NCBI GenBank assembly: GCA_002839095.1
Contig: PGXL01000009.1
Span: 66,444 to 119,559 of the forward strand
Source of the DNA: Tenericutes bacterium HGW-Tenericutes-2
GTDB lineage: Bacteria > Bacillota_I > Bacilli_A > Acholeplasmatales > Acholeplasmataceae
Reading direction: 5' to 3'
Length of the DNA: 53,116 nt
Under the pieces are notes generated by a model, which saw only the letters and a list, made by a program, of their open reading frames with translations, was not told where the DNA came from and searched no databases. Positions 1 to 53,116 of this stretch are shown here, in pieces. Position 1 is the first letter of the stretch. Every line of letters starts with the position of its first letter. Position numbers and translations under genes: made by a program.

Positions 1-70
1 CAAGCAATACTTGAGCATGTTTTTAAATGAACTCAAGTAATAATTGATAGGCTTTTTATTTATGAAAACA

Positions 71-76
71 TATAAT
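71..76 (+). promoter_or_regulatory. -10 box for the XRE regulator gene
   Basis: A perfect TATAAT lies about 30 bases before the chosen ATG at 107. No convincing -35 hexamer sits 16-18 bases upstream. Its position makes the more upstream in-frame ATG codons at 44 and 62 unlikely starts, because they would precede the transcript start. Confidence 0.45.
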
Positions 77-106
77 GAAGCTATCAAACCAGAAAGGGTG
101 ATCTAT

Positions 107-1072
107 ATGTTTGATATGAGAGAAATCGGAAGAAAGATTTCAAAATTGAGAAGAGACAAAAACATGACACAGCTTGAGCTAGCTGATCTATTAGGTATTA
201 GCTATCAAGCAGTAAGTAATTGGGAGCGTGGAGATTCCATGCCAGATATTTCAAAGCTATCAGAGCTTTCAACAATTTTTGAAATAACTATTGATGAATT
301 ATTAGGTAACCAAAAGGAATCTAAAGCAGTCCAAGAAGTCATTGATACAAATAAGATTCATATCAGTGATCATGATAAGGAAACGATTGAATCAGTGATT
401 CCAATGATGAAGCCTAAGCAAATCGATGAATCCATGAAGGATGAAAAGGATTTATCCTTTGAAATGCTACTTGCGCTCGCGCCATTTCTTGATGAAGAAA
501 AAATAGATGAGATTGCACTTGAAGCATTTGATAGCGGAGCTAGTAAGCATCTACAAGAGCTTGCCCCATTTATGTCTGAGGAAGCTTTATCTAAATTAGT
601 ATTACAGGCATTAGATTCGGACGAAGAATTGGATCGTTCCTGGTATTTAGGACTTATCCCATTTCTAGATGAGGATGCTGTGGATTCATTGGGGTCAAAA
701 ATGTATCAAAAATTTGGGTATTCCGAGTTAAGAGGATTAGCACCATTTATGTCTGAGGATGCATTATCTAAGCTTGTTACCAATGCCTTAGAATCGAATA
801 AGGAAATTGATCACCATTTAATTCAAGAGCTACTACCATTTCTTGATGAAGACTTAATCAATCAACTCGCATTACGCTTGTATAATGAAAGTGGAGTTGA
901 ATCAATGGTTGAGTTTGCTCCATTCATGAGTGAAGAAACAGTTGAAAAAATAGTGGATGAAGAAGTATCTAAGGGAAACTTTCAAAAAATTATGAGCTTA
1001 CTTCCCTTTACGGGACAAGGACTCTCAGAGTCTATTTTAAAAAATGTAAGAAAATCATTTAAAAAGGATTGA
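107..1072 (+). CDS. XRE-family HTH regulator with C-terminal PF(L/M)(D/S)E helical repeats
   Basis: Residues 5-67 form a Cro/C1-type helix-turn-helix (MTQLELADLLGISYQAVSNW is the recognition region), so this is probably a cytoplasmic DNA-binding regulator. The C-terminal two thirds is a repeat array: a proline-phenylalanine core (APFLDE, APFMSE, IPFLDE, APFMSE, LPFLDE, APFMSE, LPFTGQ) recurs with P at residues 126, 154, 185, 213, 244, 272 and 300, with a degenerate copy at 99. Spacing alternates 28 and 31 residues; the units look like short amphipathic helix pairs, possibly a protein-binding solenoid. I chose ATG 107 because AGAAAGGGTG lies six bases upstream; an in-frame ATG at 44 has no ribosome site. 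A terminator follows directly, so it is monocistronic. Target and ligand are unknown. Confidence 0.85.
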   Translation: MFDMREIGRKISKLRRDKNMTQLELADLLGISYQAVSNWERGDSMPDISKLSELSTIFEITIDELLGNQKESKAVQEVIDTNKIHISDHDKETIESVIPMMKPKQIDESMKDEKDLSFEMLLALAPFLDEEKIDEIALEAFDSGASKHLQELAPFMSEEALSKLVLQALDSDEELDRSWYLGLIPFLDEDAVDSLGSKMYQKFGYSELRGLAPFMSEDALSKLVTNALESNKEIDHHLIQELLPFLDEDLINQLALRLYNESGVESMVEFAPFMSEETVEKIVDEEVSKGNFQKIMSLLPFTGQGLSESILKNVRKSFKKD

Positions 1073-1077
1073 TATTT

Positions 1078-1107
1078 AGTGGTTGCGCATCTGCAACCAC
1101 TTTTTTT
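1078..1107 (+). terminator. Rho-independent terminator of the XRE regulator gene
   Basis: A perfect 9-bp stem (AGTGGTTGC / GCAACCACT) with a 6-base loop is followed by seven T residues. It begins five bases after the TGA stop. Confidence 0.9.
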
Positions 1108-1175
1108 ATCATCATCAACTCTAAAAAAGCGACTTCATCATATAATAGTAATGTATATTCATTTAGAGGTGTCAG

Positions 1176-1883
1176 ATGGGAACATTAATTAATGTTGGTG
1201 CAATCATTGTTGCAAGCTTATTAGGTATCGTCTTAAAAAAAGGTTTACCAGAAAAAATACAAAAGAGCGTCATGCTAGTTTTAGGACTTGGATTAACTGC
1301 ACTTTCATTAGGTTGGTTCTTAAAAGACTTTCTAGTAATCAATGAAAATGGTATTAGCACACATAGTGATTTATTAATTATTCTATCCTTAGTCATTGGT
1401 GTTTTAATTGGAGAATGGATTGATATTGACTTAAGACTTAATCGTTGGGCTGAAAATGTTGAGAAGAAGTATAATTTACCCCCACTTGCTAAGGGTTTTA
1501 TTGCAGCTACTATTATATTTTGCGTTGGAGCAATGGCTATTGTTGGTTCCATTCAAGATGGCTTAAATGGCGATATCACTATTTTAGTCATTAAAAGTGC
1601 ATTAGACTTTATCACAGCGATGATTTTAGCATCAATTCTAGGCATTGGAGTCATCTTTTCTGCAGTAAGCGTGCTTTTATACCAAGGAGCAATCACATTG
1701 CTTGCTGCAAGTGCTTCTAGTTTTTTAACTACAGACATGATACAAGCTGTTTCAATGGTTGGTAATATCTTATTAATCGCAATCGGAATTAATTTTATGG
1801 AGCTTAGAAAAATAAAAGTAGCAAACATGCTACCTGCAATCTTTATACCAATTATCTATTATTTAATCATTTCACTATTCTAA
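1176..1883 (+). CDS. DUF554 family integral membrane protein (YdfK/YqgA-like)
   Basis: A 235-residue protein made almost wholly of hydrophobic segments, starting MGTLINVGAI, with the family's GxxLxxGLPEKIQKSVM region near residues 22-33 and a GAMAIVGSIQDGL motif near 112-124. Length and motifs fit DUF554, a conserved inner-membrane family of unknown function; a transport role is only a guess. AGAGGTG lies five bases before the ATG and a TATAAT at 1141-1146 could be its -10 box. The next gene starts nine bases after the stop with its own strong ribosome site, so this, the DUF1801 gene and the methyltransferase probably form one operon ending at the terminator at 2927. Confidence 0.85.
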   Translation: MGTLINVGAIIVASLLGIVLKKGLPEKIQKSVMLVLGLGLTALSLGWFLKDFLVINENGISTHSDLLIILSLVIGVLIGEWIDIDLRLNRWAENVEKKYNLPPLAKGFIAATIIFCVGAMAIVGSIQDGLNGDITILVIKSALDFITAMILASILGIGVIFSAVSVLLYQGAITLLAASASSFLTTDMIQAVSMVGNILLIAIGINFMELRKIKVANMLPAIFIPIIYYLIISLF

Positions 1884-1892
1884 GGAGGACAT

Positions 1893-2297
1893 ATGGCTGA
1901 ATTAAAAACGAAACCTACAGAACTCAGTGTTGACGCATACTTAAATACACTCGATGAGCAAAAAAGAAATGATTCGAAATTATTAATTGATTTAATGGAA
2001 AAAAGTACCGGTGAAAAGCCAGTGATGTGGGGTACATCTATTGTTGGATTTGGCAATAAGAAGTATAAATATGAGTCGGGTAGAGTAATAGATTATTTTC
2101 TAATCGGATTTTCAGCTCGTAAAAAAGCAATCACACTCTATTTATCCATTCAAATCAACAGTGAAGATTTTCCATTATTAGGCAAGCACGAAAAGGGTGT
2201 TGGTTGTCTTTATATTAAAAAGCTTGAAGACATCAAATTAGAGGTACTCGCTGAAATCATTCAAAAATCAGTAGAAGCATCTAAAAAGCTATCATGA
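1893..2297 (+). CDS. DUF1801 domain protein
   Basis: A 134-residue soluble protein matching the DUF1801 (YdhG-like) pattern: an N-terminal helix with SVDAYLNTLDEQKR, a central MWGTSIVGFG segment and a late YIKKLEDIKLEVLAEII helix. The fold is small alpha/beta and the biochemical role is not established; relatives are sometimes annotated as putative iron chaperones (YdhG/Fra-like), which the sequence alone cannot confirm. A strong TAAGGAGGA sits at the start. The 3' end overlaps the next gene by four bases (ATGA), indicating translational coupling. Confidence 0.8.
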   Translation: MAELKTKPTELSVDAYLNTLDEQKRNDSKLLIDLMEKSTGEKPVMWGTSIVGFGNKKYKYESGRVIDYFLIGFSARKKAITLYLSIQINSEDFPLLGKHEKGVGCLYIKKLEDIKLEVLAEIIQKSVEASKKLS

Positions 2298-2938
2298 AAT
2301 GCTTAATCTGTGGAAATGATACAATTTCCTACCCGCATCCGAAATTTGATATGCTTTTTCATGAGTGTGAACATTGCCAGTTCATCTTCAAGGATGAAAA
2401 AAATTATCCATCCGAAGATCTCGAATTTAAAAAATATGAAGAGCATCAAAATGACGACCAAAACCTTGGTTACGTCAACTTTCTAACCAATTTTATTGAC
2501 TCAGCAGTCATACCCTATATAAAAAAAGGAAAGGCACTTGATTTTGGTAGTGGACCAAATCCTGTGCTTGCTAAAATATTAGAAAATGATTATTTTTTCG
2601 AAGTTGATATTTATGATTATTTTTATGCACCAGATAAAATTTATGAATCAAAAACATATGATTTAATCACATCAACAGAAGTTGTAGAACACTTAAGAAA
2701 TCCCCTTCAGGCATTCAGACTATTCTATAATCATTTAAATCCAAACGGGATTCTCAGTATTTTAACCCTTTTTCATCCAAATGATAGGGAAGAACTGTTT
2801 AAGTGGCACTATATAAGAGATGTAACGCATGTATGCTTCTTTACACCAGTAACCATGAAAAAAATCGCAGAATTATGTGAATTTGAATTAATATCTACAA
2901 ATCATTATCGATATACAGTTTTTAAGAAGACAATTTGA
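2294..2938 (+). CDS. Class I SAM-dependent methyltransferase with N-terminal zinc ribbon
   Basis: 214 residues. The N-terminus carries CLICGN near residue 3 and CEHCQF near 26, a CxxC-CxxC zinc ribbon. A Rossmann-type methyltransferase core follows: ALDFGSGPNP (motif I, about residues 82-91), an acidic strand DIYDYF, and TSTEVVEHLRNP (motif IV/post-I). HVCFFTP resembles the late region of the Methyltransf_23 family. It probably methylates a small molecule or another acceptor in the cytoplasm; the substrate cannot be read from the sequence. It overlaps the upstream DUF1801 gene by four bases, and its stop codon lies in the loop of the following terminator. Confidence 0.8.
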   Translation: MKCLICGNDTISYPHPKFDMLFHECEHCQFIFKDEKNYPSEDLEFKKYEEHQNDDQNLGYVNFLTNFIDSAVIPYIKKGKALDFGSGPNPVLAKILENDYFFEVDIYDYFYAPDKIYESKTYDLITSTEVVEHLRNPLQAFRLFYNHLNPNGILSILTLFHPNDREELFKWHYIRDVTHVCFFTPVTMKKIAELCEFELISTNHYRYTVFKKTI

Positions 2939-2951
2939 TTGTCTTTTTTTT
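2927..2951 (+). terminator. Rho-independent terminator overlapping the methyltransferase stop codon
   Basis: An 8-bp stem (AAGACAAT / ATTGTCTT) with a 3-base loop merges into an eight-T run. The TGA stop at 2936-2938 lies in the loop. Confidence 0.85.
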
Positions 2952-3002
2952 GTTCATTATTTTTCATGTATAATTAAAGTATGAAATATTAAGGAGGCCC
3001 TT

Positions 3003-3863
3003 ATGAGCAAAGTAGCAGTCGTAACAGGAGCAACTTCAGGTATAGGATATGCAGTTACAGAACTTTTATTAAAAGAAAAAATCAATGTAATAGCACTCGC
3101 TAGAGATGAAGATAAAGCAAATATAACCAAAGAAAAATTAAAGGAGTTTACAAAGGATGTCGAATTGGACTTCATTATAGGAGATCTTTCAGATAATGAG
3201 CAAGCAACTGAAACATCAAAAAAATTCGTAAAAATGATTCAAGATAAATATAAGGGAAAGCTTGATATTCTAATGAATATTGCAGGTCGTGTAACCACGG
3301 GTTACCACGAGAATAAAGATGGCAATGAGTTGACGTTTGCAGTCAACCATTTATCTGTATTCATCTTAACCTATTACTTAACCCCACTTCTAAAAAAATC
3401 AGACGATCCACGTGTATTAGTGGTTAGCTCACTATCACATTATCGAGCGTCAATTAATTGGAATAATATTCAAAATAAAAAAATGTATAACATTCTAAAG
3501 GCATATAAGCGATCTAAATTATATAATGTCTTCTTTGTTAAGGAATATGCAAGAAGATTTGCCTCAATTCCAATATTTGCTATTGATCCAGGCTTAGTTA
3601 GAACAAACATTGGTGCGAAAAATACTTCAGGACTTGCAAGAATAGCATGGAAGCTTCGAAGTAGTACAGGAACAGATATTTATTACCCTGCACGTTTTAT
3701 GATTGATGTCTCAACAAAGGAAGCATATAAAACCTTATCAGGGAATTATATTAAAAAAGGAAAACCAGTCAAATCTAACCCGATTACCTACAATGCAGAT
3801 CATGGTAGAAGACTCTGGGAATATACTGAAGAATTAACACATATTTCATTGAATAATCAATAA
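3003..3863 (+). CDS. Short-chain dehydrogenase/reductase (SDR), retinol-dehydrogenase-like
   Basis: An NAD(P)-dependent oxidoreductase of the classical SDR fold, 286 residues. The cofactor motif TGATSGIG is at residues 8-15, NIAG near 93-96, the catalytic serine in VVSSLSHY near 140, and the catalytic YxxxK pair at Y168/K172. The pattern (NHLSVFILTYYLTP, then AIDPGLVRTNIG) is typical of the retinol/protochlorophyllide-reductase-like SDR subgroup; the physiological substrate is unknown. TTAAGGAGG lies before the ATG and a TATAAT is at 2969-2974, after the upstream terminator. It appears monocistronic. Confidence 0.88.
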   Translation: MSKVAVVTGATSGIGYAVTELLLKEKINVIALARDEDKANITKEKLKEFTKDVELDFIIGDLSDNEQATETSKKFVKMIQDKYKGKLDILMNIAGRVTTGYHENKDGNELTFAVNHLSVFILTYYLTPLLKKSDDPRVLVVSSLSHYRASINWNNIQNKKMYNILKAYKRSKLYNVFFVKEYARRFASIPIFAIDPGLVRTNIGAKNTSGLARIAWKLRSSTGTDIYYPARFMIDVSTKEAYKTLSGNYIKKGKPVKSNPITYNADHGRRLWEYTEELTHISLNNQ

Positions 3864-3891
3864 ACATTTACATCTTTTTTTGATATCTTTT

Positions 3892-3900
3892 TGGTATAAT
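3892..3900 (+). promoter_or_regulatory. Extended -10 promoter of the U32 peptidase gene
   Basis: TGGTATAAT fits the extended -10 consensus TGnTATAAT exactly and lies about 30 bases before the TTG start at 3931. No good -35 hexamer is visible, which extended -10 promoters tolerate. Confidence 0.6.
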
Positions 3901-3930
3901 GTTAGTTGTCGAACTTGAGGTGACAACCAT

Positions 3931-6252
3931 TTGAAAAATATTGAATTATTAGCCCCATCAGGGAGTAAAGAATCACTTATTGGAGCTATAAATGCTGGAG
4001 CAAATGCTATTTACCTAGCAGGTAAACGATTTGGTGCTAGAGCATATGCAGCAAATTTTGAAGAGGATGAAATAAAAAGTCTCATACGCTACGCACATTT
4101 GCGTGGTGTTTTTGTGTATATTGCAATCAACACATTGATTTTTAACGATGAAATAGAAGATTTGTTAGCTTATACAGACTTCTTAGTCAACCAAGATGTC
4201 GATGCATTTATCGTTGCTGATTTAGGAATCATTTCACTATTAACAAAAAGATATCCTCATGTAGAAATTCACGCATCCACTCAAGTGAACACACACAATA
4301 TCCATCAGGTAAAATTTCTAAAAGAATTAGGTGTAAAAAGAATTGTTTTAGCTAGAGAAACATCCATTGATGTTATTAAACAAATCAAGAAAAATGTCGA
4401 TATTGAAATCGAAGTTTTTGTTCATGGAGCACTTTGTGTATGCTACTCAGGAAATTGCTTAATGAGCTCGATGATTGGTGGAAGATCGGGTAATCGCGGA
4501 GAATGTGCACAGCCATGTCGCCTCCCCTATAAGCTTTATAAGGGACCTCAAGCGGTTTCAGATGAATCTTATCTACTATCAACTAAAGATTTAATGACCT
4601 TAGAGTATGTCGATCAATTAATCGATGCAGGAGTTGATTCCTTTAAGATAGAAGGTAGAATGAGAAAGCCTGAATATGTGATTCAAGCAGTTTTATCCTA
4701 TAAAAAAGCAATTCAAGCCTATCAAGAGCGAAAAATTCTTCAATTGAGTAACGAGATTTTAAAGCTTAAAAAGGTGTTTAATCGAGAATATACTAAGGGT
4801 TATATATTCAATGAAAAGCCTAATGACATAAATAATGATTATCGTCCCAATCATTTAGGAGTTGAACTTGGAACAGTTATCGATTATAGAGATAATAAAG
4901 CCATTATTCAATTAATAGAAACCTTAGAAATCAATGATGGATATCGGATTATTGGTAACAAGGATTATGGCAATACAGTATCAAGAATTATCAAGGGTGA
5001 TGCTATGGTTAAAAAAGCATTTCCTAATGATATTATCAAACTGGATGTAACAGAGAAGATAGATGTTGGCTCTAAAGTGCTGAAGACGTTGGATGCTGAC
5101 TTGGAATCTAGTCTATCTATATATCTAGATGAAAATTATAAAAAAATACCCCTTAAGGGTGAGGTTTATGCATTTTCAGGTGATTATTTAAAGATTGATT
5201 TAAGCGATTCGAATTATTCTGTTTCACTTACATCTGAGAAAAGGTTAGAAAAAGCATCAAATGTTGCAGTATCAAAGGATCAAATAATAGATCAGATATC
5301 TAAGCTTGGAAACACCCCATTCTATTTTGAGGAGCTAATCGTAGATACAGATAATATCTCCTTTATCCCAATTAAAACTATGAATGAGCTAAGAAGACAA
5401 GCAATCGATGAAATAAAATTGCTTCGTGAAATGAATCGAAGAGAACATCAAATCATTTTAGCACAAGAAAAAGCTAAAGAAAGTCAGCCTAATCCATTCG
5501 ATTTGGTTGTAAAGGTTACAACAAAAGACCAATATGATGAAGTTATCAAACAAGGAATTGAAACCATTTATTATGAGGATATTTTAGATATTAAAAATAA
5601 GAATGAGCATATCATTAAGGTTAAAAAGAGAATTCAGCAGCATGGAAGTAACCTCATTATTGAGCCATCAGTCATCCATGAAGTGGGTAGCTTAATGGAA
5701 AACCCCAATCATTATCCTTTAATTACTGGTGAGTTTTTTAACGTAACTAATATTTACTCTGCAAATCTACTTTTTCAACATCATGCAAAAAGAGTGACAT
5801 TATCTCCTGAACTATCTAAATCAAGACTCAATGAATTTGTTGATCTATTTAAAAAGCAGTTTAATTATCATCCCAATTTAGAGCTTGTAGTTTATGGCAG
5901 AGTAGATTTAATGATTTCAAAATATTGCCCAATTGCTAAGACCTTTAAAACTAAGCAAGACTGTCATTTATGTGAAATCAATCAGTACTACCTTGAGGAT
6001 CGAATGAAGTCTAAATTCCCATTAATTAATGATGGAAATTGCAATATAAGAATACTCAATCATAAACCACTGAATCTACTAGAATACGTTTTAGAAATTA
6101 AACAATCTGGTGTTGAAAAGATTAGAATCGATTTTACAACAGAACGAAAAGAAGAAGTTAAAGAAATCATTCAAAGCTTTAAAAAAGCAATGCTTGGCGA
6201 ATATATTAAACCAAATCCAAAAATGATGACTTACGGAAGATTTTTGAATTAA
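3931..6252 (+). CDS. U32 family peptidase / RlhA-like RNA hydroxylation protein
   Basis: 773 residues. The U32 core begins ELLAPSGSKESLIGAINAGANAIY, and the family signature spans about residues 165-200, including CVCYSGNCLMSSMIGGRSGN and ECAQPCR, cysteines that bind an Fe-S cluster in family members. A DUF3656/collagenase-like middle and a C-terminal region with further cysteines (YCPIAK, DCHLCE near residues 668-685) follow, so this is the long RlhA-type architecture rather than the ~400-residue TrhP type. In E. coli RlhA is required for 5-hydroxycytidine formation in 23S rRNA; older annotations call the family collagenase-like protease. The start is a TTG with GAGGTGA upstream; no ATG fits the conserved N-terminus. 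It stands alone between a promoter and a bidirectional terminator. Confidence 0.88.
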   Translation: MKNIELLAPSGSKESLIGAINAGANAIYLAGKRFGARAYAANFEEDEIKSLIRYAHLRGVFVYIAINTLIFNDEIEDLLAYTDFLVNQDVDAFIVADLGIISLLTKRYPHVEIHASTQVNTHNIHQVKFLKELGVKRIVLARETSIDVIKQIKKNVDIEIEVFVHGALCVCYSGNCLMSSMIGGRSGNRGECAQPCRLPYKLYKGPQAVSDESYLLSTKDLMTLEYVDQLIDAGVDSFKIEGRMRKPEYVIQAVLSYKKAIQAYQERKILQLSNEILKLKKVFNREYTKGYIFNEKPNDINNDYRPNHLGVELGTVIDYRDNKAIIQLIETLEINDGYRIIGNKDYGNTVSRIIKGDAMVKKAFPNDIIKLDVTEKIDVGSKVLKTLDADLESSLSIYLDENYKKIPLKGEVYAFSGDYLKIDLSDSNYSVSLTSEKRLEKASNVAVSKDQIIDQISKLGNTPFYFEELIVDTDNISFIPIKTMNELRRQAIDEIKLLREMNRREHQIILAQEKAKESQPNPFDLVVKVTTKDQYDEVIKQGIETIYYEDILDIKNKNEHIIKVKKRIQQHGSNLIIEPSVIHEVGSLMENPNHYPLITGEFFNVTNIYSANLLFQHHAKRVTLSPELSKSRLNEFVDLFKKQFNYHPNLELVVYGRVDLMISKYCPIAKTFKTKQDCHLCEINQYYLEDRMKSKFPLINDGNCNIRILNHKPLNLLEYVLEIKQSGVEKIRIDFTTERKEEVKEIIQSFKKAMLGEYIKPNPKMMTYGRFLN

Positions 6253-6261
6253 TCAATGAAA

Positions 6262-6295
6262 AAAAGGAATGAATCCTATGGATCTCATTCCTTTT
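6262..6295. terminator. Bidirectional terminator between U32 and CDGSH genes
   Basis: A long hairpin: AAAAGGAATGA (6262-6272) pairs with TCATTCCTTTT (6285-6295), and inside it ATCC pairs with GGAT around a 3-base loop with one bulge. A/T runs flank both sides, so it can end both the + strand U32 gene and the minus-strand CDGSH gene, whose stop codon lies inside it. Confidence 0.8.
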
Positions 6296-6536
6296 AAAGT
6301 ATTTTGTGTGTACCATCACAATATGGTTTTGATTTTGACTTTTTACAGCCACAAAGATAATAAAATCCATCTCTTTCAACCGCAAACCCAAGTGGATTGG
6401 TTCCTGATCCGCGATGGGATCGATTATCACACATTGGTTGATAATCACTTTTTCCACAGTTACAATACATATACTTTTGAACTTCCTTTAATTCAATTCT
6501 ATATGGGCTATTTCGTGATGTCAGCTTGGTCCCCAT
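6294..6536 (-). CDS. Tandem CDGSH iron-sulfur domain protein
   Basis: 80 residues from the chosen start, with two CDGSH-type motifs: CNCGKSDYQPMCDNRSH and, about 32 residues later, CGCKKSKSKPYCDGTH. Each gives the C-X-C-X9-C-X3-H ligand set for a redox-active 2Fe-2S cluster, as in mitoNEET-related proteins. The tandem form is common in bacteria; a role in electron transfer or Fe-S/redox sensing is inferred. A longer frame reaches 6593, but a good promoter (TTGTTT-17-TATAAT, minus strand 6593-6565) lies inside that extension, so translation must begin downstream of it. ATG 6536 has GGTGA just upstream and leads into MGTKLTSRNSPYRIEL. Confidence 0.85.
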   Translation of the reverse strand: MGTKLTSRNSPYRIELKEVQKYMYCNCGKSDYQPMCDNRSHRGSGTNPLGFAVERDGFYYLCGCKKSKSKPYCDGTHKIL

Positions 6537-6564
6537 CCAAATCACCGTCCCGTTCTTTATTATC

Positions 6565-6593
6565 ATTATAGCGCTTAAATTGTTAAAAAACAA
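6565..6593 (-). promoter_or_regulatory. Sigma-A-type promoter of the CDGSH gene
   Basis: On the minus strand TTGTTT (6593-6588) and TATAAT (6570-6565) are separated by exactly 17 bases. The predicted transcript start is near 6558, which fixes the CDGSH start codon at 6536 rather than the upstream ATG codons. Confidence 0.7.
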
Positions 6594-6663
6594 TGAGCCT
6601 TTAACTATTCAATCTTTTAGTTTCTATGTTTTTCACATATAATGTTATTAGGAGATGATTCTT

Positions 6664-7455
6664 TTGAATAAAAATAGATTATTAACAAGACTAAATGAAA
6701 TTGCTAAATCCATCTCAAATAGAGAACATACAATTGCTTTATTAGGTTTGGGATCTGTTGGAGTTGAATTAGATAGACTTGATCAATATTCCGATCTTGA
6801 TTTTTTTCTAATTGTAGAAGATGAAGTGAAGGAAGGTTTTATTGAAGATTTATCCTGGCTTGAGGAAGCACATCCCTTAGCTTATGCATTTAAAAATTCA
6901 AACGATGGATATAAGATTTTATTTGAGGATGGAATTTACGGAGAATATGCGGTATTTGGTAAAAAAGAGATTGATCAAGTAACACAGGCTGAAGGAAGAA
7001 TCGTTTGGATAAATCCTAATTATAAGCTTCCAACACTGACAAAAACTAAAGGGGATATTCCTAAATTAAAGAAGGAAAACATTGAATTTAGAATCAATGA
7101 AGCTTTGACTAATATTTATGTTGGACTGCTTCGTGCCTTAAGGGGAGAAAAACTTTCCGCATATCGTTTTATTGAGACCCATGCCTTCAACAATCTACTA
7201 GGTATTATCCACCACTTTGAGAAAGAAAATCCAATTCATGAGGATTTATTTAATATTGAAAGAAGATTAGAGTTTCATTATCCTGAAATGAAAAAGCATT
7301 TGGAAACCATGCTTTCTGGATATAATCATCTGGCACAATCTGCAAAATCGATTTTATCCTATATTTCAAATATTTATGATATCAATCCAGCCTTAAAGCA
7401 TGAGATTGAAATACTCATCACTAAGCTACAAAAAGAGGAATTATCAAAAAAATAA
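6664..7455 (+). CDS. Nucleotidyltransferase-superfamily protein, unknown substrate
   Basis: 263 residues. The N-terminal third has the polymerase-beta-type nucleotidyltransferase signature: LLGLGSVGVE with the GS pair at residues 30-31, followed by YSDLDFFLIV with metal-binding D44 and D46. The C-terminal half is helical, with an ALRGEKLSAYRFIETHAFNNLL segment resembling the accessory domain of lincosamide/aminoglycoside nucleotidyltransferase-like proteins. An antibiotic substrate is possible but unsupported. TTG 6664 is preferred: TTAGGAG ends nine bases upstream, whereas the in-frame ATG at 6655 directly abuts that ribosome site. TATAAT at 6638-6643 is the likely -10. The next gene follows after about 18 bases, suggesting an operon. 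Confidence 0.75.
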   Translation: MNKNRLLTRLNEIAKSISNREHTIALLGLGSVGVELDRLDQYSDLDFFLIVEDEVKEGFIEDLSWLEEAHPLAYAFKNSNDGYKILFEDGIYGEYAVFGKKEIDQVTQAEGRIVWINPNYKLPTLTKTKGDIPKLKKENIEFRINEALTNIYVGLLRALRGEKLSAYRFIETHAFNNLLGIIHHFEKENPIHEDLFNIERRLEFHYPEMKKHLETMLSGYNHLAQSAKSILSYISNIYDINPALKHEIEILITKLQKEELSKK

Positions 7456-7473
7456 GAAAAAGAGGTTAAATTG

Positions 7474-8571
7474 ATGATTAAAGCGATAAAAATACTATTA
7501 ATAGCTGTATTATCCGTAATTGTTTTATTTGTTTTAATTGTTTTTAGATTGTTTGCTATCAAATTATATGACTCCAGTGTTCAAAATGCTCATATGCGTA
7601 CACTTAAATCATATTATCAAAGTGAAAATTTCGAACCAGTTGATGAAACAGAGTTTGTCAATTTCAGTTTAACGGATACATCAATTAAGCTTAATGAGAT
7701 ACAAATGCTTGCTACACACAATAGCTATAAAAAAACTGGTTCTGATATTGGTAGATTTTTTGTGGGGCTAGGAGATTCATTTGAAGAAGCAAGAGCACTT
7801 AAGTATGGATATAAAAATTTAACCGATCAATTTGAAGCTGGTGTCAGAAGCATGGAATTTGATCTAAGACTTAGAAAAACCCAATTTGTATTAACCCATG
7901 TTCCATTGGTAGATAATAGCAGTGTTGCTCCAGATTTTTCTCAGGCTCTAGAAGAAATAGCACTTTTTTCCTCGAATCATCCAAATCATATTCCCATCAT
8001 TATCCTGATGGAAATCAAGGATGATTGGATGATTTTAGATCACGCACTTCAAGTTATTGAATCAGAGGATTTAGAGAATCTTAATCTACTTTTAGTTGAT
8101 AAGTTAGGTGATCAGCTGTTTACTCCTCAAATGATGATGGAGACTGGAAAGACATTGAAGGAAACTATACAGACAACTGGATGGCCAACTGTGAATTCTT
8201 TATTAGGAAAAGTCATATTTGTCCTACATCCGGGTAACTTTACAGATATGTATTATGAACTCGATGAGACGCTTGCGACACAACCTATGTTTATTGGGTC
8301 ATATGCAAGTGGAGTTAATCAAGATTATGCATCATTTATTGTCAATAACAATCCTTCAGTAGCAGAAATTGCACCATTAATTCAAGCAAACTTCATCGTA
8401 AGAACTAGAATTGATTCCAATTTAGTATTCAATCAAGCTGATTTTGATCAAGCAATTTTAAGCGGTGCGCAAATCTTAACCTCTGATTTCCTCATTGGTC
8501 GAAAAGATATTAAGACATCTGATATCATTTATTTTGATGATAATAAAATGATTATTCGAAAAAATTCTTAA
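7474..8571 (+). CDS. Membrane-anchored PI-PLC-C1-like phosphodiesterase
   Basis: 365 residues. An N-terminal hydrophobic helix (about residues 4-26) should anchor the protein with its domain outside the cell. The rest matches the Ca2+-dependent phosphatidylinositol-specific phospholipase C1-like family: MLATHNSYKK with catalytic H82, FEAGVRSMEFDLRL, LTHVPLVDNSS with second histidine H142, and IIILMEIKDDW. Such TIM-barrel enzymes cleave phosphodiesters of inositol lipids or related headgroups; the natural substrate here is unknown. ATG 7474 is preferred over the TTG at 7471 because it gives better spacing from AGAGGT. It is probably co-transcribed with the nucleotidyltransferase gene upstream. 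No clear terminator follows. Confidence 0.82.
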   Translation: MIKAIKILLIAVLSVIVLFVLIVFRLFAIKLYDSSVQNAHMRTLKSYYQSENFEPVDETEFVNFSLTDTSIKLNEIQMLATHNSYKKTGSDIGRFFVGLGDSFEEARALKYGYKNLTDQFEAGVRSMEFDLRLRKTQFVLTHVPLVDNSSVAPDFSQALEEIALFSSNHPNHIPIIILMEIKDDWMILDHALQVIESEDLENLNLLLVDKLGDQLFTPQMMMETGKTLKETIQTTGWPTVNSLLGKVIFVLHPGNFTDMYYELDETLATQPMFIGSYASGVNQDYASFIVNNNPSVAEIAPLIQANFIVRTRIDSNLVFNQADFDQAILSGAQILTSDFLIGRKDIKTSDIIYFDDNKMIIRKNS

Positions 8572-8627
8572 TTTCATCAACTTTTTCGATAAATTTCATT
8601 TTGTTGAATGAATCGAACACCAAGCGT

Positions 8628-8655
8628 TTGCTATTACAGACTATTCATGTATAAT
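8628..8655 (+). promoter_or_regulatory. Probable promoter of the PgpA/YutG-like gene
   Basis: TTGCTA (8628-8633) and a perfect TATAAT (8650-8655) are separated by 16 bases. The chosen ATG lies 44 bases after the -10 box. Confidence 0.5.
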
Positions 8656-8698
8656 AGAAAATACACTATATCGATTGATTAAAAAAGGAGTATATATT

Positions 8699-9217
8699 AT
8701 GAGCGTATTGTACAAAGAAGAAAATAGATTGAATGATGTCCAACAATATGAAATTGTTGTAAAAATGCTACAAGAAAGAGGAGTCATGCTAGAAGACATG
8801 GCACAAATCACTCTAGATTTACAAATCAAGTATTTACCTGCACTATCATTTGATTTATGCTTAGAGCATGTCAAAAGAGTTGTAATGAAAAGAGAAGTTC
8901 AAAATGCAGTTTTAACAGGTCTTGAGCTTGATATTTTAGCAGAAAAAGGTTTATTATCTGAACCTCTTTCATCCATGCTATTAAATGATTATGGTTTATA
9001 TGGCATTGATGAGATCCTTGCACTAGCAATTGTTAATGTTTACGGTTCAATTGGATTTACCAATTTTGGATTTGTTGATAAAACAAAACCTGGAATTATT
9101 GGTAAACTTGATGAAGCAGGAAAAAAGCCAGGCGTATGCAATACATTTCTTGATGACATTGTTGGAGCGATAGCGGCTGCAGCAGCAAGTTCAATAGCAC
9201 ATCGATTCGCAACTTAA
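8699..9217 (+). CDS. Phosphatidylglycerophosphatase A-like protein (YutG family)
   Basis: 172 residues, resembling Bacillus YutG: LQERGVMLEDMAQ near the N-terminus, KREVQNAVLTGLELD in the middle, YGIDEILALAIVNVYGSIGFTN and a C-terminal FLDDIVGAIAAAAAS segment. The family belongs to the PgpA superfamily, whose classical members dephosphorylate phosphatidylglycerophosphate in phospholipid synthesis. YutG-like members are mostly soluble and their true substrate is uncertain. A frame open from TTG 8675 exists, but AAAAAAGGAG lies eight bases before ATG 8699, which gives the conserved-length protein. It is monocistronic, between a promoter and a strong terminator. Confidence 0.8.
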   Translation: MSVLYKEENRLNDVQQYEIVVKMLQERGVMLEDMAQITLDLQIKYLPALSFDLCLEHVKRVVMKREVQNAVLTGLELDILAEKGLLSEPLSSMLLNDYGLYGIDEILALAIVNVYGSIGFTNFGFVDKTKPGIIGKLDEAGKKPGVCNTFLDDIVGAIAAAAASSIAHRFAT

Positions 9218-9240
9218 ATGAGGGAAACCTCATTTTTTTT
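9216..9240 (+). terminator. Rho-independent terminator of the PgpA/YutG-like gene
   Basis: AAATGAGG pairs with CCTCATTT around a GAAA tetraloop and runs into eight T residues. It overlaps the last bases of the stop codon. Confidence 0.9.
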
Positions 9241-9336
9241 ATAGTTTTATAGCATTTAAAATCTAAAGTTCATCAATGAAAATTGATATCTGCGATATAA
9301 TAAGAATAGACGGATACATAAAAGAGGAGTTTTGAT

Positions 9337-11733
9337 GTGAAAGATATCACGAATGAATCTAAAAACACCAATAGAAGCAATGAGCAATTCCAAGAAATCA
9401 TTTTAAGGATTGCTACTGATTTCATTAATGTCTCAATTGAAAACTTTGAACACACGATTCTTGAAGCCTTTGCAATTGTAGGCTCTTTTTTAGATTTAGA
9501 TCGAATCTATGTTTTTGAATATGATAAAAAGAAGTATATCATGAGTAATCCATATGAATGGGTTGGTAATAATGTAACCCCTAAAAAACAGGAAAGACAA
9601 CAAATTAATTTTGAACCCTTTTTTGAAGACCTTGTTAAAAAACATATGCGCGGTAATTCAGTCATTATTGAAGATGTTGAAACACTCAATAAAAAATCAG
9701 AATTATATAAAATGTTAAACAAAGAGAATGTCAAATCGCTCTATACACTTCCATTAATCAATCAAGAGGATTGTATTGGATTTATCGCATTTGATGACAA
9801 TCAAAAAACAAGAAGATGGAATGTTATTGAAAATAGATTACTAAGAGTTCTATCAGAAATGATGACCAATTTAATAATCCGTCAGCAAAGAGAGCATGAG
9901 ATTATTGAAATGAGAATTCAAGCTGATGAAGCATCTCGTGCCAAGGGTCAGTTTTTAGCAAACATGAGTCATGAAATCCGCACTCCCTTAAGTGGAATAT
10001 ATAATACCTTTTATCTTTTAAGCACGACCAATTTATCTCTCGAGCAAAATGAGTATTTAAATGTTGGTCAGGCATCCATTGATTCGTTAGCGAGTATTGT
10101 TGATGATGTGTTAGATATATCAAGAATTGAAGCAGGAAAAATGGAGGTCTACGAGGATCTTTTCAATATTGAAGAAGAGTTTATTCGAATCATTAGAACA
10201 CAAAAAAGCTTTGCTGACGATAAGGGGCTTTCTGTCTCATTTCATTTTGATTACCGAATCAATTTTGATATATTAGGTGATTATCGAAAACTAAGACAAA
10301 TTCTTTTAAATCTTTTGAATAATGCAATCAAGTATACAAACAAGGGTAGTATTGATATAGATGTTTCAATGGTATCTGAGGATCCACTACAAATTGAATT
10401 TTCAGTTAAAGACACTGGTATAGGCATTGAAGAGTCTCAAATAAAACATTTGTCAGAAGCGTTTTATCAAGTGGATTCCTCTATTTCAAGAAAATATCAA
10501 GGCACTGGCCTTGGACTATCTATCTCTAATCAATTAATTGACCTACTTCACGGGAAGCTAACGATAGAAAGTGAAGTGAATAAAGGTAGTACCTTTAAGG
10601 TCATTCTTCCATTCACCAAAAATAGATTATATGAATATCCAGCAACTCAAAATATGAAATCTTTATATGTCATTGATAATATCCACCAATCGACAATTGA
10701 AAACATGCTTTCTTCAATGGGTTTAATTACTTATACATTTGAAACTGTAGAAGACAAGAAAATGGATGCAATTATCTTTGAGACACCAATTAAGAACGGT
10801 GAAATGATTCAAAGATTGAAAGAAGAATACGGGACAGAGTCAACAATCACAATGTCTTCTGCAACTCCAGAGAATAAGAGATTCAAGAAAATTGATTGTT
10901 TCTTTGATTTACCTGTATCCAGACAAACACTTTATCAAAAAATATTAAATAAGCTCAATTCTGAACGGAAAGCACAAAATACAAATGAGTATAATACAAT
11001 ACTTTCTGGAAATGCACTAGTAGTAGATGATAATCGACTCAATAGAATTGCTCTAGAAAGCATTTTAGTGAAACAAGGTATTAAATCAACATCAGTTGAC
11101 AGTGGTAAAAAAGCAATTGATCTAGTAAAAAAAGAAGATTTCAATATTATTTTAATGGATATTCAAATGCCTGAAATGGATGGAATTGAAACCACAAGAA
11201 GAATACGTGCTCTTGGTAAGAAATATCAAAGCATTCCGATAGTTGCAGTCACTGCAAATGCATTCTTTAATGACTATGATATGATGAAAACTACTCAAAT
11301 TAATGATGTTATCTTTAAGCCTATAAAAATTGAACATTTAAATCAGGTATTAAGAAAATACATCCATACAGGTACAAGCATTCAAATCCCTGATGAGTTC
11401 TTTGCATTTGATGAAAAGGATTTTAGACAACGATTTGAAGGCAGTAGTGATATAGCTATAGAAGTTATCGAATCATTTTCTAGTGAATATCGCGGTGATC
11501 TTCAAAAGCTTAAATCAGCAATTCAACTAAAGGACGGCGAAGAGATTATTAAAGCTGCTCATTATTTTAAAGGCTCTTGTTCCTATCTTTCAGGCAAAAG
11601 AGCAGTTTGGATGCTTAACTATATTATGGACATTGCAAAAAATAAACAGCTTGATTTAATGGAGTTATGCTATGATATGTTAGAAGGCGAAGTTGTTGAA
11701 CTGATGAAGGCAATCAACAATTTCAAAATTTAA
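9337..11733 (+). CDS. Cytoplasmic hybrid histidine kinase: GAF-HisKA-HATPase-(degenerate REC)-REC-HPt
   Basis: 798 residues without membrane segments. Order: GAF-like sensor (about 15-185), HisKA with phospho-acceptor H212 in NMSHEIRTPL, HATPase_c (about 315-430; NLLNNAIKYT, DTGIGI, GTGLGLSI), a pseudo-receiver (about 445-545) that keeps strand-like spacing but lacks the acidic pocket, a full receiver with D608 in ILMDIQMPEMDG, and an HPt domain with H742 in AAHYFKGS. It can carry out a complete His-Asp-His phosphorelay within one chain, but no response regulator with an output domain is nearby, so the final target is elsewhere. The start is GTG with AGAGGAG upstream; a TATAAT at 9296-9301 is a possible -10. 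The GAF ligand is unknown. Confidence 0.92.
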   Translation: MKDITNESKNTNRSNEQFQEIILRIATDFINVSIENFEHTILEAFAIVGSFLDLDRIYVFEYDKKKYIMSNPYEWVGNNVTPKKQERQQINFEPFFEDLVKKHMRGNSVIIEDVETLNKKSELYKMLNKENVKSLYTLPLINQEDCIGFIAFDDNQKTRRWNVIENRLLRVLSEMMTNLIIRQQREHEIIEMRIQADEASRAKGQFLANMSHEIRTPLSGIYNTFYLLSTTNLSLEQNEYLNVGQASIDSLASIVDDVLDISRIEAGKMEVYEDLFNIEEEFIRIIRTQKSFADDKGLSVSFHFDYRINFDILGDYRKLRQILLNLLNNAIKYTNKGSIDIDVSMVSEDPLQIEFSVKDTGIGIEESQIKHLSEAFYQVDSSISRKYQGTGLGLSISNQLIDLLHGKLTIESEVNKGSTFKVILPFTKNRLYEYPATQNMKSLYVIDNIHQSTIENMLSSMGLITYTFETVEDKKMDAIIFETPIKNGEMIQRLKEEYGTESTITMSSATPENKRFKKIDCFFDLPVSRQTLYQKILNKLNSERKAQNTNEYNTILSGNALVVDDNRLNRIALESILVKQGIKSTSVDSGKKAIDLVKKEDFNIILMDIQMPEMDGIETTRRIRALGKKYQSIPIVAVTANAFFNDYDMMKTTQINDVIFKPIKIEHLNQVLRKYIHTGTSIQIPDEFFAFDEKDFRQRFEGSSDIAIEVIESFSSEYRGDLQKLKSAIQLKDGEEIIKAAHYFKGSCSYLSGKRAVWMLNYIMDIAKNKQLDLMELCYDMLEGEVVELMKAINNFKI

Positions 11734-11778
11734 ACATCATAATCAAAATATTAAAAAGTGAAAACTTGATATTAGTCA

Positions 11779-11806
11779 AAAACAGCACAACAAAGTGTGC
11801 TGTTTT
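11779..11806 (+). terminator. Terminator of the hybrid kinase gene
   Basis: A perfect 11-bp stem (AAAACAGCACA / TGTGCTGTTTT) with a 6-base loop, about 45 bases after the kinase stop. The T run is short and mostly within the stem. Confidence 0.7.
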
Positions 11807-11850
11807 CAATAAGAATCCTTAAATATGATACAATAGACGTAGGTGATTAT

Positions 11851-12279
11851 ATGAAAAATAAAGAAGAACTAAAGAAAAAATTAACTCCAATTCAATATCA
11901 TGTTACACAGGAAAATGGAACAGAAAGAGCGTTTCAAAACGAGTACTGGAATAACCATGAGGATGGTATTTATGTTGATATAGTTTCTGGTGAACCACTT
12001 TTTACAAGTCTTGATAAGTTTGATAGTGGTTGTGGCTGGCCAAGCTTTGCTAAGCCAGTAAAAAAACTGGAAACCAAAATGGATAAAAGCCATTTTATGA
12101 TTCGCACTGAGGTTAGAAGTCCAGAGGCTGACAGTCATTTAGGTCATCTTTTTACCGATGGACCAGAAGAACTTGGTGGTTTAAGATATTGCATCAATTC
12201 AGCGGCTATACGATTTATAGCAGTAAAAGATCTTGAAAAAGAAGGCTATAAGGAATTTATTAAATTATTTAAAAAGTAA
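11851..12279 (+). CDS. msrB: Peptide-methionine (R)-S-oxide reductase MsrB
   Basis: 142 residues. It reduces methionine-R-sulfoxide in oxidised proteins in the cytoplasm, usually with thioredoxin. Family motifs are clear: [28 protein letters not shown] with C61, [13 protein letters not shown], and [11 protein letters not shown] with catalytic C114. The paired zinc-binding CxxC motifs of many MsrB proteins are absent, as in the zinc-free subtype. The frame is open from further upstream, but ATG 11851 follows TAGGTGA at good spacing and starts the conserved length; TACAAT at 11829-11834 may be the -10 box. No msrA is adjacent. The esterase gene follows after 15 bases, probably in the same operon. 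Confidence 0.93.
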
Positions 12280-12294
12280 GCAGGGGGGATTTTT

Positions 12295-13212
12295 ATGGAT
12301 AAATATAATATTGATCCGGAATTAAGGGTTTTAAAACCATTAAGATTTAAAAAATATAACAGCTCACGTCGATTGATAGCTAACATTGTTTTTATATTGA
12401 CTATGTTTTTTACAAAACCAAGTAAGGGTGTTATTAGACTAACCTACAAAGTAAGAGGATACAATCATCAAAATGTAAAAGTATTCGTATATAGAAAGAA
12501 AAATGTAGTAGGAAAAACACCAGGTTTATTATACATTCACGGTGGTGGATTTCAGATTGTTGGGACAACAGTGCATTTAAGGATGCTAGAACAAATAGTT
12601 ATGGCAACTGGACATTCTGTAGTTTATGTGAATTATCATCTTGCACCAAAACATCCTTTCCCAGCAGCCTTTTTTGACTGCTATCACACACTTCTTTGGA
12701 TGAAAAATCATGCAGGCTTCCTTCATATCGATGAGAATGATATCTCTGTAGGTGGAGACTCAGCAGGTGGTAATCTTGCTGCAGGTATTGCATTATATGC
12801 AAGAGATAAAAGTGGACCAAAAATCAATAAACAGATGTTATTATATCCTGTAATCGATATTAAGCAAGAAACGGATTCAATCAAGGAATTTCATGATGCA
12901 CCGATGTGGAATTCAATTTTGAATAAGAGTATGTGGGAAATCTATATGAAAAATGGTGATTTTGGGATGCTTCAATATGCATCACCTTCGCTAGCTAGCC
13001 TTGAGAATATGCCAAAGACGTATATTGAGACTGCTCAATTCGATTGCTTAAGAGATGAGGCAATTGATTATGCAAGAAAGCTTTCAGAAGCTGGAGTAGA
13101 AGTCATTGAATATCATACAAGAAAATCGGTTCATGGCTATGATGCGGTATTTTATAGCAATTTTGTCAAAAAAATGATTGAAAATAGAATTGACTTTTTA
13201 AAGGGTGAATAA
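12295..13212 (+). CDS. Alpha/beta-hydrolase esterase, hormone-sensitive-lipase family
   Basis: 305 residues. HSL-type (family IV) esterase/lipase: the oxyanion-hole motif HGGG at residues 82-85, nucleophile S156 in GGDSAGGN, an acid in DCLRDEA, and a histidine in SVHGYDAVF. It should hydrolyse small acyl esters; the actual substrate is unknown. The N-terminal 45 residues include a hydrophobic stretch (IANIVFILTMFF) that may associate with the membrane. AGGGGGGA precedes the ATG. It ends one base before the next gene, whose ribosome site lies inside its 3' end. Confidence 0.9.
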   Translation: MDKYNIDPELRVLKPLRFKKYNSSRRLIANIVFILTMFFTKPSKGVIRLTYKVRGYNHQNVKVFVYRKKNVVGKTPGLLYIHGGGFQIVGTTVHLRMLEQIVMATGHSVVYVNYHLAPKHPFPAAFFDCYHTLLWMKNHAGFLHIDENDISVGGDSAGGNLAAGIALYARDKSGPKINKQMLLYPVIDIKQETDSIKEFHDAPMWNSILNKSMWEIYMKNGDFGMLQYASPSLASLENMPKTYIETAQFDCLRDEAIDYARKLSEAGVEVIEYHTRKSVHGYDAVFYSNFVKKMIENRIDFLKGE

Positions 13213-13213
13213 T

Positions 13214-13843
13214 ATGCATAAAATTGATATTGAAAAGTGGGATAGAAAAAATACCTATAACTTTTTTAAGGATATTGACGTACCTAGATATTTAATGACC
13301 TTTGATTTAGATGTTACAAATTTTTATCGATACGTTAAAAAGAATCAGTTTTCGTTTTATTTGGCTTTTATCTATATTGTTGTCAATCAAATGAATGAGA
13401 TTGAAAACTTTAGATACCGCTTTATTGATGGAGAGCCATGTCTTTTTGATCTAACACATCCATCATTTACCGATCGCATTGAAAATAGCGAGAACTTTAA
13501 AATAGTTACCGTTTTAATGGAAAATGAGATTGAGAAATTCATGAATAAGGCAAAATTAACTTCTATAAAACAAGGAAATGTATTTATTAATCCTGAAATG
13601 GAAATGAGAAATGATTTAGTCTATATTACTACATTTCCATGGGCTAAATATACTCAGGTATCACATGCACACCAACTCGATAAGTTTGATGCGATACCAA
13701 AATTGGTTTGGGGTAAATTTGAGGAAGTGAATCAAAGATTCATTATGCCTTTTTCAATTGAAGTTCATCATGCATTTGTAGATGGACTACATGTGGGAAA
13801 GTTTATCAATCTTTTACAAGAAAAATTAATAAGCTGTGAGTGA
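13214..13843 (+). CDS. Chloramphenicol acetyltransferase (CatA)-like O-acetyltransferase
   Basis: 209 residues, close to the usual length of type A CAT. The C-terminal catalytic motif HHAFVDGLHVGKF (HH at 185-186) matches the family's HHxxxDGxH; FPWAKYTQVSHA corresponds to the PW region preceding the active site. Classical CATs acetylate chloramphenicol with acetyl-CoA, but many chromosomal homologues have other or unknown acceptors, and its operon position after msrB and an esterase gives no sign of a resistance cassette. A GTG at 13205 is in frame, but ATG 13214 has AAGGGTGA five bases upstream. A bidirectional terminator follows. Confidence 0.8.
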   Translation: MHKIDIEKWDRKNTYNFFKDIDVPRYLMTFDLDVTNFYRYVKKNQFSFYLAFIYIVVNQMNEIENFRYRFIDGEPCLFDLTHPSFTDRIENSENFKIVTVLMENEIEKFMNKAKLTSIKQGNVFINPEMEMRNDLVYITTFPWAKYTQVSHAHQLDKFDAIPKLVWGKFEEVNQRFIMPFSIEVHHAFVDGLHVGKFINLLQEKLISCE

Positions 13844-13845
13844 AT

Positions 13846-13870
13846 AAAAAAAGGCGAACCGCCTTTTTTT
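13846..13870. terminator. Bidirectional terminator between the CAT-like and MerR genes
   Basis: GGCG/CGCC core with a 3-base loop, flanked by seven A and seven T residues that extend the stem to 11 bp. Works on both strands; the MerR gene's stop codon lies at its right edge. Confidence 0.88.
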
Positions 13871-14627
13871 ATCTTAAGTGATAGAATACTGCATTTCTAA
13901 GCAAGACAGCTAAACCCTCTTGATCCTTATCATAGTATTTTTTAAATCGTTCATCCTCAACATACATTTGAACTAAGTTGTGATGCGCATCTATAGAATA
14001 AGTTCCCCATGCTAACTCTATCCAACGTTTATGCAGCTCGGCAACTTTTTTTGAGTACGCTGATTTTTCATCATTGCCTAGCGTATATGCCTCCTTTAAA
14101 CCAATCTCAATGTCATCACTTAGCTTCATAAATTCTAAGTATTCCATCTCTGACATATTTTCGAATTGCTTTCTCGATTCATCATATGCATGCTTCCCCC
14201 ACTTTTGAATTACCTCATCCTTGTAGGTCTCATCATTTTTACTTAGCATTTCCTTTTTGAAGCCTTTAAACTTATCTGAATCTTTCATTTCAATACCTCC
14301 TTCGATTGATTCAATCGTTTGATTTACATTTTCTATTAATGTATGTATTTGTTTTTGTCTAAGAAGTAGTTTGGATAGATGTGATTTCAGTAGTTTGGAT
14401 TGATCATTTTGATTCTTTCCGAGTATCGATTTTATGTTTTCAAGCTCGACACCAAGTTCTCTAAAGAATAGAATTTGCTGTAAAATATCGATTTCATTCT
14501 TCCCATAAATTCGATAACCTGCGCTATTGACCCTTCTTGGTTTAAGTAAACCTATCTGATCGTAATATCTTAATGTTCTTGTTGTTAAACCACACATTTT
14601 GGATAAATGATTAATTGAATATTCCAC
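13869..14627 (-). CDS. MerR-family transcriptional regulator with TipAS-type effector domain
   Basis: 252 residues from the GTG start. Residues 1-70 form the MerR winged helix (YSINHLSKMCGLTTRTLRYY, then NSAGYRIYGKNEI), residues about 75-120 a dimerisation coiled coil, and about 130-252 a TipAS-like domain (KWGKHAYDESRKQFENMSE, WGTYSIDAHHNLVQMYV). TipA-type regulators activate promoters with overlong spacers when their C-terminal domain binds drugs or other amphipathic ligands. A frame is open from ATG 14645, but the perfect AGGAGGTG sits five bases before GTG 14627, and 14645 would precede the predicted transcript start. Its own promoter has a 19-bp spacer, so it likely controls itself. No efflux gene lies beside it. 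Confidence 0.9.
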   Translation of the reverse strand: MEYSINHLSKMCGLTTRTLRYYDQIGLLKPRRVNSAGYRIYGKNEIDILQQILFFRELGVELENIKSILGKNQNDQSKLLKSHLSKLLLRQKQIHTLIENVNQTIESIEGGIEMKDSDKFKGFKKEMLSKNDETYKDEVIQKWGKHAYDESRKQFENMSEMEYLEFMKLSDDIEIGLKEAYTLGNDEKSAYSKKVAELHKRWIELAWGTYSIDAHHNLVQMYVEDERFKKYYDKDQEGLAVLLRNAVFYHLR

Positions 14628-14649
14628 AAATTCACCTCCTATCATCTAC

Positions 14650-14680
14650 AGTATAAACCCTAACGTAACGTTAATGTCAA
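14650..14680 (-). promoter_or_regulatory. MerR-type 19-bp-spacer promoter and operator
   Basis: On the minus strand TTGACA (14680-14675) and TATACT (14655-14650) are separated by 19 bases, the overlong spacing typical of MerR-activated promoters. The spacer contains a near-perfect dyad, TAACGT-T-ACGTTA. It directs the MerR/TipA-like gene, with a predicted leader of under 20 bases. Confidence 0.88.
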
Positions 14681-14746
14681 GCGAAAAAACTCAAAAAAAT
14701 AATTTCACAAAAATTATATGATTTATCATATAAATAAAAACAAGTG

Positions 14747-14755
14747 TGTTATAAT
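14747..14755 (+). promoter_or_regulatory. Extended -10 promoter of the leucine dehydrogenase operon
   Basis: TGTTATAAT is an exact extended -10 element. The transcript start would fall near 14762, so the cre-like site just downstream overlaps the start of transcription. Confidence 0.7.
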
Positions 14756-14761
14756 ATTTTA

Positions 14762-14775
14762 TGTAAGCGCTTTTA
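14762..14775 (+). promoter_or_regulatory. cre-like catabolite operator of the leucine dehydrogenase operon
   Basis: TGTAAGCGCTTTTA matches the Gram-positive cre consensus TGWAARCGYTWNCW at 13 of 14 positions, failing only at the penultimate C. It sits at about +1 to +14, a position where CcpA-type repressors block transcription. Inference: amino-acid catabolism is repressed when good sugars are present. Confidence 0.75.
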
Positions 14776-14795
14776 AAAATTGAAGGGAGAAAAAC

Positions 14796-15875
14796 ATGAG
14801 CGATTTTAAGCATTTCGAGTACATGGAAAAACACCGGTACGAACAAGTCGTATATTTTTACGACAAAACAACAGGATTAAAAGGTATCACTTGCATTCAC
14901 AATACCACATTAGGACCAGCCCTTGGTGGAACTAGACTGTGGAATTATGCAAGCGAAGAAGAGGCAGTAGTTGACTGTTTAAGACTTGCTAGAGGGATGA
15001 CATATAAGGCTGCAGCAGCTGGTCTAAATCTAGGTGGTGGAAAGACAGTTCTCATTGGTGATCCAGATCTTGTCAAAGGTGAAGGATATTTTAGAGCACT
15101 TGGTCGTTATGTTCAAAGCTTAAATGGCAGATACATTACAGCTGAAGACGTTAACACAAGTACAAAAGACATGGACTTTGTAAGTATGGAAACAGATTAT
15201 GTAGTAGGTCTTGAAGGTAAATCAGGTAACCCATCTCCTATGACATCATTAGGTGCATTCCACGGTATCCGTGCCGCATTACAATATAAGTTTGGTGACG
15301 AAGACATATCAAAATATAAGTTTGCAGTTCAAGGGGCGGGACAAACAGGTTATTATCTAATTAAAAAGCTTGTTGAAATGAAGGCTAAAAAAATCTATTT
15401 TACAGAAATTAATAAAAAGCATATTGATAGACTTAAAAAGGAACATCCAGATGTTGAATTCCTTGAACCAAAAGATATATATGGTGCAGATGTTGATGTT
15501 TTCGTTCCTTGTGCACTTGGTGGTTCATTAAATGATGAAACAATTCCACAATTGAAGGCTAAAATTATTGCAGGTACAGCAAATAATGTACTTTTAGAAG
15601 AAGACATTCATGGAAACATGATTAAAGATAAAGGTATTTTATATGCACCAGACTTCGTCATTAATGCTGGTGGTTTAATTAACGTTTATCACGAATTAAA
15701 AGAATATAATATCGGCCGTGCAACAAGAGATATCGAAAAAATTTATGACCGTTTATTAGAAATCTTTAAGATAGCTGAAAGAGAAAATATTCACACTCAA
15801 CTTGCAGCTAAAGTATTCGCAAAGAAGAGAATTGAAACGATTAATAACGTACAAGATAACTACATTAAAAGATAG
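14796..15875 (+). CDS. ldh: Leucine dehydrogenase (Glu/Leu/Phe/Val dehydrogenase family)
   Basis: 359 residues. It oxidatively deaminates branched-chain amino acids to 2-oxoacids with NAD+. The family motif LGPALGGTRLW is present, with conserved lysines K71 (MTYKAAAAG) and catalytic K83 in GLNLGGGKTVL, ITAEDVNTST, and the NAD-binding motif GAGQTG near residues 181-186. The length matches Bacillus leucine dehydrogenase (about 364) rather than glutamate dehydrogenase (about 420-450). Phenylalanine or valine specificity cannot be excluded. Ribosome site GAAGGGAG. The product 2-oxoacids are substrates for the ferredoxin oxidoreductase encoded just downstream in the same operon. Confidence 0.88.
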   Translation: MSDFKHFEYMEKHRYEQVVYFYDKTTGLKGITCIHNTTLGPALGGTRLWNYASEEEAVVDCLRLARGMTYKAAAAGLNLGGGKTVLIGDPDLVKGEGYFRALGRYVQSLNGRYITAEDVNTSTKDMDFVSMETDYVVGLEGKSGNPSPMTSLGAFHGIRAALQYKFGDEDISKYKFAVQGAGQTGYYLIKKLVEMKAKKIYFTEINKKHIDRLKKEHPDVEFLEPKDIYGADVDVFVPCALGGSLNDETIPQLKAKIIAGTANNVLLEEDIHGNMIKDKGILYAPDFVINAGGLINVYHELKEYNIGRATRDIEKIYDRLLEIFKIAERENIHTQLAAKVFAKKRIETINNVQDNYIKR

Positions 15876-15886
15876 GGAGTGAATAT

Positions 15887-16108
15887 GTGAAAAAAGGAAA
15901 ATTAACATTTGCCGATGAATCTTGCAAAGGATGTGAACTTTGTGTTGCATTCTGTCCAGTCGAGATTTTATCATTGGACAAAGAGCGTATCAATAACAAC
16001 GGTTATCATTTGATTTCAGTTAGTGATATTGATAAGTGTATTGCATGTGCTCAATGTGCAATCGTTTGTCCTGATTCAGTAATCAAAGTGGAGGTACTTG
16101 AACAATGA
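15887..16108 (+). CDS. 2-oxoacid:ferredoxin oxidoreductase delta subunit (2[4Fe-4S] ferredoxin)
   Basis: 73 residues with two CxxCxxCxxxCP clusters: CKGCELCVAFCP and CIACAQCAIVCP. It passes electrons from the 2-oxoacid oxidoreductase core to soluble ferredoxin. The start is GTG with AGGGAGTGA upstream; the overlapping ATG would stop immediately. It begins 11 bases after the dehydrogenase gene and overlaps the alpha-subunit gene by four bases (ATGA), so the chains are translationally coupled. Confidence 0.9.
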   Translation: MKKGKLTFADESCKGCELCVAFCPVEILSLDKERINNNGYHLISVSDIDKCIACAQCAIVCPDSVIKVEVLEQ

Positions 16109-17175
16109 GTAAAGTACTAATGAAGGGGAATGAAGCAATTGCTTTAGCTGCTATTGCAGCTGGATGTGATGCCTATTTCGGATACCCTATTACACCACAA
16201 AATGAAATACCTGAGTATTTATCCAAGTATTTAGTTGAAAAAGGAAGAGTTTTTGTTCAAGCTGAATCCGAAATTGCGGCAATCAATATGGTGTATGGTG
16301 CAGCAGGTGCAGGTAAGAGAGCCATGACTTCATCATCTTCTGTAGGTATTGCACTTAAGCAAGAAGGTATAAGCTATATAGCTGGTGCTGAATTACCATG
16401 TGTGATCGTGTCAGTCATGAGAGCAGGTCCTGGACTTGGTGGTATTCAACCATCACAAGCAGACTATTTTCAAGCAACAAGAGGTGGAGGCAATGGTGAC
16501 TATCGAGTCATCGTGTTTGCTCCAGAATCTATTCAAGAAACAGTTGATTTGATTAAGGAAGCATTTACAATTGCTGATATTTATCGTAACCCTGTTATGA
16601 TTTTAGTCGATGGATTGATTGGTCAAATGATGGAATCTGTAGATTTAGAAAAACCATCTAAAAAACGCAATGTAGAGCCAAAAAACTACGCTACTACTGG
16701 AATGAAATATCATGAAGGAAGAAATGTTATTTCATCGATTGGATTAGATCCAATCTACCAGGAAAATCATAACAAAAAACTGAAAGCAAAATATAATGAA
16801 GTCATTAAACATGAAACCATGTATGAAATGGTCAATATGGATAATCCTGAATATGTTATCGTTGCATATGGAACAGTAGCAAGAATCGTCCGTTCATCCA
16901 TTGATTCATTAAGAGATATGGGAATAAAAGTAGGTTTAATTCGACCAATTTCAGTATGGCCATATCCTAAGAAAGCATTCGATTTTATTCCAAAATCATG
17001 TAAGGGAATTCTAGTTGCTGAAATGAGTATGGGTCAAATGCTTGACGATGTACTCATCTCCAATAAAGGCAGATTTCCAGTAGGATTCTTTGGACGTGCA
17101 GGTGGAGTAGTTCCAGAGCCGGAAGAAATCGTTGAAGCAATATTAAACTTCGACAGTAAGGTGGTGGAATCATGA
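16105..17175 (+). CDS. vorB: 2-oxoacid:ferredoxin oxidoreductase alpha subunit (VorB type)
   Basis: 356 residues. The pyrimidine-binding half of the TPP enzyme and the C-terminal transketolase-like domain: KGNEAIALAAIAAGCDAYFGYPITPQ at the start, QAESEIAAINMVYGAAGAG, TSSSSVGIALKQEGISY, then MRAGPGLGGIQPSQADYFQ. This is the 3-methyl-2-oxobutanoate (VOR) or 2-oxoglutarate (KOR) type alpha chain; the two are hard to separate by eye. VOR is favoured because leucine dehydrogenase shares the operon. It converts 2-oxoacid plus CoA to acyl-CoA, CO2 and reduced ferredoxin. It overlaps both neighbouring genes by four bases. Confidence 0.88.
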   Translation: MSKVLMKGNEAIALAAIAAGCDAYFGYPITPQNEIPEYLSKYLVEKGRVFVQAESEIAAINMVYGAAGAGKRAMTSSSSVGIALKQEGISYIAGAELPCVIVSVMRAGPGLGGIQPSQADYFQATRGGGNGDYRVIVFAPESIQETVDLIKEAFTIADIYRNPVMILVDGLIGQMMESVDLEKPSKKRNVEPKNYATTGMKYHEGRNVISSIGLDPIYQENHNKKLKAKYNEVIKHETMYEMVNMDNPEYVIVAYGTVARIVRSSIDSLRDMGIKVGLIRPISVWPYPKKAFDFIPKSCKGILVAEMSMGQMLDDVLISNKGRFPVGFFGRAGGVVPEPEEIVEAILNFDSKVVES

Positions 17176-17915
17176 TTCGCTATGAAAGATCTAAAGGATT
17201 AACGGATTTAAACACCCATTATTGCCCAGGGTGTACCCATGGTATTCTTCATAAATTAGTTGCTGAGGTTCTAGATGAACTCGAGCTTTGTGATAATACA
17301 GTAGGTGTTGCATCTGTTGGCTGTTCAGTATTCGCATATGAATACTTCAATACAGATTTCCAACAAGCTCCACACGGTAGAGCTTGTGCAGTTGCTACAG
17401 GTATTAAACGTGTTTTACCAGATCGCATTGTATTTACTTATCAAGGTGATGGTGACTTAGGTTCTATCGGTATTGCAGAAGCTATTCATGCCGCAAACCG
17501 TGGTGAAAATATCACTGTAATTTTAGCAAATAACGCAACTTATGGTATGACTGGTGGACAAATGGCACCTACAACATTAATCGGACAAGTTTCAACAACC
17601 TCTCAACAAGGAAGAAACCTAGAGAGTCATGGTGCACCACTTCGAATTTCTGAAATATTTAGTCAAATCGAGTCTGCTGCATATGTAGAACGTGTATCTT
17701 TACACGATATTGCAAACATAAGAAAAGCGAAAAAAGCGATTAAAAAAGCATTCACTTACCAGATTGAAAAGAAGGGTTTTACTTTAATTGAAGTCGTTTC
17801 AACCTGCCCTGTCAACTGGGGAATGAAGCCTAAACAAGCACTCGACTGGGCTAAGGAAAATATGATTCCAATCTACCCACTTGGTGTTTATAAGGATGTG
17901 GATAAACATGATTAG
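17172..17915 (+). CDS. 2-oxoacid:ferredoxin oxidoreductase beta subunit (TPP-binding)
   Basis: 247 residues. TPP/Mg2+-binding chain: HYCPGCTHGILHKL near the N-terminus, PHGRACAVATGIKR, the GDGDLGSIG motif followed by ILANNATYGMTGGQMAPTT, which forms the diphosphate/metal site. It supplies the cofactor half of the active site formed with the alpha chain. Its start overlaps the alpha gene by four bases and its last eight bases overlap the gamma gene. Confidence 0.9.
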   Translation: MIRYERSKGLTDLNTHYCPGCTHGILHKLVAEVLDELELCDNTVGVASVGCSVFAYEYFNTDFQQAPHGRACAVATGIKRVLPDRIVFTYQGDGDLGSIGIAEAIHAANRGENITVILANNATYGMTGGQMAPTTLIGQVSTTSQQGRNLESHGAPLRISEIFSQIESAAYVERVSLHDIANIRKAKKAIKKAFTYQIEKKGFTLIEVVSTCPVNWGMKPKQALDWAKENMIPIYPLGVYKDVDKHD

Positions 17916-18444
17916 AACAATTCGCATTTCTGGTTTTGGTGGACAAGGTGTTATGCTTACTGGTCAGCTATTGGCCTATGCAGCAAATGAGCAAGGTTTG
18001 TATAGTTTATGGGTACCAACCTATGGTCCAGAAACACGTGGTGGTACAGCAAATTGCTCAATTACAATAAGTGATAAACCAATTTACTCACCAGTATTTA
18101 AAAACTCAGATGATTTACTTGCATTCAATGAACCATCGCTTACTAAGTTTGGTAATAAGATTAAAAAGGGTGGAAATGTATTCTTTAATTCATCTCTGAC
18201 TAAGCATGATTTTAATAATGATGAAGCAAATATATATGCAGTTCCTATGACTGAACTTGCTCAATCACTAGATAAGCTTCAAGTAGCAAATATGGTAATG
18301 TTAGGCGCATATTTAAAAAAGGTTGATATTTTCAAGGAAGAAGTGATCCTCAAATCGCTAAAATACTTCCTAGGAGAGAAAAAAGTAGGTATGCTACCAA
18401 TCAATCAAAAAGCATTATCGATCGGATACGAATCGATTTCTTAG
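17908..18444 (+). CDS. 2-oxoacid:ferredoxin oxidoreductase gamma subunit
   Basis: 178 residues. Typical gamma chain: IRISGFGGQGVMLTGQLLAYAA at the N-terminus, followed by WVPTYGPETRGGTANCSI. An upstream in-frame start at 17881 is open, but ATG 17908 has AAGGATG upstream and begins the conserved MIRTIRISG. It is the last gene of the leucine dehydrogenase operon. No phosphotransacylase/kinase or acyl-CoA synthetase lies here to recover ATP from the acyl-CoA product. Confidence 0.9.
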   Translation: MIRTIRISGFGGQGVMLTGQLLAYAANEQGLYSLWVPTYGPETRGGTANCSITISDKPIYSPVFKNSDDLLAFNEPSLTKFGNKIKKGGNVFFNSSLTKHDFNNDEANIYAVPMTELAQSLDKLQVANMVMLGAYLKKVDIFKEEVILKSLKYFLGEKKVGMLPINQKALSIGYESIS

Positions 18445-18450
18445 TAAATC

Positions 18451-18495
18451 AAAAGGAAAACACAATGATGATAAAAAATCAGGTTTTCCTTTTTT
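18451..18495 (+). terminator. Terminator of the oxidoreductase operon
   Basis: An 11-bp stem (AAAAGGAAAAC / GTTTTCCTTTT) with a 21-base loop, ending in a T-rich tail. Confidence 0.75.
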
Positions 18496-18568
18496 GTTTA
18501 TTATGAATTTACTGTTGTCTATTATAACGGACGATGTACGAATTTTGACCCTTTTCTTAGAAAAAGAA

Positions 18569-18597
18569 TTGACTTGAGGCAAATTTTAAAGTATATT
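18569..18597 (+). promoter_or_regulatory. Sigma-A-type promoter of the pectate-lyase lipoprotein operon
   Basis: TTGACT (18569-18574) and TATATT (18592-18597) with exactly 17 bases between. It lies in the 215-base gap after the upstream operon's terminator; the leader is about 55 bases and holds an operator. Confidence 0.75.
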
Positions 18598-18602
18598 GTG
18601 GT

Positions 18603-18616
18603 TGAAAGCGGTTACT
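18603..18616 (+). promoter_or_regulatory. cre-like operator at the transcript start of the PL1 lipoprotein gene
   Basis: TGAAAGCGGTTACT, with the preceding T, fits the relaxed cre consensus WTGNAANCGNWNNCW at every position and differs from the strict consensus only at the ninth base (G for Y). It covers about +1 to +12. A CcpA-like or other LacI-family repressor is inferred. Confidence 0.7.
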
Positions 18617-18659
18617 TTTTTATTTTTATAAGCCGTACAACACACATCAAGGAGATCAA

Positions 18660-21600
18660 ATGAAAAGAAAAATATTATGGATTATGATTATAGCATTCAG
18701 CTTTCTTGTGATTGGCTGTCAAAATAATCTGAGTGAATCAGAAATAGAAAGCATATTAAATGATGCTTCAGCTACAATTATTATCCCACTAACAACTACA
18801 GAAAATATGACTTTACCAGAATCAACAACTTTTGATACACATGAAATCTCAATTTCTTGGGTTTCTAGTCATGATACATATTTAACCAATAAAGGTATTA
18901 TTACACGTCCTTTATTTAGTGCTGGAAATCAAAGCATCACGTTAACAGCAACCCTCACCTTAAAGGGTATTTCAATTCAAAAAATCTATCAGGTTACAGT
19001 TGTAGCTTTACCAGAAGAAGTTATTGATACCTATGAGGTCACATTTAATACGAACGGTGGATCTTTAATCAACAAGCTAGAAGGTATTACTTCAGGCTCA
19101 TCTATTGATGCTCCTGTTGCTCCTGTTAAAGATAATTTTACCTTTGAAGGATGGTATAAGGATAGTCAATTATTAACTGCCTGGAATTTCGTTACCGACA
19201 AGGTTACATTAAATGTAACACTATACGCGAAGTGGTCAGCAGTTGTTATAGATACCTTCACGGTGACCTTTGAATCCAATGGAGGAACCTTAATTTCTCC
19301 ACTTACAAATATTGAATCGAATGCATTAATCAGTGAGCCAAACCAACCAACTAAAGATGGTTATGTATTCATAGGCTGGTTTAAGGATTCTAATTTCAAT
19401 AACGCATGGATCTTTAATTCAGATCAAGTAATTGATTATATAACCCTTTATGCGAAATGGGAAGAAAATATTGTTGAGACATACACATTAACCTTCGATT
19501 CAAAAGGTGGAACGATGGTTTCATCTATCGCCAATATTGAAGGAGGAACAACAGTCTCTAAACCCAGTGATCCAACAAAGGATGGCTATGATTTCATTAG
19601 CTGGTTTACCGATATCAATTTAACAACTGAATTCCTATTTTCTACCCCAATCATCGAAAACCTAACTCTTTATGCAAAATGGGAGGAAATTGTTCTAGAG
19701 GGTAGCCCAATCACGACTGCAGAACAGTTCAATACGATTGTTACGACACATAATTCAGGTGGTATATTCTATCTTGCAAATGATATTGACTTCTCACTTC
19801 ATAGTTGGGTCTATACCAGCTTCAATTTCAAAGGAACAATCAATGGGAATGGTAAGACCATTTCAAACCTAACCATCAATGGTGGAGACAGAAGTGGAGT
19901 ATTTACCCGCGTGAATAATGCAACCATTTATAATTTGACCTTAGATAACGTCAACGTTATTTCGACAGCGAGAGCAGGTATTCTAGTTGGTGAAGTCGAT
20001 GGTACGAATGTTAAAATTCACGATATTCGAATTATGAATTCATCAGTTAAAGGAAATAGCTCTAATGGAGTTGGTGGATTAATCGGATATACAAAAAATG
20101 GCTTTATTGTTGATGTCAATCGAATCATTATCGAAGATTCTACAGTAGAAAACACAAATACTGGAGCAGGTGCCTTAATTGGTAGAACAGCAAGTGGTGT
20201 TATAACAATTGAGGATATCAATATTAAAAACGTATCTGTACAAGCCTCCAATCGCGTTGGTGGTATATATGGTCATTTAAGTGGAACCATCGAATTATCT
20301 ATCAATCGAGCAGTTATTGATGTCAATTTGATTGGTGGAAGTAATCTTGGTGGTGTAATTGGACTCAATGAAGTGGATTCAATCACTTCAGCTAAAAATA
20401 TTTTACTAACAGGCTCAATTACAAGTAGCGGAACAAATATTGGTCATCTATCTGGAGATAAAAACATCCAGACAGTTGAAAATATATACGCAGTCAATTT
20501 CCAAATCACTGGAACTTTAAATAAGCAAAATTTAAGCAGTGAATATGTATACAGTTCAATGGATTCAATAAACCTTGATTGGTGGGCAGATCATCTGCCA
20601 GAATTTACACTCAATGGTGTTTGGTACTACCAAGATCAAATGTATCATCTTCTAGGAAATAGCTATATTCCAAAAAATAGTATCGCAGTGACACTTGTTT
20701 TATCTCACGGTATGACAAATCAAATCATTTATGTGAAAGAAAATACGGTGATGAGTGAACCACTCAGTCCAACCCACTATGGATTTGAATTTATTGGATG
20801 GTACTTAGATCAAGAGTACACGACTCCATATTTATTTACTGATATCATTGAAAATCCTATATCACTTTATGCAAAATGGGAAGCATTACCTACCTATAAT
20901 GTAACTGTTGATGGGAACACTCAAGTCATTATCGAAAACGGTTTAGCGATTAAGCCTTTAGACCCAGTACAAATCGGTAAAATTTTTGTAGGTTGGTTTG
21001 TAGGTCTAGACCCATTTGACTTTACTACACCAATTACTACAGATTTAGCAATTGATGCCAAATTTATCGATGCCGCAAGCTATACTATAACCTTTAACAG
21101 CATGGGCGGATCTGAGGTAGCATCAGTAAACTTCTATGAAAATCAAAAAATAACTCAGCTTCCAAAGCCATCTAAAGACTTATACAGATTTAGTAATTGG
21201 TATTTAGACCAAGAACTAACCATTCTTTTCAATCAAGAGTATCTTGAATCTTCAATTACGTTATACGCAAAGTATGTACTTTTAGGAGAAGTTATTTTTG
21301 AAGAAGCATTTAATTATGAGGTTGGCACAAATCTATCCAATACAGAATGGACAGAAGTGAAAACCGGTAGTGCAATCATCAGCGAAGCAAATACACTAAA
21401 ATTAACAGAGCAAGCCACTGAAGCAACATTCGAACAACCACTATCTGCACTTGCAGATGGAAGATATGTTCTAGTCTTTGATTTCAAGCAAGGTATTGGT
21501 GGTGCAGCATTCACCATTGAAATGATTCATAATACAACTAGAGTATTTACAGTTGGCGCGAATCGTGCAAACCGTTATACATATCGTAATGCTGATGGCT

Positions 21601-23561
21601 CTGAAACTGCAGTGAGTGCTTCATTAATGAGTGTAACTCCAAACGTTTACCATAGAGCAATCATTATTTTTGATACAGAATACGACATTTACAAATATTT
21701 TATTTTAATAAATGATGAAATCATTGAAGTGACTCCAACAGGTGGAGTAGGCTTTGCAAGTGATCTAGATATTACAAAAATAAGAATTCGTATTGTTGGT
21801 CATAATAACGTCCCATCAACTGATCCTACAACGTATATTAAAAATATACTCGTTGAATCCAGTAGTGAAACTGAAAACGGAAAATCTTCATTTGATCCAG
21901 AGGAACCAATAGATTACGAAGTCCTTGTCAATGAAATCTATAATCAATTATCAATTCCTTTCGCAAATGATATTCGCTCCAATATTATTCTACCCTCAAG
22001 TATTTCAAATGTTGGAATCACTTGGGTGTCATCAAATCCAGATGTTGTTAGCCATACTGGTATCGTCACAAGAGATGATACAGATGATATCCATGTAAGC
22101 TTAACAGCAACCATTTCTAAGGCAGGGTATACACAAGTTAAAGAAATTGAAGTTTTAGTCAAATCACAGCTAGCAGCAGTTATATTTGAAGAAGAAGACT
22201 ATCAATTATCAGGATTCGCATTATCTCATGTATCCATACCTAATCTAGTTGAAGGACAACCTGGATATTACGTAGCAAACAATGAAATAGAATTTATGAA
22301 CGCGATTAATGCTGAAAATAGTGCTTCTCAAGGTACAACAGCAGCAAGAATTATAGAAGTGCGTGCAGATTTGAACCTAGGATATTTAGAAATGTTTAAT
22401 CAATACGGAACCATTAGAAACCTAGAATCACATGCAACTCCAAAGATGCATCCAATTTTAAAGCAAACAGGTGTTGGCAAAATCGTAATTCAAGATCGCG
22501 ATGGATCCAATAGTAAATACCATGAAGGTCTAGTCATTTTCTCAAATAGCGGACATACGATTAAACACGCAGCATTCACTATTAAGCGTGCAAATAATAT
22601 CGTGATAAGAAATCTAAAGTTTGATGAGCTGTGGGAATGGGATGAAGCGACGAAGGGTGATTACGATTCTAATGACTGGGATTATTTCACACTAGATACC
22701 ATCAATGGTATATGGTTTGATCATATCGAGCTTGGTAAAGCCTATGATGGCTTAATCGACTTCAAGGCTGGTAGTACCTTGGATGCTACTGTAAAAAATG
22801 CAACATTCTCTTATATGAAACTCGTCTTTGAGCCCAATCAATTTATCGAAGCCCAATTTAATTATCTCGAAGCCAATCGTTCTTCATACAATTATTACAA
22901 CACAATGAGAAATGCAGGTATGTCAAAGGAAGAAATCATGGCACTAAACAGCTTCCAGAAAAAAGGATTCCTTTTGGGTGGATCATCACTCAGAGTTGGG
23001 AATGTATTTACACTGACTATTTATAACAGCTATGTTAAAAATCTGCAGGACCGATTCCCTAGACTTCGCGGTGGCGATGTACACTTATTCAATAATATCT
23101 ATGATGCAACTGATGTTTATGAAATGAGAAACTACGTTAGAGAGGCTTATCCAGCGTTATTTGCACAATCCCAATATAATAGGCAACTAACAAATCAAGC
23201 GCTTGTAACGACTGAAAATGGGGCAATACTCATGGAAAACTCGATCATTCGAGGTGTTACACAAGTGATTAAATCGAATCAAGTCAATTCTGATCATCCA
23301 ACCATGACAGGAAAATATAAAGTAATTGACAGCCTATATGTATTAGGAGATTATACTTTTTATGGGTCATCGGAGGACGATGGAACGCCATTTGTTAGAT
23401 CCAACTCAGAGCCTATATTACCTTTTTCATGGACAACTATAACAGAGTTGCCATATTCAAATTATCGACTTGTTCCAATCAACATCCTAGAAGCCTATCT
23501 CGATTCTGCAATTCTTGGAGCAACAGATGAACCTTTTGATTGGTTATCACTCAATGGCTAA
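18660..23561 (+). CDS. Giant surface lipoprotein with InlB repeats and C-terminal PL1 pectate-lyase-like domain
   Basis: 1633 residues. Signal peptide with lipobox VIGC (Cys20), so it should be anchored in the outer leaflet of the membrane. Order: bacterial Ig-like domain (about 30-120, SWVSSHDT..GIITRP), three InlB/Flg_new-type repeats (about 125-348, each ending LYAKW), a GLUG-type beta-helix (about 350-660), three more InlB-like repeats (about 675-875, one degenerate), a LamG-like jelly roll (about 880-1065), a second Ig-like domain (about 1080-1170), and a parallel beta-helix (about 1200-1600) with PL1 features: WFDHIELGKAYDGLIDFKAGS and RFPRLRGGDVHLFNNIYD, resembling the Ca2+ and catalytic arginine regions of pectate lyases. 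It probably cleaves pectin or another uronic-acid polymer at the cell surface. Promoter and cre-like site precede it; the paralogue follows 35 bases later. Confidence 0.85.
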   Translation: MKRKILWIMIIAFSFLVIGCQNNLSESEIESILNDASATIIIPLTTTENMTLPESTTFDTHEISISWVSSHDTYLTNKGIITRPLFSAGNQSITLTATLTLKGISIQKIYQVTVVALPEEVIDTYEVTFNTNGGSLINKLEGITSGSSIDAPVAPVKDNFTFEGWYKDSQLLTAWNFVTDKVTLNVTLYAKWSAVVIDTFTVTFESNGGTLISPLTNIESNALISEPNQPTKDGYVFIGWFKDSNFNNAWIFNSDQVIDYITLYAKWEENIVETYTLTFDSKGGTMVSSIANIEGGTTVSKPSDPTKDGYDFISWFTDINLTTEFLFSTPIIENLTLYAKWEEIVLEGSPITTAEQFNTIVTTHNSGGIFYLANDIDFSLHSWVYTSFNFKGTINGNGKTISNLTINGGDRSGVFTRVNNATIYNLTLDNVNVISTARAGILVGEVDGTNVKIHDIRIMNSSVKGNSSNGVGGLIGYTKNGFIVDVNRIIIEDSTVENTNTGAGALIGRTASGVITIEDINIKNVSVQASNRVGGIYGHLSGTIELSINRAVIDVNLIGGSNLGGVIGLNEVDSITSAKNILLTGSITSSGTNIGHLSGDKNIQTVENIYAVNFQITGTLNKQNLSSEYVYSSMDSINLDWWADHLPEFTLNGVWYYQDQMYHLLGNSYIPKNSIAVTLVLSHGMTNQIIYVKENTVMSEPLSPTHYGFEFIGWYLDQEYTTPYLFTDIIENPISLYAKWEALPTYNVTVDGNTQVIIENGLAIKPLDPVQIGKIFVGWFVGLDPFDFTTPITTDLAIDAKFIDAASYTITFNSMGGSEVASVNFYENQKITQLPKPSKDLYRFSNWYLDQELTILFNQEYLESSITLYAKYVLLGEVIFEEAFNYEVGTNLSNTEWTEVKTGSAIISEANTLKLTEQATEATFEQPLSALADGRYVLVFDFKQGIGGAAFTIEMIHNTTRVFTVGANRANRYTYRNADGSETAVSASLMSVTPNVYHRAIIIFDTEYDIYKYFILINDEIIEVTPTGGVGFASDLDITKIRIRIVGHNNVPSTDPTTYIKNILVESSSETENGKSSFDPEEPIDYEVLVNEIYNQLSIPFANDIRSNIILPSSISNVGITWVSSNPDVVSHTGIVTRDDTDDIHVSLTATISKAGYTQVKEIEVLVKSQLAAVIFEEEDYQLSGFALSHVSIPNLVEGQPGYYVANNEIEFMNAINAENSASQGTTAARIIEVRADLNLGYLEMFNQYGTIRNLESHATPKMHPILKQTGVGKIVIQDRDGSNSKYHEGLVIFSNSGHTIKHAAFTIKRANNIVIRNLKFDELWEWDEATKGDYDSNDWDYFTLDTINGIWFDHIELGKAYDGLIDFKAGSTLDATVKNATFSYMKLVFEPNQFIEAQFNYLEANRSSYNYYNTMRNAGMSKEEIMALNSFQKKGFLLGGSSLRVGNVFTLTIYNSYVKNLQDRFPRLRGGDVHLFNNIYDATDVYEMRNYVREAYPALFAQSQYNRQLTNQALVTTENGAILMENSIIRGVTQVIKSNQVNSDHPTMTGKYKVIDSLYVLGDYTFYGSSEDDGTPFVRSNSEPILPFSWTTITELPYSNYRLVPINILEAYLDSAILGATDEPFDWLSLNG
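19032..19702 (+). repeat. Three tandem InlB-type repeats (first block)
   Basis: Three consecutive units of about 73-75 residues, each beginning [YF]xVTFxxxGG or similar and ending LYAKW, with a central GW[YF]KD. They are diverged at the DNA level. Confidence 0.85.
20683..21290 (+). repeat. Three diverged InlB-type repeats (second block)
   Basis: Units recognisable by FIGWYLD, FVGWFVG and FSNWYLD cores and terminal LYAKW, DAKF and LYAKY. The middle one is shortened and degenerate. Confidence 0.7.
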
Positions 23562-23596
23562 CATTGAGTAAAAATAATAAAATTTTAGGAGGAAAT

Positions 23597-26047
23597 ATGA
23601 AGAAAAGCTTTATAAAATTTTTAATGGTACCAATTGTATTTTTAATGGTGATTTTTATCACAGCTTGTGGTGAGACGGATTACACGGAAGCTTTAAATGA
23701 TGCTAAAAATGATTTAACAATTCAATATGCATCGACAGATTCTATTTTACACGTCACATCAAATTTAACATTACCGTCAAAGATTAATGATCTAGATGTC
23801 ACTTGGACTAGTGGCAATACTTCAGTGATTACCAATGCTGGTGTCGTAACAAGACCTGCATCGGATACTCCAGTTTTATTAACAGCAACTATATCAGCTG
23901 GTGATGTTTCAGTCACAAAGGTATTTACATTGATTGTGAAGGCAGTACCTGTTGTAACATACTCTGTTACATTTAATGTTGATGGTGGTTCAGCGGTTTC
24001 AAGTCAAACTGTTGTTTCAGGAGCTAAGGCTACACTACCGACTGCACCAACTAAGGCAGGATTTACATTTGTTGGCTGGTATAAAGAAGCAGCATTAACA
24101 ACTGCTTGGGTGTTTGCTACAGATACTGTTAGTGCAAATACAACTTTATATGCAAAATGGGAAGCAGTTTTATACACAGTGACATTTGAAACCGGTGGTG
24201 GCTCTGCAGTAGCGGCATTAACCAATGTAGCTAGTGGTGCGACAATTACTGCACCAACTGCACCAACAAAAGATCATTATACATTTGATGGCTGGTATAA
24301 GGAAGCTGAATTAACTAACAGCTTTGTATTTGCAACAGACACTGTTAATGCAAATATCACACTTTATGCAAAATGGACTCCAATCCATTTCACAGTGACA
24401 TTTGAATCAAACGGTGGTTCAGCAGTAGCAGCATTAACCAATGTAATGTCAGGTACAGCCATTACTGCACCGACAGCTCCAACAAAAGAGCATTACACAT
24501 TTGATGGCTGGTATAAGGAAGTTGGATTAACTACTCCTTGGAATTTTACAACAGATACAGTGACATCTAATTCTACACTTTATGCAAAATGGACAGCAGT
24601 AACATTCACTGTTTCCTTTGAATCAAATGGTGGCTCAGCAGTAGCTAGTATGCCTTCAGTGATGTCAGGTACAACCATTGCTGCACCAACAGCTCCAACA
24701 AGAGAAAATTACACATTTGATGGCTGGTATAAGGAAGTTGGATTAACTACTCCTTGGAATTTCACAACGGATACAGTAACATCTAACACAACTCTTTATG
24801 CAAAATGGATGGCAGTTACATACACCGTAACATTTGATTCAGATGGTGGAACAGCTATCGATCCATTAACTAACGTCATGCATGGTGCAACCATAGCTCT
24901 TCCAACTGAACCAACTAAGGATGGATATACATTTGAAGGTTGGTATAAGGAAGTTGAATTCACAAATCTATGGGTATTTGAAACAGATGTAGTGACATCG
25001 AATACGACTCTATTTGCTAAATGGGAAGTAGAAGTGGTTGTTCCTGCTGGAACAGCAATCTCAACTGCTCAAGAATTCCATGATATGACAAAGGGTGGCT
25101 CAGCTGATGAGTTCTACCTAGCAAATGACATTGATTTCACAGGCTTTACTTGGACAGTTACAGGAACTGGTACTGCATTCCGTGGCATCTTAAATGGTAA
25201 TGGAATGACAATTTCTAACATCACTATTGATGGTAGTGGTACTGGTGTCTATGGTGGTATTTTCCAAAGAACCAATGGAGCAGTCATTCATGATTTAACT
25301 ATCGATAATGCACATGTTGACGCGGTCGGTAGAGTTGGTGTATTAATCGGTAGAATTGAAACTGCTGAAACAGTGATTACTAACGTAGTGATTAAGAACT
25401 CCTCAGCTGCTGGTACAGCAGGTGAAGGTGTTGGTGTTGTTGTAGGAAATGCTTCATTACCTTTAACAATTACCAATTTACAAATAATCAGTTCAACTGC
25501 ATTCAATACCAATAAGAATGTAGCATTTATTGCAGGTCGAGCAGATCATGCAGTGACCTTAACAGATGTTTATGTATTTGGCTCAACTGCAGAATCTACA
25601 AATTTCTCAACAGATGCAGGTGTAGGTGGTGTCATTGGTTACACCAATGCAGCAACTGCAGCACTTACATTTACAAGAGTCGTTATTGAAGACTCTACTC
25701 TCAAGGGTAGATCTTCTGGAACACTAGTTGGATATTTCAGATTTGGTAGCTTAACAGCAACCGATGTGTTTACTGATGTTGAATTTGTTCTTGCTACATC
25801 TGATGGACAACACGGTGTAATCGGTAGAAGAAATGTTGATGCAAATACAACAGATCCAATATTCACGAATGTATTTGCACATTATGTAGGTCAACAGGCA
25901 GGTGTTGCAGTTCAACTTGATCCTGCTAATGTATTAGCTGATTTATCAGGCTTAGATCAAGCTTGGTGGACAGCGAATCTAGGTGGTATTACAGGAAGTG
26001 CTGTTTGGGTATTTAATGCAACATCTAAATTCTATCAAATAGCTTAG
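23597..26047 (+). CDS. Surface lipoprotein with five InlB-type repeats and GLUG-type beta-helix
   Basis: 816 residues. Signal peptide with lipobox ITAC (Cys24). An Ig-like domain (about 30-118, VTWTSGNTSVITNAGVVTRP) is followed by five near-uniform 71-72-residue InlB/Flg_new repeats (122-480) and a GLUG-like beta-helix (about 485-770; FYLANDIDFTGF, LNGNGMTISNITIDG, VGVLIGRIE). It repeats the N-terminal plan of the lyase lipoprotein upstream but lacks the lyase domain, so it may bind rather than cleave its target; adhesion is also possible. A frame opens at 23540 inside the upstream gene, but TTAGGAGG directly precedes ATG 23597. A strong terminator follows. Probably co-transcribed with the lyase gene. 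Confidence 0.85.
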   Translation: MKKSFIKFLMVPIVFLMVIFITACGETDYTEALNDAKNDLTIQYASTDSILHVTSNLTLPSKINDLDVTWTSGNTSVITNAGVVTRPASDTPVLLTATISAGDVSVTKVFTLIVKAVPVVTYSVTFNVDGGSAVSSQTVVSGAKATLPTAPTKAGFTFVGWYKEAALTTAWVFATDTVSANTTLYAKWEAVLYTVTFETGGGSAVAALTNVASGATITAPTAPTKDHYTFDGWYKEAELTNSFVFATDTVNANITLYAKWTPIHFTVTFESNGGSAVAALTNVMSGTAITAPTAPTKEHYTFDGWYKEVGLTTPWNFTTDTVTSNSTLYAKWTAVTFTVSFESNGGSAVASMPSVMSGTTIAAPTAPTRENYTFDGWYKEVGLTTPWNFTTDTVTSNTTLYAKWMAVTYTVTFDSDGGTAIDPLTNVMHGATIALPTEPTKDGYTFEGWYKEVEFTNLWVFETDVVTSNTTLFAKWEVEVVVPAGTAISTAQEFHDMTKGGSADEFYLANDIDFTGFTWTVTGTGTAFRGILNGNGMTISNITIDGSGTGVYGGIFQRTNGAVIHDLTIDNAHVDAVGRVGVLIGRIETAETVITNVVIKNSSAAGTAGEGVGVVVGNASLPLTITNLQIISSTAFNTNKNVAFIAGRADHAVTLTDVYVFGSTAESTNFSTDAGVGGVIGYTNAATAALTFTRVVIEDSTLKGRSSGTLVGYFRFGSLTATDVFTDVEFVLATSDGQHGVIGRRNVDANTTDPIFTNVFAHYVGQQAGVAVQLDPANVLADLSGLDQAWWTANLGGITGSAVWVFNATSKFYQIA
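23960..25036 (+). repeat. Array of five 213-216-bp InlB-repeat units
   Basis: Units start at 23960, 24173, 24389, 24605 and 24821. Units three and four are nearly identical in DNA over long runs (compare 24500-24570 with 24716-24786), so the array is prone to recombination and copy-number change. Confidence 0.9.
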
Positions 26048-26071
26048 ATTTATTAAGTTCAATCAAAAATT

Positions 26072-26104
26072 GGGGATGCCAAATCAACAGGCATCCCCTT
26101 TTTT
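26072..26104 (+). terminator. Strong terminator of the InlB-repeat lipoprotein operon
   Basis: GGGGATGCC pairs with GGCATCCCC around a 9-base loop, followed by six T residues. Confidence 0.93.
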
Positions 26105-26144
26105 CATTATTTGATTTTCAAATGAAAGCATAATAAAAAAAACA

Positions 26145-26153
26145 TGCTATAAT
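26145..26153 (+). promoter_or_regulatory. Extended -10 promoter of the MFS transporter gene
   Basis: TGCTATAAT, an exact extended -10 element, lies about 40 bases before the ATG and downstream of the strong terminator, so the transporter has its own promoter. No clear -35. Confidence 0.6.
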
Positions 26154-26193
26154 TATTTTAACGATTTGAAAAAAATAAAGATAGGGTGAAGAT

Positions 26194-27798
26194 ATGAAAC
26201 TCGATTACAAAAAGACGTTTTACGTTGGTTTAGCATTTTTCATTATCACGATTTTCTGGCAAACCTATGACTCAATTATCACCAAAATTTTAATTGATAA
26301 GTTTGGGTTAAATCAAACATGGTCTGGTGTTGTTATGGCACTTGATAATGTCTTAGCTTTATTTATGTTACCGCTATTTGGAGCAATCTCCGATAAAACG
26401 AATCACAAGTTAGGAAGAAGAACTCCTTACGTGATTATTGGGACTGTGGTTGCTGCATTTGCATTTATCGGATTATCATTTGTTGATAATATACAAACGA
26501 ATAAAATCGAGGAAACCACAATTATTAATCGGTATGAGCTCATTGTTGATTCCGATGACTCAGTAAAAGAACTTGAGCTCTTTTGGAAGGGGTTAACCCT
26601 TGAAATGAGACTAGAGCGTACCGTTGCTTTAGCAAATGGAGAAATTACGCAAGCAAGATTTGACAGTTGGGAAAAGAATGTTTATGAGCCAATGAATCAA
26701 ATTTTGACAAAGAATACTGCATCGACCCTAAACGCAATCGACCAATCCTATCTGGATGGATACTATCATACCTATTTGAGTGATTTAGCCTGGATGGTAA
26801 CTGTTGCTAATCCGTTAAACTTTATTGTGTTTGTTGGTGTTTTACTTATCGCACTGATTGCGATGTCAGTATTTAGATCTCCAGCAGTATCCTTAATGCC
26901 GGATGTCACGATGAAGCCACTTAGAAGTAAAGCGAACGCTATTATTAATTTAATGGGTGCAGCTGCTGGTGTTACCGCACTCGTCCTACTTACAGTATTT
27001 GGACTTGGTGGAAGATCCTATGTCAATTACACCATGGCATTTGTGAGTGTTGGTCTTATTATGCTACTTGTTCTTGCATTCTTCCTATGGAAGGTTAAGG
27101 AACCTAAGCTTGTAGCTGAGAGAGAAGCACTTGACTTAAAACATGGTTTATCTGAAGATGATGATGATGTTCATGATATGAATGAATTGCCTAAGGACAA
27201 AAAATTATCACTATATCTTATTTTAATTTCTGTCTTCCTATGGTTTATGGGCTATAACGCTGTCATGACCAAGGTTTCAGATTACGCACCAAAGATTTTA
27301 CAATTGCCTTCATTTACTTTACCCTTATTAGTTGCGAATGTCACTGCAATCATTGCATTCATTCCAATCGGTATTCTATCTACTAAGTTTGGTAGAAGAA
27401 AGACAATTCTTGCAGGTATTGTTTTATTAACATTATGCTTTGGATCTGTATTCTTCCTAACTAAGGATACAGGCTGGTTAATGTTTATTATCTTTGGACT
27501 TACAGGTATTGGTTGGGCAACGATTAACGTTAACTCCTATCCAATGGTTGTAGAGCTTGCTAAAGGCTCAAATGTCGGGAAATATACTGGGTATTACTAC
27601 TCATTTTCAATGGCAGCACAAATCTTAACACCAATTCTATCCGGATTCCTTATGGACTCCATTCATCAAAAAGCCTTATTCCCATACGCAACATTCTTTG
27701 TTGCTACAGCATTTATAACCATGTACTTTACAAAGCATGGAGATTCAAAAGCAGAGAAGAAAACAATATTAGAAAGCTTCGATGTAGATATGGATTAA
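26194..27798 (+). CDS. MFS transporter, SLC45/GPH-like sugar transporter
   Basis: 534 residues, about 12 membrane helices. The N-terminal half shows the SLC45/GPH-like pattern: WQTYDSIITKILIDKFGLNQTWSG, LFGAISDKTNHKLGRRTPYVIIGT (loop 2-3 motif A region, D-x-x-x-x-x-x-GRR) and, after helix 4, FRSPAVSLMPDVTMKPLRSKANA, typical of sucrose/maltose-type carriers. Between helices 3 and 4 there is an unusual hydrophilic insertion of about 100 residues (roughly 103-203) predicted outside the cell. Substrate is likely a glycoside or oligosaccharide; its place after the lyase operon suggests pectin fragments, but that is inference. Ribosome site AGGGTGA. Confidence 0.85.
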   Translation: MKLDYKKTFYVGLAFFIITIFWQTYDSIITKILIDKFGLNQTWSGVVMALDNVLALFMLPLFGAISDKTNHKLGRRTPYVIIGTVVAAFAFIGLSFVDNIQTNKIEETTIINRYELIVDSDDSVKELELFWKGLTLEMRLERTVALANGEITQARFDSWEKNVYEPMNQILTKNTASTLNAIDQSYLDGYYHTYLSDLAWMVTVANPLNFIVFVGVLLIALIAMSVFRSPAVSLMPDVTMKPLRSKANAIINLMGAAAGVTALVLLTVFGLGGRSYVNYTMAFVSVGLIMLLVLAFFLWKVKEPKLVAEREALDLKHGLSEDDDDVHDMNELPKDKKLSLYLILISVFLWFMGYNAVMTKVSDYAPKILQLPSFTLPLLVANVTAIIAFIPIGILSTKFGRRKTILAGIVLLTLCFGSVFFLTKDTGWLMFIIFGLTGIGWATINVNSYPMVVELAKGSNVGKYTGYYYSFSMAAQILTPILSGFLMDSIHQKALFPYATFFVATAFITMYFTKHGDSKAEKKTILESFDVDMD

Positions 27799-27802
27799 CC
27801 AA

Positions 27803-27824
27803 AAGGGTGCCAAGCGGCACCCTT
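27803..27824. terminator. Hairpin terminator between MFS and glycerophosphodiesterase genes
   Basis: Perfect 9-bp stem AAGGGTGCC / GGCACCCTT around AAGC, between convergent genes; short A/T tails on both sides. The stop codon of the minus-strand gene lies at its right edge. Confidence 0.7.
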
Positions 27825-28563
27825 ATATTTTAGGTTCGAAGTATTCAAATACTGCATTATGATAATGAGATTTTACAAAATCTAGTTCCTCTTGAGATCT
27901 AGCGGCATAGCTGATTACAGTCATGCCCTTTTTCATTAATCGATCTAAATATTTATTTGGCATGTCATAAATCCCATAGCTTACAAAATCTGGTTTAGAA
28001 AAGCGATTGAAAAACATCGACTTCATCAAATGTTTAGAAAATCTGCTTAAATTTTTATTATCCTTAAAGTATTCAGCAATTTGACCTCTAATCACTTCTG
28101 GATAGTTTTTCTTAAACCATTTGACTACACTAGGATGAAAGGAAAACACTGCCCATTGGCCCTGATAGTCCTTCATAGACTTCATTAAAGACTCACATAA
28201 AAAGATAACATTGCCATGTGGCTTTAACTCAATGAGTAAAGGCACCTTACCATCAACTAGCTCTATGACTTCATCTATAGTTGCTATATGTTCATTTGTT
28301 TGATTTAATCTCAAATCCTTGATATCAGCATAATTTAATTCACTAATATCTCGATCATCATTACAAAGTCTTTTTAAATTCATATCATGAAATGATATAA
28401 CGGTTCCATCCTTTAATACATTCAAGTCAAGCTCAATCGAATATCCCTTTTCCAAAGCTTTCTTAAAGGCTAATAAAGAGTTCTCAGGGATTGTTTTATC
28501 TAGAGAATGAAAGCCGCGATGTGAGATATTATTAGTTTTTAACCATGTCAAATCTTTCATCAT
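27823..28563 (-). CDS. Glycerophosphodiester phosphodiesterase (GDPD/UgpQ family)
   Basis: 246 residues. It hydrolyses glycerophosphodiesters to glycerol-3-phosphate and an alcohol in lipid turnover. Motifs: SHRGFHS with H15, PENSLLAF, ELDLNVLKDG with metal ligands E44 and D46, FHD with H59, and LIELKPHG near 115. No signal peptide, so cytoplasmic. Two ATG codons (28563 and 28560) share the upstream AGGTGAT; either could be used. It follows the second ChrA gene by eight bases, so it is the last gene of a three-gene minus-strand operon, although no functional link between the products is known. Confidence 0.9.
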   Translation of the reverse strand: MMKDLTWLKTNNISHRGFHSLDKTIPENSLLAFKKALEKGYSIELDLNVLKDGTVISFHDMNLKRLCNDDRDISELNYADIKDLRLNQTNEHIATIDEVIELVDGKVPLLIELKPHGNVIFLCESLMKSMKDYQGQWAVFSFHPSVVKWFKKNYPEVIRGQIAEYFKDNKNLSRFSKHLMKSMFFNRFSKPDFVSYGIYDMPNKYLDRLMKKGMTVISYAARSQEELDFVKSHYHNAVFEYFEPKI

Positions 28564-28571
28564 TTCATCAC

Positions 28572-29174
28572 CTATGGAAGAATGCTATAGATAATCATAC
28601 CTAATATTGAAGATAGTAATATAATCTTGATTGGCGATAGTTTCTTATAAAAAACTCCTGAAACCACAACAATGGCTAAAATGATTAAGCTCTTATAATT
28701 AAACCCTGCAAAATCAAAGATTAATTGATCAAAACGAATATTAGGAAATACTGCGTGCACAATTAAACCGATGGAAACACTAAAGATTAATCCAATCACA
28801 GCAGGCTTAAGCCCCTTAAATGCTTGATCAACAAACTTACTTTGCAAAAACTTACTACCTAGGGTTGCTATTAACAAGATGATAATAAATGAAGGTAGTG
28901 CGACACCTATGGTTGTAGCCATTGATCCTAAAATTCTAGCAATAAATCCGTACTCTCTCATCGCATCGTTTCCGATAAAGGTTGCCATATTAATTGCAAT
29001 AGGTCCAGGAGTTGATTCACTTATACCAATAAAATCGTATAATAGTTCAATGGATATATAACCTCTACCAACCAGTTCATATTGAATGAGTGGGATCATT
29101 GCATATCCACCACCAAATGTGAATAGTCCGATCTTAAAGAAAATCCAAAACAACTGCAATAACTCAATTATCAT
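28572..29174 (-). CDS. Half-size chromate transporter family protein (ChrA domain), second of pair
   Basis: 200 residues, one CHR domain with about six membrane helices. The family motif FGGGYAMIPLI is at the N-terminus, and ESTPGPIAINMATFIG follows. Short-chain CHR proteins work in pairs; full-length ChrA carries two such domains in antiparallel orientation and exports chromate, though many Gram-positive pairs have undefined anion substrates. The ATG follows a clear GGAGGCG, and the gene overlaps the upstream ChrA gene by 11 bases. Confidence 0.9.
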   Translation of the reverse strand: MIIELLQLFWIFFKIGLFTFGGGYAMIPLIQYELVGRGYISIELLYDFIGISESTPGPIAINMATFIGNDAMREYGFIARILGSMATTIGVALPSFIIILLIATLGSKFLQSKFVDQAFKGLKPAVIGLIFSVSIGLIVHAVFPNIRFDQLIFDFAGFNYKSLIILAIVVVSGVFYKKLSPIKIILLSSILGMIIYSILP

Positions 29175-29733
29175 CGTTTTTCGCCTCCTTCAAGTTGACT
29201 AAAAAGCCATATAGAACACCAAGGATAGCACCAAAGAGAAGAATATATAAGACACTAATTGATGTAAAGGTTGCAACCAATATGGATGCTGTCAATATGA
29301 GAATACTAAATAATGTGAAATGAATCTTTTTTGATAATTTAAGCGCTGCTTTAAATATTAAGATAGCAACACCAGCTTGAATGCCATAAAAGGCATAAGA
29401 AACCAGTTGAATTTCCTTAAATTGAATAATGAAAAATGAAATAATGGTAATAATAATAAACGAAGGAATGATTACACCTAGTGTTGCTACCAAAGCTCCC
29501 ATAAAGCCAGCTATTTTATAGCCAATAAAGGTTGCCGAATTGACAGCAAAAACACCGGGAGTTGATTCTGAGATGACAAGTATCTTTAGGATATCTTCAT
29601 CATCAACCCATCCCTCTTTTTCTACAACTTCCTTTCTCATGATTGGCATCATTGCCAAGCCACCACCGAAAGTCATTGCTCCAATTTTGAAAAAAACCCA
29701 GAAGAGTTCTAATAAGCTATGTTGTTTTTTCAT
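29164..29733 (-). CDS. Half-size chromate transporter family protein (ChrA domain), first of pair
   Basis: 189 residues from the chosen start. CHR-domain motifs FGGGLAMMPIM and SESTPGVFAVNSATFIG, with about six hydrophobic helices; a partner for the adjacent half-size protein. The frame is open to 29766, but that region contains the promoter (minus-strand TGTTATAAT, 29763-29755), and GAGGT lies seven bases before ATG 29733. First gene of the chrA-chrA-GDPD operon. Confidence 0.88.
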   Translation of the reverse strand: MKKQHSLLELFWVFFKIGAMTFGGGLAMMPIMRKEVVEKEGWVDDEDILKILVISESTPGVFAVNSATFIGYKIAGFMGALVATLGVIIPSFIIITIISFFIIQFKEIQLVSYAFYGIQAGVAILIFKAALKLSKKIHFTLFSILILTASILVATFTSISVLYILLFGAILGVLYGFLVNLKEAKNDDN

Positions 29734-29754
29734 TTTTGATACCTCACAAATATG

Positions 29755-29763
29755 ATTATAACA
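29755..29763 (-). promoter_or_regulatory. Extended -10 promoter of the chrA pair operon
   Basis: Minus-strand TGTTATAAT, an exact extended -10 element, 22 bases before the chosen ATG. No clear -35. It faces away from a matching element at 29792-29800. Confidence 0.6.
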
Positions 29764-29791
29764 CAAAAAAAATAGTTATAATCTTGGATTA

Positions 29792-29800
29792 TGTTATAAT
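29792..29800 (+). promoter_or_regulatory. Extended -10 promoter of the 5'-nucleotidase lipoprotein gene
   Basis: TGTTATAAT, identical to the divergent chrA element, lies 24 bases before the ATG at 29825. The two divergent promoters lie only about 30 bases apart. Confidence 0.6.
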
Positions 29801-29824
29801 ACTTTTGCAAAGGACGGTATTCTC

Positions 29825-31879
29825 ATGAAGAAACTAATTCAACTATTTATCATGTTAATCCTTATCTCAACACTTGTTGCTTGCACAGGTCAAAATGAGG
29901 TTAAAGATTTAGTTCCACCAAATATTACAGTAACAAAGGAATTTACATATACAATTGGAGACCCTGTCCCCAATTTTTTAGAGGGAGTTCAAGCATTTGA
30001 CTCTGTGGATGGTGATTTAACACTTTCTATCATCATAGATGACTCAGAGATTGATTATGAAACTTCTGGTATTTACAATCTAAGATATATTGTCGAAGAC
30101 TTATCAGGAAATAAGGCAACTAAAACAGTACAGGTTATTGTTATAGCCTCCAATCAAGGAAATGATACGATTCCTCCTGTTATTTTAGGTGCTTCACATA
30201 TTACCTATTATATTGGTGATCCAGAGCCTGATTTATTAGCAAATATTACTGCATATGATAACCTTGAAGGAAACATTACTTCAAAGATCGTATTAGAATC
30301 AAGTCGTGTCAAATTCGATAAGGCTGGAGACTATCCTGTAACCTATACAGTCACTGATAATTCAGGTAACACAATATCTGTAACAATCAATATAACTGTT
30401 TTAGATCCAGAAACACTAAATAACATTACAGAATTAAACATTTTCTACATCAATGATACACATGGTGCCATATTAAATAACGGTAGTCAAATTGGACTTG
30501 CTAGAATTGGAAATCTGATTTTAGATGAAAAAGCATTGAATCCAGATAGTACATTATTTATTGCAGGTGGCGATATCCTTCAAGGATCAGTGCTATCGAA
30601 TTACTTTAAGGGTAGTTCAACCATTGATATCTTAAATCAAATGTCATTGGATGCATTTATATTAGGTAATCATGAGTTTGACTGGGGTCTTTCAACAGTC
30701 ACAGAATATTTTAATCCTGATACAAATGGAATCAAAGCAGAATATCCTCTTCTTGGAGCAAACGTGTTTCTAAAAAATACAACCACAAGACCAAATTATA
30801 TTGATGCATATACAATTATTCAAAAGGGTAATTTAAAAATAGGTATTATTGGTCTAATGGGATACGGTCTAGAAAATAGCATCGCTACAGCTATGGTAGA
30901 AGATTATTATTTTGATGATCCTATTGTTTGGGCAGGCTATTATGCACAGGATCTAAGATTAAATCATGATGTTGATGTTGTTTTAGCCGTAGTTCACGGC
31001 TCAAGTGGAACAACCAACACAGGAATCGGTAATTTAACTGGTAACCAAAGAGTTGATGCAGTATTTAATGGTCATTCACACCAAAGCTATGTCAATACCC
31101 ATCAAAGAAGTGGTGTTGATATGCCAATTATTCAATCTGGAGCAAATGGTACAGCTGTAGGTAGATTGACAATCAATTTAAATACAGATGCACAGGTCAT
31201 TGGTGCATCAGCAAAAAATCTTTACCCAGCAACAGTTTATGGAGCAGATCAAGAATACGAACCAAGACTAACTACAAGCAATCAACCTATTGCAGACCTA
31301 ATACTCACTTATGTAGAGCAAATTGCTCCATTACTTAATGAAGTTATTATTCAATCGGGGACCAATTATTCAAGAAATGAACTTACATTTTATATGGCAG
31401 AGCTCATTAGAGTATCTGCGAATGCAGACATTGGATTCCATAATTTTGGTGGTACAAGAGCGAGTCTCTCTAGCCTTCAAAACATTACAGTAGCTACCCT
31501 ATATGATATATTCCCCTTTGATAATAAGGTGAAAACTGTATCTCTGTTAGGCTCAGAAATTAAAGCATTTATTCAATCAACAAGTAGTGAAGTAGCAGCC
31601 TCCTATAAACAAGGATTTAGCTATAGCATGATTCTTGATCATAGCTACTATTTGGTTTCAACCAATGAGTATGTATTCGATAAGGTTGATAATCCATTTA
31701 TATATGGTGTAAACCCAATTGATACAGGAGTTATTATTAGAGATGTTTTAGAGGATGTGCTAAGAAATCAAGCTGAAATTTATGATTATTTCTACATTGA
31801 GAATCCAATTGTATTAGGAAATACAATGAACTATAATCTCTATATTGGTGAAGAAAAAAGAATATATTCGATGATATAA
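29825..31879 (+). CDS. Surface 5'-nucleotidase/metallophosphatase lipoprotein with two DUF5011 domains
   Basis: 684 residues. Signal peptide with lipobox LVAC (Cys20). Two DUF5011-type Ig-like domains follow (about 31-105 and 115-195; DSVDGDLT, YIVEDLSGNKATK, YTVTDNSGN). The metallophosphatase core carries NDTHG (D211, H213), GGDILQGS, GNHEFDWG (N282, H283) and FNGHSHQS; the 5_nucleotid_C domain (about 500-640) has NFGGTRASL and YDIFPFDNKV. It should dephosphorylate nucleotides at the outer surface, supplying nucleosides and phosphate; UDP-sugar hydrolase activity is also known in the family. It ends in a hairpin terminator and is monocistronic. Confidence 0.92.
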   Translation: MKKLIQLFIMLILISTLVACTGQNEVKDLVPPNITVTKEFTYTIGDPVPNFLEGVQAFDSVDGDLTLSIIIDDSEIDYETSGIYNLRYIVEDLSGNKATKTVQVIVIASNQGNDTIPPVILGASHITYYIGDPEPDLLANITAYDNLEGNITSKIVLESSRVKFDKAGDYPVTYTVTDNSGNTISVTINITVLDPETLNNITELNIFYINDTHGAILNNGSQIGLARIGNLILDEKALNPDSTLFIAGGDILQGSVLSNYFKGSSTIDILNQMSLDAFILGNHEFDWGLSTVTEYFNPDTNGIKAEYPLLGANVFLKNTTTRPNYIDAYTIIQKGNLKIGIIGLMGYGLENSIATAMVEDYYFDDPIVWAGYYAQDLRLNHDVDVVLAVVHGSSGTTNTGIGNLTGNQRVDAVFNGHSHQSYVNTHQRSGVDMPIIQSGANGTAVGRLTINLNTDAQVIGASAKNLYPATVYGADQEYEPRLTTSNQPIADLILTYVEQIAPLLNEVIIQSGTNYSRNELTFYMAELIRVSANADIGFHNFGGTRASLSSLQNITVATLYDIFPFDNKVKTVSLLGSEIKAFIQSTSSEVAASYKQGFSYSMILDHSYYLVSTNEYVFDKVDNPFIYGVNPIDTGVIIRDVLEDVLRNQAEIYDYFYIENPIVLGNTMNYNLYIGEEKRIYSMI

Positions 31880-31882
31880 AAT

Positions 31883-31906
31883 GAAAAGGCCGAAATTGGC
31901 CTTTTC
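31883..31906 (+). terminator. Terminator of the 5'-nucleotidase gene
   Basis: GAAAAGGCC pairs with GGCCTTTTC around a 6-base loop, starting four bases after the stop; the tail is only moderately T-rich. Confidence 0.7.
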
Positions 31907-31915
31907 TATTCATGT

Positions 31916-31929
31916 TGCAAACGGTTTCA
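31916..31929 (+). promoter_or_regulatory. cre/LacI-family operator overlapping the -35 region of the RDD-amylase operon
   Basis: TGCAAACGGTTTCA, with the preceding T, fits the relaxed cre consensus WTGNAANCGNWNNCW fully. Its core AAAC-G-GTTT is a perfect odd-length palindrome. It covers the -35 region of the promoter at 31941, suggesting repression. Confidence 0.7.
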
Positions 31930-31940
31930 TAAACTGTATA

Positions 31941-31949
31941 TGATATAAT
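31941..31949 (+). promoter_or_regulatory. Extended -10 promoter of the RDD-amylase-DUF1189 operon
   Basis: TGATATAAT, an exact extended -10 element, 33 bases before the RDD gene's ATG; no separate -35 hexamer is evident. Confidence 0.65.
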
Positions 31950-31981
31950 TAATTTAGACTTGAAAAGAGGTAAAAAAATTA

Positions 31982-32434
31982 ATGGTTCCTTCATTTGAAA
32001 AACGAGTAAGAGCATTTTCTATCGACACATCAGGGGTTACCCTGTTTATCATTTTATCCATATTTATGGGACAAATTGCTCCATTTCTACCTTGGTTGGT
32101 TAGTGGTGGTGCATTCATTGGTTTTTATTTTGTTCCTTATTTCATTTCATCAGGGCAAACTTTTGGAAAAAGAATTCAAAAAATCAAACTGACTGATTTA
32201 GATGGCAATGATGTTCCACTTTGGAGAGTTTTATTAAGAGAATTGTTTAAGCTAACAGTAAGTATAGCTACGTTTGGGCTCTATTTGATCGTCGCATTTT
32301 TTGTGATGAATGATAAAACAAGTCGAACTATACATGATTATATATTTAAAACTAAAATGATTGATCTGGAAAAGCCAACAGGTAAAAGTAACATTTTAGG
32401 TAAATCAGAATCTATGAAAAAAAGAGGTTTCTAA
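31982..32434 (+). CDS. RDD family integral membrane protein
   Basis: 150 residues. RDD-domain features: an N-terminal KRVRAFSIDTSGV (R-x-x-A-x-x-ID variant of the family's RxxAxxID/RDD motif), GQTFGKRIQKIKLTDLDGN and the late RTIHDYIFKTKMI. Three hydrophobic helices are expected. RDD proteins have no settled function; some appear to affect Na+/H+ exchange. Here the gene opens a starch operon and its stop codon overlaps the amylase ATG (TAATG), so it may help in membrane insertion or surface display of the amylase, which is inference. Confidence 0.85.
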   Translation: MVPSFEKRVRAFSIDTSGVTLFIILSIFMGQIAPFLPWLVSGGAFIGFYFVPYFISSGQTFGKRIQKIKLTDLDGNDVPLWRVLLRELFKLTVSIATFGLYLIVAFFVMNDKTSRTIHDYIFKTKMIDLEKPTGKSNILGKSESMKKRGF

Positions 32435-33984
32435 TGAAAAAAATACTATCCATATTTACATTCATCATTATATTGATTTTGATGACTGCATGTAATCAAA
32501 ATCCAACTGAACCAAATGAACCGACTCCAACTGATCCAACAGATTCAATCAATTTAAGTGAAATCAATCCGAATAATGATGTCTATTATCAAATATTTGT
32601 TAGATCCTTTGCTGATAGTAACGATGACGGTATTGGTGATTTAAACGGAATAATTGAAAACCTAGATTATCTTGAAGAATTAGGCATAACAGCTTTATGG
32701 TTATTACCAATTAATCCTTCACCTTCATATCATGGGTATTCTGTTACTGATTATTATGATATCGAATCCGATTATGGAACAATGGCTGATTTTGAAAACT
32801 TAATTGATGCTGCTGCATTAAGAAATATCAAAATAGTAATCGATTTAGTCATCAATCATACATCAGACCAACATCCTTGGTATTTATCTGCACTTAGTTC
32901 AACATCAAGTCCATATAGAGATTATTACATTTGGCAAGGAAATAATGCCTTTGAATCCTTTGTTGGTGGAATGAAGGACTTAAACTTTAAGAATGAAGCA
33001 GTCATTACTGAAGTCAAAAATATTATGGATTTTTATCTCGATAAAGGTGTTCATGGATTTAGAGTAGATGCTGCTAAGCATCTGATTGAAGGCATTAACG
33101 CTTCATGGGAAAACACTTTATTATTACTGGATCTAAATCTTCATATCAAGGAAGAATATCCAAACAGCTTTATCGTATCAGAAATATTTGACTACAACTA
33201 TTTAGCATACGCAGATTATTTTATTGGATCTGATTCAGTCTTTAATTTTTATGCTGCATCCAACATATGGGATAAGGTAGGAAATGGGAATAGTAGATAT
33301 TTACTCGTTTCTAACTTAAAGAAAGCTTATGATAAATTTAGAGAAATTGATCCAGACTTTATCGATTCACCATTTATAGGCAATCATGACCTAGATCGTA
33401 TTGCATCCATGGGAGGCTTCAATACCTTTGATACAAAGGAAAAAATTAGTTTAGCTGCTAGAGTCTTATTAACATTGCCAGGTAGTCCATTTATCTATTA
33501 TGGAGATGAGCTTGGCATGAAGGGCTATCGCTATGAGGGAACTAATATTCCAGGCTATGGTGTTGTCTATGATGAATATCGTCGTCAACCATTTATTTGG
33601 GGTAACTCAGATATTGAAACCACTTGGCTACCAAGTGATGGATCCAATAATTCAACAAACAGCCTAGCACTTCAAAGAGAAGATCAAAATTCAGTTTTCA
33701 ATGTGTATAAGGAAATGATTGAAATTAGAAGGAATAATCCAGCTTTAATGTATGGAAATAGCTTTTCTGCATATAATGGTAACAATTCAAGTATTCAAGG
33801 CTATATTAGACATTATCAATATGAAACAATCAATCAAGCAGTTTTAGTGATTCATAATCTTTCATCAGATGCTACTACACTTTCTTTAGATTATGAAGAA
33901 ATTCTTTATGGAAGTCTAAATATTCCTGCATATGGGAGCTTAATTGTAACCATAGATCCAGCAGAAATTGAGGGTTATCGTTAA
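32434..33984 (+). CDS. Surface GH13 alpha-amylase-family lipoprotein
   Basis: 516 residues. Signal peptide with lipobox MTAC (Cys20), then a Pro/Thr/Glu-rich linker (NPTEPNEPTPTDPTD) holding the enzyme off the membrane. GH13 barrel: YYQIFVRSFADSNDDGIGDL, DLVINHTS (region I), GFRVDAAKHL with nucleophile D212 (region II), SEIFD with acid/base E250 (region III) and GNHDLDR with D319 (region IV). It probably makes an endo- or oligosaccharide-type cut in alpha-1,4-glucans outside the cell; exact specificity (alpha-amylase, glucanotransferase or glucosidase-like) cannot be assigned by eye. The start and stop overlap the neighbours in TAATG junctions. Confidence 0.92.
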   Translation: MKKILSIFTFIIILILMTACNQNPTEPNEPTPTDPTDSINLSEINPNNDVYYQIFVRSFADSNDDGIGDLNGIIENLDYLEELGITALWLLPINPSPSYHGYSVTDYYDIESDYGTMADFENLIDAAALRNIKIVIDLVINHTSDQHPWYLSALSSTSSPYRDYYIWQGNNAFESFVGGMKDLNFKNEAVITEVKNIMDFYLDKGVHGFRVDAAKHLIEGINASWENTLLLLDLNLHIKEEYPNSFIVSEIFDYNYLAYADYFIGSDSVFNFYAASNIWDKVGNGNSRYLLVSNLKKAYDKFREIDPDFIDSPFIGNHDLDRIASMGGFNTFDTKEKISLAARVLLTLPGSPFIYYGDELGMKGYRYEGTNIPGYGVVYDEYRRQPFIWGNSDIETTWLPSDGSNNSTNSLALQREDQNSVFNVYKEMIEIRRNNPALMYGNSFSAYNGNNSSIQGYIRHYQYETINQAVLVIHNLSSDATTLSLDYEEILYGSLNIPAYGSLIVTIDPAEIEGYR

Positions 33985-34793
33985 TGTTTCTGATTCGTTA
34001 TTTTAAATACTCATTTCAATTTAAAACGATATTAACCATTCGAAATGAAAAGTTTTGGAAGATTGGAATCTATTTTGTCATACTTTGTTTAATCAATTTA
34101 TTTCCGATGAATTACTTGATTGTAAAAGAACAGGGTTGGAGACTAGATTTCATCGAGGAATCATTTACTAATGAAACTCCAAATTGGACACTACCTGAGG
34201 AGTGTGGTATTGCTGCTGGTAGATTGATATGTTTAACAGACGAAGAATATATATTAACACATCAAGGAATTAACTATATTTTTAACTATCAGAGTTCAAC
34301 CTATGACACTTCAAAGAAGCAGGTTTTATTCACCCAAGATAAAATAATCTACACCAATGGTGAAGATGCACAAATGATAGGATACGATTATAAAGGATTT
34401 ACCGAGGATGTTAATTTTAGAGCCATCAATTTAATGGATAGCTCTGAAAAGGCAAACGCCTATATCAAGCTTGGAACACAAATAGAACAAACATTTGGTC
34501 CATACATTATCTTCTACACTGTTTTAGTGAACACAATCATTTCCATTGGACTAAATATTTTGTTCATTCTCTTATTATCCTTAGTCCTTCAACTGTTTAG
34601 ATTCGGGTATTCAACATTCTTTAAATACACTGAATCACTGAAATTCTTAGTTTTAGTGATGGGGCTACCTGCCGTATTAAGCTTTATCGTAGGTCTTATA
34701 GAACCAGCCTTTTCACCAGTAATATTCCAGTTTGGTATGGGACTAGCAACCATGCTTACTATGCTAATCTATGGGAAAAAGGTATTTGCATAA
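33984..34793 (+). CDS. DUF1189 family membrane protein (YvdJ/MalA-like)
   Basis: 269 residues. One helix near residues 27-48, an extracytoplasmic middle region (about 50-165), then three or four helices; the FRFGYSTFFKYTESLKFLVLVMGLPAVLSF region fits DUF1189. Relatives (YvdJ of Bacillus, MalA of streptococci) sit in maltodextrin operons, but their role is not known. Here it is coupled to the lipoprotein amylase by a TAATG overlap, the same company as in other Firmicutes. It ends the RDD-amylase operon. Confidence 0.82.
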   Translation: MFLIRYFKYSFQFKTILTIRNEKFWKIGIYFVILCLINLFPMNYLIVKEQGWRLDFIEESFTNETPNWTLPEECGIAAGRLICLTDEEYILTHQGINYIFNYQSSTYDTSKKQVLFTQDKIIYTNGEDAQMIGYDYKGFTEDVNFRAINLMDSSEKANAYIKLGTQIEQTFGPYIIFYTVLVNTIISIGLNILFILLLSLVLQLFRFGYSTFFKYTESLKFLVLVMGLPAVLSFIVGLIEPAFSPVIFQFGMGLATMLTMLIYGKKVFA

Positions 34794-34794
34794 T

Positions 34795-34824
34795 AAAAAA
34801 AAGAAGAGAACCGAAGTTCTCTTC
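34795..34824 (-). terminator. Terminator of the minus-strand pullulanase/lipoprotein operon
   Basis: On the minus strand GAAGAGAAC pairs with GTTCTCTTC around a TTCG tetraloop, followed by eight T residues. Confidence 0.88.
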
Positions 34825-34826
34825 AC

Positions 34827-34850
34827 AAGGCGCTTATTGCGTCTTTTTTT
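34827..34850 (+). terminator. Probable terminator of the RDD-amylase-DUF1189 operon
   Basis: AAGGCGC pairs with GCGTCTT (one G-T pair) around a 5-base loop and ends in a seven-T run. The preceding UUCG-type hairpin serves the opposite strand. Confidence 0.6.
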
Positions 34851-35250
34851 ATGCTAATTTTAAAGCGTTTGTTCCAAGCGATAAACCTGGATTTTCTAAG
34901 GATGAGTTAATATTGAAAACATGATATCCATAGGAGTTATTGTTAGCAGTGAATTCTGCTTCACTAGCATAGAGATAAACTCTAAGTGTATAAGACTTTC
35001 CATCAATCATATCAAAGTGCTTTTCATAGGTTTGACTTGCAATTGATAGTGTAATTTCTAGAAGTTCATCTAGAGTTTTTAGCTCAACACCAACAACAAC
35101 ATGAACATTGATCATATTACCAACAATCGTTTCTTCTTGAATTTCGACTGTGATATCCTCAGGATCAATAATTGTTGAATCACTAGGCTTACAAGAGACT
35201 AGACCAATGATTAATGTTAGAACAAATAGTAATGCGATTATTTTTTTCAT
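34849..35250 (-). CDS. Small lipoprotein of unknown function in the pullulanase operon
   Basis: 133 residues. Signal peptide with lipobox LVSC (Cys20); the mature part is short, acidic and beta-rich (VEIQEETIVGNMINVHVVVGVE, YTLRVYLYASEAEF). I recognise no family. It starts four bases after the secreted pullulanase stop, its ribosome site GGAGG lying inside that gene's last codons, so it is translated with the pullulanase. It could help retain or present that non-anchored enzyme at the surface, which is inference. A strong terminator follows. Confidence 0.75.
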   Translation of the reverse strand: MKKIIALLFVLTLIIGLVSCKPSDSTIIDPEDITVEIQEETIVGNMINVHVVVGVELKTLDELLEITLSIASQTYEKHFDMIDGKSYTLRVYLYASEAEFTANNNSYGYHVFNINSSLENPGLSLGTNALKLA

Positions 35251-35254
35251 TGAT

Positions 35255-38188
35255 TTAACCTCCTATCTTTGTATTGTCAAGAGTGACATTGAACATGTTA
35301 CCACCGACATAAAGTGTGTAATAGTAATGCTTGACTTCACCATAAGATTCTCTTACAGCAACTGTAACTGTATAACGACCAGGACGATTAACATCATGAT
35401 AATTAGAATAGTAAACCGAAGCAGAAGAATTGTTAATGGTTACGTTAGATGCTGGATTGAATGCTTCTCCCTTATCGATTGTAACTATGGATTCATTAAT
35501 CGTTATAGAATCATCCATTACTTCAACTAAGATGATTGAAACATTTGAAGGAGCATATAATGTTCCTGATACGATCTCAATGCCTGCTAAATTTGTTTCA
35601 TTAACATAGGTTAGCATTTTATAGTTTTTACCAGGTGTTAAATTGACTGTTGCTAATCCACCTGCAGGATTTCCACTATGTAGAACAATGATTTCAGGCT
35701 CTCCAGCCTTACCATCAATACGATAAGCTATTGCTTGATTTCCTGAGTTCGCATTGATAAATTCTAATCTTGATAGTATTTCTGCTGCATTATTGATTCT
35801 AAAATGGTTGTAGGTTAATCTTATTTCAATTAAAGCCTTGTAATATTCAAATACATCTACATACTGTGCCTTACGATCCCAACGTAGTTGGTTTACAGAA
35901 TCAGGTGATTCATAGGAGTTATGGTCATAACCACCAGTAGGAAGTGGCTTAGAGCGCATCATTTCAACACCAGCATGAAGGAATGGAACACCTTGAGAGG
36001 TTAGAATAATTGCATTTGACTGAATTTGTAGAGCCTTCGTATTTGCAATCGAGATACCTGTAAGTCTTAATTTATCGTATAACGTATTGTTATCATGCGC
36101 TGTAACGTAATTAATAGTTTGATTTGGATTTAAATGCCATTCATTCATTTCTGTGATGCCTGGGAATTCAATACCACCGACAATACCATACATTAATCCT
36201 TGGTAATTATAATTGGTAGCATTCCCTTGTACCCATCCTCTTTCAGTTGCTTGGAATACAGAACCTTTAATAGCATCTCTAGTATAATCATTAAATGCAC
36301 CAACGAGATTCATATTTTTAATGTTTTCTTTTCCAGCAGCTTGTGAATTAGGAAGAGGAGTTGATCCACCATTCCATGGTTCACCATAAACAATGATTGT
36401 TGGATCGATATCTTCTAGCATTTCTTGAATCAAATTCATCGTTTCATAGTCATGAAGTGCCATTAAGTCAAATCTAAATCCTGAAAGGTTATATTCAGTT
36501 GCCCAGAATTCAAGTGAGTCTAGCATAAAGTTTCTCATCATAGAGCGCTCAGATGCTGTTTCATTACCTGTTCCAGAACCGTTAGAGAATCCTCCTTCTG
36601 GAGTCATTCTATGATAATAACCAGGAACAATCTTATGGAAATTAGATGTTTGTGATTCTCCGGTATGATTATATACAACGTCCATAATCACTCTAATATC
36701 TCTATCATGGAATGCTTGTACAACCTGCTTGAATTCATTAATTCTTACTCTTCCATCAAATGGGTTTGTAGCAAACGATCCTTCAAGTGTATTGAAATGA
36801 TATGGCATGTAGCCCCAATTGAATAAATTTGTGTAATTTGGGTTGTTCGCTACTTGCACTTCATCCACATATCCAAAGTCAAAGATTGGAAGTAGCTGAA
36901 CTGCATTGACACCAAGCTCGTCAATATGGTCTAAACCTGTAGTAACAGTAACGCCACTACCTGTAAATGTTGTTCCACCTTGAGTTAGACCCATAAATTT
37001 ACCACGGTAGTTTTCATTACCATTCCATGAGCTGTGAGTAGTTAAATCTCTAACATGAAGTTCATAAACGATATAATCGGTTAAATTGGTAATTGTATTT
37101 GGACGGTCATTATATGTCCACCCAGTAGGATTAGTTTCGTCAAAGTTAACAATCATCCCACGTTGTCCATTTGCACCTGTTGAGTATGCATAGGGATCAG
37201 TTACCTCGTGCGTGATACCATTATTCGTAACACTGAATGTGTAATATTTAAAATCTAAATTACCAGTTAATTTAACTTCCCATGCACCATTTTCAATCTT
37301 ATATAAATCCTCAACTCGATATGGAGTTAACTCATTACTTGGTTGACCTTGGTCATTAAAGTTTGGATGGCCCTGATTATAAAGGTTTAAGGTAACATCT
37401 GAAGAGAGTGGAGCCCATAATCTAAAGATGGTAAATTCAGCTTCAAAGCTAACACCTAAATTGCCTTCATATGTATATAGATTTTCAAAAGCTGGTGTGT
37501 CATATAAATTTTGAAGTGACACAATTTGTTCTGAAGTTCTACCTTCTGCAAAATTAACTTTCAATGTATAAGTTTTTGAAATGTTAATGCCAGGAACAGT
37601 TATTAATAGGTTCTTGGTTGTAGGAGCAGTAGTGCTTGTAAGAATACTCACACCATTTTCAAAAACCTCATAACTTAAAGGAACGTGCGTGAGCTTAGCT
37701 GAAATTCTTTGTGATGTATCAAATGCAACAGTCAATATCTTTTCGCGATAATCAGGAATATTGTTTGCTAAATCAGCTTCTGATAAACCAATTCTAATAT
37801 CTTGTTCCACGAAATAAGCATGACCAACACCATTAACTACTTCGACTAGATTTAAATCAATAAATCTGTCTCCACCAATTTCACGGTACCCATCCCATCC
37901 ACCTTGTTTAATAATAATACCGAGTGTAGTAGCAGTTGGATAATCAGTGCTTAAGTCAATTGTGTAATGTACACCCTTTGAATCTTTAACTAGTGGATCA
38001 AAATTATGTTGGATTCCACCTCTTGCAGTCGGTTCGTGTTCCCAAACCCACATGTTAAAATTTGTATACGTGTCATCATATCTAAAATAGTGAATGACAA
38101 GCGATGTTGGCAATTCGTTTGCCACTGTAGTTAGTCCAATAGAGAATATAGAAAGGACTAGTAATAAAATTGCGATTATTTTTTTCAT
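35255..38188 (-). CDS. pulA: Secreted type I pullulanase with CBM41, CBM48 and C-terminal Ig-like domain
   Basis: 977 residues from the chosen start. A signal peptide (MKKIIAILLLVLSIFSIG...) without lipobox cysteine predicts release. Order: CBM41 (about 28-130, VIHYFRYDDTYTNFNMWVWE), CBM48 (about 250-340, FTIFRLWAPLSSDVTLNLY), GH13_14 pullulanase barrel (about 360-820) with YELHVRDLT, nucleophile in GFRFDLMALHD (near 573), acid/base in YGEPWNGG (near 603), and VTAHDNNTLYDK (near 697), then a DUF5011-like domain (about 900-977). It cleaves alpha-1,6 branches of starch, pullulan or glycogen outside the cell. The frame opens at 38263, but GGGAGG precedes ATG 38188 and the signal peptide starts there. 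It is transcribed divergently from the CBM-protein/ABC operon. Confidence 0.93.
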   Translation of the reverse strand: MKKIIAILLLVLSIFSIGLTTVANELPTSLVIHYFRYDDTYTNFNMWVWEHEPTARGGIQHNFDPLVKDSKGVHYTIDLSTDYPTATTLGIIIKQGGWDGYREIGGDRFIDLNLVEVVNGVGHAYFVEQDIRIGLSEADLANNIPDYREKILTVAFDTSQRISAKLTHVPLSYEVFENGVSILTSTTAPTTKNLLITVPGINISKTYTLKVNFAEGRTSEQIVSLQNLYDTPAFENLYTYEGNLGVSFEAEFTIFRLWAPLSSDVTLNLYNQGHPNFNDQGQPSNELTPYRVEDLYKIENGAWEVKLTGNLDFKYYTFSVTNNGITHEVTDPYAYSTGANGQRGMIVNFDETNPTGWTYNDRPNTITNLTDYIVYELHVRDLTTHSSWNGNENYRGKFMGLTQGGTTFTGSGVTVTTGLDHIDELGVNAVQLLPIFDFGYVDEVQVANNPNYTNLFNWGYMPYHFNTLEGSFATNPFDGRVRINEFKQVVQAFHDRDIRVIMDVVYNHTGESQTSNFHKIVPGYYHRMTPEGGFSNGSGTGNETASERSMMRNFMLDSLEFWATEYNLSGFRFDLMALHDYETMNLIQEMLEDIDPTIIVYGEPWNGGSTPLPNSQAAGKENIKNMNLVGAFNDYTRDAIKGSVFQATERGWVQGNATNYNYQGLMYGIVGGIEFPGITEMNEWHLNPNQTINYVTAHDNNTLYDKLRLTGISIANTKALQIQSNAIILTSQGVPFLHAGVEMMRSKPLPTGGYDHNSYESPDSVNQLRWDRKAQYVDVFEYYKALIEIRLTYNHFRINNAAEILSRLEFINANSGNQAIAYRIDGKAGEPEIIVLHSGNPAGGLATVNLTPGKNYKMLTYVNETNLAGIEIVSGTLYAPSNVSIILVEVMDDSITINESIVTIDKGEAFNPASNVTINNSSASVYYSNYHDVNRPGRYTVTVAVRESYGEVKHYYYTLYVGGNMFNVTLDNTKIGG

Positions 38189-38212
38189 TTTCAAATAACC
38201 TCCCTCATAAAC

Positions 38213-38221
38213 AATATAACA
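38213..38221 (-). promoter_or_regulatory. Extended -10 promoter of the secreted pullulanase operon
   Basis: Minus-strand TGTTATATT, one mismatch from the extended -10 consensus, 24 bases before the pullulanase ATG. It lies in the divergent region that also holds two LacI-type operators. Confidence 0.5.
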
Positions 38222-38265
38222 TGCAATGCCAAGATTAACCCACATATATGTTAGCGATTTCAAAA

Positions 38266-38279
38266 GGAAAACGGTTGCA
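38266..38279 (+). promoter_or_regulatory. cre/LacI-like operator 1 in the divergent starch region
   Basis: GGAAAACGGTTGCA; its 13 bases GAAAACGGTTGCA differ by one from the site before the phosphorylase gene. One mismatch to the relaxed cre consensus. It is about 27 bases (centre to centre) from operator 2, allowing cooperative binding. Confidence 0.6.
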
Positions 38280-38292
38280 CATTGCAGTAATT

Positions 38293-38307
38293 TGTAAAGC
38301 GTTTACA
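38293..38307 (+). promoter_or_regulatory. Palindromic LacI-family operator 2 overlapping the -35 box
   Basis: TGTAAA-GCG-TTTACA: perfect 6-base arms around GCG. It covers the presumed -35 box TTTACA (38302-38307) of the CBM-protein/ABC operon. The odd-length centre differs from the classical even-length cre, so a MalR-like repressor may be the ligand. Confidence 0.7.
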
Positions 38308-38331
38308 TTTCTCATATTTATATGATATGAT
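38302..38331 (+). promoter_or_regulatory. Promoter of the starch-binding protein / ABC transporter operon
   Basis: TTTACA (38302-38307), 18-base spacer and TATGAT (38326-38331) with an upstream TG that makes an extended -10. The leader is about 45 bases with AGGAGG before the first ATG. Confidence 0.65.
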
Positions 38332-38381
38332 TTAGGTGTCAAGGATGGTTTAGCATTCTTTAAACAAATAGGAGGAAAAAA

Positions 38382-40196
38382 ATGAAGAAAGTGTTTTTAG
38401 CTTTAATTCTTTTACTAACAGCTTTCGTGTTCTTTGGAACAAGATCATATGCTGCTGGTACAGGGAATTTAGTAGTCCATTTCAAAGCTTGGGATGGCAA
38501 CTACGATGACCTAGGCTCTTGGGCTTGGGGAGACACAGCCGTAGGCAAACTTAAGAGCGGCGTAGATGATTTCGGTGCTTATTTTGAATTTAATGATGTC
38601 GCTGTAGGTACCAGCGTTGGATTTATCGCTGTTAACTGGATTGGTACTGGTGGTCCTAACTGGGACGACAAATTAACTGGTGATGTTAACATTGATGCTA
38701 GTGCAATCGTGGAAGATCAAACAACTCACGTTTATGTATTCCAAGGTGCTGCTACTTCAGCCGGAAATCCTGCTCACTACATCGCTAAAAATGATGCGCC
38801 TAACATGTTGGTCGTTTATTACGATCCATCAGGTGCATATGAAGAAACTCTAGGTGTACATTCTTGGGGTTGGGAAGGCACAGGCCCAGAATGGGGTACT
38901 CCAGCTCAAATATTAACTAATGCTGGTGTTGCACCTTCAGGAATTGAAGTCAAAGCTGCTATGTTACAAGGTGCCGAAGAATGGGCTGGACTATTAATTT
39001 ATGCTGGCGCAGATGCAAACAAAAAGACTGGCGATGTTACATTAGCTCTATCTGGTGCTGATGCTGACGGAGAAGTTGGTATTGCTTATGTAGTTAGTAA
39101 GGGTGATGCTTACACTTCTGGTGACAATGTATTCTATAATGACTTTGCTGGATTTAAAGAAGAAGCATTTACTTTTAAATTAATGCCTTTCAATAATACA
39201 GACAAGAGCGGTACTTATGCTGTTGATCCAAACACAATTATTGTGAAGACAAGTGCTCAAATTTCTTCACCTTATCCAACAGCTGTTGATAAGGATGCTG
39301 CTAGAGCAACAATTAAGAGCTGGTTTACAGTTCGTGAAGTTACTGGTGAAGACACTTATGGTGATCCACTAGCAATTGAAAGAGTTGACTTTGCAACTTC
39401 TAATGCAACTCTAAATGCATTTGTTCTAATTTTAGATGATGCATTAGATAATACAAAAGAGTATGAAGTATTCTTTAGTTTATTCCCTACATTGGAAGTA
39501 GCTAAAGAAGTTGAAGTAACTATTAATGTTACAGTTCCTGCTAATACTCCTGTTGATGCAGTGATTAAATTAGCTGGTAATGTCAATGGATGGAATCCTG
39601 AACATGCAGATTTTGGTGCAGTTCAAGTTGGAACTTCATTAGTTTACTCATTAACATTTACTGTTGAAGTAACTAATCCATTCACAAGTTTTGAATACAA
39701 ATGGACAAGAGGTTCATGGGCAACTGAAGAATTTGTTGCTTCTAATCGTCCATTAGTAATCCCTAATACTGTTGATTCTATAGTATTTGAAGATGTAATT
39801 GAAGCTTGGGCTGATATTGATGCTCCAGCAAACAAATATGCTGCTCCTGTTCGTGAAGCTGAATTGAATATTGAAGCTTCATTACCAGTCGCAATGGATA
39901 CTGAAAAACCAGTATTAACATTTATTTCTCCATCAGGTATCGTTGGTAAGATTCCTGCTGAAAGAATTATTAATGTAGCTTGGGGTCAACCATTTAACCA
40001 AAACTTATTCCCAAGATTTAGAGTAGTCGATGATCGCGATGGCGATATCACACCATTTGTTTATGTACCAAAGGGAGCTAATTCAGTCCTAGATACAAGA
40101 ACAGTTGGAGATTATACAATCATGCTACGTGTTGTTGACAAATGGGGCAATGTAACTGAAGAAACGTTCATCTTCAGAGTTGCCAAGAGTTCTTAA
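38382..40196 (+). CDS. Secreted non-catalytic multi-CBM starch-binding protein
   Basis: 604 residues. Signal peptide cleaved near SYAA|G (about residue 25), with no lipobox and no C-terminal membrane or sortase signal. Order: CBM41-like (about 28-130, NLVVHFKAWDGNYDDLGSWAW), a second CBM41-like module (about 140-240, MLVVYYDPSG...VHSWGWEG), a pullulanase-type Ig-like module (about 290-375), CBM20-like (about 376-465, IKLAGNVNGWNPEHADFG, FEYKWTRGSW), and DUF5011-like (about 505-604, VVDDRDGDITP, VVDKWGNVTEE). No glycoside hydrolase domain. It probably concentrates starch at the surface for the adjacent solute-binding protein and enzymes. Codons favour GCT and GGT, unlike neighbouring genes, suggesting strong expression. 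First gene of the operon; the SBP gene follows after 11 bases. Confidence 0.85.
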   Translation: MKKVFLALILLLTAFVFFGTRSYAAGTGNLVVHFKAWDGNYDDLGSWAWGDTAVGKLKSGVDDFGAYFEFNDVAVGTSVGFIAVNWIGTGGPNWDDKLTGDVNIDASAIVEDQTTHVYVFQGAATSAGNPAHYIAKNDAPNMLVVYYDPSGAYEETLGVHSWGWEGTGPEWGTPAQILTNAGVAPSGIEVKAAMLQGAEEWAGLLIYAGADANKKTGDVTLALSGADADGEVGIAYVVSKGDAYTSGDNVFYNDFAGFKEEAFTFKLMPFNNTDKSGTYAVDPNTIIVKTSAQISSPYPTAVDKDAARATIKSWFTVREVTGEDTYGDPLAIERVDFATSNATLNAFVLILDDALDNTKEYEVFFSLFPTLEVAKEVEVTINVTVPANTPVDAVIKLAGNVNGWNPEHADFGAVQVGTSLVYSLTFTVEVTNPFTSFEYKWTRGSWATEEFVASNRPLVIPNTVDSIVFEDVIEAWADIDAPANKYAAPVREAELNIEASLPVAMDTEKPVLTFISPSGIVGKIPAERIINVAWGQPFNQNLFPRFRVVDDRDGDITPFVYVPKGANSVLDTRTVGDYTIMLRVVDKWGNVTEETFIFRVAKSS

Positions 40197-40207
40197 GGAG
40201 GCCGCCC

Positions 40208-41602
40208 ATGAAAAAACTATTATCAGTATTATTTATTTTCTTAGCTATATTCTCATTGGCAGCTTGTAAACCTCAAGCAACAGAACCAGTTGAAACAGAA
40301 GAACCAACAGCAGAAGTTAACAATGGTCAACGTATTGATTTTGGTGATACTTTCACTCAAAAATCTAAGATCACTGTTTGGATTGACGATGAAGCTGGCG
40401 AATATATGACAGCAGTTATTGCTGAATTCAATAAACTATATCCAAATATCGTTGTTGAACATCAACATTACGGTTCAGTAGATGCTCGTGAAATGCTAAA
40501 GACTTTCGGTCCTTCAGGAAATGGTGCTGACGTATTCCAATTCCCTCATGACCATTTAGCTCAAGCAGTTCTAGAGGATTTAGTTTATCCACTTCCTGCA
40601 GCAACTAAGACTAAGTTACAGGCTCGCGCTCATGAACTAGGATTAAGTATTGCTACATTAACTTATGACGAAGGTGCTAAATCATTCAATCCAAGTAGCC
40701 CAAATGCTGTTGAAGGTTTATATGCTGTTCCTATGTCAATTGAATCTGTAGGTTTATTCTATAATACAGATTTAATCACAACTCCAGCAACTACTTATGA
40801 AGCTTTATTAGCTGCTGCTGCTACATGGAATGCTGCACCTGCTGCTGACAATGCAGTTGGCGATACTCGTACCAATGCTCAAAAGGGTTATTTCTACCTT
40901 GGAACTTCAAGCCATTGGGGCGATAGCTATTTCAATCAACACATTTATTCAGCGTTTGGATTCTATCCATTCGGACCAACTCTTGATGATCCATCAGCAG
41001 TTGGATTTGCAAATGCAGTTCCTGCATTAACATGGATGGTTAACACATTGAAGCCTGCTGTTACCGGTACTGGTGCTCATAACTCAGTTACTGCTGGCGC
41101 AAACTTCGAATTAGGTAAGATTCCTTATATTATTGCTGGTCCATGGAACCATGAAGCTTATCAAAAATCAGCTACATTAAACTATGCTGTAGCTCCAATG
41201 CCAACAATTAATGGCAATGCTACTAGAACTTTTGCTGGTGCTATGATGGCTGCTGTTTACAAGTATTCAGAAAATAAAGAAGATGCAATTAAGTTTGTTG
41301 AATTCTTAAATTCTGACATTGCTATGGAATTACAATATGAGTATAAAGGTAAATTACCAGCTCTTAAGACTGAATTACTAGAAAACATTGAAGGCGTAAA
41401 TGAAGACACATTATTGATGGCTATGGCTGCTCAACTTGAAACTTCAGTTCCAATGCCAACAATTCCTCAAGTAACTTATTATTGGGGACCAGGCGAAACT
41501 ATGATTATCCAAGTTTGGAATAACGCAGTAGCTCCTGCAACCGCTGCAGCAACTGCTGAAGCATCCTATCGTACAAGCGCAGGCTTAGGCGAAGGGAACT
41601 AA
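40208..41602 (+). CDS. malE: Maltodextrin ABC transporter substrate-binding lipoprotein
   Basis: 464 residues. Signal peptide with lipobox LAAC (Cys20). A family 1 solute-binding protein: ITVWIDDEAGEYMTAVIAEF at the start of the mature part, VDAREMLKTFGPSGNGADVFQFPHD, PMSIESVGLFYN and IIAGPWNHEAYQ are typical of MalE/MdxE-like proteins. It binds maltose or maltodextrins and delivers them to the two permeases encoded next. TAAGGAGG precedes the ATG. Codon use is of the highly expressed type, as in the gene before it, and a stable hairpin without a T run follows, which may set a high SBP-to-permease ratio. Confidence 0.9.
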   Translation: MKKLLSVLFIFLAIFSLAACKPQATEPVETEEPTAEVNNGQRIDFGDTFTQKSKITVWIDDEAGEYMTAVIAEFNKLYPNIVVEHQHYGSVDAREMLKTFGPSGNGADVFQFPHDHLAQAVLEDLVYPLPAATKTKLQARAHELGLSIATLTYDEGAKSFNPSSPNAVEGLYAVPMSIESVGLFYNTDLITTPATTYEALLAAAATWNAAPAADNAVGDTRTNAQKGYFYLGTSSHWGDSYFNQHIYSAFGFYPFGPTLDDPSAVGFANAVPALTWMVNTLKPAVTGTGAHNSVTAGANFELGKIPYIIAGPWNHEAYQKSATLNYAVAPMPTINGNATRTFAGAMMAAVYKYSENKEDAIKFVEFLNSDIAMELQYEYKGKLPALKTELLENIEGVNEDTLLMAMAAQLETSVPMPTIPQVTYYWGPGETMIIQVWNNAVAPATAAATAEASYRTSAGLGEGN

Positions 41603-41638
41603 CATCTTAACGCATTATAAAGTTTAAACTTAGGTGAA

Positions 41639-41660
41639 GGCGGCAAAAATTATTGCCGCC
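41639..41660 (+). promoter_or_regulatory. Intra-operon hairpin between malE and malF
   Basis: GGCGGCAA pairs with TTGCCGCC around a 6-base loop and can extend by TGA/TCA after one mismatch. No T run follows. It is probably an mRNA-stabilising or attenuating structure rather than a full terminator, comparable in position to the REP elements between malE and malF of E. coli. Confidence 0.75.
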
Positions 41661-41687
41661 CTCATTTAGTTTAATTTGGAGGACATT

Positions 41688-44030
41688 ATGAAGATAATTA
41701 GCATCATTAAGGCAATTGCCTCAGGTATAATTTGGGGATTTGGACAATTACTGAATGGCCAATTTTTAAAAGCCTTATTCTTTTTTGTTTTTTTCGTATT
41801 TTTGATTGGTATTGAGTTAGGTACAAGCAAATATTTCGAAGAGATTGATCCTTATGACAAAATGGTCGGTAAGGATTTAGGAGATCTTTGGTATATCAAC
41901 GGGTTTTATCCTGAATATGTATTCGATGGTATAGTTTATCAACCATTTGAAGATTTTTTAGTTGAAATTGGTGGTGCAGATAACATCACTGAAGAACTAT
42001 TTATTGAGTTCATGGCTAAGGATTTAAAGGAAAATAATCCAATTGTATACACTAACCTCGCATCATCCGAGGTCTTTTTGGCTGAAGGATTTGATGACAC
42101 AGGAAAAATACACATTTTTAGAAGACAGACTCTTTATAAAGATCAAGATGACAAATACTATATGGAAAGAGATGTTACACAGTTAGACGGAAGCAACAAA
42201 AAAGAATACGTTGAAACTACAGTTCTTACAGGAGAACTGAATGAAAACAATATATTATCTTCAAGAGAAGGATTGACCGCCTTTATAAAAAATGGTGAAG
42301 TATATAGAAATTCTGGAGTTTATTATGTAAGAGCTCTTGATGCAGGCACCAATGTTTTAATAAATATTTTAACCGAAGAGGTTGTGCCGAATGTTGCATC
42401 CACAAGAGTGCAAGTTGCTGGTCCTCTATACGTAATCAATGGAGTTATTTTTGAATATTTTGAGCCTGGATTGATCTATAATTCAGCGCGTCTTCAATAT
42501 AAAGAAACACCATTATTTGTAGCATTTAGACACGCGATGCTTCTCACCTATTCATTTCCATGGAATCAATATAATCAAAGTGATTTCACAAGATTAATGT
42601 TAAAAGTGTATTTTGAATTAAATCCTAATATCAGAGATGCATTTGAAAGAGATTTTAACAATTTTTATTATGATCAAGCTGGAGCATTTGTAAGAGGTTA
42701 TTGGGCAGTTACAACCTTAGGTACGACATATAAGGTGAACTATACTGGACACATGGCATTGTATGATGCGATGGTAGGTAACCAAAATTCTCAGTACACT
42801 ATGTTTAATTTAGCATCCATACAACCACTAGAAGAAGTGCCAATTCGTGGTCACGTTTCTACTCTTCTATTATTAGAAGGCCTAATCGGTGTTATTGGCT
42901 CACTACTGCTATCAATCTTTATGTTTTGGGGTATCTCAGATGCCTATAAGGTATCAGAGGCAAAGCGTTTAAAACAAAAAGTTTTAGGTGATGTTAAATA
43001 CTTTAAGGATGTTTATGAAAGAAGCTTTGAATATATTATTTTATTCCCTGCAATTGTTGTCTTAGCATTTATTTCGATTATGCCAATTTCATTTGGTTTC
43101 GTAATCGCATTTACGAATATATCTGGTAATGCATCGATGGTAGATACATTTGACTGGGTAGGTTTAAAAAACTTTATTGCCTTGTTTAATTTTGCATCTG
43201 GCTTAGGATCATCCTTCGGACAAGCTTTCTGGCGTGTCTTAGGTTGGACTGTAGTTTGGGCAATTCTATCCACTTTTACTGTTTTCTTCGGTGGTTTTTT
43301 CCAAGCACTTATATTAAACAGTGAGAGTGTCGTATTTAGAAAATTCTGGCGTACCATTTTAATTCTTCCTTGGGCTATACCTGCCTTACTATCACAAATG
43401 GTATTTTCTGTTATGTTTAATGAATTCGGCTTTATCAACGCATTACTTCAGGATGTTGGAATATATGATGTCTTAACAAATTTAGGCATGCTAAAGGTAC
43501 CATTTGATTCACTCACTGGACTTGCAAAATTCTTTTATCTAGGTCAAGACAATATTCAGTGGTTTACGAACCCGTTCAACCCAACATTTGTTAGAACAGC
43601 ATTAGTTGTAGTAAATATTTGGCTTGGATTTCCATACTTTATGGCATTAATGACAGGTGTAATGACAGCAATTGATGCAACGCTTTATGAGGCTGCTGAT
43701 ATTGATGGCGCGAATAGATTCCAAAAGATTTTCCAAATCACAATGCCTTTAGTCTTATATTCGACTGCACCGATATTGATTATGACATTCTCAGGTAATT
43801 TTAATAACTTCGGGGTCATCTACTTTGTTACAGGTGGTGGACCGAATGCCGGGGTTGCAAGTAGAGGGTTTGCTGGTGATACAGATATCTTGATATCATG
43901 GATGTATAAACTAACCGTTGATTACTCCATCTACAACATGGCATCTGTGTTCTCAGTACTTATATTCTTGTTCGTAGGATCCATAACCGCTTGGAACCTA
44001 TCTAGAACTAGAGCATTCCAGGAGGACTAA
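41688..44030 (+). CDS. malF: MalF-type maltodextrin ABC permease with large extracytoplasmic domain
   Basis: 780 residues, against about 430 in most Gram-positive MalF proteins and 514 in E. coli. An N-terminal hydrophobic region (residues 1-45, IIWGFGQLLNGQFLKALFFFVFF) is followed by about 345 hydrophilic residues (46-390) predicted outside the membrane, another helix (about 391-414), a cytoplasmic linker, and a normal six-helix permease domain from about residue 450. The ATPase-contacting EAA loop is LYEAADIDGANRFQKIFQITMP. The frame opens at TTG 41676, but the ribosome site GGAGG lies just before ATG 41688. malG follows after four bases. The inserted domain matches no family I recognise; it may dock the binding protein or starch-binding protein. 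Confidence 0.88.
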   Translation: MKIISIIKAIASGIIWGFGQLLNGQFLKALFFFVFFVFLIGIELGTSKYFEEIDPYDKMVGKDLGDLWYINGFYPEYVFDGIVYQPFEDFLVEIGGADNITEELFIEFMAKDLKENNPIVYTNLASSEVFLAEGFDDTGKIHIFRRQTLYKDQDDKYYMERDVTQLDGSNKKEYVETTVLTGELNENNILSSREGLTAFIKNGEVYRNSGVYYVRALDAGTNVLINILTEEVVPNVASTRVQVAGPLYVINGVIFEYFEPGLIYNSARLQYKETPLFVAFRHAMLLTYSFPWNQYNQSDFTRLMLKVYFELNPNIRDAFERDFNNFYYDQAGAFVRGYWAVTTLGTTYKVNYTGHMALYDAMVGNQNSQYTMFNLASIQPLEEVPIRGHVSTLLLLEGLIGVIGSLLLSIFMFWGISDAYKVSEAKRLKQKVLGDVKYFKDVYERSFEYIILFPAIVVLAFISIMPISFGFVIAFTNISGNASMVDTFDWVGLKNFIALFNFASGLGSSFGQAFWRVLGWTVVWAILSTFTVFFGGFFQALILNSESVVFRKFWRTILILPWAIPALLSQMVFSVMFNEFGFINALLQDVGIYDVLTNLGMLKVPFDSLTGLAKFFYLGQDNIQWFTNPFNPTFVRTALVVVNIWLGFPYFMALMTGVMTAIDATLYEAADIDGANRFQKIFQITMPLVLYSTAPILIMTFSGNFNNFGVIYFVTGGGPNAGVASRGFAGDTDILISWMYKLTVDYSIYNMASVFSVLIFLFVGSITAWNLSRTRAFQED

Positions 44031-44034
44031 GGCG

Positions 44035-44664
44035 ATGACACTATTATATTTAGCATTAGCGTATTTATTCTTACTGGTACTAGCAGTTAACTATGGCTCT
44101 GTTTACGATTATGCAATTAAAAAAGGATATGAAGGATTCGTCTATAGATTAATTTCCTTGATTCCTATCTTTGGATATTTATATTTCAAGAAAAAAGAAG
44201 CATTAATTGAAGTATCAGATCGTGAACTTAAGCACTTAGTGAGTTTTGAAATTTTAGGTAAACGAACTGCTTTATATGCTTTATTAGTCCTTGTTGCAAT
44301 ACTTATTTTGGTACCAATTTCATTCTTATTAGTTACATCAGTGAATAACAGTTTACTGCAAACAATGTTTACAGTATACGCCATTATTATCTCATTTATG
44401 CTACATCAAGGATTAGTTGTTGATTACGCAAGCAAAAAGGGATATGAAGGCATTAAGCCTGGGCTTGTCGGATTAATTCCAGTATATGGTTTCATCTATT
44501 ATAATAATCAACCTAAGAGAAGAAATGTATCGAAGCAAGCAATCCGTGAAGTTTTCAAGATATCTAGTATTTTACAAAAAATCTTAGTATATGGTCAGAT
44601 TACATTGGTTGCAGTTATTGTTATAGTTCCAGTTATCTACATCTTTGGTATGGCATTTTCAAAT
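44035..44664 (+). repeat. Two diverged 315-bp copies encoding the 105-residue N-terminal unit of MalG
   Basis: Copy one covers residues 1-105 and copy two 106-210. Nearly all conserved landmarks keep an exact 105-residue offset. The copies are well diverged in DNA, so the duplication is old. Confidence 0.8.
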
Positions 44665-45417
44665 CTTAGAACTGATATTCCAAACCAAATATGGCCAGAT
44701 ACACCAAGCTGGGAATCATTTAGATTCCTATTCGAGGAAACTAACTTTAAGAGATGGTATTGGAATACATTAAAGATTGCATTAATTAATATGACAGTTG
44801 GTACAGTCTTAATTACTGGCGCAGCTTATGTATTCGCACGCTTCTCATTTAAGGGTAAAAAAGCGGGATTACTTACTATTTTAGTACTTCAAGCATTCCC
44901 ATCATTTATGGGGTTAATTGCGATGTATGTCTTATTCTGGAAGTTTGGATTATTAGGTGAACCAACCTATCTATCCATTCTCTATATTGGTGGATCCATT
45001 CCAGGTAACCTATGGTTAATTAAGGGATTCCTATCTCAGATACCGAAGGATCTAGATGAATCTGCGATGATCGATGGAGCCTCTAAGTTCCAAATATTTG
45101 TACGAATCATTCTACCTTTATCGGTTCCAATTTTAACGTTTGTTGCAGTTTCGATGTTTATGGGACCTTGGATGGATTATCTACTCCCAGGATACCTACT
45201 CAGATTTAAGCCTGCAGGTGCAGCACCTGATTATGATATTACACAGCAATGGACTTTGGCTGTTGGTTTATTCAAGTTTATCAACGATATTAATTACAGA
45301 CACTACTCAGCATTTGCTGCCGGTGCACTTATGGTTGGTATTCCAATTACAATATTATATATGCTCTTCCAACGTTACCTTATCGAAGGTATTATGGCAG
45401 GAGCTACAAAAGGATGA
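44035..45417 (+). CDS. malG: MalG-type maltodextrin ABC permease with duplicated N-terminal unit
   Basis: 460 residues, against about 280 in usual MalG proteins. The C-terminal part is a standard permease with the EAA loop DESAMIDGASKFQIFVRIILP. The first 210 residues are two diverged copies of a 105-residue unit: KKGYEG at 29-34 and 134-139, LIPxxGxxY at 42-50 and 147-155, ILxK at 73-76 and 179-182, LVA at 86-88 and 191-193, VP at 93-94 and 198-199, and terminal N at 105 and 210. The second copy ends in what is normally MalG helix 1, so helix 1 plus a preceding segment has been doubled. Helix count and topology are therefore unusual. The stop codon lies inside the following terminator. No ATPase gene follows. 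Confidence 0.88.
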   Translation: MTLLYLALAYLFLLVLAVNYGSVYDYAIKKGYEGFVYRLISLIPIFGYLYFKKKEALIEVSDRELKHLVSFEILGKRTALYALLVLVAILILVPISFLLVTSVNNSLLQTMFTVYAIIISFMLHQGLVVDYASKKGYEGIKPGLVGLIPVYGFIYYNNQPKRRNVSKQAIREVFKISSILQKILVYGQITLVAVIVIVPVIYIFGMAFSNLRTDIPNQIWPDTPSWESFRFLFEETNFKRWYWNTLKIALINMTVGTVLITGAAYVFARFSFKGKKAGLLTILVLQAFPSFMGLIAMYVLFWKFGLLGEPTYLSILYIGGSIPGNLWLIKGFLSQIPKDLDESAMIDGASKFQIFVRIILPLSVPILTFVAVSMFMGPWMDYLLPGYLLRFKPAGAAPDYDITQQWTLAVGLFKFINDINYRHYSAFAAGALMVGIPITILYMLFQRYLIEGIMAGATKG

Positions 45418-45435
45418 GAAATCATCCTTTTTTTT
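45408..45435 (+). terminator. Terminator of the starch-binding / ABC transporter operon
   Basis: AAAAGGATGA pairs with TCATCCTTTT around a GAAA loop, extending into a T run. The malG stop codon lies in the left arm. Confidence 0.92.
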
Positions 45436-45449
45436 CACATAATCTTATA

Positions 45450-45463
45450 TGAAAACGGTAGCA
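45450..45463 (+). promoter_or_regulatory. cre-like operator upstream of the phosphorylase operon
   Basis: TGAAAACGGTAGCA fits the relaxed cre consensus fully (with the preceding A) and the strict consensus at 13 of 14 positions, differing at the ninth base (G). It is close to the operators at 38266 and 31916. It lies just upstream of the presumed -35 region. Confidence 0.7.
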
Positions 45464-45485
45464 TATCAATTTTTACTATAAAACA

Positions 45486-45494
45486 TGATAAAAT
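45486..45494 (+). promoter_or_regulatory. Probable extended -10 promoter of the phosphorylase operon
   Basis: TGATAAAAT, one mismatch to TGnTATAAT, lies 32 bases before the phosphorylase ATG. No strong -35. Confidence 0.45.
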
Positions 45495-45526
45495 AATAAT
45501 AGATATTATTATTAAGGAGCTTACGC

Positions 45527-47905
45527 ATGCAAAATCAATTTATAGACAAAGAAGCCTTTAAAAAGGCATTTTTACATGAACTGAAATCACAGTTCGATGT
45601 TGAATTAAAGGATTCTTCAATATATCAAAGATATACAGTTTTAGCATCCATGCTAGATAAAGAATTAGAGGCTTCAAGCCAAAATACGAAGGACTATATC
45701 AAAAAGAATAACATGAAGAAAACCATCTATTTTTCGATGGAGTTTTTAATGGGAAGATTAGTAACTAACAATCTTCAAAATTCTGGTCATTACAGTGTTG
45801 TTAAACAAGCCTTTCAGGATTTAGAAATCGACTTAAATGAAGTTGAAGAAGCTGAAACAGATGCTGGTTTAGGCAATGGAGGATTAGGAAGACTTGCTGC
45901 ATGTTTTCTTGATTCAGCAGCATCTCTAGGTCTACCATTATTTGGAAATAGCTTAAGATACCAACATGGATTTTTCCTTCAGGAAATTAAAAATCATAAG
46001 CAAGTTGAACATCAAGACCCATGGTTAAAAGAACCTTTTATTTGGGAAAAGAGAATCGATAGTGAAGCGATTGATATCCCTATTTTTGGTTATGTTCAAA
46101 ACACAAAACTAGTTAATCCACAATGGATTAAGGCAGTTCCATATGATGTTAAGATTGTTGGTGATCAAAATGGAGTTGTAACAAACCTAAGATTGTGGTC
46201 AACTGAGCCAAGTGAAAAACAAGAAGTAATGAGTGACGAATATATTCACATGACAAAAATGATTTCTGACTCACTTTATCCTGATGACTCTACTGAGGAT
46301 GGAAAAACACTAAGATTGATGCAATCCTATGTATTTTCAGCAGCTGGTGTTAAAGCAGCAATCAATGAGCATAAGCAAATGGGTAGAGATGTTAGAGAAC
46401 TACCTAATTATTTCACCTTCCAAATTAATGACACACATCCAACACTTATCATTCCTGAATTGATGAGAATATTGATGGATGAGGAACATATCAGCTACGA
46501 GGAAGCATGGCATATTACACAAAGATCATGTGCATTTACAAATCATACAATCTTATCTGAAGCACTAGAAAAATGGAATATTCAAATTTTTAGAAATCTT
46601 CTACCTAGAATATATGAAATCGTTGCTGAAATGAATCGTAGATTTAAGTTCATTTTAGAATCAGATGGAAGATTTAATAAAGAGCAAATTTATTTAATGG
46701 GTCTTATAGGCCAAAACCATGTCAGAATGGCTCATATTTGTATATATGGTTCATTTAGCATCAATGGAGTTGCAGAACTTCACACCAATATTTTAAAGAA
46801 TCATGAAATGAAGAATTTCTATAACCTATATCCGCTCAAATTTAACAATAAAACAAATGGTATTACACATCGTCGTTGGTTGATTCATACAAACCCAGAG
46901 CTTGTATCCATTTTAGATGAAAAAATTGGTAAAACATGGAGAAAAGATTTGTCTGAATTAGTTAAGTTTGATCAGTTTAGATTTGACCGTGATGTTCAAT
47001 TTAAAGTTGATTTGATGAAGCGTTCTAAAAAACAAGCATTAGCAGATAAAATTTTCAAGGAACAAGGCATTTTATTAAATGTCGATAGCATATTCGACAT
47101 TCAAGTCAAGAGACTTCATGAATACAAACGTCAATTGATGAATATACTTCATATTATTTATGTTTATCAGCGCTTAAAGACTGATGCTGACTTTAAGGAA
47201 AGCTATTTCCCACATTCATTTATCTTTGGAGCGAAAGCAGCACCAAGCTATCATATGGCAAAGGCAATTATCGAGTTAATTGATACATTTGCTAGTATTG
47301 CGAATAATGACCCAGACACTAAGGATTTGTTAAAGGTAGTCTTTGTTAGAAATTATAACGTTACCTATGCTGAATATATAATGCCAGCAGCAGACCTATC
47401 TGAACAAATTTCAACTGCTACTAAAGAAGCTAGTGGAACAGGAAATATGAAGTTTATGATGAATGGTGCGATTACGATTGGAACCATGGATGGTGCCAAT
47501 GTGGAAATCGTTGAAAAAGCAGGCTTTGAAAATGAAGTAATCTTTGGATTATCAGCAGAGGAAGTCACCAAGTTATATACATTCAATGGCTACAAGCCAA
47601 GAGAAATATTCGATAAAGATGTAAGATTACAACAAGTATTCCAATTGATTAGAAAATTACATCCAAATCCTCAGCATTTCGATTATATTCTAAATGCCTT
47701 ACTCAATAGTGACTACTTCTTAGTAATGAAGGACTTTGACGCATATGTCAAGGCACATGAAGTCGCGAATAGCGCATATAAGAATAGAACGCGCTGGTTA
47801 GCGATGTCAATTGCAAACATTGCAAATTCAGGATTCTTTACTTCTGATCGAACAATTGAACAATACAATAACGAAATTTGGAAGCTTAAAAAAATTACTT
47901 TTTAA
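45527..47905 (+). CDS. glgP: Glycogen/maltodextrin phosphorylase
   Basis: 792 residues, full length for GT35. It releases glucose-1-phosphate from the non-reducing ends of alpha-1,4-glucans with PLP as cofactor. Motifs: TIYFSMEFLMGRLVTNNL, ETDAGLGNGGLGRLAACFLDS, NKTNGITHRRWL, and the PLP site EASGTGNMKFMMNGA with Schiff-base lysine K642. No signal peptide, so cytoplasmic. It could act on imported maltodextrins (MalP role) or on stored glycogen (GlgP role); the branching enzyme in the same operon argues for both. TAAGGAG precedes the ATG. First of four closely spaced genes. Confidence 0.95.
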   Translation: MQNQFIDKEAFKKAFLHELKSQFDVELKDSSIYQRYTVLASMLDKELEASSQNTKDYIKKNNMKKTIYFSMEFLMGRLVTNNLQNSGHYSVVKQAFQDLEIDLNEVEEAETDAGLGNGGLGRLAACFLDSAASLGLPLFGNSLRYQHGFFLQEIKNHKQVEHQDPWLKEPFIWEKRIDSEAIDIPIFGYVQNTKLVNPQWIKAVPYDVKIVGDQNGVVTNLRLWSTEPSEKQEVMSDEYIHMTKMISDSLYPDDSTEDGKTLRLMQSYVFSAAGVKAAINEHKQMGRDVRELPNYFTFQINDTHPTLIIPELMRILMDEEHISYEEAWHITQRSCAFTNHTILSEALEKWNIQIFRNLLPRIYEIVAEMNRRFKFILESDGRFNKEQIYLMGLIGQNHVRMAHICIYGSFSINGVAELHTNILKNHEMKNFYNLYPLKFNNKTNGITHRRWLIHTNPELVSILDEKIGKTWRKDLSELVKFDQFRFDRDVQFKVDLMKRSKKQALADKIFKEQGILLNVDSIFDIQVKRLHEYKRQLMNILHIIYVYQRLKTDADFKESYFPHSFIFGAKAAPSYHMAKAIIELIDTFASIANNDPDTKDLLKVVFVRNYNVTYAEYIMPAADLSEQISTATKEASGTGNMKFMMNGAITIGTMDGANVEIVEKAGFENEVIFGLSAEEVTKLYTFNGYKPREIFDKDVRLQQVFQLIRKLHPNPQHFDYILNALLNSDYFLVMKDFDAYVKAHEVANSAYKNRTRWLAMSIANIANSGFFTSDRTIEQYNNEIWKLKKITF

Positions 47906-47916
47906 GGAGATATATC

Positions 47917-49209
47917 ATGGCGAAGCAAACTGACCTTAATTTAAGATCATACACCTTTTATCAAGTCTTTCCAAGACAACATTCAGCATCTCAAGACTTT
48001 CAAGGTGTTATCAATGATTTAGAAAGAATTAGATCCTTAGGAACCGATGTTATCTATTTCTTACCAATCCATCCGATTGGCAAGAAGGCTAGAAAAGGTG
48101 CTAAAGGCTCTCCCTATTCTATTGTTGATTACATGGAAATTCATGAAGATTTAGGCACACTAAGTGATTTTAAGCAGTTAGTTAAAAAAGCACATGAGCT
48201 CAATATGAAGGTGATGATTGACATCGTTTTCAATCATACCTCAAGAGATTCAAAGCTTGTCAATGAAAAGCCTGAATGGTTCTATAAAAATGCACAAGGT
48301 GATTTTGCCAATCGTATAGGTGATTGGAGTGATATTACAGACCTAGATTTCGCTAAACGTCCTGTTTGGGATTACTTAATCGATGTCTTAATGTATTGGG
48401 GAGCTATCGTTGATGGATTTAGATGTGATGTCGCACCACTACTTCCTATTGATTTCTGGAAAGAAGCTAGAATCGAAGTTGAAAAGGTTAATCCAAATTT
48501 AATTTGGTTAACTGAATCTGTTCATCCTGGGTTTATTAAATATCTTAGAGATATGGGCTATGACTGTTCAAGTGACTCACAGATGTATGAAGCCTTTGAT
48601 ATTTGCTACGATTATGACATATTTGATTATATGAATGATTATTTAAAGGATGGAAAAAAGCTTTCACGATGGCTTGAAGAGGTCGCGAGACAAGATGTAA
48701 TCTATCCAAAAAACTATATTAAGCTTAGAAGCTTTGAAAATCATGACCAACCGCGCCTAAGAAGTAAGGTTAGAGATCAGGATCATTTCATGCAAATGAT
48801 TGCTTTAATGTTTTTCCTTAAGGGTCCAGCATTTATTTATGCTGGCCAAGAGCATCAAGTCAATCATGCACCAAGTCTATTTGAAAATGATTTAGTTCCC
48901 TGGAACAAGAATTTATCGATAGAATCCTATATTCAAAGATTATCAGCATTAAAAAAACAACCGATCTTTATATCTGGAAACTATAATATGCACCACAATG
49001 TCGATGTAGCTGTACTTTCATATACCTACCAAAACCAATTTCTAGTTGGAATATTCAATTTAGAACTTCAAAAATCAGTAGAAGTCCCACTTATAGATGG
49101 AATCTATACGAATTTTATTAACGAAGAGGATATTGAAGTAAAAAATGGTAAAATAGAGTTAAATAGTACACCTATTATCATAGACACATTAAAGGAACAT
49201 ATTAAATGA
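47917..49209 (+). CDS. Cytoplasmic GH13 alpha-glycosidase
   Basis: 430 residues without signal peptide. A compact GH13 enzyme: YQVFPRQHSASQDFQGVINDL, IDIVFNHTS (region I), VDGFRCDVAPLLP with the nucleophile aspartate, IWLTESVHP with the acid/base glutamate, and SFENHDQPR (region IV). It resembles small cytoplasmic alpha-amylase/glucosidase-like enzymes that trim maltodextrins; a 4-alpha-glucanotransferase role would fill the missing malQ step but cannot be decided from sequence. It begins 11 bases after the phosphorylase gene with AAGGAGAT upstream and overlaps the next gene by four bases. Confidence 0.88.
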   Translation: MAKQTDLNLRSYTFYQVFPRQHSASQDFQGVINDLERIRSLGTDVIYFLPIHPIGKKARKGAKGSPYSIVDYMEIHEDLGTLSDFKQLVKKAHELNMKVMIDIVFNHTSRDSKLVNEKPEWFYKNAQGDFANRIGDWSDITDLDFAKRPVWDYLIDVLMYWGAIVDGFRCDVAPLLPIDFWKEARIEVEKVNPNLIWLTESVHPGFIKYLRDMGYDCSSDSQMYEAFDICYDYDIFDYMNDYLKDGKKLSRWLEEVARQDVIYPKNYIKLRSFENHDQPRLRSKVRDQDHFMQMIALMFFLKGPAFIYAGQEHQVNHAPSLFENDLVPWNKNLSIESYIQRLSALKKQPIFISGNYNMHHNVDVAVLSYTYQNQFLVGIFNLELQKSVEVPLIDGIYTNFINEEDIEVKNGKIELNSTPIIIDTLKEHIK

Positions 49210-51164
49210 AAATATTTATTGATGGTTTTCAGTTAGTTAGAGTAGAATCGGATACATACATATACAAAATAGAGATTGAAAACAATCAATTAAACTGGTT
49301 AAAAAACGAAGGTTTTAATCAGTTTTTTGTCTGTGAAAAGCCAATTCAATTACATGTAAATGACAAGATATATATTAATGATGAAGAATATCCTCTTGAA
49401 ATTGGATTAGTTACACTTACCAAGGAGTTTGAATTAAGATTTAGATATGATGGTAAACTTGGCTACGAATATAGCCCTGAATCAACTAAATTCTCGCTTT
49501 TTTCTCCAGTAGCAAAGGAAGTTTTTGTAGTAGTTGAAGATATTGAGTATCCAATGGAGTATATCGAGCCAATTTGGACTCAAACAGTTTCCTCTAATTT
49601 AGAGGGGTTACCATACCACTATAAAATACGCTTAGTTGATCAATTTGTTGACGTCAAGGATCCCTACACCAATGCTTGCTCTACAACGGATTCATATATC
49701 ATTGATTTTGATAGAGCAGTAGCTATTGAAAAAAGTCCGATTGCCCTAAAGAACTACGTGGATGCAGTCATCTATGAAGGACATATTAGAGATTTATCCA
49801 TCAATCTTGATGTTGAATCCAAGGGTTTATTTGAGGGTGTTATTGAGAAAAGTAAATATTTAAAAACGAATGTTTTAGGATATATTAAAAATCTTGGAAT
49901 GACGCATTTACAGCTGCTTCCTGTTTATGATTTTGAAGGTGTAGATGATATCGATAAGAAAGAATTATATAACTGGGGATACAATCCAAGTCAATACTTT
50001 GCAGTAGAAGGTTGGTATTCTAAAAATCCAGATGACCCATACGATAGAATTAACGGACTTAGAAAAGTTGTGAATCATGCACATGCTATTGGTTTAGGAA
50101 TCAACATGGATGTTGTCTATAACCATGTATATAACCACCACACGTTTCCCTATGATCAAATTGTCCCAGGATATTTTTATCGACATAATAGCAAACATAA
50201 AATGACTGAAGCTTCCTATTGTGGTAACGATGTTGAGACTAGAAATTACATGGTTAGAAAGCTAATCGTGGATAGCTTAATCCATTTTACAAAAAACTAT
50301 CAAATCGATGGGTTCAGATTTGACTTAATGGGTTTACTCGATATCGAAACGATGCTACTCATCGAAAAGGAATTAAAACATATCAATCCTTACATCATGC
50401 TATATGGTGAAGGATGGAATATGAATACAGAGGTTAGACACAATCAAAGAAGTAACATGAATAATCAAGCATTATTTACTGCCTATGCACATTTTAATGA
50501 TTTTTATAGAAATACAATGAAGGGTGATTTACATGGACCAGGGCTTGGATATACCATGGGTAATAAATCATTAATGACTAAGGCAATGGAAGGTATTATA
50601 GGCTCACCGCATTTATTTTCTTCACCAAATCAATCCATCAACTACGTGGAATGTCATGATAATTTAACTTATTATGATAAAATGCTTCTATCCTGTGGAT
50701 TTGAAAAGGAATCATTTAGAGAATGCCAGGATTTTGTCAATCATTTGATTGCCATATCACAAGGTGTACCTTTTTATCATGCTGGTCAAGAATTTTATAG
50801 AACTAAGTTTGGAGTTGAAAACTCCTATAATAGTCCTGATGAAATCAATCAGATACATTGGAATGTTAAAAATGATGCAGTAGATAAGCTAAAGAAGCTT
50901 CTTAAGCTTAGAAAAAAATATAAACTATATAGACAAACTACATATAATGATTCCGTTTCAATTGTTAAGGAAAATAATACGATTATTTATAAGCTAGAGA
51001 GTGATAAAGAGATTTTAATGCATTACATCAAGAATCATGCAGAGATTGAAAAGTTTCCGCTAAATCATGGGAAACTTATATTTCCTTCTCAAAAGGCTTT
51101 ATCTGAGGAACAGGATTTATTTGTAGATAAGCCAGGTATTTATATTATTCATATCAAGAAATAG
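49206..51164 (+). CDS. Cytoplasmic type I pullulanase (debranching enzyme)
   Basis: 652 residues, no signal peptide. A short N-terminal beta domain (about 1-90), a CBM48-like module (about 95-165, TKFSLFSPVAKEVFVVVED), and a GH13_14 barrel: YEGHIRDLS, LLPVYDFEGVDDI, GFRFDLMGLLDI (nucleophile), YGEGWNMNT (acid/base) and NYVECHDNLTYYDK. It removes alpha-1,6 branches from imported limit dextrins or glycogen so that the phosphorylase can continue. It starts in an ATGA overlap with the GH13 gene. Compared with the secreted pullulanase at 35255-38188 it lacks CBM41 and the C-terminal Ig domain. Confidence 0.92.
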   Translation: MKIFIDGFQLVRVESDTYIYKIEIENNQLNWLKNEGFNQFFVCEKPIQLHVNDKIYINDEEYPLEIGLVTLTKEFELRFRYDGKLGYEYSPESTKFSLFSPVAKEVFVVVEDIEYPMEYIEPIWTQTVSSNLEGLPYHYKIRLVDQFVDVKDPYTNACSTTDSYIIDFDRAVAIEKSPIALKNYVDAVIYEGHIRDLSINLDVESKGLFEGVIEKSKYLKTNVLGYIKNLGMTHLQLLPVYDFEGVDDIDKKELYNWGYNPSQYFAVEGWYSKNPDDPYDRINGLRKVVNHAHAIGLGINMDVVYNHVYNHHTFPYDQIVPGYFYRHNSKHKMTEASYCGNDVETRNYMVRKLIVDSLIHFTKNYQIDGFRFDLMGLLDIETMLLIEKELKHINPYIMLYGEGWNMNTEVRHNQRSNMNNQALFTAYAHFNDFYRNTMKGDLHGPGLGYTMGNKSLMTKAMEGIIGSPHLFSSPNQSINYVECHDNLTYYDKMLLSCGFEKESFRECQDFVNHLIAISQGVPFYHAGQEFYRTKFGVENSYNSPDEINQIHWNVKNDAVDKLKKLLKLRKKYKLYRQTTYNDSVSIVKENNTIIYKLESDKEILMHYIKNHAEIEKFPLNHGKLIFPSQKALSEEQDLFVDKPGIYIIHIKK

Positions 51165-51174
51165 GAGTGATTTC

Positions 51175-53058
51175 ATGCGATTGATATCAGATCATGACGT
51201 TAATGAGTTTTTGCTCGGTAGAGCATCGAATTTACATGAGTTCATGGGCTCTCATCTTCTAAAGGATGAAAATGGAGATATTTACGCAACTGAATTTACT
51301 GTTTACGCTCCAAATGCTGTTGAGGTTAGATTAATATCTAGCTTCAATAACTACGAGGGATGGAAACATGTATTAACTAAAATCCATCACATGGGTTTCT
51401 TTAGAATTGAAGTATTAGGAAATCATGAATGGGCAACCTATAAATATGAAATACATACAACCAAGGGAAGAGTTATTTTTAAGGCCGATCCGTTTGCTCA
51501 TTATGCAGAGGAAAGACCACAAACAGCATCTAAAGTTACCAATATTGATGGATACATTTGGAATGACTCAAAATGGATTTATACAAAAAAGAAGAGCTAT
51601 GAACAACCACTTTTAATCTACGAAGTACATCTTGGGTCATGGAGAAGAAAATTTGGTGCATTTAAACCATATAATGAGATCGTTGAAGAGCTTATTACCT
51701 ATGTTTTAGACCAAGGGTTTACACATGTGGAATTTCTTCCAATCTATGAATACCCATTAGATGATTCATGGGGCTACCAAGGAACAGGCTATTTTGCATC
51801 AACATCTCGTTTTGGTGTTCCAAAGGATTTAATGTATCTGATAGACCGCATGCATCAAGCTGGTATTGGAGTAATCTTTGATTGGGTTTTAGGTCATATT
51901 TGCAAGGATGCACATGGTCTATCATTCTTTGATGGAACTCCTTTATATGAATTTAACGATAAAGATAGACGTGAAAATGTAACATGGGGAACAGATAATC
52001 TAGATTTTTCTAAGGGAATAACGAGAAGCTTTATGCTATCGGCTCTTACTTATTGGATGGATTATTTCCATGTTGATGGCTATAGAATCGATGCAGTTTC
52101 CAATTTAATCTATTATTTAGGTAATAAACAAAAAGGCGTCAATCAAGACGCAATCAACTTTATCAGGCAAGCAAGCTTCCACTTATTTGGAAAAGACGAC
52201 AGAATTTTATTTATGGCTGAAGACTCTACCGATTATCCATATGTCACGCATCCTGTGTCTACTGGAGGAATGGGATTTAATTATAAATGGAATATGGGCT
52301 TTATGAATGATGTCCTTAGATACTTTAAGGAAGATCCGATTCACCGTAAATTCCATCATGATAAAATCACATTTGGACTGGTTTATGCCTTTAATGAGCA
52401 ATTTGTGCTCCCTTTTTCACACGATGAAGTTGTGCACATGAAGGGCTCATTAGTCAATAAAATGCCTGGAGATTATTTCCAAAAAATGGCGAACTGGAGA
52501 TTACTCTTAACGCTATGGATGACACATCCAGGTAAGAAATTACTCTTTATGGGTCAGGAATTCGCATCTTTTTCTGAATGGGCATTCAATAAGGAACTTG
52601 ATTGGAATTTGTTTAATTTTCCAGCACACCAAAAGGCAAATCGATTTTTTAAGGATTTAGCTCAAGTTTATCGTCATCATGATGCACTCTTTCAATATGA
52701 TCATCATCCGAAGGGATTTGAATGGTCAGTTGTTGATGATCAGGATCAATCCGTATTCGCATTCATTAGAAGAAGTGATAAAGAAACGTTAGTGATTATC
52801 CTTAACATGACGCCTAATGTTCACGAGTTCTATGAAATTGGTGTACCACTTTATGGAACCTATGAAGAAATATTAAATAGCGATAAAGAAATATATTTTG
52901 GCTCTGATTTATATAACGGTAAGCCACTCAAAACGATTAAACAGAATAAAAATCAGTTCAACTACATCATAAAACCTAAGCTTGGACCATTATCTGGAAT
53001 CATCTTAAGACATGTAAAAAAAGGTTCTCTGTCAAGGATAGGGGTACCGAATAAGTAA
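51175..53058 (+). CDS. glgB: 1,4-alpha-glucan branching enzyme GlgB
   Basis: 627 residues, normal GlgB length. CBM48 module (about 35-120, TEFTVYAPNAVEVRLISSFN), then the GH13_9 barrel: YEVHLGSWRR, YPLDDSWGYQGTGYF, GYRIDAVSNLIYY with nucleophile D306, FMAEDSTDYP with acid/base E349, and LPFSHDEVVHMKGSLVNKMPG with D417. It transfers alpha-1,4 segments to alpha-1,6 positions. Its presence points to glycogen (re)synthesis or remodelling, although glgC and glgA are not in the window. Ribosome site ATAGGAGTGA. Last gene of the operon; a hairpin terminator follows. Confidence 0.95.
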   Translation: MRLISDHDVNEFLLGRASNLHEFMGSHLLKDENGDIYATEFTVYAPNAVEVRLISSFNNYEGWKHVLTKIHHMGFFRIEVLGNHEWATYKYEIHTTKGRVIFKADPFAHYAEERPQTASKVTNIDGYIWNDSKWIYTKKKSYEQPLLIYEVHLGSWRRKFGAFKPYNEIVEELITYVLDQGFTHVEFLPIYEYPLDDSWGYQGTGYFASTSRFGVPKDLMYLIDRMHQAGIGVIFDWVLGHICKDAHGLSFFDGTPLYEFNDKDRRENVTWGTDNLDFSKGITRSFMLSALTYWMDYFHVDGYRIDAVSNLIYYLGNKQKGVNQDAINFIRQASFHLFGKDDRILFMAEDSTDYPYVTHPVSTGGMGFNYKWNMGFMNDVLRYFKEDPIHRKFHHDKITFGLVYAFNEQFVLPFSHDEVVHMKGSLVNKMPGDYFQKMANWRLLLTLWMTHPGKKLLFMGQEFASFSEWAFNKELDWNLFNFPAHQKANRFFKDLAQVYRHHDALFQYDHHPKGFEWSVVDDQDQSVFAFIRRSDKETLVIILNMTPNVHEFYEIGVPLYGTYEEILNSDKEIYFGSDLYNGKPLKTIKQNKNQFNYIIKPKLGPLSGIILRHVKKGSLSRIGVPNK

Positions 53059-53069
53059 ATCAATGAATA

Positions 53070-53104
53070 AGGGTATTTGGCATGAGTTGCTGAATACCTT
53101 TTTT
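53070..53104 (+). terminator. Terminator after glgB
   Basis: GGTATT pairs with AATACC, with an inner GCA/TGC pairing, followed by TTTTTT. It closes the phosphorylase-GH13-pullulanase-glgB operon. Confidence 0.7.
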
Positions 53105-53116
53105 ATTTCAACCAAT

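Follow-up and report, generated by a model that had tools for sequence, protein, structure and literature searches.

A MalG-type ABC permease of the Acholeplasmataceae with a tandemly duplicated N-terminal membrane unit

The window, a stretch of 53,116 nucleotides from Tenericutes bacterium HGW-Tenericutes-2 (contig PGXL01000009.1), encodes a MalG-type permease that carries at its N-terminus, twice in tandem, a unit of 105 residues including a copy of MalG helix 1. This duplication is genuine and old and has been kept within a lineage, and the two-unit permease is a lineage-specific variant of a known importer. Coordinates of all features are collected in Table 1.

Table 1. Features of the importer locus and of the duplicated permease (positions in the window)
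Feature	Position	Strand	Evidence and remarks
DUF1189 membrane protein of the starch/maltodextrin region	33984-34793		PF06691, E 4.6e-19
Pullulanase-like enzyme, divergent gene	35255-38263		also with PUD domain (PF03714)
604-aa protein, directly 5' of the binding protein gene	38382-40196		N-terminal PUD domain (PF03714)
Substrate-binding protein (SBP_bac_1)	40208..41602	+	PF01547, E 5.8e-30; LAAC lipobox by eye, hence lipoprotein
Partner MalF-type permease, 784 aa	41676..44030	+	TTG start
Shine-Dalgarno-like AGGAGG	44020-44025	+	sequence; ends 9 bases before the malG ATG
MalG-type permease, two-unit form, 460 aa	44035..45417	+	ORF, ATG start at 44035
Unit 1, residues 1-105	44035..44349	+	self-alignment, offset 105
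Helix TMa1, residues 2-29, predicted out-to-in	44038..44121	+	AlphaFold model (block pLDDT 85-92), hydropathy
KKGYEG motif, copy 1	44119..44136	+	sequence; conserved in 51 two-unit rows
LIPxxGxxY segment, copy 1	44158..44184	+	sequence, model; flanked by short helices 35-40 and 46-53
TM1', residues 71-104, duplicated copy of MalG helix 1	44245..44346	+	self-alignment, model
Unit 2, residues 106-210, contiguous with the MalG core	44350..44664	+	equivalent of the single unit in one-unit relatives
Helix TMa2, residues 106-134	44350..44436	+	model, hydropathy
KKGYEG motif, copy 2	44434..44451	+	sequence, conservation
LIPxxGxxY segment, copy 2	44473..44499	+	sequence, model, conservation
TM1, residues 176-207, ordinary MalG helix 1	44560..44655	+	model, structural alignment
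MalG core, residues 211-460, with coupling loop DESAMIDGASKFQIFVRIILPL	44665..45414	+	

Evidence for the duplication

Alignment of residues 1-105 with residues 106-215 is ungapped over 96 columns, at an offset of exactly 105 residues, with a BLOSUM62 score of 158. None of 5000 composition shuffles reached this score (mean 31.4, z 23.8), nor did any of 5000 shuffles that preserved the pattern of hydrophobic and polar residues (mean 38.7, z 11.5). In the self-comparison of the permease, diagonal 105 ranks first (score 158) and diagonal 111 second (score 30). The similarity at this fixed offset exceeds chance. The tandem duplication of 105 residues including MalG helix 1, which the initial annotation had proposed from the letters, is thereby confirmed. 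Its landmarks KKGYEG, LIPxxGxxY, ILxK, LVA, VP and a terminal N are present in both copies, and the self-similarity between residues 1-105 and 106-210, whose lack would have spoken against the proposal, is significant. Among 51 two-unit rows (the window's included), 21 paired columns have one and the same majority residue, at a frequency of at least 60% in each copy; D25, K29, K30, G31, Y32, E33, G34, P44, G47, Y50, R77, P94 and N105 belong to them. With the scoring used, the best local alignment of the DNA of unit 1 and unit 2 spans 33 columns around the YA(I/S)KKGYEG codons; the duplication thus looks old and not like an assembly fault.

Pfam, NCBIfam and PHROGs contain no family that reaches its cut-off across the unit, the best Pfam match being YqgQ-like (15.2 bits, cut-off 25). 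The unit was therefore rejected as a copy of a known domain, all matches in the three collections lying below cut-off, and the N-terminus does not match a described Pfam domain above cut-off, an outcome that would equally have undone the proposal. A literature search listed no paper describing the MalG unit or its doubling, and no ABC importer of this arrangement was known to the initial annotation.

The importer locus

The permease scores 57.5 bits against BPD_transp_1 (PF00528; cut-off 26.4), which identifies it as an ABC importer permease. Against the MalG equivalog NF008231 it scores 155.3 bits (E 2.4e-45), and because this lies below the cut-off of 261 we file it as MalG-type and not as a member of that equivalog. 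The MalG core fold is present, with a coupling loop that we take to be of EAA type. The genes for the MalF-type permease and the binding protein adjoin malG (40208-45417; PF01547 and PF00528 neighbours); the stop codon of MalF (44028-44030) and the ATG of malG are separated by four bases. From the neighbouring genes, which code for a phosphorylase, alpha-amylase-type enzymes and a GlgB-like enzyme, the system is predicted to be a maltodextrin importer. The DUF1189 protein is presumably of the same kind as YvdJ of the Bacillus mdx cluster. In the accessible part of PMC2860498, YvdJ stands without an assigned function.

A search of the whole genome for the OB_MalK domain, which covers ATPases bearing this domain, found two frames (L143 and L144, on C29 and C47 of G000; 373 and 394 aa). 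As both sit on contigs other than that of the window, the ATPase of the importer is probably shared, and the two frames are candidates for it.

Anatomy and predicted topology of the unit

The repeated unit is composed of a helix (TMa), a segment with KKGYEG and LIPxxGxxY, an elbow and the copy of MalG helix 1. AlphaFold models were made of MalG alone and reached a pTM of 0.58 for the two-unit and 0.70 for the one-unit form; they share most of their alignment and are thus not independent of each other. The N-terminus is predicted to lie outside, with TMa crossing from out to in, TM1 crossing from in to out, and the KKGYEG and LIPxxGxxY motifs in the cytoplasm. About nine helices, N-out, are predicted for the 460-residue permease. 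MalG of Escherichia coli (MalFGK2, PDB 2r6g_G), in contrast, has 296 residues, six helices and a cytoplasmic N-terminus, and residues 1 to about 175 of the window's protein are extra with respect to it. The doubling is thus predicted to add helices to a MalG-type core, as had been expected. The further suggestion that it might move the N-terminus is not supported by the prediction: the membrane crossings predicted per unit are even in number, and N-out is the prediction for the one-unit form as well.

TM segments 1 and 2 of MalF form an extra pair relative to MalG, according to the part of PMC3654945 available, which also poses the question how MalF gained two more N-terminal helices than MalG. 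Like the units described here, TM1-TM2 of E. coli MalF are additional N-terminal helices on an ABC permease core. Structural alignment of the two-unit model with E. coli MalF (9nxc_H) begins at TMa2 and MalF residue 41, and TMa aligns from MalF TM2 onward in the one-unit and two-unit models alike, with agreeing ranges; the VIA-align alignments are known by their first and last aligned residues, with two MalF entries among 50 rows. These searches used whole-protein models and hardly probed the fold of the unit alone. Judging from the models, the core-proximal TMa is predicted to sit where E. coli has MalF TM2, and TM1' may correspond in position to MalF TM1. When one-unit MalG is aligned with MalF by profile, the match begins at residue 46, beyond TMa. 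Pairwise sequence scores reach a z of about 3 (38 and 42 of 3000 shuffles as high), for which the related TM1/TM3 part alone may account. At the level of sequence, the relation of TMa to MalF TM2 is not convincing, and homology of the two is not supported. An internal repeat in E. coli MalF was also considered and rejected, residues 1-58 matching residues 59-100 at chance level; in this the unit and MalF TM1-TM2 differ.

Distribution among relatives

Residues 1-215 were searched against a database of about 5.8 billion proteins, which gave 76 relatives. The unit profile matches twice in 54 of these, once in 16 and three times in six; the last are forms of 505-509 residues whose second unit holds an extra hydrophobic stretch.

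The permease is matched at E 1e-5 in 75 of the 88 genomes of the window's family. By frame length and aligned range, mostly without letter-by-letter reading, 31 of the 88 genomes have a full-length two-unit orthologue, one has a two-unit gene split across two contigs, eight have a one-unit orthologue (truncated in one, with an enlarged hairpin in another and preceded by a long segment in two), and the remaining 48 have distant paralogues only, or nothing. The doubling is therefore not peculiar to one gene but a common state in the family. Across 296 sampled genomes of the class, 15 (families f16, f19 and f24) have one-unit frames of 349-390 residues, and families f9, f12 and f24 have one-unit frames that carry further additions. 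Among the matches listed (80 loci), the labels of one-unit forms include Candidatus Izemoplasmatales, Candidatus Izimaplasma, Acholeplasmataceae (L063) and Acholeplasmatales (L076), and those of two-unit forms are mostly Acholeplasmataceae, with Acholeplasma equifetale (L069), Tenericutes bacterium MO-XQ (L068) and a Bacilli bacterium (L079) besides. In Paracholeplasma vituli (L081, the same gene as L060), unit 1 is missed by the profile and weak in self-comparison (z 4.6, 4 of 2000 shuffles as high).

The closest one-unit counterparts to set beside the window's permease are of the Izemoplasmatales type (L074, L075, L077, L078 and L082; 52-58% identity to the one-unit query P0071). They have the same core, and their MalF likewise has a long stretch before TM3; they differ in that the unit is unduplicated, with frames of 352-357 aa against 460.

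At E 1e-4 the unit profile finds matches in 46 of 395 genomes of the class and 25 of 392 of the phylum (overlapping samples). The search for the unit beyond this permease that the initial annotation had advised returned, in the sampled genomes, only frames in the MalG size range (349-952 aa; all but those of G611 and G623 were read), one chance match aside. That match (G106:C74, E 6.2e-5), which we take to be due to chance, falls in an open reading frame that looks to encode a different membrane protein, one containing LIPxCG/LIPNC stretches. Eight short proteins (56-130 aa), considered as free-standing forms of the unit, read as truncated or frame-disturbed MalG starts. The unit has no match in the plasmid collection.

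Evolutionary history

A quick tree of the cores with units removed (91 rows, with long-branch warnings) separates the 17 zero-unit rows from all others by a branch of support 89 and interleaves the two-unit rows of the Acholeplasma group with one-unit rows. In a 74-row tree of units that leaves out the very long L060 branch, a branch of support 100/99 sets the 26 first units, those of L048 and L079 excepted, apart from the rest; four rows are omitted from this tree (both L060 units, the first unit of P0056, and L013). In the 78-row tree with L060, the first units need two changes instead of one, and the first unit of L048 falls in no starred set. The simplest reading that we infer is one duplication early in the Acholeplasma group, with some genera losing unit 1 afterwards.

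Two further independent doublings are likely from the trees and best-match scores, in L048 and L079 (two-unit frames of 456 and 463 aa). The core tree groups L048 with four one-unit rows (96, starred); L079 shares a starred six-row set (100) with L047 and four one-unit rows. Among 12 proteins compared, unit 1 of both best matches the second unit of its own lineage: that of L048 scores 198 against its own second unit and at most 179 elsewhere, that of L079 scores 128 against its own second unit, 129 against L047 and at most 86 elsewhere. In the 74-row tree, unit 1 of L079 belongs to a starred set of 12 rows (99/99) and that of L048 to a starred set of six (95/90). As a single origin is not rejected by AU tests (p 0.182 and 0.114 with the 78-row tree; 0.241, 0.188 and 0.129 with the 74-row tree), the independence of these doublings is argued from branch support and best-match scores. 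Taken as a whole, the MalG N-terminus appears to have been built stepwise, from ordinary MalG to one unit and then to two.

Unit 1 is the fastest-evolving part of the protein. Mean identity to the window in 50 relatives is 0.48 for unit 1, 0.64 for unit 2 and 0.84 for the core. Compared with eight relatives, dN/dS (NG86) is 0.07-0.29 in unit 1, 0.03-0.17 in unit 2 and 0.03-0.11 in the core, and higher in unit 1 than in unit 2 in seven of the eight; most dS values exceed 1 and are unreliable. Unit 1 is thus kept yet less constrained overall, which fits an accessory part.

The MalF partner

In the window's MalF, about 350 residues separate the first strong hydrophobic helix (30-48) from TM2 (397-415), and no Pfam family covers this stretch. 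It precedes TM2, whereas the large loop of E. coli MalF lies between TM3 and TM4 (PMC2246101, accessible part). An internal repeat is absent from the window's MalF as judged by comparison of its start with the TM2-TM3 region, which stays at chance level.

The stretch before MalF TM3 has at least 154 residues in all 31 usable unit-bearing loci, and at least 243 in 30 of them; in zero-unit loci it has at most 131 residues in 58 of 59, four of the 58 values lying around or below zero because MalF was called from a late start. The exception (528 residues, L117) is a locus of Erwinia mallotivora, in which binding-protein-like and MalF-like sequences run together in one open frame. These counts leave aside 17 unit loci that are partial or near-duplicates, those in which the end of the stretch truncates MalF (L048 included), six in which no MalF is adjacent (one of them, L042, belongs to the 17 as well) and L097. 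Because the link between units and long MalF amounts to about one transition on the tree, it is an association only.

Other additions at the MalG N-terminus

In L012 (L012:1815-4661) and L013, frames of 952-953 aa, a segment of about 570 residues with a signal sequence that is lipobox-like by eye precedes a single unit; the segment of L012 contains an atrophied bacterial Ig domain (PF20578, E 9.1e-16). L046 and L047 have different hydrophobic stretches ahead of the unit. These extra hairpins were considered as decayed copies of the unit and rejected, since they show no similarity to it (z -0.3 and 0.1). In several one- and two-unit forms, among them L021, L049, P0049-P0056 and the 505-residue forms, the LIPxxG segment is enlarged into a longer hydrophobic stretch. 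Segments, hairpins and enlarged LIPxxG together mark the MalG N-terminus as a site of repeated additions in this lineage. A paralogous permease in the window's own genome (P0077, 476 aa; L014:1535-2965) has long extra N-terminal hydrophobic stretches, in which neither KKGYEG nor LIPxxG is seen by eye.

Long N-terminal extensions are also known from MalG1 and MalG2 of Thermotogales, in which a hydrophilic region of about 500 residues lies between helices one and two, with no similarity to known proteins reported in the accessible part of PMC2246101. The layout closest to theirs, as far as that part describes it, is that of the 952-953-aa frames. The window's MalG differs from them: its extension consists of helices and short loops that arose by tandem duplication, with about 40-50 residues between TMa1 and TM1'.

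Possible roles of the doubled unit

We tentatively favour, with less than full conviction, the reading that the doubled module makes up a membrane collar at the periphery, next to the translocation core and not part of the sugar path. In a cell without a wall, such a collar would brace MalF and MalG, the units having been added, on this proposal, at about the point where MalF gained its long stretch before TM3. Because each unit adds two crossings, its duplication or loss would leave the orientation of the core unchanged. The cytoplasmic motifs might in addition offer a second site for an ATPase or a regulator.

These motifs also supply the argument against a pure collar, since the paired copies are conserved about equally, if mixed residue by residue (unit 1/unit 2 in 51 rows: K30 1.00/0.78, G34 0.73/1.00, P44 1.00/1.00, Y50 0.88/0.71). 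The main rival accordingly places the function there: the two KKGYEG / LIPxxGxxY loops would form a cytoplasmic platform that selects or regulates an ATPase encoded outside the operon. This is possible, but we would not expect it. Most of the best-conserved paired residues sit in the predicted cytoplasmic loops, and the OB_MalK frames on other contigs agree with a shared ATPase; yet the maltodextrin importer of Bacillus type likewise uses a remotely encoded ATPase, MsmX (PMC2860498, accessible part), and the Bacillus loci fetched carry zero units. The extra docking surface that the initial annotation had imagined is possible in this cytoplasmic version and unlikely outside the cell.

Rather doubtful is a neutral ratchet, by which a neutral or slightly costly accident was retained, the extra hairpin packing harmlessly without a function of its own. 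The single unit of eight of the 40 family genomes with an orthologue, the fast evolution of unit 1 and its weak likeness to unit 2 in L060 would fit such a history. Against it, unit 1 keeps K29-G31, I43-P44, Y46-G47, P94 and N105 at 0.73-1.00 in the 51 rows, dN/dS is well under 1 (though dS is saturated), and the doubling probably occurred more than once. Docking on the extracellular side, with the added outer N-terminus tethering the binding lipoprotein or an amylase, is most improbable: large segments do occur at exactly the same MalG end in L012 and L013, and some 500 hydrophilic residues before the MalG part in Thermotogales (PMC2246101, as far as accessible), but the predicted outer parts of the window's permease are a start of a few residues and the TM1'-TMa2 turn of only about 10.

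A broader reading, which we regard as speculative and hardly probable, is that, in MalG of wall-less Bacilli, an amplifiable N-terminal hairpin with at least three independent doublings and living intermediates (zero, one and two units, units with ectodomains) shows how a six-helix permease gains MalF-like helices by way of tandem duplication of its helix 1, the collar restoring a MalF-like symmetry together with a cytoplasmic control site. Permeases with zero, one and two units exist in living species, and exact removal of unit 1 would recreate a natural layout. As that layout can be reached by one edit, it becomes testable how accessory helices of ABC importers arise and what purpose they serve. 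For annotation, the first 175 residues of the permease are to be treated as conserved protein and not as a mis-called start.
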